DNA of 64,000 nt from a bacterium (GCA_028277985.1 JANQFG010000249.1:1-64000); one strand, 5' to 3'. Positions 1 through 64,000 are shown, counted from the stretch's first letter. The notes: generated by a model from the letters alone, not told the origin. Numbers and translations: made by a program.

Positions 1-975
1 TACGGGATCGGGCCGATCCGGGCGAACACGTTGCTCCTCAACTGGCAGCGGCTTCCGGGTGACGAGAAGCCGCAGAGCACGCAGAGCTACGGGTACAACC
101 TGCGGGGAGCGTTCCGATTGGGATGCAACATCATCATACTGGACGCCAAGCAGGATGACTGGTCTTCCCTCGCGGAACTGCCACCGGACAAGCGGCGGAT
201 CGACGTTTGGTGGTGGGGGGATCGGACCTCCCGGCTGATGCTCCTTTTCGCTTATCTCATGACGAGGAGCGATGACTGGGGCGGCGCCAAGATCCGGGTC
301 CTTGCCGCCAAGCCGGAGGAGACTGGCGAAGAGAAGACCTCAGACGATTATGAAGAGACCGTGGAGGAGCTTCGGGATACACTCGATGAGTTCAGAATCT
401 CGGCCGAGCCGGAGGTCGTGGTCAACACGAGTGTCGAGGCGGTGGCGGAGCATTCGGGCAACGCCGCGCTCGTGTTCCTGCCGTTCCGGCTTCGGGGAAA
501 CCAGCTCGTGGGACCCTTTGGCGGCAGGATCGAGGACCTTCTCACCCCCCTGCCGGTGACGGCCATCGGCCTGGCTGCCGAGGACATTTCCCTGGATGCG
601 GAGCCGGAGGAAGGGAAGTCTGCAGAAATCGCGGCGGTGCTCGATGCCTTCTACGATGCAAGGAAAAAGGCCGAAAAGGCGGAGCGGGAAGCGGTCGAAG
701 CCCACGAATACGCGGAAAAGAAGCTCACGGAGCTCAAGGAAGCAGCCTCTTCCGGCGTTGACGAGGAAGTCCGTACAGACATTGAGGCGGCTGCCCTGGA
801 CGTGATGGAGTTGGCCGACAGGGCGGCACGACGCCAGTCCGAGGCATTGGCCAAGATGGAGGAAGCGGCCAAGAAAGCGGAAGCCGTAGGGGTGGCACCT
901 GAAACGGAGAGCAAGACCAAAGAAGAGACGAAGAAGGTCGAGGGGGAGAGCGTGGATGGAGATGAGGGATCCTAG
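1..975 (+). CDS. C-terminal part of SLC12-like (cation-chloride cotransporter/APC superfamily) transporter, 5' truncated by window
   Basis: Open frame runs from base 1 (YGIGPIRANTLLLNWQ...); IDVWWWG..LMLLFAYLM motif typical of SLC12 C-terminal domain; Ala/Glu/Lys-rich coiled-coil tail. Confidence 0.7.
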   Translation, partial: YGIGPIRANTLLLNWQRLPGDEKPQSTQSYGYNLRGAFRLGCNIIILDAKQDDWSSLAELPPDKRRIDVWWWGDRTSRLMLLFAYLMTRSDDWGGAKIRVLAAKPEETGEEKTSDDYEETVEELRDTLDEFRISAEPEVVVNTSVEAVAEHSGNAALVFLPFRLRGNQLVGPFGGRIEDLLTPLPVTAIGLAAEDISLDAEPEEGKSAEIAAVLDAFYDARKKAEKAEREAVEAHEYAEKKLTELKEAASSGVDEEVRTDIEAAALDVMELADRAARRQSEALAKMEEAAKKAEAVGVAPETESKTKEETKKVEGESVDGDEGS

Positions 976-1051
976 TATCCTTCTCCGCTGAATCAGATGT
1001 CCGGGAGGATGCATCTGAAACGTCAAACCTTCAGGCAAGGAGGACAGGGGA

Positions 1052-1270
1052 ATGCGTCTCACCAAGTTATCTGTTGTAGCAGTTCTGATCTTCACGATCG
1101 TCATGGGAGGAGTCTTCGTGGGGTGTAGCGGGGGAGGTGCCACTGTACAGCAGTCGAACACGACGCTGGGCCAGGAGTTGACCGACCTTCAGGAGGCCTA
1201 TGAAAAGGGCATCATCACTCAGAGGGAGTACGAGAGGGCCAAGAAGGAACTCCTGAAGAAGTACAAATAG
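1052..1270 (+). CDS. Small lipoprotein with SHOCT-like domain
   Basis: Signal peptide with lipobox (VFVGC) and C-terminal LQEAYEKGIITQREYERAKKELLKKY (SHOCT-like). Confidence 0.7.
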   Translation: MRLTKLSVVAVLIFTIVMGGVFVGCSGGGATVQQSNTTLGQELTDLQEAYEKGIITQREYERAKKELLKKYK

Positions 1271-1303
1271 GAATGGCCCCGGACAGGATGTCAGGGTGGC
1301 AGG

Positions 1304-2017
1304 CTACTGGGCCACGATCACCGATGCGGGCCTGAGGAGCTTGCCGCCCTTTACGAATCCGGCCCTGACCTCTTCGACAACCGTATCCCTGGCGTATTTA
1401 GGGTGGTCGGAGACTGCGACTGCCTCGTGAATCTCCGGGTCGAAGGGCTCACCCACCGTCTCGATCCTCTCGACACCGTTCTTCTCGAGCACCTTGAGCA
1501 ACTCCCGATAAACCATCTCCATCCCTTCGCGGATGCCGGTCTGATCTCCGGCATCTTCGGTTGCTCGAATGGCCCTCTCCATATGCTCCACAAGGGGGAA
1601 GATGTCCTCCAGGACCTTTGCCTTGCCGATTCCTAAGAGCCGCTCCCGTTCGGCATCGACATGTCTCTTGTAGTTGTCGAAATCGGCACGCAACCGAATG
1701 TAGCGGTTCTTCCACTCCTCGGGTTGCCCTTCTTCATGCACCGCATCCTTATGAACCTCATCCCTTGTCCGGGCAGGTACCGTTTTCTCCCGGAGGGTAT
1801 GCTCCTCTGTAGGCGCGGTCACCTCAACTTCCTTGTCGGCATCATAGTCGATCGCCAGATTCGTACGATCCCGCGAGGAAGGCCTCTGCCTGCTCCTGCC
1901 CGTCCTGCTCATCCGGTTGCCGTATGGATCCGAGGGATGCGGATAGTCGCGAAACGAATGGCCCACGCCTCTTCTGCGGCGATCTTCCGGGGCTTCTATG
2001 GTTATCGGAATTCTCAT
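1304..2017 (-). CDS. grpE: Nucleotide exchange factor GrpE
   Basis: RLRADFDNYKRHVDAER... and C-terminal GEPFDPEIHEAVAV..VVEEVRAGFVKGGKLLRPASVIVAQ are GrpE signatures; start set at ATG (MRIPITIEAPE). Confidence 0.93.
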   Translation of the reverse strand: MRIPITIEAPEDRRRRGVGHSFRDYPHPSDPYGNRMSRTGRSRQRPSSRDRTNLAIDYDADKEVEVTAPTEEHTLREKTVPARTRDEVHKDAVHEEGQPEEWKNRYIRLRADFDNYKRHVDAERERLLGIGKAKVLEDIFPLVEHMERAIRATEDAGDQTGIREGMEMVYRELLKVLEKNGVERIETVGEPFDPEIHEAVAVSDHPKYARDTVVEEVRAGFVKGGKLLRPASVIVAQ

Positions 2018-2033
2018 TTCCAGGCCCTCTCCT

Positions 2034-3035
2034 CTAGAACATCCCTGCACGCGGATCGGTTTCCCATTCCTTCAGCTCTTCGAAGACCTTCCTTGCCTCT
2101 GCATCCGGCTCTTTCGGCACAACGATCCGTGCGTGCACGTACATGTCGCCCGGGGACCCACCTTTCGGATCCGGCGCCCCCTTTCCCTTCATGCGGAGTT
2201 TCGATCCGCTTTGCGTGCCGGCCGGAATCGTCAACGTCGCCTTTCCATTCAGGGTCGGCACCTCGACCTTGGTCCCCAGGGCCGCTTCGCTCACGGTCAC
2301 CGGAAGCTCCATGTGAAGGTCTTTTCCCTCCCTTCGGAAATACTCGTGCGGAGTCACGTGAATGCGAAGGAAGAGATCGCCGTTCCTGCCGTCCGCCCCA
2401 GGCTCACCCTTTCCCGGGATTCTCAGCCTTCCACCGTTGTCGACCCCGGGAGGGATCTTTACGCTCAGGGTTTCCACGTCGGCCGGGGAGTTCCCGTTCC
2501 TCTGCAGAGATATCCGGTGCGTTCCGCCGTTGATCGCATCTTCGAATCGAATCGTCACATCCGCTTCAATGTTCCGGGCGGGTTCGGGCCCCCTGTCGAA
2601 GCCGAAGCCGAAATCATAGGAACCGGTGCCTGCTTCGAAAGGGCTTCCGCCGGCAAACCCGTCGGCCCGGGTTCTTCCCTTTCCGCCTCCGCCGAAGATC
2701 TGGCCGAAAAGGTCCTTCAAGTCGAATCCGTTGTTCCCCGGCCCGGACGACCAGGTCGTGTAACCGCCCGTTCGGCCGCCCTGTGCTTGTCCCCAGAAGC
2801 CCGGGTCGCCCTGAAAGCCGGCCTGCCCGAACATGTCGTACTGTTGCCTCTTCTCCGGCTCGGACAGACACTGGTACGCCTCAGAGATCTCCTTGAATCG
2901 GTTCTCTGCCGCCTTGTCCCCTGGGTTTCGATCCGGGTGGTACTTCTTGGCGAGGCGCTTGTAGGCCTTCTTGATCTCATCCTGGGTGGCGCTCTTCGAT
3001 ACGCCCAAGTCCCTGTAGTAGTCGGTGCTTTTCAT
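2034..3035 (-). CDS. DnaJ/CbpA-type J-domain co-chaperone (no zinc-finger domain)
   Basis: J-domain with HPD (YHPDRNPGD), G/F-rich linker, DnaJ C-terminal domains; no CxxCxGxG repeats. Confidence 0.93.
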   Translation of the reverse strand: MKSTDYYRDLGVSKSATQDEIKKAYKRLAKKYHPDRNPGDKAAENRFKEISEAYQCLSEPEKRQQYDMFGQAGFQGDPGFWGQAQGGRTGGYTTWSSGPGNNGFDLKDLFGQIFGGGGKGRTRADGFAGGSPFEAGTGSYDFGFGFDRGPEPARNIEADVTIRFEDAINGGTHRISLQRNGNSPADVETLSVKIPPGVDNGGRLRIPGKGEPGADGRNGDLFLRIHVTPHEYFRREGKDLHMELPVTVSEAALGTKVEVPTLNGKATLTIPAGTQSGSKLRMKGKGAPDPKGGSPGDMYVHARIVVPKEPDAEARKVFEELKEWETDPRAGMF

Positions 3036-3114
3036 CTCTGTCGCATGACCTTTCGTTGATTCGATAACGACTACAAAGTAAGCACGAATGACGGAAGGTC
3101 AATGGTGACAGGGC

Positions 3115-3149
3115 AAAGGTGAAAGGTGAAAGGTCAAAGGAGAAAGGCC
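3115..3149. repeat. Tandem heptamer AAAGGNN x5
   Basis: aaaggtg aaaggtg aaaggtc aaaggag aaaggcc, upstream of dnaJ-like gene. Confidence 0.8.
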
Positions 3150-3260
3150 CCGCGCCCAGCCGGGGGAGATTGTGAGGAGCCGAATGCGACGCGGCAATCC
3201 CTCCGTTCAGAGGGCGGTCGCTCTCGTGCTCTCTGTTGTGGTTCCTTTGAGGAGGCGTTC

Positions 3261-5840
3261 TCAGCGCAACCTCGAAATCCGTTTGGCTTCCGCGGTGTCG
3301 GAGTCTGCCGCTTCGCTCTGGGGTGAAACGACCGTTGTCAAGACAAAGTCGATGTTCGGGGTGTTCTGTCCGGAGTTGATGGTGACCAGGCCGGGGCTGA
3401 ATCCACATGCGTCTTCTATATCGCAGATGAAGCCGTCATCGTCGAGATCGGTTCCGGCCACGAACTGGTAGCTGCCCGGCTCGAGGCCGGGTGTTGTAAA
3501 GGCGTATCCTTGCATCGCGTCCGTTTCCGCCTGCCCCACCGGATCCGCCGATGCAGGCTTGAGCACGATGATGAAGACTTCGCCCACATCGCCCATGGTC
3601 TTTCCGCCGACCCGCATCTCGACCTGGATGGTGGCGCTTTGCGCTCCCTGTGTTGCATTCGAAGACACCTGGATCGTCGCCGTGCGTTCGCCGTCCGACA
3701 GGCCGTTTCGGTTTACAGTGGCCTTCACGGTAAGCGGCGTACCGCCGGATGCCGGCGAGAGGGTGAGCCACGGGGCGTCGCCGGTGATGCTCGTGACCTG
3801 CAGTGTTCCAATCCCCGCGTTCGTGATCTTGAAAGTGAGCTGCTCGAGGAAATTCTCGAAGTTGAGCAGATTCGTAGACACAGCGAGAATCGAACCGGAA
3901 GGCGGTGTCCCTCCGCCACCGGGTATGGATTGGGCGGCAACGACCGCCTTTGCTGCATCGATCAGGCCGTGTCCGTAAAGTTCATCCCGACCCGTCTGCC
4001 CAAGATCCTGCGTAATCCGAACGGTTGTGTCCGGATGGGTCCCGGCCAGCAGTTGATCGATGTCCGCGGGGGTCAGGTTCGGGTTGATGGCGAGCATCAG
4101 GGCAAAAACCCCGGCCGCATGGGGGGTCGCCATGGATGTGCCCTGGAAGAAGCGATAGAAGAAGTCGCCCTGGTCATCTCCCATGGTGCTCAGCACTCCG
4201 TCCCCGAAGCTGTCTCCGTTGAGGTCCACGCCGGTGTCGCCGCCGGGTGCGGCAACATCGATGCCGGACCCGAAGTTAGAGTACGTTGCCAGCTGCAGGT
4301 TGAGATCAACTGCAGATACGGAGATCACCCCATCAAACGATGCCGGATAGGAAGCTCTCCTCGTGCTCTCGTTTCCCGCCGCGGCCACCAGAATCGCGCC
4401 TTCCGCCCTTGCGTCCTGGATGGCCTCCTGAACCGTCTGGCTGAATCCGGGGCCGCCAAAGCTCATGTTCAGGATGTTCGCCGGCCTTGCCGGCACGGTT
4501 CCCGTGCTGTTGCTCAGGCCGACTGCGTAACGAATCGCCTGCGCGATATCCACATCCGCTCCGCCCTGCACGCCCAGGACTCGAAGGGGCATGATCCTCC
4601 CGCTCCAGGTGACCCCGGCCACACCGTCGCCGTTGTTCGTAGCAGCGCCCACGGTCCCGGCGACATGGGTTCCATGAAACGAGCTGCTTTCTCCTTCGGG
4701 ATCGTCTCCAGGGTCTTCCGGGTCAGGATCCCTTCCGTCGCCGTCATTCGCATTGTCGATTTGACTAACGAAATCATAGCCGTCCGTCAGCCTGTCCCTC
4801 AGGTCCGGGTGATTCGACAGGACCCCGCTGTCTAAGACGGCAACCGTGATTTCCTCCGATCCGGTGCTGATGTCCCAAGCCTCGGGGAGGTTGATCAGCG
4901 TGTAATGCCATTGTAGGTCAAAGCCCGGATCGTCCGGAGAGAGGCTGGGCTTGCGGATGAAGTTCGGCTCCGCATATTCGACATCCGGGTCCGCTCTCAG
5001 CCTTCGGATCCGGTCCAGGGTGAGGGCCTTCAGCTCGTCCTCGGCGCTTCTGCGGGCAAAGACCTTCCGGCTTTCGGAAGAAGCGCGGGAAGACCGAACC
5101 GGGAGAGATACGCTCAGCATCTCCGCGCCGCGGGGCAGGGACCGTTTCGCAACGAGGCCGAACCGGGAGGCGACCGCCCGGGCGCTTTGGGTTGCGCCTG
5201 GTGTTTCCGAACGAAACCGAACCAGGATTTCGCCCGGCACGAAATCCGCATCGGGAGGGATGGTCCACCGGTCCTCGGCAGGCAGGGCGGAAAGAGGGGT
5301 GAAAGAAAGGGCGTACGCGCTCGAGCCCTCAAACACGCGGACCCCGATGATGAATTCTCCGGCTGTAGCAGTGTCGATCATCTCTGTGGAGGTCACCCCT
5401 TCCGACGCGTCTACAGGGTTGCCGTCGAGATCCAGCAGGAACAGGTCCAGATCGTTGGTAAAGATATCGTCTTCGGCGATGGTGAGAATCACCTGAATCC
5501 TTCCGGTCGCGCTCACCCGGTACAAGTCCTCCACCTCGAAACCCGGGAACCCCGGCAATGGAAAGCCCGGATCGTCTATCGAAGCGCTTCCCGTGACCAA
5601 CCAGGTGTCCTCCACCCCTTGTGCCTGGCTGATCGTCTGGTTCGGTTCCTCCTCCAGGACCTGGCTGGGGGGAACGATCAGGCGTCCCGAGGCGGTTCCG
5701 TTGGCCGGGGGGCCATCGTCTCCGCCGCATGCCGCGAGCAAGGCGAAACTCACCCAGAGCAACGTCAGCGAAAGACGAGATCGAAGTTTTCGTAGTGAAA
5801 ATATTTGTGGGTGGGAAAACAGTTTCGGTGATCGTTTCAT
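3261..5840 (-). CDS. Secreted subtilisin-like S8 serine protease with N-terminal PPC-like and C-terminal BACON-like domains (lipoprotein)
   Basis: VAVLDSG, HGTHVAGT, GTSMATPHAAGV catalytic motifs; lipobox LLAACGG; start at MKRSPKLF. Confidence 0.93.
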   Translation of the reverse strand: MKRSPKLFSHPQIFSLRKLRSRLSLTLLWVSFALLAACGGDDGPPANGTASGRLIVPPSQVLEEEPNQTISQAQGVEDTWLVTGSASIDDPGFPLPGFPGFEVEDLYRVSATGRIQVILTIAEDDIFTNDLDLFLLDLDGNPVDASEGVTSTEMIDTATAGEFIIGVRVFEGSSAYALSFTPLSALPAEDRWTIPPDADFVPGEILVRFRSETPGATQSARAVASRFGLVAKRSLPRGAEMLSVSLPVRSSRASSESRKVFARRSAEDELKALTLDRIRRLRADPDVEYAEPNFIRKPSLSPDDPGFDLQWHYTLINLPEAWDISTGSEEITVAVLDSGVLSNHPDLRDRLTDGYDFVSQIDNANDGDGRDPDPEDPGDDPEGESSSFHGTHVAGTVGAATNNGDGVAGVTWSGRIMPLRVLGVQGGADVDIAQAIRYAVGLSNSTGTVPARPANILNMSFGGPGFSQTVQEAIQDARAEGAILVAAAGNESTRRASYPASFDGVISVSAVDLNLQLATYSNFGSGIDVAAPGGDTGVDLNGDSFGDGVLSTMGDDQGDFFYRFFQGTSMATPHAAGVFALMLAINPNLTPADIDQLLAGTHPDTTVRITQDLGQTGRDELYGHGLIDAAKAVVAAQSIPGGGGTPPSGSILAVSTNLLNFENFLEQLTFKITNAGIGTLQVTSITGDAPWLTLSPASGGTPLTVKATVNRNGLSDGERTATIQVSSNATQGAQSATIQVEMRVGGKTMGDVGEVFIIVLKPASADPVGQAETDAMQGYAFTTPGLEPGSYQFVAGTDLDDDGFICDIEDACGFSPGLVTINSGQNTPNIDFVLTTVVSPQSEAADSDTAEAKRISRLR

Positions 5841-6137
5841 TTTATCGCCTTTGAGGTGCCGCACGTTTCGGGGTTGTGGATCTCTCGCAATCTGCTTCGA
5901 ATTCATTGTTTCCATTGGATGTTGCTCAAGGTCAGCTTGATCTATAGACAGATGCAGGGGGCGTGTCAAACCAGGCGCATCGATCATTGCGCAGGGGTTG
6001 TGAACACACCGGATACGAACAGTGTTTTTTGCTATCCTCGTGTCGTCTGTGGTACACAGGAAGCATTGTTGTCCTGCAGTTTCCGGGACAGGAAACTCGC
6101 CCCGGTCAGAACGAGGAACAACAGGGGAGGAATCCTG

Positions 6138-7451
6138 ATGAAGACAAGAAGATGGTGCGTGCTCGCTATCGTGCTCTTCGTTTCCATTGGGTGGATCGGA
6201 TGCAGTGACGATGACCCGGAAGGCGCGGGCGGCGCTGCGGGTGGCGCGAGCAACCCAGCTTCCGAGCCGTACGCGAGTCCGATTCCGGAAGGATGGAACA
6301 AGGTGGACTGGCGGGACCATTATCCCGACTTCACCTACGAGGGGCTTTCACCGAGCTGCACACATTGTCCCATGGACGAGTGCGAGTCACAGTTCTATTT
6401 CTTTGCCCGGGGAGGCACCGTAAACAACCTGGTCGTCTACTTCGAGGGGGGAGGTGCCTGCTGGCACACGATCAACTGTATCTACTACTCTACCACGAAC
6501 ACAGGCGTGAACGCGCGGGTGGATACACTTGGAGAGAACGACGGGATAGGGGATGTTGAGAACCCAGACAACCCGTTCCGGGACTGGAACTTCATCTATA
6601 TTCCTTACTGCACCGGGGATGTCCACGCCGGAGCGAACGACTATGACTACCCGGACGACCTGGGCTTCCATCTGATCCCTGAATTCAACTATTGGAGGAT
6701 ACGGCACCGCGGCAAGGTGAACTTCCGGGTCGTGCTGCAGTGGATCCAGGATACCTTTACCACGTCGCCGGACAAGATCTTCGTAGCAGGCAGCAGCGCA
6801 GGGGCCTACGGGGCGATCATGAATTTCCCGGACGTGCGGGATGCCTACCCGACATCTACGGCCTACTGCTTCCCGGATGCCGGAAACGGCATCATGCCGG
6901 ACGACGATGCAATCTTCAAGGAAGTTGCGCAGAGGCAATGGAATCTCCAGCTTCCCTGGCAGGTCGATGCATTCATCGAGGGTACGAACGATTTTACCGA
7001 CTTCAGCACCGGTGAGATGTACGCGGCCATCGCGAACGACTACCCGGAGAGCATCTTCGCCCCCTATACGGCGGCCTGGGACCACAACCAGATCTTCTTC
7101 TACTGGGCCATGCTGAACATGGACTATGTTTCCTTGCTGCTGCAGGGGGTCGACTACTGGCAATTCGTGAACGACACGGCCGAGCAGTGGAATCCCAGAA
7201 TGTACGCGATCATCGATGAGGCGATCGCCGAGAACACAGAGGGCAACACCCGGTACTATGTCAGCCCCGGCTGCAACCACACGATTCTGGGAAACCCGAA
7301 GTTCTACGATGAAGTGACGAACGGATACACCGTGGCCGAATGGCTGAACCAGATGATCGAGACGGGTCTGACAGGCCTTCCCAGCGTGCTCTGCGAAGAT
7401 TGCGGAACCAAGCCTGACTACCTCACTGAAGGTGAATCCTGCGACGGATAA
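6138..7451 (+). CDS. Pectinacetylesterase/Notum-like family lipoprotein
   Basis: Lipobox GWIGCSDDD; VYFEGGGACW and GSSAGAYG nucleophile motif typical of PAE family. Confidence 0.8.
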   Translation: MKTRRWCVLAIVLFVSIGWIGCSDDDPEGAGGAAGGASNPASEPYASPIPEGWNKVDWRDHYPDFTYEGLSPSCTHCPMDECESQFYFFARGGTVNNLVVYFEGGGACWHTINCIYYSTTNTGVNARVDTLGENDGIGDVENPDNPFRDWNFIYIPYCTGDVHAGANDYDYPDDLGFHLIPEFNYWRIRHRGKVNFRVVLQWIQDTFTTSPDKIFVAGSSAGAYGAIMNFPDVRDAYPTSTAYCFPDAGNGIMPDDDAIFKEVAQRQWNLQLPWQVDAFIEGTNDFTDFSTGEMYAAIANDYPESIFAPYTAAWDHNQIFFYWAMLNMDYVSLLLQGVDYWQFVNDTAEQWNPRMYAIIDEAIAENTEGNTRYYVSPGCNHTILGNPKFYDEVTNGYTVAEWLNQMIETGLTGLPSVLCEDCGTKPDYLTEGESCDG

Positions 7452-7459
7452 AGGACACG

Positions 7460-8332
7460 ATGGCCGAGAACACAGAAGAGAGTGTCTATGCTGAGTCGTA
7501 CCCACCCCCCGACCACATCTTACGGGACCTTCTCATTTGCCTGACGTTTCAGGGAAAGGGCCGAGCCGTCATCCGCGCCCCCGTAGTGCCCGAAATCCTG
7601 ACCCGTGACGGCTCCCTGCAGGTCGGCGCGGTGGCCACGATGATCGATGTGCTCGCAGGGGCACTCACTGCCCGGACGGTTTACCCCGACTGGATGGCCA
7701 CGGCCAACCTTTCCGTCCACCTAGCCGGGCGGCCCTCATGCGATACGCTGGTGGCTGCGGGCGAGGTGATAAGGGCGGGGCGCACGATGGTGGTCGTCGA
7801 TGTGGATATCCGGGAAGAGTCAGGGAATCCGGGCAGGCGGCTGAATTCGATCGGGACCGCCCTGATCACTTTCTCTCGACGTCCCCCTAAGGTGGACACC
7901 CCTGCATTTGAGCCTGGCCTGGAGGTCTCCGAAACCGTCGACTTCCGGATCGAGGGGTCCGGACTCAAAGGATCGTATCGTGATGCAGCCGGACTCCGTG
8001 TGCTCGACGAAGAGTCGGGCATTGTGGAGATCGAGTTGAACGAGTACGTGCGCAACAGCGTCCGGGTTCTCCAGGGAGGGATGATCGCGGTGCTGGCGGA
8101 AGCAGCAGGGGAAATGGCGGCGGGCTCGGCAGCCGGCAAGCCTATGGCGAGCAAGGATCTGGCGATTCAGTACCTTTCTCAGGGAAAGAAGGGGCCCTTC
8201 CGGACGAGGACCCGAGTCATCCGTACGACCGAAGACACGGCCTTGACGAAAGTAGAGGTGGTCGATCGAGGCCTTAAGGATCGGGTAATCGCCGTGGTGA
8301 TGAACACATCTATTGCGAATGCAAAGGGATGA
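7460..8332 (+). CDS. Double hotdog-fold (thioesterase/PaaI-like) protein
   Basis: Two hotdog-like halves (GSLQVGAVATMIDVLAGALTAR.. and VLQGGMIAVLAEAAGEMAAG..). Confidence 0.65.
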   Translation: MAENTEESVYAESYPPPDHILRDLLICLTFQGKGRAVIRAPVVPEILTRDGSLQVGAVATMIDVLAGALTARTVYPDWMATANLSVHLAGRPSCDTLVAAGEVIRAGRTMVVVDVDIREESGNPGRRLNSIGTALITFSRRPPKVDTPAFEPGLEVSETVDFRIEGSGLKGSYRDAAGLRVLDEESGIVEIELNEYVRNSVRVLQGGMIAVLAEAAGEMAAGSAAGKPMASKDLAIQYLSQGKKGPFRTRTRVIRTTEDTALTKVEVVDRGLKDRVIAVVMNTSIANAKG

Positions 8333-8336
8333 TGGA

Positions 8337-10457
8337 ATGACAACAGCAGGAACGGTCGTGAAGTCGATCTGCCGCATGTGTCACGGGGTCTGCGGTGTGA
8401 ATATTCACGTGGAACAGGGCCGGGTGGTCAAGGTGACCGGCGACCCGGACCATCCGATGAGCAGAGGGTACATCTGTTCGAAGGGAAGGGCCTCGCCGGA
8501 GTTCCTTTACCATCCGGAGCGGCTGCAGTACCCGCTCAAACGGGCCGGGGCCAGGGGAGAAAACAAGTGGGAGCGCATAAGCTGGGATGAGGCGCTGGAC
8601 ACGACCGCAGAGCGCCTCCTTCATTTCAAGAACGAGCACGGCCCCGAGTCGGTGGCCCTCGCACTGGGGACCGGCCGCCCTTACATGTTCATGAGCCTTC
8701 GGTTCGCAAACGCTTTCGGCACTCCGAACGTGATCAGCTATGCTCACGCCTGTTACCTGCCGAGGGTGATGGCCTCAGCAGTGACCTGCGGTATGCACCT
8801 GCCGGTCTGCGATTTCTACGGCTTCGGGGGAGTGAAGCCCGCCCTTGTTCTTGTCTGGGGCTGCAACATCCAGGAAACGGGCTCTGCCGATGGCATGTGC
8901 GGGCCCATGGCGACTCGCGTGATTCGTAACGGCGCGCCTTCGATCGTCGTCGACCCCCGGAAGACGCCCCGCGCACAGAAGGCCGATCTGTGGGTCCAGG
9001 TGCGGCCCGGAACGGATGCGGCTCTCGCACTGGCGATGCTTCACGTGATCATAGAGGAGGGACTCTACGACAAGGAATTCGTGGAGAAATATACTGTCGG
9101 ATTCGACAGGCTGGTGGAGCGGGTAAAGGAGTACCCGCCGTCCCGGGGGGAAGAGATATCCTGGGTCCCCGAGGAGACGATCAGAGAAGCAGCCCGTCTC
9201 TATGCAACGACCAAGCCGGCCTGCATGCTTTGGGGAAACGGGCTGGATCAGAGCCCAAACTGTTTCCAGACGGCCCGTGCGCTCTTGATTCTCCGTGCCG
9301 TGACCGGAAACATCGACGTTCCCGGAGGAGACGTCTTCTGGGTTCCGCCCGAGAAGGTTTTTCAAACATCCCCCTTTGTCGAGCCGGAGAACACCCTGCT
9401 TGGGATGATGACGCCGGAGATGGCGGCGAAGAAGCTGGGCTATGGTGAGACCATTCCCCTGAACCCCGGGGTCCGTCATCCTGTCTTCTGGGATGCCGTG
9501 CTGGAGCAGAAGCCTTACCCGGTCAAGGCGCTTCTCGTCATGGGTACGAACCCCCTGCTGACGAGCAGTGCCCCCCTGAAGGGGGAGGAGGCACTGAAGA
9601 GACTTGACTTCTCCTGTTGCATCGACCTCTTCATGACGCCTACGGCACAACTGGCTGACATCGTGCTGCCCGCCGCAAGCTGGCTCGAACAGGACGATGT
9701 GGCGGATCTTCATTTCATCTGGTGCGTTGCAGCGCGGCAGAAGGTGGCGGAGATCGGAGAGTGCTGGGACGACAAGAAGATCCTCTTCGAGCTGGCCCGA
9801 AGGGTGGGCCTCGAGGAATTCTTCCCCTGGAAAGATGTTCGTGAGTGGTGTGATTCCGTTCTGGAGGGCGCCGGGATCGACCTCGAGTCCTTCAAGGAGA
9901 TCGGCCTGCTCCAGGGCGAGATGCGATACCGGAAGCACGAGACCGATGGGTTTCCGACCGCTTCAGGTAAGTTCGAGATCGCCTGCTCTGCCCTCGAGGT
10001 GATGGGACACGATCCGGTCCCGGACTATCTCGAGCCTCCGGAGAGCCCCTACAGCACACCGGACCTGTCCGAGAATTACCCGTTGATCGCCATCACCGGG
10101 GCCAAGATCGAGCCCTTCTTCCATACCGAGCTGCGACAGCTCGCCTCCCAGAGAGCGAGGAACCCGGACCCGCTCGTGGAATTGAATCCCGAAACGGCTG
10201 AGAGACTCTCGATCGCCGAAGGGGACTGGGTGTGGATCGAGTCACCGCGCGGAAAAATCCGTCAGCGCGCAAGACTGACTCACGGCATCGACCCGCGGGT
10301 TGTGTCCATTCAGCACGCATGGTGGTTTCCGGAACGGGAGCCCCCGGAATACGGCTGGAAGGAATCGAGCGCAAGCCTGCTCCTTGACCCACGTCCCGCG
10401 GATCCCATCTGGGGCTCCGAGCCCTGGAAGGGATTCCTCTGCAGGGTATACAAGTAG
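8337..10457 (+). CDS. Molybdopterin-dependent oxidoreductase with N-terminal 4Fe-4S motif
   Basis: CRMCHGVCGVNIHVE..GYICSKG; molybdopterin oxidoreductase and dinucleotide-binding domains; start overlaps upstream neighbourhood. Confidence 0.9.
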   Translation: MTTAGTVVKSICRMCHGVCGVNIHVEQGRVVKVTGDPDHPMSRGYICSKGRASPEFLYHPERLQYPLKRAGARGENKWERISWDEALDTTAERLLHFKNEHGPESVALALGTGRPYMFMSLRFANAFGTPNVISYAHACYLPRVMASAVTCGMHLPVCDFYGFGGVKPALVLVWGCNIQETGSADGMCGPMATRVIRNGAPSIVVDPRKTPRAQKADLWVQVRPGTDAALALAMLHVIIEEGLYDKEFVEKYTVGFDRLVERVKEYPPSRGEEISWVPEETIREAARLYATTKPACMLWGNGLDQSPNCFQTARALLILRAVTGNIDVPGGDVFWVPPEKVFQTSPFVEPENTLLGMMTPEMAAKKLGYGETIPLNPGVRHPVFWDAVLEQKPYPVKALLVMGTNPLLTSSAPLKGEEALKRLDFSCCIDLFMTPTAQLADIVLPAASWLEQDDVADLHFIWCVAARQKVAEIGECWDDKKILFELARRVGLEEFFPWKDVREWCDSVLEGAGIDLESFKEIGLLQGEMRYRKHETDGFPTASGKFEIACSALEVMGHDPVPDYLEPPESPYSTPDLSENYPLIAITGAKIEPFFHTELRQLASQRARNPDPLVELNPETAERLSIAEGDWVWIESPRGKIRQRARLTHGIDPRVVSIQHAWWFPEREPPEYGWKESSASLLLDPRPADPIWGSEPWKGFLCRVYK

Positions 10458-10522
10458 AGGACGAAACCCCGCGACTCGTCCTCGTCGTCGTCCTCGTCCT
10501 CGAAATCGGGCACGGGCACGGC
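10458..10522. repeat. Low-complexity (TCG/TCC)n repeat
   Basis: gactcgtcctcgtcgtcgtcctcgtcctcgaaatcgggcacgggcacgg immediately after stop codon. Confidence 0.6.
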
Positions 10523-10529
10523 CAAGAAA

Positions 10530-10580
10530 AAAAAAGGGGACAGATCTATTTTTTCGAAAAATAGATCTGTCCCCTTTTTT
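10530..10580. repeat. Perfect palindrome AAAAAAGGGGACAGATCTATTTTT-tcg-AAAAATAGATCTGTCCCCTTTTTT; REP-like element, also usable as bidirectional terminator
   Basis: 24-bp perfect arms with 3-nt loop, flanking A/T tracts, between convergent genes. Confidence 0.9.
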
Positions 10581-10589
10581 CCTTTTTTT

Positions 10590-11435
10590 TCACCCTTCCT
10601 CTCCTACCTTCGCCTCCACGATACGGTACGTGCATTCCCCCAGGGGAGGTTGATAAGCCGACGTGTTGAGCTCGGCGAGGTCGAGTTCGTGAGCCTCATC
10701 GAAGCCGCAGCCTACGAGGAACCTGCGGGCATCGGCCACCCGCTCGAACAGCTGATCGTCGAATGAGCGGCCCACCATGCGGCCCAGGGTCCTGATGAAG
10801 GTATTCGTCAGGAAGGGGAGTTGCGGAAAGTTCTCCCGCGCATAGATATCCAGCAGGTATCGGCCGCCTCCGTGGGCAAGAAGCAGGGAGTGGATGTTCC
10901 GAAAGGCTTTCCGTTTCTCCGGCATGTTGAAGTAGTCGGTAACCCCTTCGGTAACCACCGCCACACGGTCGCCCGGCCTCGGCATCTCGGGCAGGGTCTT
11001 GCTGAAATCCTCGGCCAGCAGATCCACTGTTCCGAGAAAGTAGTTCGGGGGGTAAGGGAATCCGCCTAAAGCGCGCCTCTTCGCCGCCACCATGTTCGGA
11101 AGGTCCACCTCGATGTACCGGAGGTCCGGATCCGCAGAGGCAAACGCTATTCCCCGGGGCGAAAGCCCGGCTCCGATCTCGACGATGCAGGTGGGCCGGA
11201 TCTGCCGAAGTCTGGCCTCTTGGGCGTAGTGACGGACGAACAAATACTCATTGTGCAGACGAACGGCAGGGCCGAGAAACCCGAAGACGCGGAGCAGGGG
11301 CTCCATGGCCCTGAACATCAGCCGGCCTTGTTTCGTCTCGAACAGGTCCGCCTTGTCGAAGCGCGCCTCCACCCATGCGTGGGAAGTGAAGTAGGCCGGT
11401 ATTCCGATTCGCTGATTGCCTTCTGTGGGTTTCAT
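10590..11435 (-). CDS. Class I SAM-dependent methyltransferase, leucine carboxyl methyltransferase-like
   Basis: IVEIGAGLSPRGIAFA SAM motif; LCM-like YIEVDLPNMVAAKR; start MKPTEGNQ. Confidence 0.75.
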   Translation of the reverse strand: MKPTEGNQRIGIPAYFTSHAWVEARFDKADLFETKQGRLMFRAMEPLLRVFGFLGPAVRLHNEYLFVRHYAQEARLRQIRPTCIVEIGAGLSPRGIAFASADPDLRYIEVDLPNMVAAKRRALGGFPYPPNYFLGTVDLLAEDFSKTLPEMPRPGDRVAVVTEGVTDYFNMPEKRKAFRNIHSLLLAHGGGRYLLDIYARENFPQLPFLTNTFIRTLGRMVGRSFDDQLFERVADARRFLVGCGFDEAHELDLAELNTSAYQPPLGECTYRIVEAKVGEEG

Positions 11436-11449
11436 TCTATCGTTCACCC

Positions 11450-12286
11450 CTAGGACCACGGGCGAATGGTCATCATTCCGGATAGCTGCGCCTTTACCGG
11501 GTTCACGTTCTTGTAGACGTGGTCCCCGATCCGACGCATGCGCTCCTGCTCCTCTTCGCTCATCGGCCCCAGCTCCAGCGCCTCCAAGTCCTCCTGCAGT
11601 TGCATCATGCTGTTCGGGCCACACACGGCCAAATGGACCTTCGGATGTGCAAGTACGAATCGGTAGCAATCGGCAGCAGAGGGTGGTGGTTCGCCGGCCG
11701 GCATATTGGAGGATTTCATCAGGGATCCCCAGCGGGTGTTCGTAAAGGAGACCACACCGGGACTGTTCTGTTCGGGCAGTTGATCGAAAACCTCCCTTTC
11801 CGCTCCCCGGTGGGCGGCATTGTACCGGACGTGGAAAATGTCGATTCGCTTGTCCTTTTCAAGCTCCGGGAACAGGTGGCGATCGTGAGCGGACAAGGCG
11901 GAGAATCGAACGAGACCGTCCCCCTTCAGCCTGGAAACCTGGTCGATCAACTCGACATCAGGCTTCTTGTTGTGCCAGCCGAGGAGCAGCACGTCGAGAT
12001 AATCGATGCCGAGTTGCTTGAGGCTTTTCTGCACCTCCTTTGATAATTTTGACGGGCTGCGGGTTGTAGTATGTGCAACGATGACGAGGTCGTCTCGCTT
12101 TCTTCTCGCCGCGCTCCGGATTCCCCGGCCCATCTTCTTGGTCTTCAAGGCTCCCCAGTAAAGGTAGTTCACGCCTCTATCCACCGCCTCTTCCACCATG
12201 GCCTCGTTCGTGCCGTAGCTCGAGGCGATCCCTATTGGGCTGACCGACAGCCCGGTCCGTCCAAGCGTCACCCTCTCGAATCCCAT
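11450..12286 (-). CDS. Aldo/keto reductase family protein
   Basis: MGFERVTLGRTGLSVSPIGIASSYG; YLDVLLLGWHNKKP; AKR-like architecture. Confidence 0.85.
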   Translation of the reverse strand: MGFERVTLGRTGLSVSPIGIASSYGTNEAMVEEAVDRGVNYLYWGALKTKKMGRGIRSAARRKRDDLVIVAHTTTRSPSKLSKEVQKSLKQLGIDYLDVLLLGWHNKKPDVELIDQVSRLKGDGLVRFSALSAHDRHLFPELEKDKRIDIFHVRYNAAHRGAEREVFDQLPEQNSPGVVSFTNTRWGSLMKSSNMPAGEPPPSAADCYRFVLAHPKVHLAVCGPNSMMQLQEDLEALELGPMSEEEQERMRRIGDHVYKNVNPVKAQLSGMMTIRPWS

Positions 12287-12520
12287 GGGCTCTCCCTCCT
12301 TTCCTGCGCGGTCCGAATCTCGGACGAGTATAGAAACCGGCGCCTTCGCGGTCAATGAACCCCCGATCCGGAAAACACTTGCCATTTTCACCCTGTTTCG
12401 CTAACAGTACGTTGCTGGGGTTCTGTCCCGCTGCCCGGGCCCCTCTTTGCTTGGACAGGCAGCGGGGACGGGCACACGAGGTAATCCCTCGGCTGCAGAT
12501 GCTTCTCTGGGGAGAAAGAC

Positions 12521-13234
12521 ATGCCTTTCGGATCGGCGGCGCCAAGGTGGCTGTTTTCGAGGGAAAGGAGATTCTTCTACTTATTGATCTTTCTTATGGT
12601 CCTCCTCTTCCTCGGCCCGTTCTTGCAGGCGGACGGCGAGGGCTTCACGTTCTACGATCTTCTGGCCACCGCAGTGCTGGTCGTTGGCGCTTATTCGGCG
12701 AGCGGGAAGCTGTCCTCTCTCGTGATCGCCTCGGCAATCTTCGTGCCTGCCGTGGCTCTGATCTGGCTGGACCACTTCGACCCATCCACCTCCTATGCCA
12801 TGGCGCGGCACATTCTCTGGATCCTGTTCTTCTCCTACATTGCTCTCACACTCCTGGTCCACGCGCTCAGGGCGGAGCGGGTGACCTTCGATAAGATCTG
12901 CGCCGCCCTCTGCTCCTATCTCCTGATCGGGACGGTCTTCGCGACCCTCTATTCCTTGCTGGAGTTCCTGGATCCGGGCACGTTCCTCGCAGGCGGCGAG
13001 GTCATCCCTCAAGGGGATCCCAGGGCATTCTATGGGTCCGGTATGGGGCAGGCAATCTACTTCAGCTTCACCACCCTGACCACCCTCGGGTACGGCGACC
13101 TCACAGGAGGGACCGCGGTAGCAAAGAACCTCTCCGTTTTGGAGGCGATCATCGGCCAGATCTATCTCGTCGTCCTCGTGGCCCGACTCGTGGGCCTGGA
13201 AATCTCGCACTCATCTGCGAAAGAATCATCCTGA
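12521..13234 (+). CDS. Potassium channel family / ion channel membrane protein
   Basis: Selectivity filter TTLTTLGYGDLTG in C-terminal two-TM pore; N-terminal TM helices. Confidence 0.85.
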   Translation: MPFGSAAPRWLFSRERRFFYLLIFLMVLLFLGPFLQADGEGFTFYDLLATAVLVVGAYSASGKLSSLVIASAIFVPAVALIWLDHFDPSTSYAMARHILWILFFSYIALTLLVHALRAERVTFDKICAALCSYLLIGTVFATLYSLLEFLDPGTFLAGGEVIPQGDPRAFYGSGMGQAIYFSFTTLTTLGYGDLTGGTAVAKNLSVLEAIIGQIYLVVLVARLVGLEISHSSAKESS

Positions 13235-13325
13235 GCCGCGGGCCGAGCGAACAAGATTTTCGATACTCAACCCATCGAATTTGCTTCAAATAGACGTCTA
13301 GACCCATTTCAGGGGAGAATCCCAG

Positions 13326-15665
13326 ATGATGAACTCAGCAAGAGCGGTGTGGGTGATGGCCTGTTTCTTTCTGCTTGTGACCATACCCCAGGTGGGGATG
13401 GCCGGACAGGTCACGATTGCCGTGGTCCAGGACGGGCCTTCCGAGGAGAATGCGATCCTCGGCTTGATCGAGCCTGAACTGAAACACCTCGTTGGCCGGT
13501 CGGCAGACGTTGTCTTCAAAACGGGGCCCGCCTTTGATGCCCGATGGGAGGCCGGGCGATTCCGAAAAGTGATCGAGAACGCCATGAGAGACAGGCAGGT
13601 CGACCTGGTTCTCGGGATCGGCGCCCTGGTGACCCAGGAGGCGGCCAGGCCGGATTTCAAGTTGCGCAAGCCCTTTGTCAGCGCCACGGCCCTGAACGGC
13701 GATGTGCCCAAGCTCCCCTATTCCGAACAAGATCACACGCTCAAAAAGAATCTGAGCGTGGTGATCATCCCCCAGAGGGCGGTCAAGGACGTGGAGACCT
13801 TCCAGAAGATGATCCGGTTCAAGCGCCTGCACGTGGGACTGGACGACGTGGAGGTCCTCAATCTCTCCGAACTGGAGCCCACCATAGAGGCGTATTCGAA
13901 GCAGCTGGGCGTGGAAATCGTGTCCTTCCCGGTTACATCGGACCCGGAGGAGACCCTTGCCAGGCTGCCCGTGGATGTGGAGGCCTTCTACCTGGTTGCT
14001 CTGGGCCGTATGCCCGGCCATGCCAGGAAGGTCCTGATCGACGGGCTAAACGCCCGGAAGGTCCCGACCTTCAGTAACTTGGGCCCCAGGGACGTCGAAA
14101 TGGGCGCCTTGGCCACCCTGAAGCCGGACTTTCGACAGCAGACGGTCCGTCGGGTGGCCCTGAATCTCTTTCATCTGATCAGAGGACAATCTGCAAAGAC
14201 ACTGCCCGTCTTTCTATTGGTCGACTCCAAACTCCTGATCAACGCCCAGACCGCCGTCGATATCGGCTATCGGCCGGACTACGAGACCCGGATATACGCC
14301 TCCTTCATCAACGAGCAAGCCTTTGAAAGGGGTGCGCAACCCCTCGATTTGCGCGAGGTGCTCCGAATCGCAGAAGAGGGAAACACCTTCCTCACGATCA
14401 GCGACGCTGAGGTGGAGACCGCAAGGCGGGACAGGGAGGTCTCCCGAAGCCCTCTGCTGCCCCAGGTGCTCGCCCGAGGAAGCTACAATCACAACGACCT
14501 GGACAGCGATGTGCGGCTGCTGCCGAACAATCGGGGTATTGCAGGGGTCTCGCTCCAGCAGATGGTCTTTGACGACAGGCGGATCAGCGACTACCGTTCC
14601 TCGGGCCGGATCTACGATGCGGCCCAGTACCGCCGCGAGACCGACCTGTACGACGTCTTTTCCGATGCTGAGCAGGCCTACCTTCTCCACGTGCAGGCCC
14701 GGCTCCTCTATCTCGTACAACTCTCCAACCTGAGGCTCAGCCTGGGGAATCTCGACATCGCACAGATGCGTGTGGACGCCGGAATTTCCGGCAGGGACGA
14801 GGTCTACCGGTGGGAGGCCCAGGTGGCCGAGCAGAGGGCCTTGCTCCTGGCAAGAGAATCCGAGGTCGAGGCGACGAGGATCGCACTCAATCAGGTGCTC
14901 GGCACAGACCAGGGAGCTGCGTGGAGGCCGGAGGCGATCGAGGTGGACCCGGAGGTATTCTATTTTCTCCGGGGGAAGCTGGGTTTCACGACCGGAGAGT
15001 CGCCGGTCGTCTTCGACGCCTTCCGCAAAGCAGCCGTGAGCATCGCGGAGGAGCGCGCGCCGGAAATCAAACTCCTGGACGAGACCATCGATGCCCAGCA
15101 GATCCAGGTGGGACAACGCAAGCGGAGTTTCATCGTACCGAGTGTGAACGCGAATCTCTCCTACGACCGGAATTTCTGGCAGTCACCCGATGACCCGGAC
15201 ATTGGAGACAGGACGTTCCTCGTGGACGTGACGGCCACACTGCCGATCTTCGAAGGGACGCGGAGGATTTACGACCTGAAACGGGAGCAGTCGGTCCTGA
15301 ACGAGCTCAATCGGAGGAGGGCACTGGCAAGAGAGCTGGTGGAAAGAGAAACCCGAACCGCTCTCCAACTCATGGGAAGCTCTTTCCCGAACATCCGGAT
15401 AACACGAACGGCCGAAGAGAATGCCCGGAAGAACCTGGAGATCGTTCGGGAGAAGTACTCCCAGGGTATCGTGAACATCACGGACCTGTTGGAAGCCCAG
15501 AATGCGAGCTTTGCCGCAGAGCAGGCCGCTACGTCCGCAGTCTACCGGTTCATGATCGATCTCGTTGCGTTTCAAAGGTCCATCTCCTTCTTCGAGGACG
15601 CGAAGACAGCCGAGGAGATCGACGCCCTCGTGAACGAATTCCGCCGGAGGATGGGAATGCCGTAG
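13326..15665 (+). CDS. TolC family outer membrane efflux protein with N-terminal ABC substrate-binding-like domain
   Basis: Signal peptide; aa ~25-315 resemble ABC_sub_bind-like periplasmic domain; C-terminal ~430 aa OEP coiled-coil repeats. Confidence 0.8.
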   Translation: MMNSARAVWVMACFFLLVTIPQVGMAGQVTIAVVQDGPSEENAILGLIEPELKHLVGRSADVVFKTGPAFDARWEAGRFRKVIENAMRDRQVDLVLGIGALVTQEAARPDFKLRKPFVSATALNGDVPKLPYSEQDHTLKKNLSVVIIPQRAVKDVETFQKMIRFKRLHVGLDDVEVLNLSELEPTIEAYSKQLGVEIVSFPVTSDPEETLARLPVDVEAFYLVALGRMPGHARKVLIDGLNARKVPTFSNLGPRDVEMGALATLKPDFRQQTVRRVALNLFHLIRGQSAKTLPVFLLVDSKLLINAQTAVDIGYRPDYETRIYASFINEQAFERGAQPLDLREVLRIAEEGNTFLTISDAEVETARRDREVSRSPLLPQVLARGSYNHNDLDSDVRLLPNNRGIAGVSLQQMVFDDRRISDYRSSGRIYDAAQYRRETDLYDVFSDAEQAYLLHVQARLLYLVQLSNLRLSLGNLDIAQMRVDAGISGRDEVYRWEAQVAEQRALLLARESEVEATRIALNQVLGTDQGAAWRPEAIEVDPEVFYFLRGKLGFTTGESPVVFDAFRKAAVSIAEERAPEIKLLDETIDAQQIQVGQRKRSFIVPSVNANLSYDRNFWQSPDDPDIGDRTFLVDVTATLPIFEGTRRIYDLKREQSVLNELNRRRALARELVERETRTALQLMGSSFPNIRITRTAEENARKNLEIVREKYSQGIVNITDLLEAQNASFAAEQAATSAVYRFMIDLVAFQRSISFFEDAKTAEEIDALVNEFRRRMGMP

Positions 15666-15720
15666 CCGCTTGGTCCTGATGCAATGTAAGGAATACTCAG
15701 ATAGGAAAGGAGATGGGCTG

Positions 15721-16818
15721 ATGAGGAATCACAGGTTTTCATTTGACTCGGTTTGCAGGGTCTGGGTCTGCCTCCTGGTCTCTTCGGTGCTGACGGTCGG
15801 AGGCTGTGGCAAGAAGGAGGTGGAGGAGCCGGCTCCCGTGGTCAGGCCCGTGAAGGTCTTCTCCGTAGGAGGCATGGAGTCCGGGAAACTCACCTTTCCG
15901 GGGACCGTCGAAGCCGGTGAAAAGGCCGCCATGAGCTTCCGAGTATCCGGCCGCCTGATCGAGCTGCCGATCAAGGAGGGGCAGGACGTGGAAAAGGGGG
16001 CGCTGATCGGGAGGCTGGATCCGAAGGACTACCAGATTGCCGTGAACGCAGCCCAGGCCGAATACCAGAAGGCCGAAGCGGACTACAGGCGCTATCAGAC
16101 ACTCTACGAAAAGGACGCCGTGCCTGTGGCGGACTTCGATTTCCGCCGTTCCCAGAGGGACGTGAAGAAGGCCCAACTGGACGAGGCAAAGAAGAATCTC
16201 AGCTACACCTACCTGAGGGCCCCTTTTGCCGGGAGTATCGGGAACCGGTACGTAGAGAACTTCATGGACGTGAAGGCGAACGAGGTGATCGTGGACCTGA
16301 ACGACGTGACCAAGGTGGAGATCAAGATCGACGTTCCGGAGAGAATCATCAAGGGCGTGAACGCCGGCATGAAAGCCGATCCCTATGCCGTGTTCGAAAC
16401 GGCACCGGGCAAGAAGTTCCCTTTGACGGTGAAGGAGGTGAGCAACCGGGCCGACCCTGCTACCCAGACCTTCAAGGCGACCCTCGTGATGCCGCAACCT
16501 GACGCGGTGACGCTCCTGCCGGGGATGACCGCTCAGGTGGAGATCTGGGTTTCCGAGGCGGATGAGGCTGGAAAGAAGCTGCAGGATATCATCATTCCCG
16601 CCATAGCGGTCATGGGGGACGAGGGGGGCAACCAGTACGTTTGGGTCGTGAAGTCGGATGAGAAGACGGTTCACAAGAGGGAAGTGAAGGTCGGGGAGAT
16701 GGTCGGAACCGAGGATATTCACATCACCGGGGGGCTCGAGGTCGGCGAGCAAGTCGTCGTGGCCGGGATGACGAAGCTCTTCGAAGGAATGGAAGTCAGA
16801 ATCTGGGAAGAGAAGTAA
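15721..16818 (+). CDS. Efflux RND transporter periplasmic adaptor subunit (lipoprotein)
   Basis: Lipobox VGGCGK; G(R)LIELPIKEGQDVEKGALIGRLDPKDYQ HlyD/AcrA-like. Confidence 0.93.
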   Translation: MRNHRFSFDSVCRVWVCLLVSSVLTVGGCGKKEVEEPAPVVRPVKVFSVGGMESGKLTFPGTVEAGEKAAMSFRVSGRLIELPIKEGQDVEKGALIGRLDPKDYQIAVNAAQAEYQKAEADYRRYQTLYEKDAVPVADFDFRRSQRDVKKAQLDEAKKNLSYTYLRAPFAGSIGNRYVENFMDVKANEVIVDLNDVTKVEIKIDVPERIIKGVNAGMKADPYAVFETAPGKKFPLTVKEVSNRADPATQTFKATLVMPQPDAVTLLPGMTAQVEIWVSEADEAGKKLQDIIIPAIAVMGDEGGNQYVWVVKSDEKTVHKREVKVGEMVGTEDIHITGGLEVGEQVVVAGMTKLFEGMEVRIWEEK

Positions 16819-16864
16819 CCTCGGAACAGCGGGCCGACCGAAACCCGAACAGGGAAGATGACCC

Positions 16865-19800
16865 ATGAACCTAGCCGAGATTTCCATTAGGAAGAACATC
16901 ATCACCTGGACCCTCACCGTCCTGACCCTGGTGCTGGGATATTTTTCCTACCAGAACCTGCCCCGCCTGGAGGATCCGGAGTTCGTGATCAAGGACGCGG
17001 TCGTGCTGACCCCCTATCCCGGTGCTTCGGCTGCAGAGGTGGAGAAGGAGGTTACAGAGAAGATCGAGAAGGCGACCCAGGAGCTCGGGCAACTCAAGCG
17101 CGTGGAATCCTACTCCTCGAGGGGGCTCTCCACGGTGAAGGTGAAGATCAAGGACCAGTACGACAAGCAGAAGCTGCCCCAGGTCTGGGATGAGCTGAGA
17201 CGAAAGATCAATGATGTCCAGGCCCAGCTCCCGCCCGGTGCAGGGCCTTCCCTGGTGAACGATGATTTCGGTGATGTCTACGGGGTCTACTTTGGGCTGA
17301 CCGGCGAGGGCTTCACTCTGGCGGAGCTCAAGAAGATCGCCGAGATCCTCAAGCGGGAGCTCCTCACGGTGCAGGACGTGAAGAAGATCGTCTTCTTCGG
17401 CGATCAGCAGGAGACGGTCTACGTGGAGATGTCCCGGCAGAAGATGGCCTCCCTGGGCATCACCCGGGCCGAGATCTTCGACGCCCTGCAGGCAAAGAAT
17501 CTTCCCGCGGATGCGGGAAAGATCAAGATCGGCAGCGAGCACGTGACGATCAACCCGACCGGCATGTACAAGAGCGAAAAGGAGTTCGGCGACCTTCTCA
17601 TCGCGAGCAAGGGCGGTAAGCTCATCTACCTGAAGGACGTGGCGGACGTCGTGCGGGGCTACGAGGATCCGCCGAGGCGAATCCTGCGTTTCAACGGCCG
17701 GCCGGCCATAGGGATCGCCATCTCCACTGCCCAGGGCGGCAACGTGGTGACCATGGGTGAGGCGGTGGAGAAACGCATCGCAGAGGTCATGGACCTCATC
17801 CCCGTTGGCATGGAGCTCGAGGTGATCTCCCTGCAATCCGCCACCGTGGTCGAGGCCATCAACGGCTTCCTCATCAACCTGGTCGAGGCGGTTGCCATCG
17901 TAGTGGTGGTGCTGCTCTTCTTCATGGGGCTGACGAGCGGGCTGATCATCGGCTTCGTCCTGGTGTTGACCATTGCAGCATCCTTCGTGGTGATGAATTA
18001 CTACGGCATCACCCTGGAGCGGATCTCCCTGGGCGCTCTCATCATCGCGCTGGGTATGCTCGTGGACAATGCCATCGTGGTGGTGGACGGCATGAAGGTG
18101 CGGATGGAAAGGGGCAAGGACGGCCTGGACGCGGCCAAGGAGGTGGTGGGCCAGAATGCCGTGCCCCTGCTGGGCGCCACAGCCGTCGCGGTGCTCGCCT
18201 TCGCCTCCATAGGCGGCATGGACAACAACACCGGGGAATACTGCCGCTCGCTCTACTACGTGATCCTGATTTCCCTCTCCCTGAGCTGGCTCACGGCGGT
18301 CACGTCCACGCCTCTTCTGGTCAAGACCCTGATGAAGGTGAAGAAAACCGATTCGGAAGGCGGTGAGGCGAAGGACCCTTATGCCGGAAAGTTCTTCCAG
18401 ATCTACCGGCGGGGCCTAGTCGCGGCCATCCGGTTTCGGTGGGTCACCATCCTGGTGGTGATCGGCATGTTCCTTACGGCCATGTTCGGGTTCGGATACG
18501 TGAAGAACATGTTCTTCCCGCCGTCCACCCGCCCACAGTTCATGGTGGAGACCCATTTCCGGGAAGGCATTCACATTCGGGAAACCGAGAAGCGGGTCGG
18601 CAAGATCGAGGACTACTTGCGGGAGGTCCAAGGGGTCACGGACGTGATTTCTGCGGTCGGTTCCGGGCACTCGCGTTTCCTGCTCACCTACGACGTCCCG
18701 GTGGATGCTTCGACGCAATATGCAAGCGTCCTGGTCTCCGTAGAAGAATTCAAGGTCATCGAGGAGATCTTCCTGAAGGTTCAGAACGATCTGGAGGAGA
18801 TGTTTCCTGACGCGACCATCAACGTGAAGAAATTCGCCCTGGGACCGGGTGCCGGGGGAAAGATCCAGCTCCGTATCAACGGCCCGGACCCCGGGGTGCT
18901 CCGGGAACTGGCTGGGGAGGCCAGAGCGATCATGGCTTCCGACCCAGGGGTGAAGGCGATCCGCGACGAGTGGGGGGAGAGTGTGAAAGTGATTCGCCCT
19001 CAGCTAGCCGATGACCGGGCCCGCCGGCTCGGGATCGACCGGCCCATGGTCGCGCAGACCCTTCAGTCGAATTTCCTGGGTACCCGGACCGGTGTCTACC
19101 GAGAGGGGATCGAGCTCATCCCCATCGTGGCACGCGCGCCGAAGAGTGAACGGATCTCCATGGACAACATGCGGGACCTGCAGATCTACAGCCCCACGGC
19201 GGACAGAGAGATCCCCATGCTCCAGGTGGTCAACGGCCTCGAGACCGTGACCGAGAACGCCCGCATTTCGCGGTGGCATCGCACCAGCATGATCAAGCTG
19301 CACTGCGATGCCCGGGAGGAGTTGCCCTCCGAGGTGCTGGCACGGATCAAGCCCAAGATCGAGCGGGTGCTCGGGGTGGATGTGGGCGCCTACCTCGGCA
19401 GGAATTTCGGTACCGGCGAGGACCCCTGGGCAGGGCTGACAGCCGCAACCCTTCCGGTCAAGTATGACGACCGTCTGCCGCTGAAGGGCATGCCGGGTTA
19501 CTACATCGCATGGAGCGGAGAAGCGGAGGACTCGGCAGACGCGCAGGCCAAGCTCAGAAGCTACATTCCCATCTACTTCGGCATGATGGTTCTGGTGGTT
19601 ATCTTCCTCTTCAATGCCTACCGGCAGCCTCTCATCATCTGGCTGACCGTGCCCCTCTCCCTCATAGGCGTCACAGCGGGCCTCCTGATCTTTCGCCAGC
19701 CCTTCGGTTTCATGGCCTTGCTGGGGCTGATGAGTCTCTCGGGCATGCTCATCAAGAACGCCATCGTGCTCATCGACCAGATCGATACGGAGAAGAGGGA

Positions 19801-20038
19801 AGGAAAGGACCCATTCTACGCGATCGTCGATTCGGGCGTGAGCCGTATGAGGCCCGTTTCGATGGCGGCCCTCACGACCATCATGGGGATGATCCCGCTC
19901 CTGCAGGACGGGTTTTTCATTTCCATGGCCGTGACCATCATGTTCGGTCTCGGGTTCGCGACGCTGCTCACGCTCATATTCGTGCCGGTCCTGTATGCTA
20001 CGCTGTTCAGGGTACCCACCCCGGCGGATGCGAGGTAG
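16865..20038 (+). CDS. Efflux RND transporter permease subunit (AcrB/MexF family)
   Basis: 1057 aa; two RND repeats; GALIIALGMLVDNAIVVVDGM; LMSLSGMLIKNAIVLIDQID. Confidence 0.95.
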   Translation: MNLAEISIRKNIITWTLTVLTLVLGYFSYQNLPRLEDPEFVIKDAVVLTPYPGASAAEVEKEVTEKIEKATQELGQLKRVESYSSRGLSTVKVKIKDQYDKQKLPQVWDELRRKINDVQAQLPPGAGPSLVNDDFGDVYGVYFGLTGEGFTLAELKKIAEILKRELLTVQDVKKIVFFGDQQETVYVEMSRQKMASLGITRAEIFDALQAKNLPADAGKIKIGSEHVTINPTGMYKSEKEFGDLLIASKGGKLIYLKDVADVVRGYEDPPRRILRFNGRPAIGIAISTAQGGNVVTMGEAVEKRIAEVMDLIPVGMELEVISLQSATVVEAINGFLINLVEAVAIVVVVLLFFMGLTSGLIIGFVLVLTIAASFVVMNYYGITLERISLGALIIALGMLVDNAIVVVDGMKVRMERGKDGLDAAKEVVGQNAVPLLGATAVAVLAFASIGGMDNNTGEYCRSLYYVILISLSLSWLTAVTSTPLLVKTLMKVKKTDSEGGEAKDPYAGKFFQIYRRGLVAAIRFRWVTILVVIGMFLTAMFGFGYVKNMFFPPSTRPQFMVETHFREGIHIRETEKRVGKIEDYLREVQGVTDVISAVGSGHSRFLLTYDVPVDASTQYASVLVSVEEFKVIEEIFLKVQNDLEEMFPDATINVKKFALGPGAGGKIQLRINGPDPGVLRELAGEARAIMASDPGVKAIRDEWGESVKVIRPQLADDRARRLGIDRPMVAQTLQSNFLGTRTGVYREGIELIPIVARAPKSERISMDNMRDLQIYSPTADREIPMLQVVNGLETVTENARISRWHRTSMIKLHCDAREELPSEVLARIKPKIERVLGVDVGAYLGRNFGTGEDPWAGLTAATLPVKYDDRLPLKGMPGYYIAWSGEAEDSADAQAKLRSYIPIYFGMMVLVVIFLFNAYRQPLIIWLTVPLSLIGVTAGLLIFRQPFGFMALLGLMSLSGMLIKNAIVLIDQIDTEKREGKDPFYAIVDSGVSRMRPVSMAALTTIMGMIPLLQDGFFISMAVTIMFGLGFATLLTLIFVPVLYATLFRVPTPADAR

Positions 20039-20084
20039 GAAAGGGCGAAAGGGCAAAGGTAAGAAGGCAAAGGGTCTTAATTGA

Positions 20085-20136
20085 GGGGTCAGGCCGAAAT
20101 ATCAACCCTCTAAGGTTGATATTTCGGCCTGACCCC
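20085..20136. repeat. Perfect palindrome GGGGTCAGGCCGAAATATCAACC-ctctaa-GGTTGATATTTCGGCCTGACCCC (REP-like)
   Basis: 23-bp perfect arms, 6-nt loop, intergenic; preceded by AAAGGNN-type repeats (20038-20075). Confidence 0.92.
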
Positions 20137-20357
20137 TTTGTCCGTGCAGTCTCGAACACCGTGGATGTTGCGGGGAGGCGAAGCAAGCTCCTCCCACCCC
20201 CAGGTTTCTAGCCTGCAGAATCTCCCCATGTTGAACTGAGGATACATTCCCTCCATACTTGATAAGAAGCTCCACATGCGTTTCCGAACGCACGATGTAG
20301 GCAATCGCCCTCATTCCATTCATCTCCGGAAGGGGAGAGAACGCTGGAGTTCTCATC

Positions 20358-21446
20358 ATGAATGACTTCGTAGAGATCACCCGCGAGAAGTACTACAGGG
20401 CCGTGAAGAAAGCGAAGCCCTTGTTTGCCTGGTTCAGCCTTACCGATGCCTGCAACCTGGACTGCAAGTACTGCTTCGTGGATGCCGCATACCACCCCCC
20501 CGGTTCGACCGAGCCGATCCAGGACCCGCTGGATACGAAGACGGTATGCGACATCATCGACAACGTCTATCAGGCGGACACCGAGATCGTGATGTTCGCC
20601 GGCGGTGAGCCGACGCTGAGAGAGGATCTGATCGATATCGTGCGGTACACGTCGACCCGCATGAGCGCCGCCATGAATACGAACGGATATGTATGCGACG
20701 AGAGCTACTGCAGCGATCTGGCGAAGGCAGGTCTGTCCCAGGTGAAGATAAGCATTGACGGCATAGAAAAGAACCACGACTGGAACCGGGGAGAGGGTTC
20801 GTTTCAGAGGGTGGTCGACGCGGCGAAGAATTTCAAGAAGGCGGGCATTCCGAAGGTGGTGCTGATCCTCACCCTTTCGAGTCTGAACTATGATGAGCTT
20901 TCGGAAGTGGTCGATCTCTCGATGGGATTGGGAGTGGATTTCACCATGGTGGAGTTTCTGCCCCTGGGAAAAGCCTCTGAAAGGAAGGAGTGGACACTCT
21001 CAAAGGAGCAGCTGGAGCGTGCGCAGCGGGTTCTCTTCGATGCGCAGAAGCGCTTTGGATGGCAAAGGGTGGCGTTCGAGAACCGCTACATCGTTGGCGA
21101 CGATGAGCATTGCAAGGGCGTCTGCATGGATCCGAACAGGCAGGCGAACTTCTACGATTTCTGCGTCGGCTGCATCAGCGGCCTGTACAGCTTCTGCATC
21201 CTGGCCTGCGGCAAAGTGGTGGCCGGCGACATCATGAGCATTGTCGTTGGGGACTTGAAACAGGAGAGGATGAAGGACATCTGGAAGAACGCCGAGGTCT
21301 TCCAGATGCTGAGAAACCGGGAGAACCTCAAGGGAAAATGCGGGGAATGCCGGTACCGATACGTCTGCGGAGGATGCAGGCGCAGGGCCTATGCATACAC
21401 CGGGGATCTCATGGCCGCCGACCCCGGGTGCTGGAGAAACGACTGA
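20358..21446 (+). CDS. Radical SAM/SPASM domain protein
   Basis: CNLDCKYCF radical SAM motif; C-terminal Cys cluster CMDP..FCVGC..CILAC..CGECRYRYVCGGC. Confidence 0.93.
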   Translation: MNDFVEITREKYYRAVKKAKPLFAWFSLTDACNLDCKYCFVDAAYHPPGSTEPIQDPLDTKTVCDIIDNVYQADTEIVMFAGGEPTLREDLIDIVRYTSTRMSAAMNTNGYVCDESYCSDLAKAGLSQVKISIDGIEKNHDWNRGEGSFQRVVDAAKNFKKAGIPKVVLILTLSSLNYDELSEVVDLSMGLGVDFTMVEFLPLGKASERKEWTLSKEQLERAQRVLFDAQKRFGWQRVAFENRYIVGDDEHCKGVCMDPNRQANFYDFCVGCISGLYSFCILACGKVVAGDIMSIVVGDLKQERMKDIWKNAEVFQMLRNRENLKGKCGECRYRYVCGGCRRRAYAYTGDLMAADPGCWRND

Positions 21447-21464
21447 TCCTTGACCCCTTTTAGC

Positions 21465-22499
21465 TCATTCCATCCACATGCCGTGCTGAATTCGCCAGAC
21501 GATCGCCGGGATCACCGCGAGAGCCAGGAAAAGGATCGCGGCAAGGGCGGTACGTAGCCCGGCCAGGCGGGCTCGTTTCTCGGCCGTCGGCGTAAGAGCA
21601 GGAATCCTGGACGCAATGATCGAACCAACGAAGACCGTACCCGCCTCCACGCCCGCCAGAATCAACGATCCGAACAGAACGTATCCGACCCACTTGTTTG
21701 CCGGCAGGAAAAGGCACCACGGACAGGGGTGGCGTGGAATACCAAAATGGTAGACGGACAAAGACTGAAGGAGTGCGTTCGTCCCCACGGGAATCCATAA
21801 GATCGTTGCGAGGGCGAAGAGCCCGGCTGACCGTGTGCCCGTGGAACGAGCGGTACGCCAGAAGTAGAGGCCGGCGAAGCCAATTGTGAGGGCGCCCAGG
21901 ATCATCCCCCATGTCCAGGCTGCTTCCGGTATGCTCCAAGAACCTGCCGAGGGACCGGTGGCTCCAACCTTTCCGTAAATCGCCTTGCAGCAACTGGTCG
22001 GTCCGTCTGCATCCATATGGAGGAGCGCCAGGAAAGTACCGTAGACGGCAAGGAGGACGATCGGACTTGCCAGCAGAAGGGTGCGGGCCGCCTGCGTGGC
22101 TAGTGGCGAGTCGGGGCGGCTTCTGTTGAGTCGGTCCAGAAGATGCCATAGGGCCAGCGTCCCCAGAGCCAATCCCCTCACCGTCAGGGCACGCCCCATC
22201 TCACCCTGGGTGGTCTGAAGCACCCCTTCCCCGCACATGACCCCCGGCAGAAGCTTCGGAAGGACGCCTGCGATCCCGAATACGAGAAGAAGGGTGGAAA
22301 GGGAGAGCAGAGCGAACCCGGCGCGCCCTGCGACCGAAGCCGTGCCTGTCGTGCTGAAAGGGGCGGCTCGCCCCGGACCGGCCGATTCCGGAGAACCTGC
22401 AGTCAGGACGCGGATGGCTGACACGGCAGCGGCCGCTACGAGCAGCACACCCAGCACATCGATAGAGATTGCCGTCAACAGCAGTGGATGCCGATACAA
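21465..22499 (-). CDS. Polytopic membrane protein with CPWC motif (possible redox membrane protein)
   Basis: Multiple hydrophobic segments; HPCPWCLFLPANKWVGY and SCC motifs. Confidence 0.6.
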   Translation of the reverse strand: MYRHPLLLTAISIDVLGVLLVAAAAVSAIRVLTAGSPESAGPGRAAPFSTTGTASVAGRAGFALLSLSTLLLVFGIAGVLPKLLPGVMCGEGVLQTTQGEMGRALTVRGLALGTLALWHLLDRLNRSRPDSPLATQAARTLLLASPIVLLAVYGTFLALLHMDADGPTSCCKAIYGKVGATGPSAGSWSIPEAAWTWGMILGALTIGFAGLYFWRTARSTGTRSAGLFALATILWIPVGTNALLQSLSVYHFGIPRHPCPWCLFLPANKWVGYVLFGSLILAGVEAGTVFVGSIIASRIPALTPTAEKRARLAGLRTALAAILFLALAVIPAIVWRIQHGMWME

Positions 22500-22585
22500 G
22501 GTTCACAGCCCTCCAGGAGCGACCGACATCATACCTTACGAGGATGCTTGTGAAAACCGCCGGGACACGGGTATGCTGATCCACT

Positions 22586-23272
22586 ATGAGCGATATGGAC
22601 CTCTATTCCCTGTTTCTCCTCGGATTCCTGGGCACGGGCCACTGCATCGGCATGTGTGGTCCCCTGGTTCTGGCCATTCCCACACAGGCCGGGAGAATCT
22701 CGGCCCATATCTTCTACAACCTGGGCCGAATCATTACGTACACAGGGGTGGGTGCGTTCATGGGAGGGATAGGTGTCGGCCTGTCCGTCCTGGCCGGGGC
22801 TGCGGGTGGGGACCCCATGGCCTGGATAGCACGAATCCAGGTTGCCTTTTCCCTGGTGGCTTCGGCCATGCTTCTTCTTCTCGGACTCTTTCGTCTGGGC
22901 ATCCTGGCAGAGCCGGACCGGATGGCCATCGCGTCCCCGGCGAGGATCCCCGGCTTCCGCAGGGTGAGAGAAGGTGTTACCGGGGGTGGGAATCCCACGG
23001 CGGTCTTTCTCTTTGGCCTGATGATGGGGTTCCTGCCGTGTGGTCTTTCCTATGCTGCCTTTGCCAGGGCCCTGGCATGCGGAGGGCTCCTCGAGGGGGG
23101 CCTGCTGCTTCTCGTTTTTGGTCTCGGAACCGTGCCTGGCCTGTTTCTGATTGGTACGGGAGCTTCCGGATTCGTGCGTCGTTACCGGCAAATCTCGGAT
23201 CTGCTGTCCGGTATGCTGATGATCGGGATCGGGGTGTCGCTTGCCGCGGATGCCCTGCAGGCGATCTTGTGA
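22586..23272 (+). CDS. Sulfite exporter TauE/SafE family (DsbD-like/CcoH-associated type) membrane protein
   Basis: GFLGTGHCIGMCGPLVLAI and GLMMGFLPCGLSYAAFARAL motifs. Confidence 0.85.
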   Translation: MSDMDLYSLFLLGFLGTGHCIGMCGPLVLAIPTQAGRISAHIFYNLGRIITYTGVGAFMGGIGVGLSVLAGAAGGDPMAWIARIQVAFSLVASAMLLLLGLFRLGILAEPDRMAIASPARIPGFRRVREGVTGGGNPTAVFLFGLMMGFLPCGLSYAAFARALACGGLLEGGLLLLVFGLGTVPGLFLIGTGASGFVRRYRQISDLLSGMLMIGIGVSLAADALQAIL

Positions 23273-23278
23273 TTGGGG

Positions 23279-23926
23279 TCAGGCGGCGTCGTCCTGAAGA
23301 TAGTAGGCGACTTCTTCGGCGATGTGGCTGGCGTGGTCCCCGATTCTCTCCAGGTGGCGGGACACGAGCACGTAGGGAACCACCGGCTGTGAGTTCTCCG
23401 GATACTCGTTCACGAGGGCGATTGCCCTCGTGGCAAAGTCATCTTTCCGCTTGTCCAGGGAGGAGTCTTCCTCCATCACCCGTCGCGCGCTCACAGCATC
23501 CGGGTCAAGGGCGGTCTGGATGCTCTGGTCGAGCATACGGGCGGCCAGTCGGGCCATTTCCGGCAGGTCTTCGGCGATCGGCAGGTCGGGCCCTTCGTGG
23601 ATCTTGCCTATCTGTTTGGCGATGATAACGATCTCGTCCGAGATCTTCGACATCAACGAAAGAACGTTGTGTGCACAGCCCGTCCATCTGAGTTCCGGGG
23701 TGTTCCTGCTCGAGCCCCCGAGGATCTGAAGGCAGAGCTCCTTCAGTGTGTCTTCCTTATCCCGGAGTTCGTCGAGCCGGCTGGACAGGTCTCTTGCACC
23801 GGCTCCGTCACGCCGTTCCAGCACCTCGAGGATCTTCCTCATCGATTCCTGCAGGTCGCTGCCGACAGAACGCATCTCCGTTTTCAGCTGGCCATACAGT
23901 CCGTGGCGGTCTTCCGTGTTCGGCAT
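23279..23926 (-). CDS. phoU: PhoU domain-containing protein
   Basis: Two PhoU-like helical repeats; SRHLERIGDHASHIAEEVAYY. Confidence 0.9.
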   Translation of the reverse strand: MPNTEDRHGLYGQLKTEMRSVGSDLQESMRKILEVLERRDGAGARDLSSRLDELRDKEDTLKELCLQILGGSSRNTPELRWTGCAHNVLSLMSKISDEIVIIAKQIGKIHEGPDLPIAEDLPEMARLAARMLDQSIQTALDPDAVSARRVMEEDSSLDKRKDDFATRAIALVNEYPENSQPVVPYVLVSRHLERIGDHASHIAEEVAYYLQDDAA

Positions 23927-24003
23927 GATCCTGTTCGGGTCTCCTGAATCAAAGGTCCTCTTGCACTCAACAGGGCCGGACCGGAATCCGTCCTACGCTC
24001 CGG

Positions 24004-24207
24004 TCAGGCCTTGCTCGGGTCGATCGAGGCAAGGAGGGCCTTGAGCCTTTCTTCGTGCTTGACCTCCTGTTCCCGGAGGCCTTCCAGAATGGCTTTCGCG
24101 TAGTCGTCGCCGGCCTTTTCGGCCAGGTCCTTGTACATCTGCTGCGCTTTCTGTTCTTCACTGATGGCGAACTGGATGAGCCCGCGGAAATCCTCGGTTG
24201 CGCTCAT
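24004..24207 (-). CDS. Small ferritin-like/rubrerythrin-like protein
   Basis: FAISEEQKAQQMYKDLAEKAGDDYAKAILEGLREQEVKHEERL (E..E..E..H pattern). Confidence 0.7.
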   Translation of the reverse strand: MSATEDFRGLIQFAISEEQKAQQMYKDLAEKAGDDYAKAILEGLREQEVKHEERLKALLASIDPSKA

Positions 24208-24348
24208 TGTTGCCTCTCCCTTCCCTCATAGTTTCTTATCGATAGAATGAAGCGATTAGATTAACCCAAGGGCCAGATTTGTGGCAAGTGGCAGGAGTCT
24301 GATACGATTTCAATTTCGTGACCACAGGAAAGGGAGAGAGGCGAAGGT

Positions 24349-25560
24349 ATGGCAGGAGAAGATGCAAGGAGGCACTGGGCGGAGAGGATCCGGGGATTCG
24401 GAACCACGATCTTCGCCGAGATGACCGAGCTCGCCGTTGCCCATGGGGCGGTCAATCTGGGCCAGGGATTCCCAAATTTCCCGTGCCCCGATTTCCTGAA
24501 GGAGGCGGCCAGAAAGGCGATCTACGGGGACCAGAACCAGTATGCCCGGAGTGCGGGAACCCCCCACCTGGTCAAGGTACTGGCAAGGGAGCTGTCACAG
24601 GAGTTCGGCAGGGACCTGGATCCGCTCTCGGAGATCACCGTCACGACGGGAGCCACAGAAGGCCTGTTCATCGCTGCCCAGGCATTCCTCGAGCCGGGAG
24701 ACGAGGCCGTGCTGATCGAGCCGTTCTACGATGCCTACCCGGCGGACAGCGCTCTCTGCGGGGCGACCTGTGTTCACGTCCCGCTCCGGCCGGCCGAGGA
24801 CGGCAAGTGGGTGTTCGATCCGGCCGAGATGGAGCAGGCCTTCTCCGAAAAGACGAAGGTTGTCTTCCTGAATTCTCCCCAGAACCCGACCGGCAAGGTC
24901 TTCTCGCGCCCGGAGCTCGAACAGATCGCAGCGTTGTGCATCCGCCACGACGTGATCGTTGTCAGCGACGAGGTCTACGACCGCATGGTCTTCGATGGCC
25001 TCGAGCACGTTCGTCTGGCTTCCCTTCCGGGCATGTGGGAGAGGACGGTCACCTTGGGAAGCGCCGGGAAGACCTTCTCGGTCACAGGCTGGAAGATCGG
25101 CTGGGCAGTGGCATCGCCCACCCTCTCAGAGGCCCTCCGCAAGGTGCACCAGTGGGTGCCCTACGCGGTCACCACTCCCCTGCAGGAGGCCGTGGCTTGC
25201 GCTCTCGAGGAGGCAGGCCCGCGAGACTACTACGCGCAACTTCAAGAGATGTACCAGACGAAGCGGGATTTCCTGGTGAAAGCACTGAAAGGCAGCGGGT
25301 TTCAGCCCTATGTGCCGGAAGGAACCTACTTCATCCTTGCGGATTGCTCGTCCTGGGGCTTTGAGAACGACGTAGAGCTCTGCAGATACCTCACCGTGGA
25401 GGTGGGTGTCGGGGCCATTCCGCCCAGCGCATTCTACTCCGATGGGCACAAAGGGCTGGCGAGCACCCTGGTTCGCTTCTGCTTCTGCAAGACCGACGAA
25501 ATCCTCGCCCAGGCGGCCGAGAAGCTGGAGAAGGCATATCGGTCGAGAATCGGGCGGTAG
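24349..25560 (+). CDS. Pyridoxal-phosphate aminotransferase class I/II (aromatic/methionine/kynurenine-type)
   Basis: NSPQNPTGKVFSRPEL; SAGKTFSVTGWKIGW PLP-lysine motif. Confidence 0.93.
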   Translation: MAGEDARRHWAERIRGFGTTIFAEMTELAVAHGAVNLGQGFPNFPCPDFLKEAARKAIYGDQNQYARSAGTPHLVKVLARELSQEFGRDLDPLSEITVTTGATEGLFIAAQAFLEPGDEAVLIEPFYDAYPADSALCGATCVHVPLRPAEDGKWVFDPAEMEQAFSEKTKVVFLNSPQNPTGKVFSRPELEQIAALCIRHDVIVVSDEVYDRMVFDGLEHVRLASLPGMWERTVTLGSAGKTFSVTGWKIGWAVASPTLSEALRKVHQWVPYAVTTPLQEAVACALEEAGPRDYYAQLQEMYQTKRDFLVKALKGSGFQPYVPEGTYFILADCSSWGFENDVELCRYLTVEVGVGAIPPSAFYSDGHKGLASTLVRFCFCKTDEILAQAAEKLEKAYRSRIGR

Positions 25561-25572
25561 CGAGGACCTTGC

Positions 25573-26004
25573 CTACATATTGTAGAGCTCGTCGCCGGGA
25601 AGGGCTCGAATCCCTTTACGTTGGAGCACCTCCAGGGCTTTGGGCAGGTCGTGGAACCGGAAGATCATGACGGCGCTCTGGGAAGGGGCCTTTACAAAAG
25701 CGTACATGTATTCCACGTTGAGTTTTTCGCCCTTCAGAAGCTGAAGAAGATGAGCGAGCCCGCCGGGCCTGTCCGGGACCTCGATCGCAACCACATCGGT
25801 CTCCCTCACGGTCAGGCCTTCCTGTTTCAGGATCGCTTTCGCCTTTTCCACGTCGTCAACGATCAGGCGCAGAATCCCGAAATCCACCGAGTCGGCCAGA
25901 GAGAGGGCCCGGATGTTGATGTCCTGGTCGGCGAGGATTCCGGTGACCTCAGCAAGCCGTCCCGCTCGATTCTCCAGGAAGATGGAGACTTGCTTGACTA
26001 TCAT
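25573..26004 (-). CDS. Tandem ACT domain protein
   Basis: QVSIFLENRAGRLAEVTGILADQDINIRAL and second VAIEVPDRPGGLAHLLQLLKG. Confidence 0.92.
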   Translation of the reverse strand: MIVKQVSIFLENRAGRLAEVTGILADQDINIRALSLADSVDFGILRLIVDDVEKAKAILKQEGLTVRETDVVAIEVPDRPGGLAHLLQLLKGEKLNVEYMYAFVKAPSQSAVMIFRFHDLPKALEVLQRKGIRALPGDELYNM

Positions 26005-26032
26005 CGAATCTCTCCTAGGCGTTCGAAGCCAA

Positions 26033-26060
26033 GGGATTCCCGCCTGCGCGGGAATGACGG
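26033..26060. repeat. dRS3-like repeat GGATTCCCGCctgcGCGGGAATGACGG
   Basis: Perfect ATTCCCGC/GCGGGAAT arms with 4-nt loop in intergenic spacer. Confidence 0.8.
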
Positions 26061-26064
26061 CTTT

Positions 26065-27399
26065 CTATTTCTTTCTTCTGTCGATCACCCGGACCGCCTT
26101 GCCTTCACTTCGGGTGATCGATCTGGGCTCTACGAGCTTGATCCGTACCCCGATCCCCAGGATGCTCTCCACTTCCGCCCGGATCCGCTTCTCGACCTTC
26201 GCCATTTCCCTGACCTCATCCGAGAACATCTCCTCCGAGACCTCTACATGTACCTCGATGGTGTCCAGGCTCTTCTCCCTGTCCACATAGATCAGGTAGT
26301 GCGGTGCCGCCTCCGGAATCTCTAGAAGCACGCTCTCGATCTGGGAAGGGAAGACATTGACCCCCCGGATGATCAGCATGTCGTCCGATCGTCCGGTGAC
26401 GCGCTCCATGCGCGCAGTGGTCCTGCCGCAGGAGCACGCATCCCTGGTGAGCCGGGTGATGTCCCTCACCCGGTACCGTAGAAGGGGGATCCCCTCCTTG
26501 GTCAGGGTCGTGATCACGAGCTCCCCGGCCGTGCCGTCGCCCCGGGGTTCGCCCGTGGCAGGGTCGATGATCTCGGGCAGGAAGTGGTCTTCCATGATGT
26601 GGAGGCCGTCTTTCGCCTCGCACTCGGATGCCACACCCGGGCCTATAATCTCGCTCAACCCGTAGATGTCTATGGCCGAAACGTGGAGCTTCTTCTCGAT
26701 CTCCTTTCGGAGGTTGTCGGTCCACGGCTCGGCGCCGAAGACGCCCACCCGCAGAGCAAGATCGCGGGTCGAGATGCCCCTCTCTTCCGCCGCCTCCGCC
26801 AGGTAGAGCGCGTAAGAAGGCGTGGAGCAGAGCACCGTCGTTCCGAAGTCCTCGAGCAGCGTGATCTGCCGTTTCGTGTTCCCGGTCGAGACCGGCACAA
26901 CCGCTGCCCCGATCTTCTCGGCCCCATAGTGTGCACCCAGGCCTCCGGTGAACAGTCCATAGCCGTAAGCGACCTGGATGATGTCCCCCTGGTGTGCGCC
27001 CGCGGACATCAAGGTCCGGGCCATGACCTCCGCCCAGGTCTCGATATCTTTTCGCGTGTACCCGACCACCGTGGGTTTCCCGGTGGTGCCGGTCGAGGCG
27101 TGAATCCGGATGATCTCATCCATGGGAACGGCGAAGAGCCCGAAGGGATAGTTGTCGCGAAGGTCTGCCTTGGTGGTGAAGGGGATCTTCTGAAGGTCGT
27201 CGAGGCTGCGGATGCTCTCAGGCCGTATGCCCGCCTCTTCCAGCCTGTTCCGGTAAAAGGGCACCTGCCGGTAAACCCTTTCGACCAGAGCCTTGAGCCT
27301 CTCGAGTTGCAGCTCTTCCAGGTCGCGACGGCCGCAGCATTCGGATGCTTCGTTCCAGTACAACGCCCTCTCCCGTCTAGCGCCCCCTGCCGAGCTCAA
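26065..27399 (-). CDS. paaK: Phenylacetate--CoA ligase
   Basis: [44 protein letters not shown]-type C-terminus. Confidence 0.93.
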
Positions 27400-27949
27400 A
27401 GGCGTGCAGATTCATCGGAACGAATTTCTCAGGAAGTCTCTGAGAGATCGCCTGCTTCCACATCTCTTCCGGGAAATCCAGTTCCCGGGAGATGGCCCCG
27501 ACGAGCACGCTGTTCACCGTCCGAACATCCCCCGCCTTTCGGGCAAGCTTCAGTCCATCCACGATCCGGGTTTTGGGCCGTTTCTTCTTGAGGAGATCGT
27601 AGATGCGGCTCGGGTAATCCATCCGGCCGGAGGTCACTGTCGTCGGGTTGATCTTCTGTCGATTGACCAGCAGGACGCCGTCCTCTTTCAGAAAGTCCGT
27701 CCACCGAAGGGCCTCGAGCGCCTCGAAACCCATGAGAATGTCCGCCTGCCCTTTCGGTATGAGAGGGGAGAAGACCTTGCGTGCGCAACGGACGTGACTG
27801 GTAACCGATCCGCCCCGTTGCGCCATTCCATGGACTTCACTCTTCTTCACATCGAGGCCTGCTTCCATGAACACGAGGCAGAGGATTTCTCCTGCCAAAA
27901 GGATGCCTTGCCCTCCAACGCCGGCGAGAAAGATGTCTTGATTCTTCAA
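27377..27949 (-). CDS. iorB: Indolepyruvate oxidoreductase subunit beta
   Basis: [35 protein letters not shown]. Confidence 0.93.
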
Positions 27950-27962
27950 TGCTTGGTGTCTC

Positions 27963-29720
27963 CTAGTCGTACGAAAGGTCGTCGATCGCGTCCAGCTTGC
28001 ATATCTGTTGGCAGATCGGGCATCCGTTGCAGATGACGCTGTCGATCTGTGCCTTGCCGTCCGAAGTCTGGCTGAGGGCCGGGCAGCCCGTTAGGAGGCA
28101 GAGGTTGCAGCCTACGCACTTCTCCGGGTCAACGGTCTTGGGCGTCTTCCTCTCGCCGCGCTTCTTGAGAAGGCAATCCCTCCTGGCAATGATCAGGGAG
28201 GATCGGGGTGCCTCCGCTTCCTCTTTCAGGATCCTTTCCAGCCCCTTCATCTCGTAAGGATCGACGGTTCGGACCGAATCGATCCCAAGCGCCTTGCCCA
28301 GGCCCTCGAAATCGACCTCCGGCGCTTCCTCTCCCTGAAGGGTCTTTCCGGTGGCCGCATGCTCCTGGAACCCGGTCATGGCCGTAGTCCGGTTGTCCAG
28401 GATGACCGTGGTCGAGTTCCCGCGGTTGTAGGCGATGTTCAGGAGCGGAGAAATACCGCTGTGCAGGAAGGTGCTGTCCCCCAGGACGGCAACGCAGCGG
28501 GACTCGGGATCCGAACCGAGGGCCTTGTCCATGCCGTGGGCCATACCGATGCTCGCCCCCATGCAGAGCGTGGAGTCCATGGTTTCGAGGGGAGGGGCCA
28601 CGCTCAGGGTGTAACAGCCGATGTCGCCCATCACGTTGAGCTTGAGCTTCTTGATCGTATAGAAGGTCGCCGAGTGCGGGCACCCGGGGCAGAGGGCAGG
28701 GGGTCTCGGAGGGATCGCCACAGGGGAGGGCGTCTTCTTCCGCTTCTTCCCGCTCATGCCCTGTTTCACGATCTCGGGCGAGAGCTCGCCGCAGATCGGA
28801 AAGCGTTCCTTTCCGATAGCCGGGATCCCGAGGGCCTTGATCTGATCTTCCAGATACGGGTCGAGCTCTTCCACCACGAAAAGCTTCTTCACGCCATCTG
28901 CAAATTCCCGTATCAGGTTCTCCGGCAGGGGGTAGCTCAGCCCCAGTTTCAGGAAGGAGGCGCGTGGTCGGGCCTCTTTGGCATATTGGTAGGCCACGTT
29001 GCCGGTGATGATCCCGACCTCTCGCCGGCCCCACTCGATCCGGTTGAGCGGGGTCGTTTCCGACAGCTCCTGGAGGCGAACCAGACGCTGCTCCACAACG
29101 TCGTGCCTCTGGCGTGCGTAGTTGGGCACCATCACGTACTTGGGCGGGTCCTTCACAAAGCCGGGATCTCTAAGATGCCGCACCCGGGTCGCCTTTCTCT
29201 GGACCACACCTTTCGAATGGGACACCCTCGTGGTGACCCGGAAGAGCACGGGTGTGTCGTACTTCTCGCTGATCTCGAGGGCCTCCCCGATGAATTCATA
29301 CGCCTCCTGGGAATCCGCAGGCTCCAGCATGGGTACCTTGGCGGCCAGCGCGTAGTGGCGGTTGTCCTGCTCGTTCTGTGAACTGTGCATACCCGGGTCA
29401 TCCGCGCTGATGATCACCAGGCCGCCGTTGACGCCGATGTATGAGGCCGTGAAGAAGGGATCCGCAGCCACATTCAGGCCGACATGTTTCATGCTCGCCA
29501 GGGTTCTGACGCCCCCCAGACAGGCGCCGATAGCCACTTCAAGGGCCACCTTCTCATTGGGCGCCCATTCCGCGTACACATCATCGAAGTGGGCTATGTT
29601 CTCGAGGATTTCGGTGCTGGGCGTGCCCGGATAGGCTGCAGCCACCTTCACGCCGTAATCGTAGGCGCCCCAGGCGATCGCCTCGTTTCCGGACAGCAGC
29701 TTTGTGTTCGTCGATTCCAT
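27963..29720 (-). CDS. iorA: Indolepyruvate ferredoxin oxidoreductase subunit alpha
   Basis: LLSGNEAIAWGAYDYGVKVAAAYPGTPSTEI; TPP domain GDIGCYTLS; C-terminal 2x[4Fe-4S] CVGCNLC / CNGCPICQQIC. Confidence 0.95.
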   Translation of the reverse strand: MESTNTKLLSGNEAIAWGAYDYGVKVAAAYPGTPSTEILENIAHFDDVYAEWAPNEKVALEVAIGACLGGVRTLASMKHVGLNVAADPFFTASYIGVNGGLVIISADDPGMHSSQNEQDNRHYALAAKVPMLEPADSQEAYEFIGEALEISEKYDTPVLFRVTTRVSHSKGVVQRKATRVRHLRDPGFVKDPPKYVMVPNYARQRHDVVEQRLVRLQELSETTPLNRIEWGRREVGIITGNVAYQYAKEARPRASFLKLGLSYPLPENLIREFADGVKKLFVVEELDPYLEDQIKALGIPAIGKERFPICGELSPEIVKQGMSGKKRKKTPSPVAIPPRPPALCPGCPHSATFYTIKKLKLNVMGDIGCYTLSVAPPLETMDSTLCMGASIGMAHGMDKALGSDPESRCVAVLGDSTFLHSGISPLLNIAYNRGNSTTVILDNRTTAMTGFQEHAATGKTLQGEEAPEVDFEGLGKALGIDSVRTVDPYEMKGLERILKEEAEAPRSSLIIARRDCLLKKRGERKTPKTVDPEKCVGCNLCLLTGCPALSQTSDGKAQIDSVICNGCPICQQICKLDAIDDLSYD

Positions 29721-29914
29721 GGTGTCAGACTCTCGTGTTAGAGGTTCGTTTCGAGCCGGGTAGACGTTCAAAAAGTGTGAAAAGAGGTGGAGAATCACGA
29801 CCCTTGGGCGGGTGGCGATCTTCGAAAAAAAGCCAGGAGGTTAAACTAATAGAACTAGCAGAAAAGCGGGTGGCCGTCAAACGTTTGGCTTGCCCGCCGC
29901 GCCCTTCTTCACCC

Positions 29915-30754
29915 CTAGGCTCGTGCCCCGTTCTCGTCTATTTCGATCAGGGTGTCAGCGAATCTCTCGGCGAGAAAGACCAGGGACTCAATGTCCAGAA
30001 AGCTCGTAACGGACCGGTCGAAAAGAAGCTTTGCCCTTGCCTCGAACCCCTCCTCGGGCACGGCGTCCCAGAAGACGAGGAAGAAAGGGATTTTGGGCAG
30101 GGGGAGAAACGAGAGGGCCACGTCCGCATTCGATTCGTCCTCGACCTGCTGCGCCCCGAGCGCACCCGCCGCTCGTTCGAGGCGGTCCGGCTTGCCCTCG
30201 AAATGGGACGCAATCTTCTGTTCGCACCCGTGCTCGAGCTCCGGCTTTTTCGGGATGTGCCCCGGGATGTTATCGATGGGTATCCACTCGCCACGGATCG
30301 GCTCGGTGCCTGAAAAATGGATATAATTGTAGAGCAGGATGTTGTCCCAGTGATTGTCTGCCGGGGTTCCATCGATCCGGATCTCCTGCTTGGAGACCAG
30401 GCAATCACGGTTCATGTAGGAGAGGCTCAGATGGGGTTGATCGTCCTTCTCCACATACCGGGCGCCCAGCCCATCGGCAATGGCCGAGAAGTCGTGTGAA
30501 GCGATCCGTTCCCGGATGTGATCCGCGGTGATCTTGTAGAGGTCGCGCTTGACGTACACGCCCTCGCTCTGCTGTTCGTGGATCCTGCTTCCCAGTTCCT
30601 CCCGCACCTCCTCTGTCAGGTAGGGGCAGCTCTCCAGGGGCTTCTTCTCCACGATCACACAGGTGGCGAAAGCGAGGCAGGTAGGAAACCCGCACTCCTT
30701 GCAGTTCGTCCTGGGTGTAGCCTTGTAGAGATCGATCGCACTGACCGGTTTCAT
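29915..30754 (-). CDS. DUF3786-like protein with N-terminal Fe-S cysteine motif
   Basis: NCKECGFPTCLAFATCVIVEKKPLESCPYL followed by DUF3786-like domain. Confidence 0.75.
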   Translation of the reverse strand: MKPVSAIDLYKATPRTNCKECGFPTCLAFATCVIVEKKPLESCPYLTEEVREELGSRIHEQQSEGVYVKRDLYKITADHIRERIASHDFSAIADGLGARYVEKDDQPHLSLSYMNRDCLVSKQEIRIDGTPADNHWDNILLYNYIHFSGTEPIRGEWIPIDNIPGHIPKKPELEHGCEQKIASHFEGKPDRLERAAGALGAQQVEDESNADVALSFLPLPKIPFFLVFWDAVPEEGFEARAKLLFDRSVTSFLDIESLVFLAERFADTLIEIDENGARA

Positions 30755-30789
30755 GATCGCCTCGTCTTGGTTTGCTCTCCTCTTCAGCC

Positions 30790-30810
30790 ATTCCGCGCGG
30801 GACGCGGAAT
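30790..30810. repeat. Hairpin ATTCCGCG-cggga-CGCGGAAT
   Basis: Perfect 8-bp arms; same ATTCC...GGAAT layout as 26033-26060. Confidence 0.55.
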
Positions 30811-30918
30811 CCCTTCCTCCTGTTCAGATGAATCCTGGCGCCCGGAGGATGCCCGGGCAGGTTCGCCTGCGGAAGGGTGAGGGTTTGCCGGAGATCCACA
30901 GCGGGTAAAGGGCCGGGC

Positions 30919-31467
30919 TCAGGGGATCAGCACGGCGGCAGCCACACAGGTCGTCCAGAGCCCTGACTTGTGACCGATCGCCGACTGCGTGACGTTGCGC
31001 GTTCGTATGATCTTGTCGCTGATGCGCCAGAAATCCGTCTTTTCGTCGTAATCCAGATCCGGATCGAAATCCTCTGCACCCAGGATGGTCGCAAGCATCC
31101 AGGCGGCAAGGTCCTCGGCGTACTCGCCTGCCACCTCGCTGGTCTGGCCGAAGGCATGATGCTCGGAAAGGTAGCCGTATTGCTCCGGGTCCTTGGGAAT
31201 GGCGATTCCGATCGAGGCGGAGATCAGCCGATGCGGCTCTTTTGTGTATGCCTCGCTCATGACCGTGTGCACCACCTGTCCCGGTTTCAGGATCTTCAAG
31301 GCGGTCTTTCGGGAGACGATCTTGCACGAGGGGGGATAGATGCTCGACACCTTGATGAGATTGAACGGGGCAATGCCCGCAGTCCTGAGGGCCAGCTCCA
31401 GGCTTGCGAGCTTTTCCTTGTGCCGGCCGACCCCTTTGGTCAGGAACATCATTCTGGGGACATACAT
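30919..31467 (-). CDS. pdaD: Pyruvoyl-dependent arginine decarboxylase
   Basis: KVSSIYPPSCKIV pyruvoyl Ser-Ser processing site; SASIGIAIP; EHHAFGQTSEVAGEYAEDLAAWMLATILG. Confidence 0.92.
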   Translation of the reverse strand: MYVPRMMFLTKGVGRHKEKLASLELALRTAGIAPFNLIKVSSIYPPSCKIVSRKTALKILKPGQVVHTVMSEAYTKEPHRLISASIGIAIPKDPEQYGYLSEHHAFGQTSEVAGEYAEDLAAWMLATILGAEDFDPDLDYDEKTDFWRISDKIIRTRNVTQSAIGHKSGLWTTCVAAAVLIP

Positions 31468-31600
31468 TTCACAGGCCCCTTGGTTTCAAAGATTGTTGCT
31501 ACGGGTTCGCGTCGGAACGGTTTCACGGAAACGCTACATTATAAAGGGAAGCCTCCGTGAAGGCAAAAGAACCGGCGTCATTCTCGTCCCCGCTCGCCAT

Positions 31601-33097
31601 CTAAAGGCTGAACAGATTCGTGCCGGCCGGGGATTGCCGGACCTTGCCCTTTCTGCCGATCACCTCCTCGGCGGCCATGACCGCCAGGGTGTCCGGATCG
31701 TCCTCCACACGGGCGAGGAATCTTGCGCCCGAAGGTGTCCTGCCGAGCACAAAGCCGTAGCCCGGCTCAACTCCATAGTAGCCGGCCGTGTATGTCTCCA
31801 CCGTGGCTTCGCCTTCCGGCGCCTCGATGATCTCGGGCGCCTGGACGGCCTCGAGTTCCTTTAGGAATGGTCCCTTGTCCACTCGCTTCCACTCCTCCGG
31901 GCAGGTTCCGGTTCGATAAAGGCCGACCGCATTCTTGCTCAGGAACCAGCTCACGGAATGGACGAGCCCCTGTTTGCCGGGCTGTTCACGCAGGATTTCC
32001 GCAATCCGGCAGACCGCGTGCAGGCTGTAATTGTTTCCCGGTCCTCCGAAGTTGGACATGCCGCCCGTCACGGTCAGGGGCCTGGGGTCTGTGGGCTCGA
32101 TCTCGAGTGCGTCCCGTACGATTCGAGGTACGCAAGGGAAGCAACTGTACAGGTCGAGGAAATCCACCTCGTCGAGGTCGTTGCCGGCCTGGGCCAGGGC
32201 CATGTCCACGGCCGTCTTTGCGCAGGGGGAGTCGTGCATGTTCTTGCGGTGGGTTACGTACCATAGATCGGATGCTTCCCCGAAACCGACAGGAAAGACG
32301 TATTTCTCTTCCGGTATCTTCCTCCGTCCGGCCTCGGCAAGGCTCATCATCAGGACCGCGGCGGACTGGTCCGTGAAGATCATGGAGCACATCAGCTTGG
32401 TGTAAGGGACGGCAACCATCCGGTTGCGGTCCGAAATCGTGCGGAAATCCTCCGGGGTTCGTTCCTGACGGAACCAGGCATACGGGTTCTGGGCTGCTAC
32501 CCGGCCCATTTCAGCGCAGATATCAGCGATCTCCCGGCTGTGCTCCTCCAGGGTCTGACCCTTTTCGTATCGACGTGCATTCTCGAACAGTGCATAGATG
32601 TCGGATGGGACGATCAGTCCGTGCATTTCCTCGATGGGCGTGGACGAAGGACGCAGGTCCCCCACGAGGTCCAACGTACCCGGTTCGCGCTTCCATGGAG
32701 GGCGTTCTCCGCACTTGCGGGCTGTAGATCTGGAGGCATAAGATTCGGCGCCGCAGATCAGGGCGACCTTCACATCACCTTCTGCAATCTTGTCCGCCGC
32801 TTCCGCGAGAAACCACTGGGGTCCGCAGGCCCCGACCCCGGTGTACCACTGGATGCCGGGCCGTGCGCCGAGCCTCTCCGCCACCACGGCCGGAGGGTCC
32901 TCGTAAGACCAGGAAAGAATGTTGACCACGCCCAGCATATCGATTTCGGCCAGGGCCCCCTCGGCACTACCGTCCTCCGCGGCCCTTCGTGCGGACGCCT
33001 CGATCAGATCCGCGGGCTCTCGAATCTCCTCCATTGCCTTCGGCCTGTTCACGGTCTGGCCCACGCCGACGATGACGGGAATGCGTTCCGGGTCCAT
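31601..33097 (-). CDS. Thiolase-family protein (acetyl-CoA acetyltransferase-like)
   Basis: RIPVIVGVGQTVNRP; DEVDFLDLYSCFPCVPRIVRDALEI; VTGGMSNFGGPGNNYSLHAV. Confidence 0.85.
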   Translation of the reverse strand: MDPERIPVIVGVGQTVNRPKAMEEIREPADLIEASARRAAEDGSAEGALAEIDMLGVVNILSWSYEDPPAVVAERLGARPGIQWYTGVGACGPQWFLAEAADKIAEGDVKVALICGAESYASRSTARKCGERPPWKREPGTLDLVGDLRPSSTPIEEMHGLIVPSDIYALFENARRYEKGQTLEEHSREIADICAEMGRVAAQNPYAWFRQERTPEDFRTISDRNRMVAVPYTKLMCSMIFTDQSAAVLMMSLAEAGRRKIPEEKYVFPVGFGEASDLWYVTHRKNMHDSPCAKTAVDMALAQAGNDLDEVDFLDLYSCFPCVPRIVRDALEIEPTDPRPLTVTGGMSNFGGPGNNYSLHAVCRIAEILREQPGKQGLVHSVSWFLSKNAVGLYRTGTCPEEWKRVDKGPFLKELEAVQAPEIIEAPEGEATVETYTAGYYGVEPGYGFVLGRTPSGARFLARVEDDPDTLAVMAAEEVIGRKGKVRQSPAGTNLFSL

Positions 33098-33226
33098 AGA
33101 AGTCTCCCCCCGTTCTTTTCAGCCTTTGGTCACCTGTGGCCACTAAATTCGCACAGGACCCGGGCACAAATCAATTCCTCTCCATTCACCATGGGAAAGA
33201 CGAGGGTAGGTTTGGGGAGAAACGCC

Positions 33227-34639
33227 CTACGCCTTCCTGCGGCGCATTCTCCAGGCGATGACCCCGCCGGCGGGGATCAGAAGAAGGGCAAGGGAGTTGA
33301 GGGCTCCCGATCCGAGCAGAGATTGCCCACCATACGATGCGGCTATCGTATTCGCAGGTTCAGGATACGCGGGGGTGGCATGGTTGCAGTCATCATCATG
33401 ACCATTCCCCGGGATTTCCGTCATGGCGGGATTCACCAGAGGATTGAAGTCGCCGCAGTCGGTCCCGCCACAGGCAACACTCACATATCCGTCTCCATCG
33501 TTGTCGTCATTGAAATAGCAGGGGACACCCAGATAGACCTCCGGGGCACAGAGATGCCGGTCGCATCCGTACCAGACCGCCCACCCGTCGTTGTTGATCT
33601 TGGGGTTCAAGCCAAAGCCCGTGATTCGGCTCGAAGTCGATCCGTCATAGAGCCATATGCCCATGCCTTCGTCATAGGTGCCTGCCTGCCAGACGACCCA
33701 CCCATTATCGCCTATCTGAGGACGCTGGTCCCAATAGTGGTTGTCCGTGAGCTGAGTGGTTGTTGTTCCGTTATAGAGGAAGATCTCATAGTAAGGGGAG
33801 CTGTACTCGCTGCCCCCTTGCCAGACCACTTGGCCCTGGTTGTTGATCCTGGGGTATTCATCATCATAGTCATTGTCCGTGAGCTGGGTCGTGGTCACAC
33901 CATCGTAAAGAAAAATCTCGTAGTCTCCATCGGGGCACCACCAGTCCGGGCCGCCGTCACACATTGCCCAGACAACCCATCCGCTGTTGTTCATATCCAC
34001 ATAGGGAGCCCCGTCATAATACTCGTTATTCGTGAGCTGTGTCGTGCTCGTGCCGTCGTAGAGGAAGATCTCACTGTCCGAGCCGTCGGATCCCGGCCAG
34101 GCCACATACCCGCTGTCACTAATGCTGGGGCTGCCATCCCAGTAGGCGTTATCCGTGAGCTGTGTCGAGCTCGTACCGTCATAGAGGAAGATCTCGTAGT
34201 TGTCGTAAACATGTGAGCAATCCGGTCCGTCGCACCCATGCCAGACCACCCACCCGTTGTCGTTTATCTGAGGGGAGCTGTCCGTGAAGTCCTCCTCCGA
34301 AAGCACTATCGTATTCGTTCCATCGTAAAAGAAGATCTCGCCACTTCCACCGGGATAGCCGGACCAGACCACCTGGCCGCTGTTATTCACGCCGAGGTCG
34401 TAGATATCATGGGTGCTGGTGAAAATTCGGGTCGTGCTCGTCCCGTCGTGAAGGAGGATTTCTCGGTTTGAGCCGTCCCAACTTTCCCAGACGACATGCG
34501 CGTTGTCGTTTATCTGGGGGTTCTCGTCCGAATTAGGATCGTTCGAGAGGTTCTTGAAGCTGCTCAGCCCGTGAGACACCGTGTGCAAAGAAAAGACAAG
34601 AATCGTCGCGATCAACCATAGAAGACCAAGTCTTTTCAT
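33227..34639 (-). CDS. Secreted repeat (beta-propeller-like) protein with MopE-like metal-binding motif and C-terminal anchor
   Basis: Signal peptide; repeats ~40 aa of VVWxGxDGSxxEIFLYDGTSTTQLTxN; DDNDGDGYVSVACGGTDCGDFNPLVNP..DDDCN; C-terminal hydrophobic stretch then RMRRRKA. Confidence 0.8.
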   Translation of the reverse strand: MKRLGLLWLIATILVFSLHTVSHGLSSFKNLSNDPNSDENPQINDNAHVVWESWDGSNREILLHDGTSTTRIFTSTHDIYDLGVNNSGQVVWSGYPGGSGEIFFYDGTNTIVLSEEDFTDSSPQINDNGWVVWHGCDGPDCSHVYDNYEIFLYDGTSSTQLTDNAYWDGSPSISDSGYVAWPGSDGSDSEIFLYDGTSTTQLTNNEYYDGAPYVDMNNSGWVVWAMCDGGPDWWCPDGDYEIFLYDGVTTTQLTDNDYDDEYPRINNQGQVVWQGGSEYSSPYYEIFLYNGTTTTQLTDNHYWDQRPQIGDNGWVVWQAGTYDEGMGIWLYDGSTSSRITGFGLNPKINNDGWAVWYGCDRHLCAPEVYLGVPCYFNDDNDGDGYVSVACGGTDCGDFNPLVNPAMTEIPGNGHDDDCNHATPAYPEPANTIAASYGGQSLLGSGALNSLALLLIPAGGVIAWRMRRRKA

Positions 34640-34905
34640 TCTCCTTCTCCTTCTGCCGAAAGGGATCAGGCGCTCTTCCGGCCCAAGAACCGTATGACTA
34701 CCCTGTAACACACTCGGGTCCGGACAGGCAAGGAAAATTATGGTGACAAGAAATTTGTTCTATTTATTGGTCCCCGGCACAGGTCCTGTGCGGTGCAGGG
34801 ATCACCCTGCTGCTGCTGCTCCTCCTCCTCCTCCTCCTCGCGGCTGCCTTTCTGTTCGCCCGGTCTTCCGCCTTTACCCCTCTGCTGGTCTTCCGACGAA
34901 TCCGA

Positions 34906-35652
34906 TTACGCGAATTTACCAGGAAAGACTTCTTTCAGGGTTGCATAGCCGATCTTTCCTATATCCCTGGCGGACAGGAATTTGCGGAAATCCCGGATCG
35001 TTTCGGCTTTGTCTCTCCAGGGGAGGCGTGAGAATTTCCTCACAAAGGGCATCAGGTGGCGGAGGCGGATGGAATGATCCATCGCATAGGCTTGGAAATG
35101 TGCGAATGCATCGAAGAGATTTCGTTCCTGCAACTTCCTCGTAATGTCGAGGACGTCGGCAGGGTTCAGCTTGGTCACACTCTGGATCATCAACGGGGCG
35201 ACCACTTCCGAAAATCTGTTATCCCCATGGAAGGAGATACGTTCCAGAGAACGTTCGTCAAGTTCTCCTGAATCAATCTTCATGGAAATCTGTCTAGCAA
35301 CATCCCCGTAGTTCTTGTAGATGACATTGAACCCGAGCATGCTATACGGGGTGGAGCCACCCGCGTCACCGACGAGCAGGATTCTGTCAGCCGCCTTCCG
35401 TTGATCCTTTTTCCTCGGGATCACTCCGTACCGCTCACCGGAGAGTTCAGCCCCTTTTACCTTCTTCTCGTCCAGAAGGGCGCAGGCGCCGCCTTCTCCC
35501 AGCTGACTGGAGAAGCCATGGTGACGGTCTCGATCCCATATTCGAATCGTTGCTCTTGTAAGACGGTTCAGGACCAGATCCTCCTCTGCCTTGAATCCGT
35601 CCAGTTCTACGACCCCCCAGGCCTTGTTCGTCTCTTGAATCCGGTCTCCCAC
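34906..35652 (-). pseudogene. N-terminally truncated geranylgeranyl-reductase-like FAD oxidoreductase
   Basis: ILLVGDAGGSTPYSMLGFNVIYKNYG matches C-terminal FAD motif of the family; N-terminal GxGxxG domain absent, in-frame TAG shortly upstream. Confidence 0.6.
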
Positions 35653-35797
35653 TGAACATCTGGGCCTGAAACCTTCAACGGAAAACCTTTGGCCCTAGAG
35701 AGTGACTCGTATGGATAGGTTCCATTAAAACGGCTGGCATGTTCTTCAACTGATTCCAGCTATGGTGCTTGTATGATCACGTTGTCAGTGCCCTAGA

Positions 35798-36172
35798 CTA
35801 AGGGTAGGAAGCGCAAGGATTGGGAAGCCCACAATACATGGTCAGGGACAATTCCTTAAACATATGTTCTCCATCAAAAGAGACGGGTGTGCAGCATTCA
35901 GGAGGAATAGTTCGGACCTTGCAGTCGTACGGCAAGGCGATTGGATTAGCCCCCAATTCGAGGAAATCTACTAGGTAACGTCCGTCGGGCTGCCTCGCTA
36001 TCGACCCCGTGAACTCCCATCCCCATGCATCCTCACAAGATATATACGCATAGTCCCCTCCGTATGGTAGGGGCGGGTCTGGAGGGTCCTGTGTCACCAA
36101 TTCGAGGTCGATACAACCACTCAAGAAGAGAATCGGCAAGAAGGCAACCATGATAAGTCGTATTACGTTCAT
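35798..36172 (-). CDS. Hypothetical lipoprotein
   Basis: MNVIRLIMVAFLPILFLSGCIDL lipobox; Cys-containing mature part. Confidence 0.6.
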   Translation of the reverse strand: MNVIRLIMVAFLPILFLSGCIDLELVTQDPPDPPLPYGGDYAYISCEDAWGWEFTGSIARQPDGRYLVDFLELGANPIALPYDCKVRTIPPECCTPVSFDGEHMFKELSLTMYCGLPNPCASYP

Positions 36173-36743
36173 TGCTGCACATCCTTTCTGTCGTGCACCA
36201 AACATAGTCCTCTCCTCCCATGTGAGTCTGTTGGAAAATGGCGACCTTCAGACTAATCTACTTACATAAATATCGTTATGTCAACGGCATTCCTGCAACG
36301 TAATCACCCCAGTCGCCCCACTCGGCAAGGGGGACCTTTACTAGGTCTTGTGTTTCCACTGTCACGCGGGAAGTTCAACAGTGAATGCAGGCAGCCCTAC
36401 TTCCAGACCGTCCCCATCTCGCATCAATGTCCAGTTGATACATTGAATTTTCAGGATTTCAACATTACTACGCAGATGGTCGTGTTCCGAGTCCAACCCA
36501 TTCCGGCATCTATGTCTCGTCGAAAGGTTAAATTCTCGCTATCCCCATACGTCATGTATACGAATCAAATTGAACAGCGGTGATCGACCCGTTCCGGTGT
36601 CAGCAGCAACCTTGATTCGGTGACTGGTTGATTCCGCCCCAAGTGCTTCGCTCGTACTTGATTCGTGGGATCTGGATAAAGAGAGTTCTTGTGCCGGAAG
36701 CCGACAGGCCTCGAGATGATGTCGAGCAACGCGGTGAGATTCT

Positions 36744-37868
36744 TTAGCGAAGCTCCTGATAGTGACTCCCCTCGAACAGATCACGGCGGCGAAAGAGCCT
36801 GTTCACGAACCGGCGTTTGAGATAGCGCTCGAGGCTGACAAGCCCGCTGAGTCTCACTGCGTTGAAATAGCCTCGAAGCACGGGACGAAAGAGCCTGGGG
36901 CGGATAGGCTTGGAGTAAGTAACCTCATCAAGCAACGGCTTGACAGCTTTTCGATACCTGGGTGCAGCCTGATCAAGGCTTTCGGCAAGAATACGTCCAG
37001 CGATCTGTCCGCTTCTCATGGCATAGTAGATGCCCTCGCCGCTGAGTTGATTGAGCAATCCGGCTGCATCGCCAACCAGCAGGACCCCCTCTTCAGCCAC
37101 ATGATCGACCACGCTTGCCGGAGCCAGTCCGCCGGACTTCCGTTGAAGACTGTATTCCTTCGGCAGCAACCCGTGATCGACACAATAGACCATTAGATCG
37201 TCCAGATGCTGTCTGACGGTCTTGCCGTCCAGTCCGACGAAACCCACGCCCATGTAATAGCCGTCGTTGGTGGGAAAGAGGTAAGCGTAGCCAAGATCGC
37301 CGGCCCAAAGGTAGAAGATGAAGGCCTTCTCGTGCGGCCTCGCGCAGACAATGTGATGAACAAAGCAAATACCGAGCTCTTCTTTGCCCTGTTTCCGGTT
37401 TCCCAGACTCTTCGACGTGACACCGGACACACCGTCCGCGCCGATGACGGCGCGCGCCTCCAATGATTCGGTGCCGTCGGACAATCGTATTCGCCCATCC
37501 GCCAGGCGTTGGATCGACTTCACGTTGAAGACTCGAAATGAAACGCCTGGTTTGTCGAGAGCCGCGCCGAGAAGCAGGGCGTCAAAATCGTGGCGGTGTA
37601 CGTGGTCGAAGAAGTGTGAGTCGCGACCTTCCCACCAGACGGACCTGTCGACACAGAAATACATATGCTCGTTCGGATGCCCGTTCAGATTCGCCTCGAC
37701 TTCGGCGTAGTTCGGGAATTCCGCAGGCCAGTCGCGACAGCGAAGCAGGGCGCCACCGCAAGTCTTGTGTCTGGGAAACGCGCTCTTGTCGACGACCAGG
37801 ATGTCGAGCGAAGGAGATTCTGCAAGGTGGTAGGCAGCGGTGCTGCCGGCCGGCCCAGCGCCCACCAC
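36744..37868 (-). CDS. NAD(P)/FAD-dependent oxidoreductase, geranylgeranyl reductase family
   Basis: VGAGPAGSTAAYHLA; DKSAFPRHKTCGGAL; VLLVGDAAGLLNQLSGEGIYYAMRSG; start is GTG, frame extends a few codons upstream to a stop. Confidence 0.88.
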   Translation of the reverse strand: MVGAGPAGSTAAYHLAESPSLDILVVDKSAFPRHKTCGGALLRCRDWPAEFPNYAEVEANLNGHPNEHMYFCVDRSVWWEGRDSHFFDHVHRHDFDALLLGAALDKPGVSFRVFNVKSIQRLADGRIRLSDGTESLEARAVIGADGVSGVTSKSLGNRKQGKEELGICFVHHIVCARPHEKAFIFYLWAGDLGYAYLFPTNDGYYMGVGFVGLDGKTVRQHLDDLMVYCVDHGLLPKEYSLQRKSGGLAPASVVDHVAEEGVLLVGDAAGLLNQLSGEGIYYAMRSGQIAGRILAESLDQAAPRYRKAVKPLLDEVTYSKPIRPRLFRPVLRGYFNAVRLSGLVSLERYLKRRFVNRLFRRRDLFEGSHYQELR

Positions 37869-37973
37869 GATGACGTCGAACTGGTTCCTGGTTTCGATCG
37901 GATGACCCTCTCATCTCCGTTTGGGCGTTGACTCCTTCTTGAATATAAGAGAGGGATTCAGTGGAATCAACCT

Positions 37974-38597
37974 TCAGTACGATAGCCCGGGCGTCTTGTG
38001 GAGGTACGTATCGTCTGTCAATTGCTTCAACATGAAATCCGCGACATCGGCGCGAGAGATCTTGAGTTCTGTCGTCTTGTCCGTGCCGGGAAAGCCATGT
38101 CGGTACCGGCCGGTACGCTCTCCGTCGGTGAAGGCTGCCGGGCGGACGATCGTCCAGTCCAGACGGCTCTGCCTGACGTGGTCCTCTTGGCTCACATGGT
38201 CGAGGTACGCCGGACGCAGAAGGAGTCCGAACATGATGTATTTCCAGAAGAGGTTCAGATTGGCCTGACTGTCCCCGACTCCCAGGGTCGATTGGCAGAT
38301 GAAGCGCCGGACGCCCGTGTTCTCCATGGCGCTCACGATATTTCGTGTTCCCTCTGACCGAACCGTACCTTTCCTGCCCGCCCCCAGTGAACACAGCACC
38401 GCTTCTTGACCCTCTACCGCTCTTTCCACCGACGCGAGATCCATTACATCCCCTTGAGCGACCTGCAGATTGTTGTGTTTGAGGTCCAGTTTCGTGGCAT
38501 CGCGTGCGAACGCGGTGACAGTATGTCCCTGCTCGCGAGCCTGATCGACGAGCTCTCGACCTATGCTGCCTGTTGATCCAAATATAAGCACTCTCAT
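37974..38597 (-). CDS. NAD(P)H-binding atypical SDR protein
   Basis: MRVLIFGSTGSIGRELVDQAREQGHTVTAFARD. Confidence 0.9.
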   Translation of the reverse strand: MRVLIFGSTGSIGRELVDQAREQGHTVTAFARDATKLDLKHNNLQVAQGDVMDLASVERAVEGQEAVLCSLGAGRKGTVRSEGTRNIVSAMENTGVRRFICQSTLGVGDSQANLNLFWKYIMFGLLLRPAYLDHVSQEDHVRQSRLDWTIVRPAAFTDGERTGRYRHGFPGTDKTTELKISRADVADFMLKQLTDDTYLHKTPGLSY

Positions 38598-38833
38598 CCT
38601 ATTGCCTCCGTTGGGCCTGCGGCTCTCTGGTTGCTTCCTCCAATGATATTGTCCTACGACCAGCCATTTTCATAACGAGACTTTGGAAAGTAGCCCTTAG
38701 ATGTCAACGAAGGTGGTTTTGTTCCCAGCCTGGATAGGCTGCGGGTCGCGCGTGTACATTCGCCATGGACTCCTCGGAAGCAGGGGATGTATAATCCGCC
38801 CGTCACCCACCACTAAACCGCAAGCGGTTCCCG

Positions 38834-40123
38834 ATGGCTTCACCTGATTCCGGGCAGAATGAGATCTACCGGCCGGGCCGGCGCGGCGCAGCGATCACCC
38901 TGCTCCTCCTCTGTCTGACCATGCTCTTCGACTATGCGGATCGAATGATCGTGGGGGCCCTCATCCCCTTCATCAAGCAGGATTGGGGTCTCTCGGACCA
39001 GGCCCTTGGGTCCCTGACGAGCGTGATCTATCTGACGATAGCGATCTTCGTGCTCCCCCTGTCTGTCCTGGTGGACCGGTGGAGCCGCCGGAAGATGATT
39101 TCCCTGATGGTGTTTGTCTGGAGCATGGCCACCCTCGCCTGTGCCTTCACTCGCAACTATGGGCAGCTTCTCGCAGCTCGTGCGCTCGTGGGCCTGGGGG
39201 AGGCCGGCTACGCACCGGCAGGCACCGCCTCCATTGCCGCCGCCTATCCCCGCGAGGTGCGCGCCCGCGCCATGGGCATCTGGAACGCCTTCATCCCGAT
39301 CGGGGCCGCAGTCGGATTCATTGTGGGCGGGTACGTGGGCCAGCGCTACGGGTGGCGGCAGGCTTTCGGGCTCGTCTCCCTTCCCGGCCTCATCCTGGCG
39401 GTGATGTTCTGGTTCACCAGGGACTATCGAACCGTGTCCCTCGACCCAGAGGGTGGCGAGAGGCCGGAGACGGCGGGCAGCTTCAAAGATTCGGCACTCG
39501 GGCTGTTTCGCATTCCCACGATCTGGTTCGTGTATCTGGCCTTCGCAATGAATACGGCGATTACGACCTCGCTCTTGACCTGGCTACCCGCCTATTTTCA
39601 CCGCTTCCACGAGATGGACAAGCAGACGGCGGGCAACATGGCGGCAGGGCTGATGCTGCTGGTCATGGTCGGTGCACCCCTCGGCGGGTTTCTGGCGGAT
39701 CGCTGGATACGAAAGCGCGTGAATGCCCGGATGGTCTTCTCCGGCCTCACGTCTCTCCTTTCGGCCCTGCTTCTGTCCACCGCGCTTCTGTTTGCCCAAT
39801 CTGCCCTGTTCATGCCCCTGCTTATCTGTTTCGGCATCATCACCGTATGCTACGTGGCTCCTTCGGCAGCTGTCACTCAGGAGGTGGTCCACCCGGGGAT
39901 GCGGGCCCTCTCCTACGGCCTTTGCGTCATCTGCCAGCATCTCCTCGGGGGAGCCTGGTCCCCCATGCTCATAGGAGCCCTTTCGGACCGATGGGGTCTG
40001 GAAAAGGCCCTGTTCGTGCTGCCCTTTTTCGGGGTGATCGCTTCAGGGTTGCTTCTGGTCGGATCCCGATGGTACGAAAGGGATCTGGAAAGGGTCGGTG
40101 AGATCGTGCTGCTCAAAGAGTGA
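38834..40123 (+). CDS. MFS transporter
   Basis: 429 aa, 12 TM; DYADRMIVGALIPFIKQDWGLSD; LVDRWSRRKMI. Confidence 0.92.
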   Translation: MASPDSGQNEIYRPGRRGAAITLLLLCLTMLFDYADRMIVGALIPFIKQDWGLSDQALGSLTSVIYLTIAIFVLPLSVLVDRWSRRKMISLMVFVWSMATLACAFTRNYGQLLAARALVGLGEAGYAPAGTASIAAAYPREVRARAMGIWNAFIPIGAAVGFIVGGYVGQRYGWRQAFGLVSLPGLILAVMFWFTRDYRTVSLDPEGGERPETAGSFKDSALGLFRIPTIWFVYLAFAMNTAITTSLLTWLPAYFHRFHEMDKQTAGNMAAGLMLLVMVGAPLGGFLADRWIRKRVNARMVFSGLTSLLSALLLSTALLFAQSALFMPLLICFGIITVCYVAPSAAVTQEVVHPGMRALSYGLCVICQHLLGGAWSPMLIGALSDRWGLEKALFVLPFFGVIASGLLLVGSRWYERDLERVGEIVLLKE

Positions 40124-40182
40124 GTTTCGAGCGTGAACATACATCTCGCGCGCAATTTGCGGGCCAGGGGAGGAACAAGGCG

Positions 40183-41283
40183 ATGACAGGCAAAGAGCGT
40201 ATTCTGAAGGCCCTCGAATGTGGGGAACCGGACCGGGTTCCGGTCTTCGAGCTGGCCATTAACGAACCGAGCATCGTAGCGCTCGGAAGGCATTTCACGG
40301 ATGATCTTCCGGCCGTGAAGCATGTTTCCAAGATGACCCTGGAAGACAAGGTCAAGTACTTGGACCTTCTGGCCCTGATCCTCACGGAGTTGGGCAATGA
40401 CGGCGTCTCCACCATGTTGATCATCAGCAAGGAGCCGGCCGGGGGGGACCTCGCGAGGGACAAGTACGGAACCACCTACATGCTCTCAGAGGTGGGCGAG
40501 CCCCTGCCCGTGGGCGGGCCTGTCCAGGGCCCGCAGGATCTCTCCAAGGTGGCCGGCATCGAGCCGGACCCGGTGGACTTCCTGATGCTCGAATACATGA
40601 TCCAGAAGATGGGTACGGACGTGGCCCACTTGTTCGGCATCCCGGGCCCATTCCGCACGTCCTGGCAGCTCATGGGCGGCATGGACGACCTCCTTTTGGC
40701 CTACATCCGCAATCCGGATTTCGTCCTGGATCTTGCCAGGATCGCCACCGACTTCAACAAGGCCGCCGTCGAGATGGCGGCCGACAGGGGTACGGATGCA
40801 ATCACCCTGCAGGGAGACCTGGCCTTCAACACGAGCACCCTCATGAGTCCGGATCAGTACCGGCAGTTTCTCAAGCCCTTTACTGCGGAGATCATCGAGT
40901 TTGCCCACAAGAAGGGCTTGAAGGTCATCAAGCACTCGGATGGAAACCTGTGGCCCATCCTGGAGGACCTGGTGGAAGTGGGATTTGACGGCCTCCATCC
41001 GATTCAGCCGCAGTGCATGGACATCAAGGAGGTGAAGGCGAGTATCGAGGGCCGGACGGCCCTGGTCGGAAACATCGATTGCAGTTTCCTGCTCCCCTTT
41101 GGAACCGAGGCAGAGGTGGAGAAGGCGGTGGCGGAGACGATTCAGGCGGCTGCGCCCGGAGGCGGCTACATCATAAGCTCTTCGAACACGATCCATCCCG
41201 GGGTCAAGGCGGAGAACTACATCGCCATGGTTCGTGCGGCCAAGAAGTACGGGAAGTATCCGATTGACGTCCCCTCACCCTGA
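40183..41283 (+). CDS. Uroporphyrinogen decarboxylase family (MtaA/CmuA-like) protein
   Basis: MTGKERILKALECGEPDRVPVFE; HSDGNLWPILEDLVEVGFDGLHPIQPQCMDIKEVK. Confidence 0.9.
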   Translation: MTGKERILKALECGEPDRVPVFELAINEPSIVALGRHFTDDLPAVKHVSKMTLEDKVKYLDLLALILTELGNDGVSTMLIISKEPAGGDLARDKYGTTYMLSEVGEPLPVGGPVQGPQDLSKVAGIEPDPVDFLMLEYMIQKMGTDVAHLFGIPGPFRTSWQLMGGMDDLLLAYIRNPDFVLDLARIATDFNKAAVEMAADRGTDAITLQGDLAFNTSTLMSPDQYRQFLKPFTAEIIEFAHKKGLKVIKHSDGNLWPILEDLVEVGFDGLHPIQPQCMDIKEVKASIEGRTALVGNIDCSFLLPFGTEAEVEKAVAETIQAAAPGGGYIISSSNTIHPGVKAENYIAMVRAAKKYGKYPIDVPSP

Positions 41284-41312
41284 CGGGGGCGATCGTAACC
41301 TGAAGGAGGTGG

Positions 41313-44261
41313 ATGATGGAAGCCACGTTGAAAGGCCGTGGGGCAGGAGTGGAGTCCATTCTCGATGATCTTCGTGCCCTTGTTGGTGCGGAGCACGTCC
41401 TGGCCGGCCCGGGGGCGGCCGGTGAATTCCTCCGTGGCGGCCAGCAGGCACCGGGTCTGGCGGTTGTGCTTCCGGGCAGTACAGAGGAAGTGCAGGGGAT
41501 CGTGAACCTGGCCCGTGAGAGGGGAGTGCCCATCCTCACCTGCAACGACCGGTACCTGCTGCCCGAAGATCACGGTCGGGAAGCCCTCCTTCTGGATTTC
41601 TTGCGAATGAACCGGATCGAGCGAATCGATGCGCTCAATCTGATGGTTCACGTGGAGCGCGGTGTGACCTGGGAGGCGTTGAACGCCGAGCTGAAGGGAC
41701 TCGGCGTGAAAGCGGTCGCCCCTGTAGCTGCCAATTCCCAATACGTGGTGGAATGCGTCACCGCGCGCGTGGTCGGCAAGGCCGCCTCCAGGTTCCCCGA
41801 CTATCCGCTCACGAACCAGAAGGTCGTTCTGGCTGACGGCAGCATCCAGCTGACCGGCACCCACACCCTGAGCGAAGAGGGCGCCGACGGCAGGCACAAC
41901 GACGGCGGGCCGGCGATCTCCACGTGGCACATCGGTGCGGACGACATCTTCGGGGTGGTCACCCGAGCTTCGGTCATGCTCTGGCCGGTTTGCGAAGCCA
42001 GGTCCTGTCAGGTCTACGCCTTTGATGATTACGATGCCTTGCTCGCTGCACTGAAAGAAGTGCCCCGAAGGGAGCTGGGCATCGAATTCCTCGGGATCAA
42101 CCGCACCTCCCTGGCCCGACTTCTCGGTAGGGATGCAGAGAGCTTCCCGGCCTGGGCGCTTGTGGTCGGCTTCGAGGGCCGCAAGCGACACGTATCGTAT
42201 CAGGAGGCAAAGGTGCGGGGGCTTTTCGAGAACCTTCCCTGCGAACCGGCGCACGGTCTGGCCGAGGACATGATCGAGAAGCTGGATGAGCCCTGGATGG
42301 AGGCGAGCCACAACCACACCGCCTTCTTCAGCCTCTTTTCACGGATGAAGGACCTTGATGCGATCTGTGATCAGGCGGCAGGGGAGGCGGGTGTGCCGGG
42401 CGAGAAGGTGGGCAAGTTGATCGTCTCCCATGACCTGGGCAGGGCTGCGTACGCGGTCTACGACTGGTTCAGCGACGAGGATCATGCCCGGGCGATCGAG
42501 GATCTGAACCAGTCTCTGGCTGATGGGGGCGCCTTCTTCGACCGCCCTCACGGGGCTCTGGCAAGAAAGATCTATTCCAGCATTCCGAATCACCTCCCCG
42601 TGCTGAAACAGATCAAGGGCATCCTCGATCCGGACAACACCCTGAACCCGGGGCGGACCCTCCGGGACGAGGATGTGGCGTGGCAACCCGCAGAAATCAC
42701 GGAGAAGGAGGCCGGCCTGACAACGGGAAACCTAAAGGTCGTTCTGGGCAAATTGGGGGAGGCGATCGGCACGGAGTGGGTGAGCGACAATCCCGTGGAC
42801 TTGAGTCCTTATGGCCGGGACTTCACCGTCTTTTCTGGTGAACGGCCGAACATCGTGGCGCTGCCCTCGTCGGCCGAGGACGTGCAGGCCATCATCCGGA
42901 TCGCCTACGGGCACGGCATTCCGGTCGTCCCCATGTCGACCGGCTTCAATCACGGAGGCCTCACGATCGCCCGAAAGGGCGGCATCCTGGTCGATTTGAG
43001 ACGGATGGACCAGACCTGTTCTTTTGACGAGGAGTCCATGACCGTCAGGATAAGCCCGGCGGTGCGTATGCGCTCCGTCTGGTGGGAGGCGATCAAACAT
43101 CGGGCCACGGACGGATTCCATCTGAAGCCGATCCTTCCCCTTACTTTCGGCAGTGTCTCCATGCTCTCCAATTACGTGGCCAGGGGAGGAGCGGGCACGG
43201 CCTTCAAGTACGGGGGCAACCCGGAGCTGACCGTGGGCATGACCTGGGTCCTGCCCAACGGCGACATCCTGAAGGTCGGGCCGAGCGCAATTCCGAATGT
43301 GGGCGACCTGCCCCTCCACTACTGCCCGGGGCCCGAGCTCAACGGGATGTTTTTCAATGCGGATGGGATGTTCGGTATCTGCACCGAAATCACGGCCAAG
43401 TGTTACCCGGAGCCGGACAACGCCGAGGCTCTGGAGGACATGATGTCCGCGGCCAACTATGATCCCGACGCACACAAATCCTTCTGCAAGACGATTGACG
43501 CCATGTACGAGTTGTCCAGGGAAAACGTCACCGACTTCATGTACAAGAGCCATCCCGGCGTATTTGCCATGGCGGTCACGGCGATCCTGAAGGATCTGAA
43601 GGTCCGGGACGCGGTAACGGCGTCTCCCATCCACCCTCTCGGGATCATGATCTCTGCTCACGACGAGCAAGAGCTCGCCATCAAGCGAGAGATCGTGGAG
43701 GAGGTCCTGCAGAAGCACGAGATGATGATCATGGACCCGAACCTGCTCGGGCCCGAAGTGGCGGATATGCAGACAACCGACCCGGTGAAAAAGGCCCTCG
43801 GGGTGAAGGAGAACATTGTAGGCACCTACAAGGGGGCCTTCCAGTGGACCGCCTGTATCGTCAAGATGGAGAAGATCCCTGCCATGGCCCTCGACTACGA
43901 GCGGCTGGTGAAGAAGTACTGGAAGACAACGGACCCGAAGATCAGTGTCGAGCACGCCATGACCGGCACGGATATCCAGGGGCCCCTGCAATACGGCCGT
44001 GTCGGCTCATGCGAGTTCGACTGGTGGTGGGACCAGGGCAATCCCGAAGAGGTCAAGCGGGCCTCCACGATGATCCGCAAGACCAACGAGCTCATGATCA
44101 AGCACGGCGCCCCCCTTTTCCGCAACATGTTCGGCGCGGGCGAGTACTACATCCCCGCGCTGGGTACGTACTATACCGTGCTCAAGAAGGCGAAGAAGGC
44201 CTTTGACCCGGCCAACCTCATGCATCCCGACGTGCTGCCCCTGACCGAGGACTACGTCTGA
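41313..44261 (+). CDS. Tandem FAD-binding oxidoreductase (two fused FAD_binding_4/VAO-like units)
   Basis: 982 aa; two consecutive PCMH-type units (from ~aa 15 and ~aa 475), second with cresol dehydrogenase-like features. Confidence 0.85.
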   Translation: MMEATLKGRGAGVESILDDLRALVGAEHVLAGPGAAGEFLRGGQQAPGLAVVLPGSTEEVQGIVNLARERGVPILTCNDRYLLPEDHGREALLLDFLRMNRIERIDALNLMVHVERGVTWEALNAELKGLGVKAVAPVAANSQYVVECVTARVVGKAASRFPDYPLTNQKVVLADGSIQLTGTHTLSEEGADGRHNDGGPAISTWHIGADDIFGVVTRASVMLWPVCEARSCQVYAFDDYDALLAALKEVPRRELGIEFLGINRTSLARLLGRDAESFPAWALVVGFEGRKRHVSYQEAKVRGLFENLPCEPAHGLAEDMIEKLDEPWMEASHNHTAFFSLFSRMKDLDAICDQAAGEAGVPGEKVGKLIVSHDLGRAAYAVYDWFSDEDHARAIEDLNQSLADGGAFFDRPHGALARKIYSSIPNHLPVLKQIKGILDPDNTLNPGRTLRDEDVAWQPAEITEKEAGLTTGNLKVVLGKLGEAIGTEWVSDNPVDLSPYGRDFTVFSGERPNIVALPSSAEDVQAIIRIAYGHGIPVVPMSTGFNHGGLTIARKGGILVDLRRMDQTCSFDEESMTVRISPAVRMRSVWWEAIKHRATDGFHLKPILPLTFGSVSMLSNYVARGGAGTAFKYGGNPELTVGMTWVLPNGDILKVGPSAIPNVGDLPLHYCPGPELNGMFFNADGMFGICTEITAKCYPEPDNAEALEDMMSAANYDPDAHKSFCKTIDAMYELSRENVTDFMYKSHPGVFAMAVTAILKDLKVRDAVTASPIHPLGIMISAHDEQELAIKREIVEEVLQKHEMMIMDPNLLGPEVADMQTTDPVKKALGVKENIVGTYKGAFQWTACIVKMEKIPAMALDYERLVKKYWKTTDPKISVEHAMTGTDIQGPLQYGRVGSCEFDWWWDQGNPEEVKRASTMIRKTNELMIKHGAPLFRNMFGAGEYYIPALGTYYTVLKKAKKAFDPANLMHPDVLPLTEDYV

Positions 44262-44400
44262 GCCGGGTGGAACCCTGCGACACAAGGGGACTTCTTTCCC
44301 CGGCGGGGGGGCGGTGCACTCGGCTTGAAACAGCGTCCGGGCTAATGATCAAAATTTAGTTTTGGCAATAAAATGATATCAAATTTAACAAAACCTTTGT

Positions 44401-44430
44401 TTGACAGCATCTTTTCTGGTAACATACAAT
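44401..44430 (+). promoter_or_regulatory. Sigma70-like promoter TTGACA-18-TACAAT with AT-rich upstream region
   Basis: ttgaca gcatcttttctggtaaca tacaat, upstream of 44535 ORF. Confidence 0.6.
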
Positions 44431-44534
44431 CCAGAGAAGCGGGTTGAAGAAGTCCAAGGCGAATTGCACCAACACTGATAGAATGGCGTTCGCTTTCGTT
44501 TTTGGCGGAAACAGCATAGCAGGAGGGATCGCCC

Positions 44535-44852
44535 ATGCTCGAACTCGGTGTGACGAAGCGTTTTGACAAGCGGGCCCTGAGGATATGGAGAACGATCCAG
44601 ATCGCGGCGCTGCTGCCGCTGACCCTGATCGGCGTTCTGATGTTCTACTTCGATGTGATGTCTGAATTCGGCATCGTCATCTTCTTTCTGATTCTGATCC
44701 TCGGCGTAGTGGTGCCCCAGATCAGGGGGGACTTGATTCTCTCACACTTCGTCCTGGAGCAAGAGTCCCAGCAGAACCTTCAAGAACTCAAAGAGGAAAT
44801 TCTAGCTTTGCTGGATGCCCGGCTTGCGGACAGGGAGGTGGGAAAAGCCTGA
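44535..44852 (+). CDS. Small two-TM hypothetical membrane protein
   Basis: Two hydrophobic helices, C-terminal helical segment; start preceded by aggagg. Confidence 0.7.
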   Translation: MLELGVTKRFDKRALRIWRTIQIAALLPLTLIGVLMFYFDVMSEFGIVIFFLILILGVVVPQIRGDLILSHFVLEQESQQNLQELKEEILALLDARLADREVGKA

Positions 44853-44868
44853 AGGTGAGAGCAACATC

Positions 44869-46572
44869 TCAGGGACAACCCTTTTCGCTCGTTCCGTAGA
44901 TATAGGGACACTGATCCGCATCCGCATCTTCCTCGACGGATATCGCAAGATCGCCCTCCAATATGCCCGGCGCCCCGGCCACGAATCGGAAACAGGCCGG
45001 GTCACACAGGCCGTCCCCATCCGAATCCGGAACCCCCTTCACCTTGCGGGTGCTGCAGCGGCCGTGCACGGTCGGCAGGCTGTCCTCCACATCCGGAATC
45101 CCGTCCGAATCCCAGTCATAGTCGCCGTTGATCCGGCCGGCAAAGGAGAAGAGCTCTCTGTCCGGAATCCCGTCCAGGTCCCGGTCATAGGTCGACGGAT
45201 CGGTGAACCGAACCCCAAGCGGGATGTCGCATCCGAACCGTGAGAAATAGTACCACTCCTTCTCGTGAACGTATTCGAGCTGCTGCGGCTCCTGATAGAG
45301 ATAGAAAGGTTTGTAGAAAGAGCCTTCCGGAGAGTCATGGAATATTTGCAGCCTCGTTATGACGGACAGGGATTCACGTTGGAGGGACAGCTCATTCCCT
45401 GCGACCCTTCGCACACCCTTTCTCAGAAACCCGATGAAGCCTCCGATGTTCTTTGCGTCGTAAATATTGAATCCCTTGATTCGAGAAGCCGGCTCAACCT
45501 CGATCTCGACCCGGGCCTGGTCCACGATCGCCCTCGACTTCTCCAGCCGAATGTTCGTGTCGATCGAGATCTCTCCGCCAGCACACAGGTCGAGGGGGTC
45601 CGGAATGCCGTCCCGGTCGGTGTCCGGGCCGTCCGAGAATCCGTGAGGAGTGAAAAGGTAGTCGTCCGCCGCGTCCACGACGCCGTCCCGGTCCGCATCC
45701 ATGCAGCGAATGTCATAGCTGTTCTCGCAGAGGATGCGATCCTTTGACACGCATGTGAACCCGTCCCGATCCGGGCATTCCCGCTCGAAGCGGTTCCTGG
45801 GAAGGAATCCGAGCACCTTCATGATGTGTGGGTCGAAGAGGATGCGCGATCCCTCTTCCCTGGGCGCCAGGGGCAGGATCCTCGTTTTCGGAAGGCCGAT
45901 GCTCCATTCCAGCAGGTTCGTGGGCCTGTTCTCCTGGGAAATGTGGTTGTACCCGAACCCGTGAAGGATCTTGTGGATGGCAAGCGCCACTGCCTGCTCG
46001 TCCTCCACCACCTTCGTGTGATCCAGAAAGGTCTCGAGGCAGAGGTAATTCTTCTCGTTGTAGCTGTACCCCTGGCTCGGCCCGTCCGTGCACCATGGAC
46101 CGTAGACTTCAGAGGCGGGGCAGAAGACCAGGATATCGAACAGGAGCCCTTTCGATGCGGCGTATTCCTCGAGAAGACGAATCCAACTCTCGATGCTCCT
46201 GCTGGAATAGGCCAGCTGGTCGTCGCCGATCTCTCTTGCCGGGATGAAGAGCAGTCGAGACGAGATCGCGATCCTGCCGAAGGATTCCCGCTCAATGACC
46301 GATTGGAGGAGGCCAAGCCTTCTCTCATAGATCTTCTGCGGTGGGAGGGGACCGTGGGCATCGTCGTGAAGCACTACGTAGACCAGGCGGAACGCGTACG
46401 CGGGCGGGAGGCCCTCTCGAGGACTCTTCGGATCCGAATCCGATCCTCCTCTCAGCATGACGAAGGCGAAAGAGGCGAGGATCAGGAGCGGCATCGTGAC
46501 GAGCAGGATTCCCCTGAATCTCGAGTGTGTCCTCAACGTCTGCAACACCTGGCTCCTTCCGCGGTTGTTCAA
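44869..46572 (-). CDS. Thrombospondin type-3 repeat (Ca-binding) protein with degenerate metzincin-like motif
   Basis: DxDxDGxxD repeats; HKILHGFGYNH; N-terminal TM/signal. Confidence 0.7.
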   Translation of the reverse strand: MNNRGRSQVLQTLRTHSRFRGILLVTMPLLILASFAFVMLRGGSDSDPKSPREGLPPAYAFRLVYVVLHDDAHGPLPPQKIYERRLGLLQSVIERESFGRIAISSRLLFIPAREIGDDQLAYSSRSIESWIRLLEEYAASKGLLFDILVFCPASEVYGPWCTDGPSQGYSYNEKNYLCLETFLDHTKVVEDEQAVALAIHKILHGFGYNHISQENRPTNLLEWSIGLPKTRILPLAPREEGSRILFDPHIMKVLGFLPRNRFERECPDRDGFTCVSKDRILCENSYDIRCMDADRDGVVDAADDYLFTPHGFSDGPDTDRDGIPDPLDLCAGGEISIDTNIRLEKSRAIVDQARVEIEVEPASRIKGFNIYDAKNIGGFIGFLRKGVRRVAGNELSLQRESLSVITRLQIFHDSPEGSFYKPFYLYQEPQQLEYVHEKEWYYFSRFGCDIPLGVRFTDPSTYDRDLDGIPDRELFSFAGRINGDYDWDSDGIPDVEDSLPTVHGRCSTRKVKGVPDSDGDGLCDPACFRFVAGAPGILEGDLAISVEEDADADQCPYIYGTSEKGCP

Positions 46573-46667
46573 CCAAGATGGGACTGGAGCATACTACAAC
46601 GACCGTTGCCGGGCTACCTAAGTCTTGTCGTTAGAAAGCTTGCCGAACTTTACGTCGCGCTTCTCGG

Positions 46668-46696
46668 TTGACACGCCAATCCACGGCTTCTATATT
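46668..46696 (+). promoter_or_regulatory. Sigma70-like promoter TTGACA-17-TATATT
   Basis: ttgaca cgccaatccacggcttc tatatt upstream of Rieske frame. Confidence 0.55.
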
Positions 46697-46735
46697 GATT
46701 CCGTATTGAGCTAATCCTCGATTCTTGAAGGGAAA

Positions 46736-47269
46736 ATAGAAACGCCACCTTCCAGGACCGATAAGCGAGAAGCCTCCGGTCCCTCTCCTGCCCTTGAGGA
46801 GGCTGCGTCGCGCCGCGATTTCCTCTATCGTGCGGGCCATGCCGTGGTGGGCGTTTGCGCGCTTTCCGCTGTTGCGGGCGGGGTGCGGGTTGCCGTGCCC
46901 AACTTCGAGGAGGGGCCTGCTCAACGATTCGCCCTGGGCCGACTTTCCGATTTCAAGATGAACACGCTGACATGGCTACAGGATCGCGACCTGTTCGTGA
47001 TCCGGAACGATCGTGGATTGGGTGCTTTCTCCTGCCGCTGCACGCATCTGGGGTGTATGGTTCGGAGAACTGCGGACGGATTCGTGTGCCCTTGTCATGG
47101 TGCGGAGTATGGTCCCCTGGGAGAAGTGATCTCCGGCCCGGCCCGGCGGCCCCTTCCCTGGTACAGGGTCTGGCTCGAGCGGGACGGCCGGTTATGGGTC
47201 GACACGGCCAAGCCCCTCGACGATACAGGGCCGAAACCGATCGAGCTGCCACAAGGGAACCGAGCGTGA
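46736..47269 (+). CDS. Rieske 2Fe-2S protein (QcrA-like), Tat signal; start codon uncertain
   Basis: SRRDFLYRAGHAVVGVCAL Tat motif; CRCTHLGC and CPCHGAEY cluster ligands; no ATG/GTG/TTG before the RR motif. Confidence 0.8.
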   Translation: METPPSRTDKREASGPSPALEEAASRRDFLYRAGHAVVGVCALSAVAGGVRVAVPNFEEGPAQRFALGRLSDFKMNTLTWLQDRDLFVIRNDRGLGAFSCRCTHLGCMVRRTADGFVCPCHGAEYGPLGEVISGPARRPLPWYRVWLERDGRLWVDTAKPLDDTGPKPIELPQGNRA

Positions 47270-48645
47270 ACGAATTCCTGTCGGCGCTGCTGGCCAACGC
47301 TGCCGCCCTCCCGACCAATCTAAGGCGCGGGATGCACCCCGGCGCACCTCCGGCCGACGACGCGCTCACCCATCGGATGCGCCGGAATTTCCTCTTCCAC
47401 ATTCACCCGGTTCGGGTCGCGACCCGGACGCTGGAGGCCAGGGCCACCCTCGGACTGGGGCTCATGACTCTTGCCCTTTTCTTCGTACTCGTAGCGAGCG
47501 GTGTCTTGCTGATGGTCTATTATGTCCCCACACCCGGTGAGGCCCATGAGAGCATCCAGGACATCGAGTATGCCGTGACCTTTGGCGGTTTTCTGCGTGC
47601 CCTTCATCGTTGGGCGGGCCACGCCATGGTTCTCACCTCGTTCTTGCATCTGCTGAGAGTCGCTTTTACCGGGGGCTACTTCCGTCGAGAGCTCAACTGG
47701 GCCATAGGACTTGGGCTGTTCCTGCTCACCCTGGGGACTGCGTTCACAGGGTACCTGCTGCCATGGGATCAGCTTTCATTCTGGGCGGTGAGCGTATCTG
47801 CGAGCTTGCTCGAATATCTCCCGTGGATCGGCAACTCGTTGAAGAAGCTGCTCCTGGGAGGAGGCGCGGTGGGCCAGGCGGCGCTCATCCGATTCTATAT
47901 GCTACATGTTGCCTTTCTGCCCGGCCTCATGGCGGCGCTGTTCCTCGTCCACCTCTGGAGGATTCGAAAGGACGGAGGCCTCGCCCGGGAACCGGGGGAG
48001 GCGGAGGCGGCTTCCACCGTTCCCACTTGGCCCCACCTTCTGCTGCGTGAGGCGATCCTCGTCATCGTCCTGCTGACTCTGCTCTGCCTGACCGCCACGT
48101 TCGTTTCGGCCCCACTGGGGGCGGCGCCGGATATTCACAACCCGTCCAACCCGGAAAAGACCCCCTGGTATTTCCTCTGGATCCAGGAAATGGTCAGCTA
48201 CTCGGCGCCCGTGGGTGGGTTCGTCTTTCCGGGGTTCCTGCTCGCGGGTCTGCTGCTTCTGCCGCTGATGGAACGGGAACCGGAAGGCGTGGGGCGTTGG
48301 TTCGGCGGCCCCGGCAGGCGGGCGGTGGTTGGTGTTGCCTCCGTCCTCGCGGTGGGCGCGTTCGTACTCTTCGAATGGGGGTTCATGCAGCAGGGGGCTG
48401 CCTCATGGCTCGCCTCGAGGCCTCCTGTGATTCGTGATCTCCTGAATCCAGCCACCGGCATGCTGATCCTGGCTGCTCTGGCCTTCTCGCTTGCAGGAAT
48501 CCGGACCCGATCGACCCGTGCCGCCTTCCTCGCAGGAATCGCGGTGCTCCTTGTGGCCGTGATCGGATTCACCCTTGTGGCGTGGTGCCGCGGGCCAATG
48601 TGGGCCTTCTTCTGGCCCTGGGAGGAATGGACCCTTGTCCGATAG
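47266..48645 (+). CDS. Cytochrome b (fused N- and C-terminal parts of bc/b6f type)
   Basis: RALHRWAGHAMVLTSFLHLLRVAFTGGY; FTGYLLPWDQLSFWA; NPEKTPWYFLWIQEM; GTG start overlaps Rieske stop. Confidence 0.93.
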   Translation: MNEFLSALLANAAALPTNLRRGMHPGAPPADDALTHRMRRNFLFHIHPVRVATRTLEARATLGLGLMTLALFFVLVASGVLLMVYYVPTPGEAHESIQDIEYAVTFGGFLRALHRWAGHAMVLTSFLHLLRVAFTGGYFRRELNWAIGLGLFLLTLGTAFTGYLLPWDQLSFWAVSVSASLLEYLPWIGNSLKKLLLGGGAVGQAALIRFYMLHVAFLPGLMAALFLVHLWRIRKDGGLAREPGEAEAASTVPTWPHLLLREAILVIVLLTLLCLTATFVSAPLGAAPDIHNPSNPEKTPWYFLWIQEMVSYSAPVGGFVFPGFLLAGLLLLPLMEREPEGVGRWFGGPGRRAVVGVASVLAVGAFVLFEWGFMQQGAASWLASRPPVIRDLLNPATGMLILAALAFSLAGIRTRSTRAAFLAGIAVLLVAVIGFTLVAWCRGPMWAFFWPWEEWTLVR

Positions 48646-49651
48646 GGAGTTGGACACTCAGCACCGCCTCTTGCGGGTCTCCTTTCTCGTGGCAGCGTGC
48701 GCGCTCCTGTCTGTGCTGCTGCTCATCGTGATCCGTACAGGGCAGGCGCCCTGGCGCATTCTGCAGGAGCGGTTTCTCGAGCAGTATGCGGACGGTGAAG
48801 CAGGCGATGATGATGTGGTCATTCGCCAGCACTTCACCTGCGCCCGGAAAGTCGACCGCTGCCCAAGCTGCCATCTGGGAATGGAGCGGAAGGATCTTGC
48901 GGATGAGAGTGTTCCGCTTCCCTTTCGCGCCCATGGGCCGGCTCTGGGGGGGCATCGGCCGGACCGGGTCGGTTGTACCGCCTGTCACGGAGGCGTCGGC
49001 CGTGCTCTTGATCCGCTCATAGCGCACAGTCTGGCCGGCAGGGAAACGACGGACCCTCTGATGGGACAACCCCACATCCAGGCCAGCTGTGCGAGGTGCC
49101 ATGTGCCGGGCGCGCAGGCGGGGCAGGATCGACTCGAGCAGGGGGCGTGGCTCTACCTCGGTCTGGGCTGCATGCTCTGTCATCCCCTGCACGAGGGAGG
49201 CCGGGGCGGACTGGATTTCGGTCCCGACTTGACCATGATCGGCCGGAAGGGGCTCGACTACCTGAAGACGAGTCTGATCGAGCCGACAGAGAACTTCCCC
49301 GGCTCCACCATGCCGAGTTTTCGCCTTTCCCTGGAAAAGGAGCCCGAAGCGACCGAGAGCCTGCTCATCTACCTGGAGAGCCTGGTGCTCGACCGGCACC
49401 CGGGTTGCGGTGCGCGCGAGAAATCGAGAAGCCTGGTGCTCAGGCCCTGCGGCACCTGTCATGCGGGTGAGGGCGGAAGGGCGGGCGGCCGCATGGAGCA
49501 CCGTTGTACCTATATCCTAAGGAAGTCAGGTGAGCTTCGCTGCGGAAACTGCCACGCCTCCGGGACCCCGAAGGCAGCCCGAGGAGGAGGGTACTGCCCT
49601 CTCACGATGCAGCACCGCGAATCCTGTTCCGCCTGCCACGATGGAATATGA
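48635..49651 (+). CDS. Seven-heme c-type cytochrome with N-terminal TM
   Basis: CXXCH: CPSCH, CTACH, CARCH, CMLCH, CGTCH, CGNCH, CSACH; probable TTG start after ggaggaa. Confidence 0.85.
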   Translation: MSDRELDTQHRLLRVSFLVAACALLSVLLLIVIRTGQAPWRILQERFLEQYADGEAGDDDVVIRQHFTCARKVDRCPSCHLGMERKDLADESVPLPFRAHGPALGGHRPDRVGCTACHGGVGRALDPLIAHSLAGRETTDPLMGQPHIQASCARCHVPGAQAGQDRLEQGAWLYLGLGCMLCHPLHEGGRGGLDFGPDLTMIGRKGLDYLKTSLIEPTENFPGSTMPSFRLSLEKEPEATESLLIYLESLVLDRHPGCGAREKSRSLVLRPCGTCHAGEGGRAGGRMEHRCTYILRKSGELRCGNCHASGTPKAARGGGYCPLTMQHRESCSACHDGI

Positions 49652-50235
49652 GGCGAAGGACCATGTCATGCACACGTAGAGAGATGCTCGTGGCCCTGGC
49701 CGGGCTCGGGAGCACCTCGCTGATCATTCCGAGGATCGTGAGCGGGGAGCTCCCGGCGCCCGAAGAAGGGCGCCCTTTCGACTCGGAGCAACGTGAAACG
49801 ATCGCAGCAGCCGTGGACCGACTGCTTCCAGGTGCAAAGGCGGCAGGGGTGCCCGAATACTTCGACCACTGGCTCTCGGAAGAATCTTTCAGGCCCGTTC
49901 GGAACTACTTTTCGCACGGTGCCCGGCACCTCGACGGTACCGCCCGGAAGCTACACGGCAAGGTCTTTGTCAAATGCAGCGGTGAGCAGCAGGATGAGAT
50001 CCTGAAAACCTTTTCGGCCGGTGATTTCAAGGCCGGCAAGTTCGATGGCACCGTCTTCTTCCGGCAGTTGATGGAGCTGACCCTGGAAGGCTATCTATCC
50101 GATCCGAAGTACGGGGGAAACCGCGACCGGGCCGGCTGGCGCTGGATCGGTATCCCGGATGGGCTGCGCTCCTGCTGGTGGAACCCGAACGGAGTGAACA
50201 TGGTCCTGGCCCCGGACGAGGGCTTCCAGGACTGA
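49648..50235 (+). CDS. Gluconate 2-dehydrogenase subunit 3 family protein, Tat signal
   Basis: CTRREMLVALAGLG; typical small subunit paired with GMC oxidoreductase. Confidence 0.8.
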   Translation: MRRRTMSCTRREMLVALAGLGSTSLIIPRIVSGELPAPEEGRPFDSEQRETIAAAVDRLLPGAKAAGVPEYFDHWLSEESFRPVRNYFSHGARHLDGTARKLHGKVFVKCSGEQQDEILKTFSAGDFKAGKFDGTVFFRQLMELTLEGYLSDPKYGGNRDRAGWRWIGIPDGLRSCWWNPNGVNMVLAPDEGFQD

Positions 50236-50253
50236 AGGTACGCAACGAAGCGT

Positions 50254-50290
50254 CCCCTCTCTCTTGAGGGAGAGGGTTAGGGTGAGGGTG
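50254..50290. repeat. Widespread-type intergenic repeat CCCCTCTCTCTTGAGGGAGAGGGTTAGGGTGAGGGTG
   Basis: Inverted CCCTCTC/GAGAGGG arms followed by GGGTGAGGGTG; abuts start codon of GMC gene. Confidence 0.8.
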
Positions 50291-50293
50291 TCC

Positions 50294-51964
50294 ATGCGCT
50301 TCACCGAGCAAGCAGACGTCGTGGTTATCGGCAGCGGGGCAGGGGGGGCTCCGGCGGCAGCGACCCTCGCCGAGGCCGGGGCCAGCGTCGTGATCCTGGA
50401 GAAGGGCCCCTATTACACCTCCGGGGATTTTGTCCACGACGAGGTGAAGCTTTGCCGCCGCGACTTCTGGGTCCCGTACCTGGATGACGAACCCCACACG
50501 ATTCGAAAATCGGACGCGAAACCTGCCAAGCGGACCCGTTCGGGATGGACGAGTTCCTGCGTGGGCGGTGCCACCGTGCACATGAGCGGCTTCTTCTACC
50601 GGTTCAAGCCATCCGATCTTCGACTGGCCGAGATGACAGGGGGGATCGAGAACGCGGAGATCGCCGACTGGCCGATCGCGATGGAGGAATTGCTTCCCTA
50701 CTATGACCTGCTGGAAGCGCGGATCGGCGTGTCGGGCCGGGCCGGCGTAAACCCCTTCGAGGTCCGGGGCCGACCCTTTCCTCTGCCCCCTCTCCGGCCC
50801 CATCCGGCGGCTGCCCTGTTCGACAAAGCCGCCCGTTCCATGGGCTACCATCCCTATCCCACCCCTCGGGCGATCGCCTCGCGCGTCTTCGGGCAGAGGC
50901 CGCCCTGCAACTACTGCGGCCTTTGCGGTGACTACGGCTGCGAGAACGCCTCGAAGTCGAGCTGTCTGGTCACCTTCATCCCCGCGGCCGAGGCAACGGG
51001 CCGTTGTCAGGTCAAGGCGCTGTGCCTGGCCCGCCGCATCCTGGTGGATGCGTCCGACAGGGTCCAGGGGGTCGAATACCTCGATGCGCACGGAGAGGTT
51101 CGCAGGATCGGCGCTCGGGTCGTCTGCCTTGCAGCATCAGCCGTTGAGAGCGCCCGGCTGCTCCTGATGTCCGAAGACAACCGCTTTCCTCACGGCCTTG
51201 CCAACAACAACGGGCTCGTCGGCAAGAACCTGACCTTCTCCACCCTGGCAAAGGGCACGGCCGTCTTCGACCGAAAGGCTATCATCGACAGAGTCGGGCC
51301 CAACGGCATGGACCTTCCCTTCTTTCAGAGGTCCGTCCAGGACCACTACTGGATGGAGGATGCCGAAACCGCCATGCCCAAGGGCGGGACCTACAACTTC
51401 ATCATCGAGCACCCGAATCCGATCAACGCGGCCGTTCGGTTGGTCGCAAGGGATCACTGGAAGGTCTTCGGCGAAGAGCTCAAGGAGAGGCTTCGGCGGC
51501 ACTTTCTGGAGATGTTGACGGTCGAGTTCGAGGTCTTCGGCGAGTCCCTTCCTTGGAAGGGCTCGTATGTGGATCTGGATCCGGAGAGAAAGGATCGGTT
51601 CGGCCTGCCCGTTGCACGAATCACCGCTCGCAATCATCCCGCAGCAGATGAAGTGAGCGTGAAGATGCTCAGGCACGGCATGGAGATGCTCGAGGCGATC
51701 CAACCCAGGGCGGAGAGTATTTCTGCCTGGTCGTGGAAGGATACGACCTACCACCTCCAGCAGGGAACCTGCCGTTTCGGAAAGGACCCGGCGCGGTCCG
51801 TCCTGGATTCGGCCTGCCAGGCCCACGAGGTCAGGAATCTCTATGTGACGGACGGCAGCTTCATGCCCACCTCGGGCGGGGCCCCGTCCACCGCGACTAC
51901 CATGGCGAACAGCCTGCGGGTGGGCAGCCTGATTCGAGAGCGGTTCCTCCGGAGGGAGGTCTGA
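50294..51964 (+). CDS. GMC family oxidoreductase (gluconate/sugar dehydrogenase large subunit-like)
   Basis: ADVVVIGSGAGGAPAAATLAEAGASVVILEKG; C-terminal NLYVTDGSFMPTSGGAPSTATTMANSLR. Confidence 0.92.
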   Translation: MRFTEQADVVVIGSGAGGAPAAATLAEAGASVVILEKGPYYTSGDFVHDEVKLCRRDFWVPYLDDEPHTIRKSDAKPAKRTRSGWTSSCVGGATVHMSGFFYRFKPSDLRLAEMTGGIENAEIADWPIAMEELLPYYDLLEARIGVSGRAGVNPFEVRGRPFPLPPLRPHPAAALFDKAARSMGYHPYPTPRAIASRVFGQRPPCNYCGLCGDYGCENASKSSCLVTFIPAAEATGRCQVKALCLARRILVDASDRVQGVEYLDAHGEVRRIGARVVCLAASAVESARLLLMSEDNRFPHGLANNNGLVGKNLTFSTLAKGTAVFDRKAIIDRVGPNGMDLPFFQRSVQDHYWMEDAETAMPKGGTYNFIIEHPNPINAAVRLVARDHWKVFGEELKERLRRHFLEMLTVEFEVFGESLPWKGSYVDLDPERKDRFGLPVARITARNHPAADEVSVKMLRHGMEMLEAIQPRAESISAWSWKDTTYHLQQGTCRFGKDPARSVLDSACQAHEVRNLYVTDGSFMPTSGGAPSTATTMANSLRVGSLIRERFLRREV

Positions 51965-51972
51965 GCGCTCCT

Positions 51973-53271
51973 TCAGCTTTCTTCGGAATCGTGTGAGAAC
52001 TCCGAGACGAGCACCCGTATCTTGCCGCTTGCATCCGGCTCGAGTCGGTCCTTCCGCTCTATTTCGAGACGGATACCGGGCGGGAACTTCCTCTCAAGCG
52101 CAGCCAGGATCTCTTCTCCGACCTTTTCAAGATAGGAGGGCTCCGCCACGACAAAAATCCGGAAGAGGCTTCCGGACCGCTGCACGATACGATACTGGGC
52201 GATCTCTTCGTACTTTCCCAGCACTTCGTAAAAACTGTGAAACGTGCACCTGGAGCCGTCGGGCAGGAGAGCAACGTCATCTTCGCGACCGATGATTTGG
52301 GTAATTCTCTTCCGTTGTATTCCGTCCGTACCGTCCAGAGACGCATAGACGGCATGGTCTCCCTGATCGTACCGAATAAAGGGCATCACCTCGGCCGCCA
52401 GGTCGGTGACGACGACTCGGCCCGGCTCCCCCGGGGCAACCGGGTTTCCATCGTTGTCCAGGAATTCGAAGTATGTCAGGTCTTCGCACAGGCGCAGCCC
52501 GTCGCGGGTAGGTGTTTCATGCGCCATGACGCCCATTTCCACCGACCCATAGCTCTCCACCAGCTCGGTCCCGAAGGCCTTGCGGTAGAGGTTTCGATGG
52601 TTCTCACGGATCACCTCGGCGGTCCCGATGACCATGGGCCGAAACTGCGCAGGCCCCAGACGACGAGATGCCAATTCCAGGGCGAGCCTATCAAGGTGTG
52701 AGCGATTGCCGTACAAGACGTCCGGCTTGTAGGCGAGAAACAGGTCCACCATATCGTCCGTAGGCGTTTCGTAGCTCACTACGAGTCTCCTCAGGAAACC
52801 CAGCCGCTGCACAAAACTCCGTGCATCCCTGAGTCTCCAGGGGGCTGTCAGAGACATGACCTTCTGCCTAACCGAATAGCCGTTCATGAACAGCACACGC
52901 ATCCATTTGGCCATCTGCAGAGCCCGTTCGTATGGGCCGCGATAGACTCGAAGCGGAATCCCCGTAGACCCGGACGTCATGTCGCTGGAACATCGGGAGA
53001 GATCCGTCCCCTGCTTTGCGAACGCCGCACTTTCTCGCTGCTTCAGAATTCTTCTGTCCGTGATTTCCAAACGGGACAGATCCTTCGGCCCCCCGTATTC
53101 TCTCGTCGGATCGTAGCCTGCACGCTGCATCATCTCCCTGTAGTAGGGAACGTGCAAATAGGCGGATGTGAGTACGGCCCTGAGCCGTTCGTACACTTTC
53201 CTCTCCAGGAGAGACGGGGGCAGCTTCGCATCGGACATGACCTGTCGAAAGGCGAGTGCATTCTTGAGCAT
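51973..53271 (-). CDS. Phenylacetate-CoA ligase/CapK-family adenylate-forming protein
   Basis: DMTSGSTGIPLRVYRGP; ELVESYGSVEMGVMAHE; QIIGREDDVALLPDG. Confidence 0.88.
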   Translation of the reverse strand: MLKNALAFRQVMSDAKLPPSLLERKVYERLRAVLTSAYLHVPYYREMMQRAGYDPTREYGGPKDLSRLEITDRRILKQRESAAFAKQGTDLSRCSSDMTSGSTGIPLRVYRGPYERALQMAKWMRVLFMNGYSVRQKVMSLTAPWRLRDARSFVQRLGFLRRLVVSYETPTDDMVDLFLAYKPDVLYGNRSHLDRLALELASRRLGPAQFRPMVIGTAEVIRENHRNLYRKAFGTELVESYGSVEMGVMAHETPTRDGLRLCEDLTYFEFLDNDGNPVAPGEPGRVVVTDLAAEVMPFIRYDQGDHAVYASLDGTDGIQRKRITQIIGREDDVALLPDGSRCTFHSFYEVLGKYEEIAQYRIVQRSGSLFRIFVVAEPSYLEKVGEEILAALERKFPPGIRLEIERKDRLEPDASGKIRVLVSEFSHDSEES

Positions 53272-53284
53272 GGGATGCTATTCC

Positions 53285-54262
53285 TCAGGACCGTGTCCCT
53301 GAAAAGACTCGACGCAGGATAACGGTGTCTGCTGAATGAATACGTCCGCTGTCCCTGTAAGCCTTCTGCATTGTATGATTCGTGGCGTGAGTAACGTTCA
53401 GCAGTCTGAACTCATGGGCGAGGATCTCGGTAAGCAATCCAGTCAGCCCCTGATAAAGCCCCTGACCGCGATGTTCTTCGCTTACAGCACTGAGCAACTG
53501 GGTGTACGTGTCTCCCTCGAGCCCGGGTTTCTTTCCCACGGCGCTGAAGCCACATACTCGAGAAACACGGGTATCGATTGCGATCAGGAACTGTTCCGGC
53601 GGCACTCCTGTGAAATTCAAATTCATCAGGGCCAGAATATACTCAACGCCGGGGCGTCGCTCGAGCAGAAACGGATCTGTGAAATGTCGGCTGTGGCCCG
53701 ATTCGGAAAAGGACCGGCGACAAAGTCGAAGAATCTCCTCGCGGCAAGAAGATATTCGAGACCGCGGGACCCCGGATAGGGAAGTGTATTCGATTTCTTC
53801 TCTTCCGCGAATCGTCTCCTTGAGCCGGAGGTCGCCGACTCTGCAAGTGTAGAGACGGCGCTTTTCCACCTCCTCGAAGCCAGACCTGAGGAGTGCCTTG
53901 TACGCCGGCTGTCCCGGGACCACCTTCGCAGCCACGTAGGCCTCTCCCGAGGGTCTTGTTGTGAGCATCTTCTCGAGTTCCTCCTCGGAGAGTTCGTCGA
54001 GAACGGGATTTTCAAGAGCCGCACTCAGAAGATTGCCTTGCGGATCGTCCGCTTCCAGGACCAGATACCATACGGAAAGCCCGTACAGGTTCGATTCCAG
54101 CTCGTTTTGATGAGCCGTCCATCGCAACCTCCCTCCAAGATGGTCCCTCTGCCGGGTCCAGGTTCCGTGTTCCAGGGCCTGACCCCCGGAAAGAAGGGGA
54201 GCCTTCTGTCCCAGAGGTTCATGGTACCCCATTTCCGGCCAGTCGCTACGATGATAGCTCAT
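53285..54262 (-). CDS. GNAT family N-acetyltransferase-like protein
   Basis: LLSAVSEEHRGQGLYQGLTGLLTEILAHEF..NVTHATNHTMQKAYRDSG acetyl-CoA-binding pattern. Confidence 0.75.
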   Translation of the reverse strand: MSYHRSDWPEMGYHEPLGQKAPLLSGGQALEHGTWTRQRDHLGGRLRWTAHQNELESNLYGLSVWYLVLEADDPQGNLLSAALENPVLDELSEEELEKMLTTRPSGEAYVAAKVVPGQPAYKALLRSGFEEVEKRRLYTCRVGDLRLKETIRGREEIEYTSLSGVPRSRISSCREEILRLCRRSFSESGHSRHFTDPFLLERRPGVEYILALMNLNFTGVPPEQFLIAIDTRVSRVCGFSAVGKKPGLEGDTYTQLLSAVSEEHRGQGLYQGLTGLLTEILAHEFRLLNVTHATNHTMQKAYRDSGRIHSADTVILRRVFSGTRS

Positions 54263-54270
54263 GCGTCGAC

Positions 54271-56205
54271 TTACATTGCCTGGAGTGGTTTTCTATCCAG
54301 GAACAAGTTTGCCCAGATCTCAAAATTCACGAGTCTCCAGATGGCCTGCAGCTGCTCTTCGTGCAGACTGGAGAGATTCTCGAAACATTGGGGGATCATT
54401 CGTCCGTTGTAGATGCCGCGTCTCTGGATGCCCGGGAGGATGGAATCGAGCACCCACTCCTGAAGTGCAGGGAAACTGAAGAAATGCCTCAGGGGAGTGG
54501 CAAAACCGATCTTGTATCTGTAGGCGAATCGTCTGCCAAAATGCCTCGATGCGATCTTCTTCAGCACGACCTTCGTTCCTTTTGTGACCGAACGGTGTCT
54601 CCTGGCCAGGTACTGTGTAGGGATTCGCCTTGCGAGTTCGACAAGATGATGATCGATCAAGGGCACGCGATTCTCGATGGAATTCGCCATCGTCATCTTG
54701 TCTTGCCTCATGAGGACGTCAACGAGCCACGTCCTGAGTTCGTACCGTTGCGCCTTCCTGACGAAATCACCCGTCCCGGAATGGAAGAGCTCTCTCCTCC
54801 TCGTCATGAATCGCTCGATGCGGAAATCTTCCTTGATTTCCCTCAGGGTTTCCTGGCTCAGATAGGATGACCTCGTGATATACCAGTCGACGTGGTCGAA
54901 ACGATCGGGCGACAAGGTCATGTATCGTTCCCAGATGTAATGCTTCAAGTATGGATTGTTCCTTATCAGGAAAGAGTAAGCTCTGTTGTCGAGAAGATGC
55001 CCGCCGTAGAATCTTTCGTACCCTGCAAAGAGCTCGTCGGCTCCCTCACCGCTCAGGAAGACGGTGAAGTATTCTCTTGCCTTTTCCGACAGCAATTTGA
55101 TGGCCACCGAACTCGGATGCAGCAACGGGAAATCGTAGTGCCAGACAGAGGATCGGAGATTCTGAAGAAAGTACTCCTCTGTCAGCCTGAATTTGTACGA
55201 CCGGATGTTGGCCGCACGTGCAACATAGTCGATCCAGGGTTCCTCGGAGAAGAGCGGATGCTCGAATACGATGGAAATGGCCTGCAAGTCGTAATCTTTG
55301 AGATGGTTGCCTGCGAAGAGGGTGATCAGGGAGGAATCGATACCCCCGGAAAGCTGACACCCCACCTTCACATCACTGATCATTCTCAGCTTCAGACTTC
55401 GTAACAAACCCCCTTCTACCCGATCGCAGACTTCCTGGAAATTCGAATTTTCCGGTTGATCCTCGTTGTATATGTCCCAGTATTTGTGTCTGCTTATGCC
55501 GCCTCCATCGATCACGACATATTCGCCCGGTTCCACGTTGTATACGTCCTTGAGAAGCGTCTCTCTTCCGTAAATGGCCCCGAACTTGGTGTGCTCGTCC
55601 AGGTGCGTTGGGTCCAGCCGGGGTTCGAACGCTTGGTTGAACAGGAAGGATTTGACTTCAGACGAGAAAAGAACCAGGTCGCCCTTGGTGTAGTAGTAGA
55701 GGGGCTTGATGCCCAGCCTGTCCCTTGCCAGGCAGATCCTTCTCTCCTTCAGATCGATGATGCAGATGGCAAACATGCCGTTCAGCTTCTCCAGCATTTC
55801 CGGGAAGCCATAGTACTCGTACAGATACAGCAGGATTTCCGTGTCTGTCCTGCTCCTGAACACGAATCCTTTCTCTTCGAGGAAATCCCTGTATTCATAT
55901 GCGTTGTAGACTTCTCCGTTGAATGCCAACAGGGTCTTTCGCTTCGGATCGATCATGGGCTGATGGCCATTGTCCGAAAGATCGATGATCTTCAACCGGT
56001 TACAGCCTATGGCACCTTCAAAGGGCACCTCTGATTCCGGAGGTTGGGATGGGTCGATTTCTCTCCAGTTCGTTCTGTCGAAGGAAAAAAGAACCACGCC
56101 GCTGTCGTCGGGGCCTCTATGGCGGATGCAGTCGGTCATTTCGACGAATTCATGGACCCGGCTGATCGGTTTGCCGGGATGGTACAGACCTACGAAGCCG
56201 CACAT
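54271..56205 (-). CDS. asnB: Asparagine synthase (glutamine-hydrolysing)
   Basis: MCGFVGLYHPG Cys nucleophile; RHRGPDDSG; QLSGGIDSSLIT; LSGEGADELFAGYERF. Confidence 0.95.
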   Translation of the reverse strand: MCGFVGLYHPGKPISRVHEFVEMTDCIRHRGPDDSGVVLFSFDRTNWREIDPSQPPESEVPFEGAIGCNRLKIIDLSDNGHQPMIDPKRKTLLAFNGEVYNAYEYRDFLEEKGFVFRSRTDTEILLYLYEYYGFPEMLEKLNGMFAICIIDLKERRICLARDRLGIKPLYYYTKGDLVLFSSEVKSFLFNQAFEPRLDPTHLDEHTKFGAIYGRETLLKDVYNVEPGEYVVIDGGGISRHKYWDIYNEDQPENSNFQEVCDRVEGGLLRSLKLRMISDVKVGCQLSGGIDSSLITLFAGNHLKDYDLQAISIVFEHPLFSEEPWIDYVARAANIRSYKFRLTEEYFLQNLRSSVWHYDFPLLHPSSVAIKLLSEKAREYFTVFLSGEGADELFAGYERFYGGHLLDNRAYSFLIRNNPYLKHYIWERYMTLSPDRFDHVDWYITRSSYLSQETLREIKEDFRIERFMTRRRELFHSGTGDFVRKAQRYELRTWLVDVLMRQDKMTMANSIENRVPLIDHHLVELARRIPTQYLARRHRSVTKGTKVVLKKIASRHFGRRFAYRYKIGFATPLRHFFSFPALQEWVLDSILPGIQRRGIYNGRMIPQCFENLSSLHEEQLQAIWRLVNFEIWANLFLDRKPLQAM

Positions 56206-56267
56206 GGATGCCTCATTTCTAGTTGCGGTTTTGCGTACTGCCGAAGGAATTCAATATACTCGGACAC

Positions 56268-57032
56268 ATGAAATACACCTTCGGGACAGATGAAGCCGCA
56301 GCGCGGAGATTGGAGAGAATCGCCCAATTCTTCAATCCTCCTGCGGTCGAGTTTATCAGCAAGGGCGTCGACGGGCCCGTTGGTTCCGCTATCGACTTGG
56401 GGTGCGGTCCGGGTTATACCACCGGAATGCTTTCCGGCGCAATCGACTGCCCGGATGTCTATGGGTTGGATACCTCCCCGGGTTTTCTGAAGATGGCAGC
56501 GGACCGGTTCCCCCATTGCACTTTTGTAGAGCACGACGTGACAAAGGCCCCTTTTCCTGTCCGGGCCGAGCTCATGTACGTTCGTTTCCTGCTCTCTCAT
56601 CTTCGAGACGTGGTCGATCTCGTGAATTTCTGGACGACCCAACTCGAGCCCGGAGGGAGGCTCCTCGTAGACGAGCTGGAAGGGATCGAAACAGAGGTGC
56701 CGGTCTTCGAGGAGTATCTTTCGGTCAACGAAGCGCTGGTGGCTTCACAGGGCGCGTCGCTCTATGTGGGCGGCAACCTGGCTGAGGGTTCTTACGATTC
56801 CGAGGTCCTGTGCAACGAATGCGTGGAGATTCCGGTCCCGAACGGCACGGTGGCCACGTGGTTCCTGTCGAACACGCTCACCATCTGGAAGGAAGACCCC
56901 TTCGTGCTCGAGCGGGTTGCCCCTGACAGAAGAAGAGAGATATCGGACGAAATCCGCCGAATCAAGGAAACCGGCGATCCTCGGATGGCAAACTCCTGGA
57001 AGATGAGAAGGCTGGTCCTGCAGAAGGCATGA
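56268..57032 (+). CDS. Class I SAM-dependent methyltransferase
   Basis: AIDLGCGPGYTTGMLSGAIDCPDVYGLDTSPGFLKMA. Confidence 0.9.
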   Translation: MKYTFGTDEAAARRLERIAQFFNPPAVEFISKGVDGPVGSAIDLGCGPGYTTGMLSGAIDCPDVYGLDTSPGFLKMAADRFPHCTFVEHDVTKAPFPVRAELMYVRFLLSHLRDVVDLVNFWTTQLEPGGRLLVDELEGIETEVPVFEEYLSVNEALVASQGASLYVGGNLAEGSYDSEVLCNECVEIPVPNGTVATWFLSNTLTIWKEDPFVLERVAPDRRREISDEIRRIKETGDPRMANSWKMRRLVLQKA

Positions 57033-58141
57033 GGCCCTCCGGAGGGGATCTCGTGGAAGAAACTGTTGCCGCTTACATATATCCGGGCTGGCATGCCTGC
57101 CCGGAACGGGACCGGGGGTTTCCGCCGGGATGGAGCGAGTGGGACCTCGTCCTCGAGGCAGAGCCCCGATTCCCCGGACACGAGCAACCGAGGATCCCGC
57201 TCCATGGCCCTTATGATGATTCCCTTCCGGAGACCGCCTCGAAGCAGATTCACCTGGCGCGGACCTATGGCGTCGATGTGTTCGTCTACGGCTTCTTCTG
57301 GTCCAGGGGCAAGAGGGTCTTCGAAAGCGCCTTGGACCACGGCTTTCTCGGTCTCGCCTCGGCGGATCTCCCGTTCGCAGTCATGTGGGCGAACCGGATG
57401 CCCCGGAAGGTGCTTCCCGTGAAGCATGCCAGTGACTCCGAGATCCATCCGGACCGGCTCGTGTATACCGACACGGAGGACTTCCTGGCCCTGATTCGGT
57501 TTCTTGCAGAGCGTTACTTTGTCAGGCCGAACTACTTCCGGCTGAGCGGCAGGGTCCTGTTCTCGGTGTTCGACAGCACCTTCTTCGTGCGGCAGATGGG
57601 AGCAGACGGAGCACGGGAGGCGATCCGGGAAGCGAGATGCATGCTTGCCGACCGGGGCCTGCCGGATCTTCATCTCATGGCCCTGAACCCGGCGCCCTCC
57701 CTGGTGCAGGATCTCGGCCGCATCGGTTTTGACAGTGCGAGCCATTACGTTCTTCTTCCGGAGTGGAAGGGGGAATACCTTCAGGACTATGGCTCGCTTG
57801 TGTCGCGCAGGGCCGGGGAATGGCCGGGCTATCTCAAGGAAGCGGGCGTCCCGTACTTTCCGTCCGTCTCGCCGGGGTGGGACGCGACGCCCCGCGGAGT
57901 GATGCACGGCGGCCGTCGGGTCAGGAGGTATCCGTGGTGGCCCGTGGTCGTGGACAGCACGCCCGAACGGTTCCGGGATTTTCTGGCGGCCGCCATGCGG
58001 TTCAGCAGAGGGGACGACGAGGGCGCCCTCACCTTTATCGCCTCCTGGAACGAGTGGAGCGAAGGGCACTATCTCGAGCCGGATGAACGGTACGGAACCG
58101 GCTGGCTGGAGGCGGTCCGGGAGGCAAGAAGCCTTGCATGA
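57029..58141 (+). CDS. WbsX-like/glycoside hydrolase family 99-like protein
   Basis: AAYIYPGWHACPER..GWSEWDLV..TYGVDVFVYGFFWSRGKRVFE; FIASWNEWSEGHYLEPDERYG. Confidence 0.88.
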   Translation: MRPSGGDLVEETVAAYIYPGWHACPERDRGFPPGWSEWDLVLEAEPRFPGHEQPRIPLHGPYDDSLPETASKQIHLARTYGVDVFVYGFFWSRGKRVFESALDHGFLGLASADLPFAVMWANRMPRKVLPVKHASDSEIHPDRLVYTDTEDFLALIRFLAERYFVRPNYFRLSGRVLFSVFDSTFFVRQMGADGAREAIREARCMLADRGLPDLHLMALNPAPSLVQDLGRIGFDSASHYVLLPEWKGEYLQDYGSLVSRRAGEWPGYLKEAGVPYFPSVSPGWDATPRGVMHGGRRVRRYPWWPVVVDSTPERFRDFLAAAMRFSRGDDEGALTFIASWNEWSEGHYLEPDERYGTGWLEAVREARSLA

Positions 58142-59039
58142 CTGGAGCTTTCTCTCGGTAGACCTGGAGATCACCAATCTTTGCGAAAACCGCTGCGAGG
58201 TCTGTCCCCGAGATGCGCTGGTACGCCCCACGGGTGTCATGGACCGGAAGACCTTCCTCGAGATTGCCCGTATCCTCGGAGAGCAGAAGAGCCTCGTCTC
58301 CCTATCGGGAATGGGGCACCCGGTTCTTCATCCACAGCTGGTGGATGTCTGCCGGGAGTTGAAGGGAAACGGTGCGGACGTGTCCATCCTGATGAACGCG
58401 GGCTCCCTGGCGGGCTACGCGGAGCTCGAAAATCTCATCCTTGCCGGGCCGAACTCGATCTCGGTGTCTTTCCCAAGCTCGAGAAAAGAGGTGTTCCAGA
58501 AGATTTGCCCGGGCGTGTCTTTTGAAGAGGCTCTGGATGGAACACGCACCTTGATCCGGTCGGCCCGGGGCAGAGTATCGGTCAAGGTCTCAGGGATTCG
58601 GACGCGGATCAACGCGGACGAGAACGATGCGTTCGTCGGCTTCTGGAAGACCGAAGGCGTGCAGGCCGAGTTGATGGACTGCCACGGAAGGGGTGGCAGT
58701 CTCTCTGCATCAGACCTCTACCTTCCGGGCGATCACGGACTTCCGACGGGGAGCTGCGGACTCTTTGCTTTTCACACCTTTATTACATGGCAGGGGGAAG
58801 TGCTCGCCTGTTGCCATGACCTCGCCGGCGAGACGCGCCTCGGCAATCTCCTTGAAGTGGGACCCGAAGAAATCGGGAATCGCAAGATGGAGATTCTCAG
58901 GAGGGGGAGGATGTTCGATCTCTGCAACCGATGTGACGAGCCGCTGCGCCTCTGCGAACTTCCCCGCGGAACCCGTCCGACAAACCGAAACGGCCGCCGC
59001 CGCTTCTTCCGAAGCCTCATGATCAAGGCGGAAGGGTAA
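58083..59039 (+). CDS. Radical SAM/SPASM protein
   Basis: ITNLCENRCEVCPRD; C-terminal CNRCDEPLRLCEL; overlaps preceding CDS (TTG at 58134 is alternative start). Confidence 0.88.
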   Translation: MNGTEPAGWRRSGRQEALHDWSFLSVDLEITNLCENRCEVCPRDALVRPTGVMDRKTFLEIARILGEQKSLVSLSGMGHPVLHPQLVDVCRELKGNGADVSILMNAGSLAGYAELENLILAGPNSISVSFPSSRKEVFQKICPGVSFEEALDGTRTLIRSARGRVSVKVSGIRTRINADENDAFVGFWKTEGVQAELMDCHGRGGSLSASDLYLPGDHGLPTGSCGLFAFHTFITWQGEVLACCHDLAGETRLGNLLEVGPEEIGNRKMEILRRGRMFDLCNRCDEPLRLCELPRGTRPTNRNGRRRFFRSLMIKAEG

Positions 59040-59066
59040 AGCCTTCCCGCTAAGGAGCCCCAGCCC

Positions 59067-60122
59067 TTATTTCGGAATGAGTCTCTTGCCGAAGTTATAG
59101 ATGGACCGGTTCACCCCTTCGTCCAGGCTTACATAGAGTTCTTTCATGACTCTCGCTGCCGGCCGCGAGAATGCAAACATCATGTTCATCGCTTTTGAAG
59201 GGTCCTGGGCCTTCCTGGCGGACTTCGGTTTTGACAAGGGTTGCGTATTCTTTGAAACCGTGGCGCTGTCTTCAGAGGCAGACATGAGGGCGCTCATCAC
59301 GGAGAAGAACCCGCGACTCAAGCCCGGCAGCATCTTCATCAACAGACCATATGTCGTCCATATCTGAGGCTCGCCTGTGTAGACCTCAAAGCGCTCCTTT
59401 TCGATGCCTTCTCTTATGATTTCCCGGGCAGACACTTCAGGAGCCTGCATGTCCATATGGGAGTTGAAATCTACATAGTTCTCCAAGGATCCCTGAACGA
59501 TCTCTTGACCGATTTCTTCCATGGACTTCACCGGCCGGCCGGTTACGGTCATCTCTGATTCCACCAGCACCGGTTCAATCACACCGACGTGAATCCCGTA
59601 GCCTTTCACTTCTTTGTGCAGGATGTCCGAGTAGTTGTATACCGCGGCTTTGGTGGCAGCGTATGCTGACAGCCCGAGGGGACGCATATGTTCAATGATG
59701 GAGCTCATGTTCAGGATGATGCCCCTGTTCTGCTTCATCATGATGGGAAGGACTTCCTGGTTGAATCGTACGGCACCCAAAAAGCCCACATTCATATCTC
59801 GGTGATAATCCTGCCAGACCGAATCCCTGACGAATTTCGGCTCATAAAGACCGGCGATGTTCACCATGATATCGATACGCCCAAACCGGTCAAAAACAAG
59901 CTTGACCGTCTTCCTTACCTGGTCTTCCTCAGTACAATCGCATCCTTCACACAAGGATTGTGGGGAGTACGGTTTGATCTCTTCCAGGGTTTGCTCCAGC
60001 CTGTCCTTCCGCCTGGCACATATCGTCACGGTCGCCCCGAACTTTGCCAGCTCAACGGCAAGTGCCCTGCCGATCCCGCTTGAAGCACCATTCACAATCA
60101 CAACCTTGCCATCGACATCCAT
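59067..60122 (-). CDS. SDR family NAD(P)-dependent oxidoreductase
   Basis: VIVNGASSGIGRALAVELAKFGATV; YAATKAAVYNYSDIL. Confidence 0.92.
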   Translation of the reverse strand: MDVDGKVVIVNGASSGIGRALAVELAKFGATVTICARRKDRLEQTLEEIKPYSPQSLCEGCDCTEEDQVRKTVKLVFDRFGRIDIMVNIAGLYEPKFVRDSVWQDYHRDMNVGFLGAVRFNQEVLPIMMKQNRGIILNMSSIIEHMRPLGLSAYAATKAAVYNYSDILHKEVKGYGIHVGVIEPVLVESEMTVTGRPVKSMEEIGQEIVQGSLENYVDFNSHMDMQAPEVSAREIIREGIEKERFEVYTGEPQIWTTYGLLMKMLPGLSRGFFSVMSALMSASEDSATVSKNTQPLSKPKSARKAQDPSKAMNMMFAFSRPAARVMKELYVSLDEGVNRSIYNFGKRLIPK

Positions 60123-60327
60123 GCTCCGACCTCTCTGTTCTTCTTCGAATAAGCGTTTTATTTGAAAAGGAAAAGTATAACAATCAAGGCAATTCTGCTC
60201 AAGGCACCACGGCAGGCTTCGCCGTCAAGCACGAACGACGAGTTTGCGTTGGCCACAGGACCAGGCGAGCCGTGCAGGCAATGAGCCGAATGACCACAGA
60301 GGAGAGGACGAGCTAGGGTTGTCGTGC

Positions 60328-61725
60328 TCACCCGTGGATCTGGCGCCTCTCGACGGCCAGTGCCGCCTCCTTGACCGTTTCCGAGAGTGTCGGGTGGGCG
60401 TGGACCGTGCGTGCCACGTCTTCGGCGCTTCCGCTGAACTCGAAGGCTGCGACTGCCTCGGCGATGATCTCCGAAGCGTGTGGGCCCATGATGTGTAGAC
60501 CGAGCAGCTTGTCGGTTTCGGCGTGGGAGATCACCTTGACCAGCCCGTCCTCTTCGCCCATGCATTTGGCGCGCGCGTTCGATTTGAAATAGAAGCGGCC
60601 CGACTTGTAGGGGATCCCCTCTTCCTTGAGCTCGGCTTCGGTCTTGCCTACTTGAGCTACTTCGGGCGAGGTGTAGACCACACTGGGTATTGCCCGGTAA
60701 CTGACGTGCCCGGGCTTGCCCGCGATACGCTCGGCAACCGCCACCCCTTCCTCTTCCGCCTTGTGGGCAAGCATGGGACCCCGCACGAGATCGCCGATCG
60801 CGTAGACCCCCGGCACGCTCGTTTCAAGGCCGTCGTTCACCTCGATACGCCCGCTCTTTTCGAGCAGCACACCGGCCTCCTCCAGCCCAACGCCCTCGGT
60901 CACGGGCCTCCTGCCGACCGCAACGAGAAGCTTGTCGCACGCGATCGATTCGCTTTCGTCCTTGTCGTTCAAAATCGTTGCGTTGATCGCATCACCGTCG
61001 ATCTGAGCACCCGAGACCCTGCTTCCTAGCCTGAATGCGAGGCCCTGCTTCGTGAGGGCCTTTTCCAGGGCCTTGGAGACCTGCCGATCCGCGAAAGGAA
61101 CGATGGTCGGAAGCATTTCGACCACCGTGACCTGCGAGCCGAGTCGGCACCAGACACTGCCAAGCTCGAGTCCCACGGCTCCCGCGCCGACCACCACCAG
61201 GTGGTCCGGAACGCTGTCGAACGAAAGGGCCTCCGTCGAGGTGACGATGTGCTTGCCGTCGAACGGCAGGAAGGGAAGCTCGATCGGGACGCTCCCCATG
61301 GCAAGGAGAATGGCGGCCGCCTCGATCTCTTCCTCCCCGTCTTCCTTGCCGACGAGGACCCGCTTCGGGCCGGCGAGCCTTCCCAGTCCTCTCAGGACCT
61401 TGATCTTGTTCTTCTTCATCAACATCCCGATGCCCTTGGTCAGCTCCCCGACCACCTGGTCCTTCCGGGCCAGCATCTTGGCAAGATCGAACGAGACCGG
61501 ACCCGTGGTGATTCCGTGGGACGGCAGGGCGTGCAGCGCCTGATGGTAGAGCTCGCTCGATTCCAGCATGGCCTTGGAGGGGATGCACCCCACGTTCAGG
61601 CAGGTCCCGCCCAGGCTCTCTTCCTTTTCGATGAGGGCAACTCTCAGGCCGAGCTGAGCCGCCCGAATCGCGGCCACGTATCCCCCCGGTCCTGCACCGA
61701 TGACGGCAAGATCGTAAGATTCCAT
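60328..61725 (-). CDS. lpdA: Dihydrolipoyl dehydrogenase
   Basis: GGTCLNVGCIPSKAMLESSE; AIGDLVRGPMLAHKAEEEGVAVAE; HAHPTLSE. Confidence 0.96.
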   Translation of the reverse strand: MESYDLAVIGAGPGGYVAAIRAAQLGLRVALIEKEESLGGTCLNVGCIPSKAMLESSELYHQALHALPSHGITTGPVSFDLAKMLARKDQVVGELTKGIGMLMKKNKIKVLRGLGRLAGPKRVLVGKEDGEEEIEAAAILLAMGSVPIELPFLPFDGKHIVTSTEALSFDSVPDHLVVVGAGAVGLELGSVWCRLGSQVTVVEMLPTIVPFADRQVSKALEKALTKQGLAFRLGSRVSGAQIDGDAINATILNDKDESESIACDKLLVAVGRRPVTEGVGLEEAGVLLEKSGRIEVNDGLETSVPGVYAIGDLVRGPMLAHKAEEEGVAVAERIAGKPGHVSYRAIPSVVYTSPEVAQVGKTEAELKEEGIPYKSGRFYFKSNARAKCMGEEDGLVKVISHAETDKLLGLHIMGPHASEIIAEAVAAFEFSGSAEDVARTVHAHPTLSETVKEAALAVERRQIHG

Positions 61726-61731
61726 CTTCCT

Positions 61732-63033
61732 CTACACCTCCAACATCATCCTCTCGGGATTCTCGATGCACTCGACGATTCGCTTCAGGAAGGTGACCGC
61801 CTCCCGGCCGTCGACGATCCGGTGATCATAGGACATGGCCAGATACATCATGGGGCGAATGGCGATCTCATCGTCCACGACGATCGGTCGCTTCTTGATC
61901 GCATGCATCCCCAGGATGCCGCTCTGCGGCGGGTTCAGGATCGGCGTGCTCAAAAGGGAGCCGAAGACGCCTCCGTTCGAAATCGTGAAAACCGCTCCGG
62001 ATAGATCGGCGAGGGTGATCTTCTTCGTGCGGACCCGTTCCGCAAGGTCGGCGATGGCAAGCTCGATTCCGGCAAAGCTCAACCGGTCGGCATCCCGGAC
62101 GACCGGGACAACCAGGCCCCTGTCCGAGCTGATGGCGACCCCTATGTCGTAATAGTGGTTCTCTACGATGTCATTCCCCTCGATGCGGGCGTTCAACTGT
62201 GGGATGGCGATCAATGCGTCCACGCAAGCCTTTACGAAGAAGGACATGAAGCCAAGGCTGATTCCGTGCTTCTTCTTGAAGGTCTCCTTGTGCTTTTCCC
62301 GCCAGGCGAAGATGCTGGTCATGTCCGCTTCGTTGAAGGTGGTGAGCATGGCGGTTGTCTGCTTCGCCTCCACGAGTCGCTCGGCGATCCGTTGGCGAAG
62401 GGGGCTCATCGGCTTGCGCGTTTCTCTCTCGCCCGGCCGGGCGACCGCCGGGGGTGCGGCAGCGGGCGCTGGGGCCGAAGGGGGTGGAGGTTTTCGGGAT
62501 GCGGGCTCCGGTTGAGCAGGAGGGACAGAGGCCGTCTGGACATGGCGGGTCACGTCCTCCTTGGTGATCCGCCCGTCCCGCCCCGTTCCCGGGATGCTGC
62601 TCGGATCCAGACCGTGCTCTTCGACCATCCTGCGCACTGCCGGGGAAAGGGACTCCCGGTCCGCCGTTTCGGCCGCCTTGGCGACCACCTGTGCGAGGCC
62701 GGCCGGAGGCGAGATGGGCGGGCCTTCGATTTGCGTCGCGGGTGGGGTTTCCGCCTCGGCTGGAGGCTGCATGGCCGGGACCGCCGCTTCTTCGGCCGCA
62801 TCGGTGTCGATCGTCGCCACCACTTGCCCGATGTTGACCGTCTCGCCCTCTGGCACCAGGGGACGAATCTTCCCCGCGTACTCGGAAGGAACCTCCAGGG
62901 TGACCTTGTCCGTCTCCAGCTCGAAAAGCGGATCGTCGATCCGGACGGTTTCTCCCTCCTGCTTGAACCACTGCACCAGCGTTCCCTCGGTGATGGACTC
63001 ACCCACCTCGGGCACCTTCACTTCGGCCAACAT
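61732..63033 (-). CDS. sucB: 2-oxoglutarate dehydrogenase E2 (dihydrolipoyllysine succinyltransferase)
   Basis: ETDKVTLEVPSEYAG lipoyl domain; PLRQRIAERLVEAKQTTAMLTTFNEADMT; SYDHRIVDGREAVTFL. Confidence 0.96.
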   Translation of the reverse strand: MLAEVKVPEVGESITEGTLVQWFKQEGETVRIDDPLFELETDKVTLEVPSEYAGKIRPLVPEGETVNIGQVVATIDTDAAEEAAVPAMQPPAEAETPPATQIEGPPISPPAGLAQVVAKAAETADRESLSPAVRRMVEEHGLDPSSIPGTGRDGRITKEDVTRHVQTASVPPAQPEPASRKPPPPSAPAPAAAPPAVARPGERETRKPMSPLRQRIAERLVEAKQTTAMLTTFNEADMTSIFAWREKHKETFKKKHGISLGFMSFFVKACVDALIAIPQLNARIEGNDIVENHYYDIGVAISSDRGLVVPVVRDADRLSFAGIELAIADLAERVRTKKITLADLSGAVFTISNGGVFGSLLSTPILNPPQSGILGMHAIKKRPIVVDDEIAIRPMMYLAMSYDHRIVDGREAVTFLKRIVECIENPERMMLEV

Positions 63034-63189
63034 GGTTGGGACCTCCTTTTCGCCACTCCCTCGAACACGTAAACTCGTCCTCTTGCCGTTCTTTACCAGC
63101 TATTCGCTCCCCATGATCGCCGCAAGTCGTGCCCGTGCCCGATGGGTGCTGGGCCTATGCACCAGGAGCTGATGCCTGGTTATCCCCTT

Positions 63190-63360
63190 TGCCCTCTGCT
63201 GTCAATGGATTCACGCATGCCCGGGAACGAGGGCACGACGGCCAGGGGGTTGCTTCGCTTCGCTCGCAATCTCCTCAGTTGTTTGCACGGTACTGCCGTA
63301 TCTGCTTCGCCACCTCGCAACATCCTACACTCGGGGATGCTGCGAGCGAAGCGTGGCAGC
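63190..63360. repeat. Mosaic of dispersed-type repeats within suc operon spacer
   Basis: GGATTCACGCATGCCCGGGAACGAGG-like unit; inverted arms GCTTCGCTCGCA (63257-63268) / TGCGAGCGAAGC (63341-63352). Confidence 0.6.
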
Positions 63361-63473
63361 CCCCCAGCCCGGCGCGATTCGGCACACAATGGTTTCCCCC
63401 GGGGAGGGGGGAGGCCTTTCGCCTCTATCGGCATGACCTCAAGTTCCGGACGCGCCACGCCGTCAGTCGAGCT

Positions 63474-64000
63474 TCACTTGGCTACAGTGACATTCCCCTC
63501 GCCATGCTGAAGGGCGAGGCGGACGATCTCCTGCTGCTCTTCCTTGTGGATACGGAGGGAGCCGGTGGCCGGGCTCGCGCTCGCCTCCCGTCCGACATAC
63601 CGGACCGGCACGATCGGAAATCGTTCCAGAAGACGGGGAAACATGAAGGTCCAGGCCCCCCGGTTCTGCGGTTCCTCCTGTGCCCAGATCACCTGGTCGA
63701 TATCTCCGTATCTCGACTGTATCGCGTCCATCCCATTCTCGTTGAACGGGTACAGTTGCTCGATGCGTACCAGGGCCACGTCGTCCACACCGGCAGCCTC
63801 CCGTTGCTCCTGTAGATCGTAGTACACCTTTCCCGTGCAGAGAACCAGGCGTCGTGCCTTTGCAGGCGGGTGAGGATCGTCGAGTATCTCGCGAAAGCTC
63901 CCGCCGATCAATTCTTCGGTCGGCGAGACGCACATAGGGTGGCGCAGCAGGCTCTTTGGAGACATGATGATGAGCGGACGCCGGAAGCTGTGCTTCATCT
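63474..64000 (-). CDS. sucA: 2-oxoglutarate dehydrogenase E1, C-terminal part (truncated by window end)
   Basis: RRPLIIMSPKSLLRHP..FREILDD; VLCTGKVYYDL; VIWAQEEPQNRGAWTFMFPRL. Confidence 0.95.
   Translation of the reverse strand, partial: MKHSFRRPLIIMSPKSLLRHPMCVSPTEELIGGSFREILDDPHPPAKARRLVLCTGKVYYDLQEQREAAGVDDVALVRIEQLYPFNENGMDAIQSRYGDIDQVIWAQEEPQNRGAWTFMFPRLLERFPIVPVRYVGREASASPATGSLRIHKEEQQEIVRLALQHGEGNVTVAK

Follow-up and report, generated by a model that had tools for sequence, protein, structure and literature searches.

The analysis showed that the conserved element of this DNA is a pair of genes in overlapping frames, one encoding a GH99-like WbsX protein and the other a BtrN-like radical SAM protein, and we regard it as an evenly balanced proposition that the two form a functional unit, whose two enzymes would together carry out one step in the cytosol on the glycoside of a sugar or cyclitol. 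The two proteins belong to distinct clades, their genes are linked, and they occur together even in genomes where the genes lie apart; the substrate class, the order of the reactions and the product are those that we infer. The window, that is, the whole stretch of 64,000 nucleotides that was analysed, is part of a 93.9-kb contig (C99) which fits its genus, in an assembly of 8.85 Mb with an estimated contamination of 7.85%. The original prediction had described a minus-strand run of asnB, GNAT and CapK-like genes divergent from a plus-strand run of methyltransferase, WbsX and radical SAM genes as a small uncharacterised pathway, and of this pathway the two-gene core of WbsX and radical SAM stands while the six-gene set does not. 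The open reading frame positions (Table 1) bear out all six genes, their strands and their spacing, with 8 bp between asnB and the GNAT-like gene, 13 bp between the latter and the CapK-like gene, 62 bp between the divergent starts, and overlapping ends in the plus-strand run, where methyltransferase and WbsX share 4 bp (ATGA).

Table 1. Positions, strands and supporting matches of the features in the window
Feature	Position	Strand	Basis
PaaK/CapK-like adenylate-forming ligase	51973-53271	-	PDB 2y27, E 1.2e-16
GNAT-like (possibly tandem GNAT) protein, orphan	53285-54262	-	PF00583, below cut-off
asnB, glutamine-hydrolysing asparagine-synthase-type amidotransferase	54271-56205	-	MCGF N-terminus, SGGIDSS loop
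Divergent intergenic region, asnB to methyltransferase	56206-56267		62 bp
Class I SAM-dependent methyltransferase, heading the plus-strand run	56268-57032 (ATG start)	+	PF08241 (Methyltransf_11), E 8e-12
WbsX/GH99-like, stand-alone (beta/alpha)8-type enzyme, predicted dyad E342-x-x-E345 (SWNEWSEGHYLEP)	57029-58141	+	PF14307
BtrN-like radical SAM/twitch-SPASM protein	58083 (ATG) or 58134 (TTG)-59039	+	PF04055 and PF13186

The gene families were checked with Pfam, NCBIfam and PDB sequences, and on these matches the assignments as asparagine-synthase-type, methyltransferase, WbsX and radical SAM/SPASM proteins are secure. The WbsX protein matched Glyco_tran_WbsX (PF14307) with an E value of 8e-50, and when its AF2 model (pLDDT 89.8) was compared with known structures by Foldseek, the top 37 matches were all GH99 or GH99-type (E 2.6e-15 to 2e-12, best 4ad0), with a Foldseek probability of 1.00 to GH99 structures, which places the model in the GH99 (beta/alpha)8 fold. 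The GH99 family carries a catalytic ExxE motif (PMC12394665), represented by the dyad E404/E407 in human MANEA (PMC11025385). The GH99 dyad corresponds to E342/E345 of the WbsX protein, which are invariant in alignments A1 and A5, in 34 of 34 sequences aligned. In comparison to the endo-alpha-1,2-mannosidases and mannanases of GH99 (BtGH99, BxGH99 and human MANEA), which act through a 1,2-anhydro sugar, the protein has the fold and the E-x-x-E dyad, situated in NEWxEG, in common, but it is about 15% identical to the characterised enzymes, is assigned to PF14307 and not to a characterised GH99 group, has no evident export signal and is partnered by a radical SAM gene, and its GH99 activity is a prediction. 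Inspection by eye revealed no evident signal sequence in either the WbsX or the radical SAM protein.

With the WbsX proteins of O-antigen loci the protein shares the Pfam family PF14307, but its clade is separate and sharply bounded: when 85,000 species genomes were scanned, 64 loci came up at 49-64% identity, and the next relatives were at most 36% identical (39% at most in a scan of the phylum). Members of this clade are stand-alone and lie outside glycan loci, whereas other WbsX proteins occur within glycan loci or as parts of giant fusion proteins. As for carriage by mobile elements or viruses, viral contigs gave remote WbsX matches only (25-26%), and plasmid matches were about 32% identical at best.

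For the radical SAM protein, the TTG start at 58134 appears more likely than the ATG at 58083, because the resulting N-terminus, M-HDWSFLSVD, agrees with MPSDWAFVSVD, with which relatives begin; the overlap with the end of WbsX would then be 8 bp. Its nearest solved relative by both sequence and fold is BtrN, the radical SAM dehydrogenase of butirosin biosynthesis. A profile of the family searched against PDB found BtrN best (E 4.9e-10), with MoaA trailing well behind (3e-5), and the structural model (pLDDT 83.8) also had BtrN as its best Foldseek match (4m7t, E 7.4e-10), with sactisynthases and MoaA close behind and anSME structures among the fold matches as well. The three cysteines of the CX3CX2C motif (C34, C38 and C41) are invariant, as are C200, C225, C243, C244, C281 and C284, and R203-G204-G205 superposes on the RGG motif of BtrN (residues 152-154), whose Arg we take to be catalytic. 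In the alignment C225, C243, C281 and C284 fall on cysteines of the auxiliary-cluster region of BtrN and would supply the four Cys of the twitch domain. BtrN itself catalyses the two-electron oxidation of 2-deoxy-scyllo-inosamine and carries an auxiliary cluster with four Cys (PMC9012708). The similarity to BtrN is nonetheless low (about 18% when the folds are aligned), and the present family differs in the extra invariant C200 and C244, which have no BtrN counterpart, in its CHxRGGNL and CCHDL motifs, and in having a GH99-like protein as partner. No genes of an aminoglycoside or 2-deoxystreptamine cluster were recognised near the radical SAM gene when ten related loci were read by eye.

The distribution of the two genes was then compared across genomes. 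Among 297 genomes of the phylum, WbsX was found in four further genomes at 51-62% identity, the next best being 39%. Those four genomes also emerged when the radical SAM protein was used as query in a scan of its own, which places both clades in the identical 5 of 297. In 15 of the 64 loci (Scalindua, Kuenenia, deltaproteobacterial MAGs and Riflebacteria), and in genome G030, the radical SAM gene lies directly downstream of WbsX; the two genes are found in anammox members of the Planctomycetota, in lineages of deltaproteobacteria and in Riflebacteria. The two frames overlap by 8-11 bp in eight of the loci measured and in a further three by 1 or 23 bp. Most of the relatives are MAGs, with the species clustered in Scalindua, and many have short contigs. 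When 50 related genomes were searched genome-wide, a radical SAM protein scoring at least 340 bits was found in 7 of 7 genomes with type-A WbsX, the radical SAM-associated set, including two (L111 and L119) in which the gene is not beside WbsX, while in the 43 genomes with type-B WbsX the score was at most 106 bits in every case. The counting odds for 7 versus 43 are about 1e-8, a figure that overstates independence on account of kinship among the genomes; Scalindua contributes several closely related type-A genomes, which makes the independent events fewer than the counts. On the tree the window falls inside the type-A set (99/96) and type B forms a single clade (100/100), and one loss of the radical SAM partner therefore explains the pattern of the two types. 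In a large WbsX clade (46 rows) the radical SAM gene is absent throughout, showing that WbsX is not universally dependent on it.

Whether the radical SAM enzyme acts on a small substrate or on its neighbour has to be weighed at this point. SPASM/twitch enzymes carry out very varied chemistry, and the class includes protein and peptide maturases. It is conceivable, though in our estimate unlikely, that the radical SAM protein modifies WbsX itself, in the manner of anSME acting on sulfatases, and that WbsX is the final enzyme; the strict adjacency of the two genes with overlap, the maturases of the class together with anSME among the fold matches, and the occurrence of C24 and S92 in type-A WbsX in comparison to I24 and C92 in type B all point in that direction. 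As residues modified by the radical SAM enzyme, C24 and S92 were rejected, as they do not track its gene without exception: in genomes G030 and G180 C24 is replaced by L or V with the radical SAM gene still adjoining, and hence no candidate target residue of WbsX is tied to it. Type-B WbsX proteins, moreover, retain the dyad without any radical SAM partner, and the best relative of the radical SAM protein, BtrN, is a small-molecule enzyme, both of which argue against maturation. No small conserved open reading frame of at least 60 aa that could serve as a RiPP precursor was found beside the pair. The reading that we prefer is that both enzymes act on one glycoside, and in the literature searched no paper was found linking WbsX or GH99 with radical SAM.

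The genes around the pair are differing housekeeping genes or unrelated and variable ones in the ten loci that were read gene by gene, and they point to no substrate. In some deltaproteobacteria WbsX is immediately preceded by an SDR gene and the radical SAM gene immediately followed by one for an EamA transporter, an arrangement which would fit reduction or epimerisation and export. The methyltransferase is an accessory that is not conserved with the pair, as its one close relative among the 297 phylum genomes (57% identical) stands alone, with neither WbsX nor radical SAM nearby. In one related locus (L120) a different methyltransferase occupies the place upstream of WbsX.

The genes of the minus-strand run gave a different picture. 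The asnB product matched PF00733 and PF13537, and TIGR01536 with 390.8 bits (cut-off 267), and its relatives are mostly 29-40% identical. The CapK-like product scored 22.5 bits against the AMP-binding profile (cut-off 29.9), yet PaaK structures align with it and the motifs SGSTG, YGSVEMG, IRYDQGD and SGK are readable; it is best described, from these motifs and matches, as a diverged PaaK-type adenylate-forming enzyme, and its closest phylum relatives are 29% identical. Both genes resemble their superfamilies, but in comparison to the XrtA/PEP-CTERM or NAGGN-type amidotransferases and the PaaK/DVU_1553-type ligases they score far below the cut-offs (309 vs 817, 306 vs 570, 95 vs 300 and 65 vs 646 bits). 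Of the family labels given originally, that of GNAT is weak, and so is the proposed acetylation, which was drawn from a very weak match: the whole protein matched PF00583 with an E value of 0.021 and 15.5 bits, below the curated cut-off of 20.7, and the motif EEHRGQGLYQGL was read by eye. Searches of 147 genomes of the phylum besides this one, of plasmids, of viral contigs and of PDB, and a short-pattern search of the contigs of 85,000 species genomes, detected no relative of this protein.

The original prediction called for a search for co-occurrence of the six families and took lack of conservation of the set as grounds for refuting the proposal, and lack of conservation is what was observed. 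The six-gene combination was present in no other genome examined, and homologues of asnB, GNAT, CapK and the methyltransferase were absent around 64 of 64 related WbsX loci (flanks up to 10 kb, some contigs being short). The six genes are real, but they are not supported as one common pathway. A pathway assembled in this lineage, with the trio supplying an acyl group in activated and amidated form and the plus-strand run responsible for building the sugar part and methylating it, is in our view rather improbable. It would accord with the tight divergent layout, in which no promoter-like site was detected between the starts by a consensus scan (matches to promoters and terminators being at chance level), and with the GC3 of asnB, CapK, the methyltransferase and the GNAT-like gene (0.61-0.70), which is below that of most flanking genes; however, the GC3 of WbsX (0.77) and of the radical SAM gene (0.72) is host-like, unlike that of the trio. 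The flanks can be followed in two sisters of the genus, the GMC oxidoreductase on the left being 84% identical in G001 and the SDR on the right 85% identical in G002, and homology to the sisters ends at the block edges (51968 and 59060), so that the block is not beside those flanks there. Other neighbours differ too, and since the sisters show no conservation at all of the gene order in this region, the sharp edges are weak evidence for such a pathway and do not by themselves establish an inserted island. The asnB-GNAT-CapK operon is preferably regarded as an orphan, acquired separately and specific to this genome, which may or may not feed the product of the pair.

That the block is what remains of a surface-polysaccharide locus (O-antigen or capsule), or a piece displaced from one, we regard as very improbable, and for the WbsX-radical SAM pair this is largely refuted. 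The name WbsX derives from O-antigen loci, and asnB-type and CapK-type genes share contigs in several phylum genomes at distances of 7-22 kb, or 6.7 kb in the sister contig G001:C260, an example of the polysaccharide-type loci in which such relatives can sit. Against this, the lack of glycosyltransferases noted originally extends, for the families GT2 (PF00535) and GT4 (PF00534), to the full contig, with no match in all 93.9 kb, though about 40 and 34 matches, respectively, are present elsewhere in the genome, and the pairs of other genomes lie among housekeeping genes. Both observations support the original view that this is not an O-antigen or capsule locus.

Returning to the preferred two-enzyme step, we propose, by analogy with BtrN, that on a sugar or cyclitol the radical SAM enzyme would abstract a hydrogen from a carbinol carbon and hand the second electron to its auxiliary cluster to give a ketone, and that the GH99-like WbsX protein might cleave or transfer that glycosyl unit by means of E342/E345. 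The methyltransferase here, the SDR in some relatives and the EamA exporter in others would be local accessories. To our knowledge, there are very few pathways in which sugars or cyclitols are dehydrogenated by a radical SAM enzyme. We put forward, somewhat more tentatively than the functional unit itself, that anammox planctomycetes, deltaproteobacteria and Riflebacteria may possess the core of an undescribed cytosolic sugar or cyclitol pathway, in which one glycoside serves as substrate for both the BtrN-like radical dehydrogenase and the GH99-like enzyme, giving a keto-sugar that is cleaved, transferred or, in the genomes with an SDR, epimerised. If true, this conserved pair of a GH99 fold and a radical SAM enzyme, present in anammox bacteria, would offer a starting point, open to testing, in the search for a new modification of a glycan or small molecule, and it would bring one branch of the loosely named "glycosyltransferase WbsX" family closer to an assigned function.

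The replacement of residues in the WbsX protein (numbered as in the window) was found to be clean and to coincide with loss of the radical SAM partner: most proteins from genomes with the radical SAM gene carry C24/A44/S92, while most of those in the WbsX clade without it carry I24/C44/C92, with two exceptions, both at residue 24.

Two of the related loci, L100 and L101, showed the same run of five genes including WbsX, radical SAM and EamA, and at L230 and L103 an unlinked radical SAM gene is directly followed by EamA. In genome G303, an unlinked radical SAM gene lies about 6 kb from an asnB-like fragment. The shortening of the radical SAM gene in the Scalindua rubra MAG is perhaps due to a frameshift or an assembly error.

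Locations of additional features
Feature	Location	Strand	Remarks
Second PaaK/CapK-like ligase, same contig	window 26065-27399	-	match at 26212-27321, E 2e-12
567-aa ORF	window 44869-46572	-	HKILHGFGYNH; Asp-rich DxDxDGxxD repeats
asnB-like C-terminal fragment	L231 3-863 (G303)		identified by eye
Spore-photoproduct-lyase-like, SDR, WbsX, radical SAM, EamA	L100 8086-12385
Spore-photoproduct-lyase-like, SDR, WbsX, radical SAM, EamA	L101 410-4584
Shortened radical SAM gene, Scalindua rubra MAG	L114 11076-11462		match of 113 aa

The 567-aa ORF had no Pfam match; its HKILHGFGYNH motif, which resembles the metzincin zinc motif HExxHxxGxxH with Lys at the catalytic Glu position, and its repeats suggest that the product may possibly be an inactive secreted metalloprotease.
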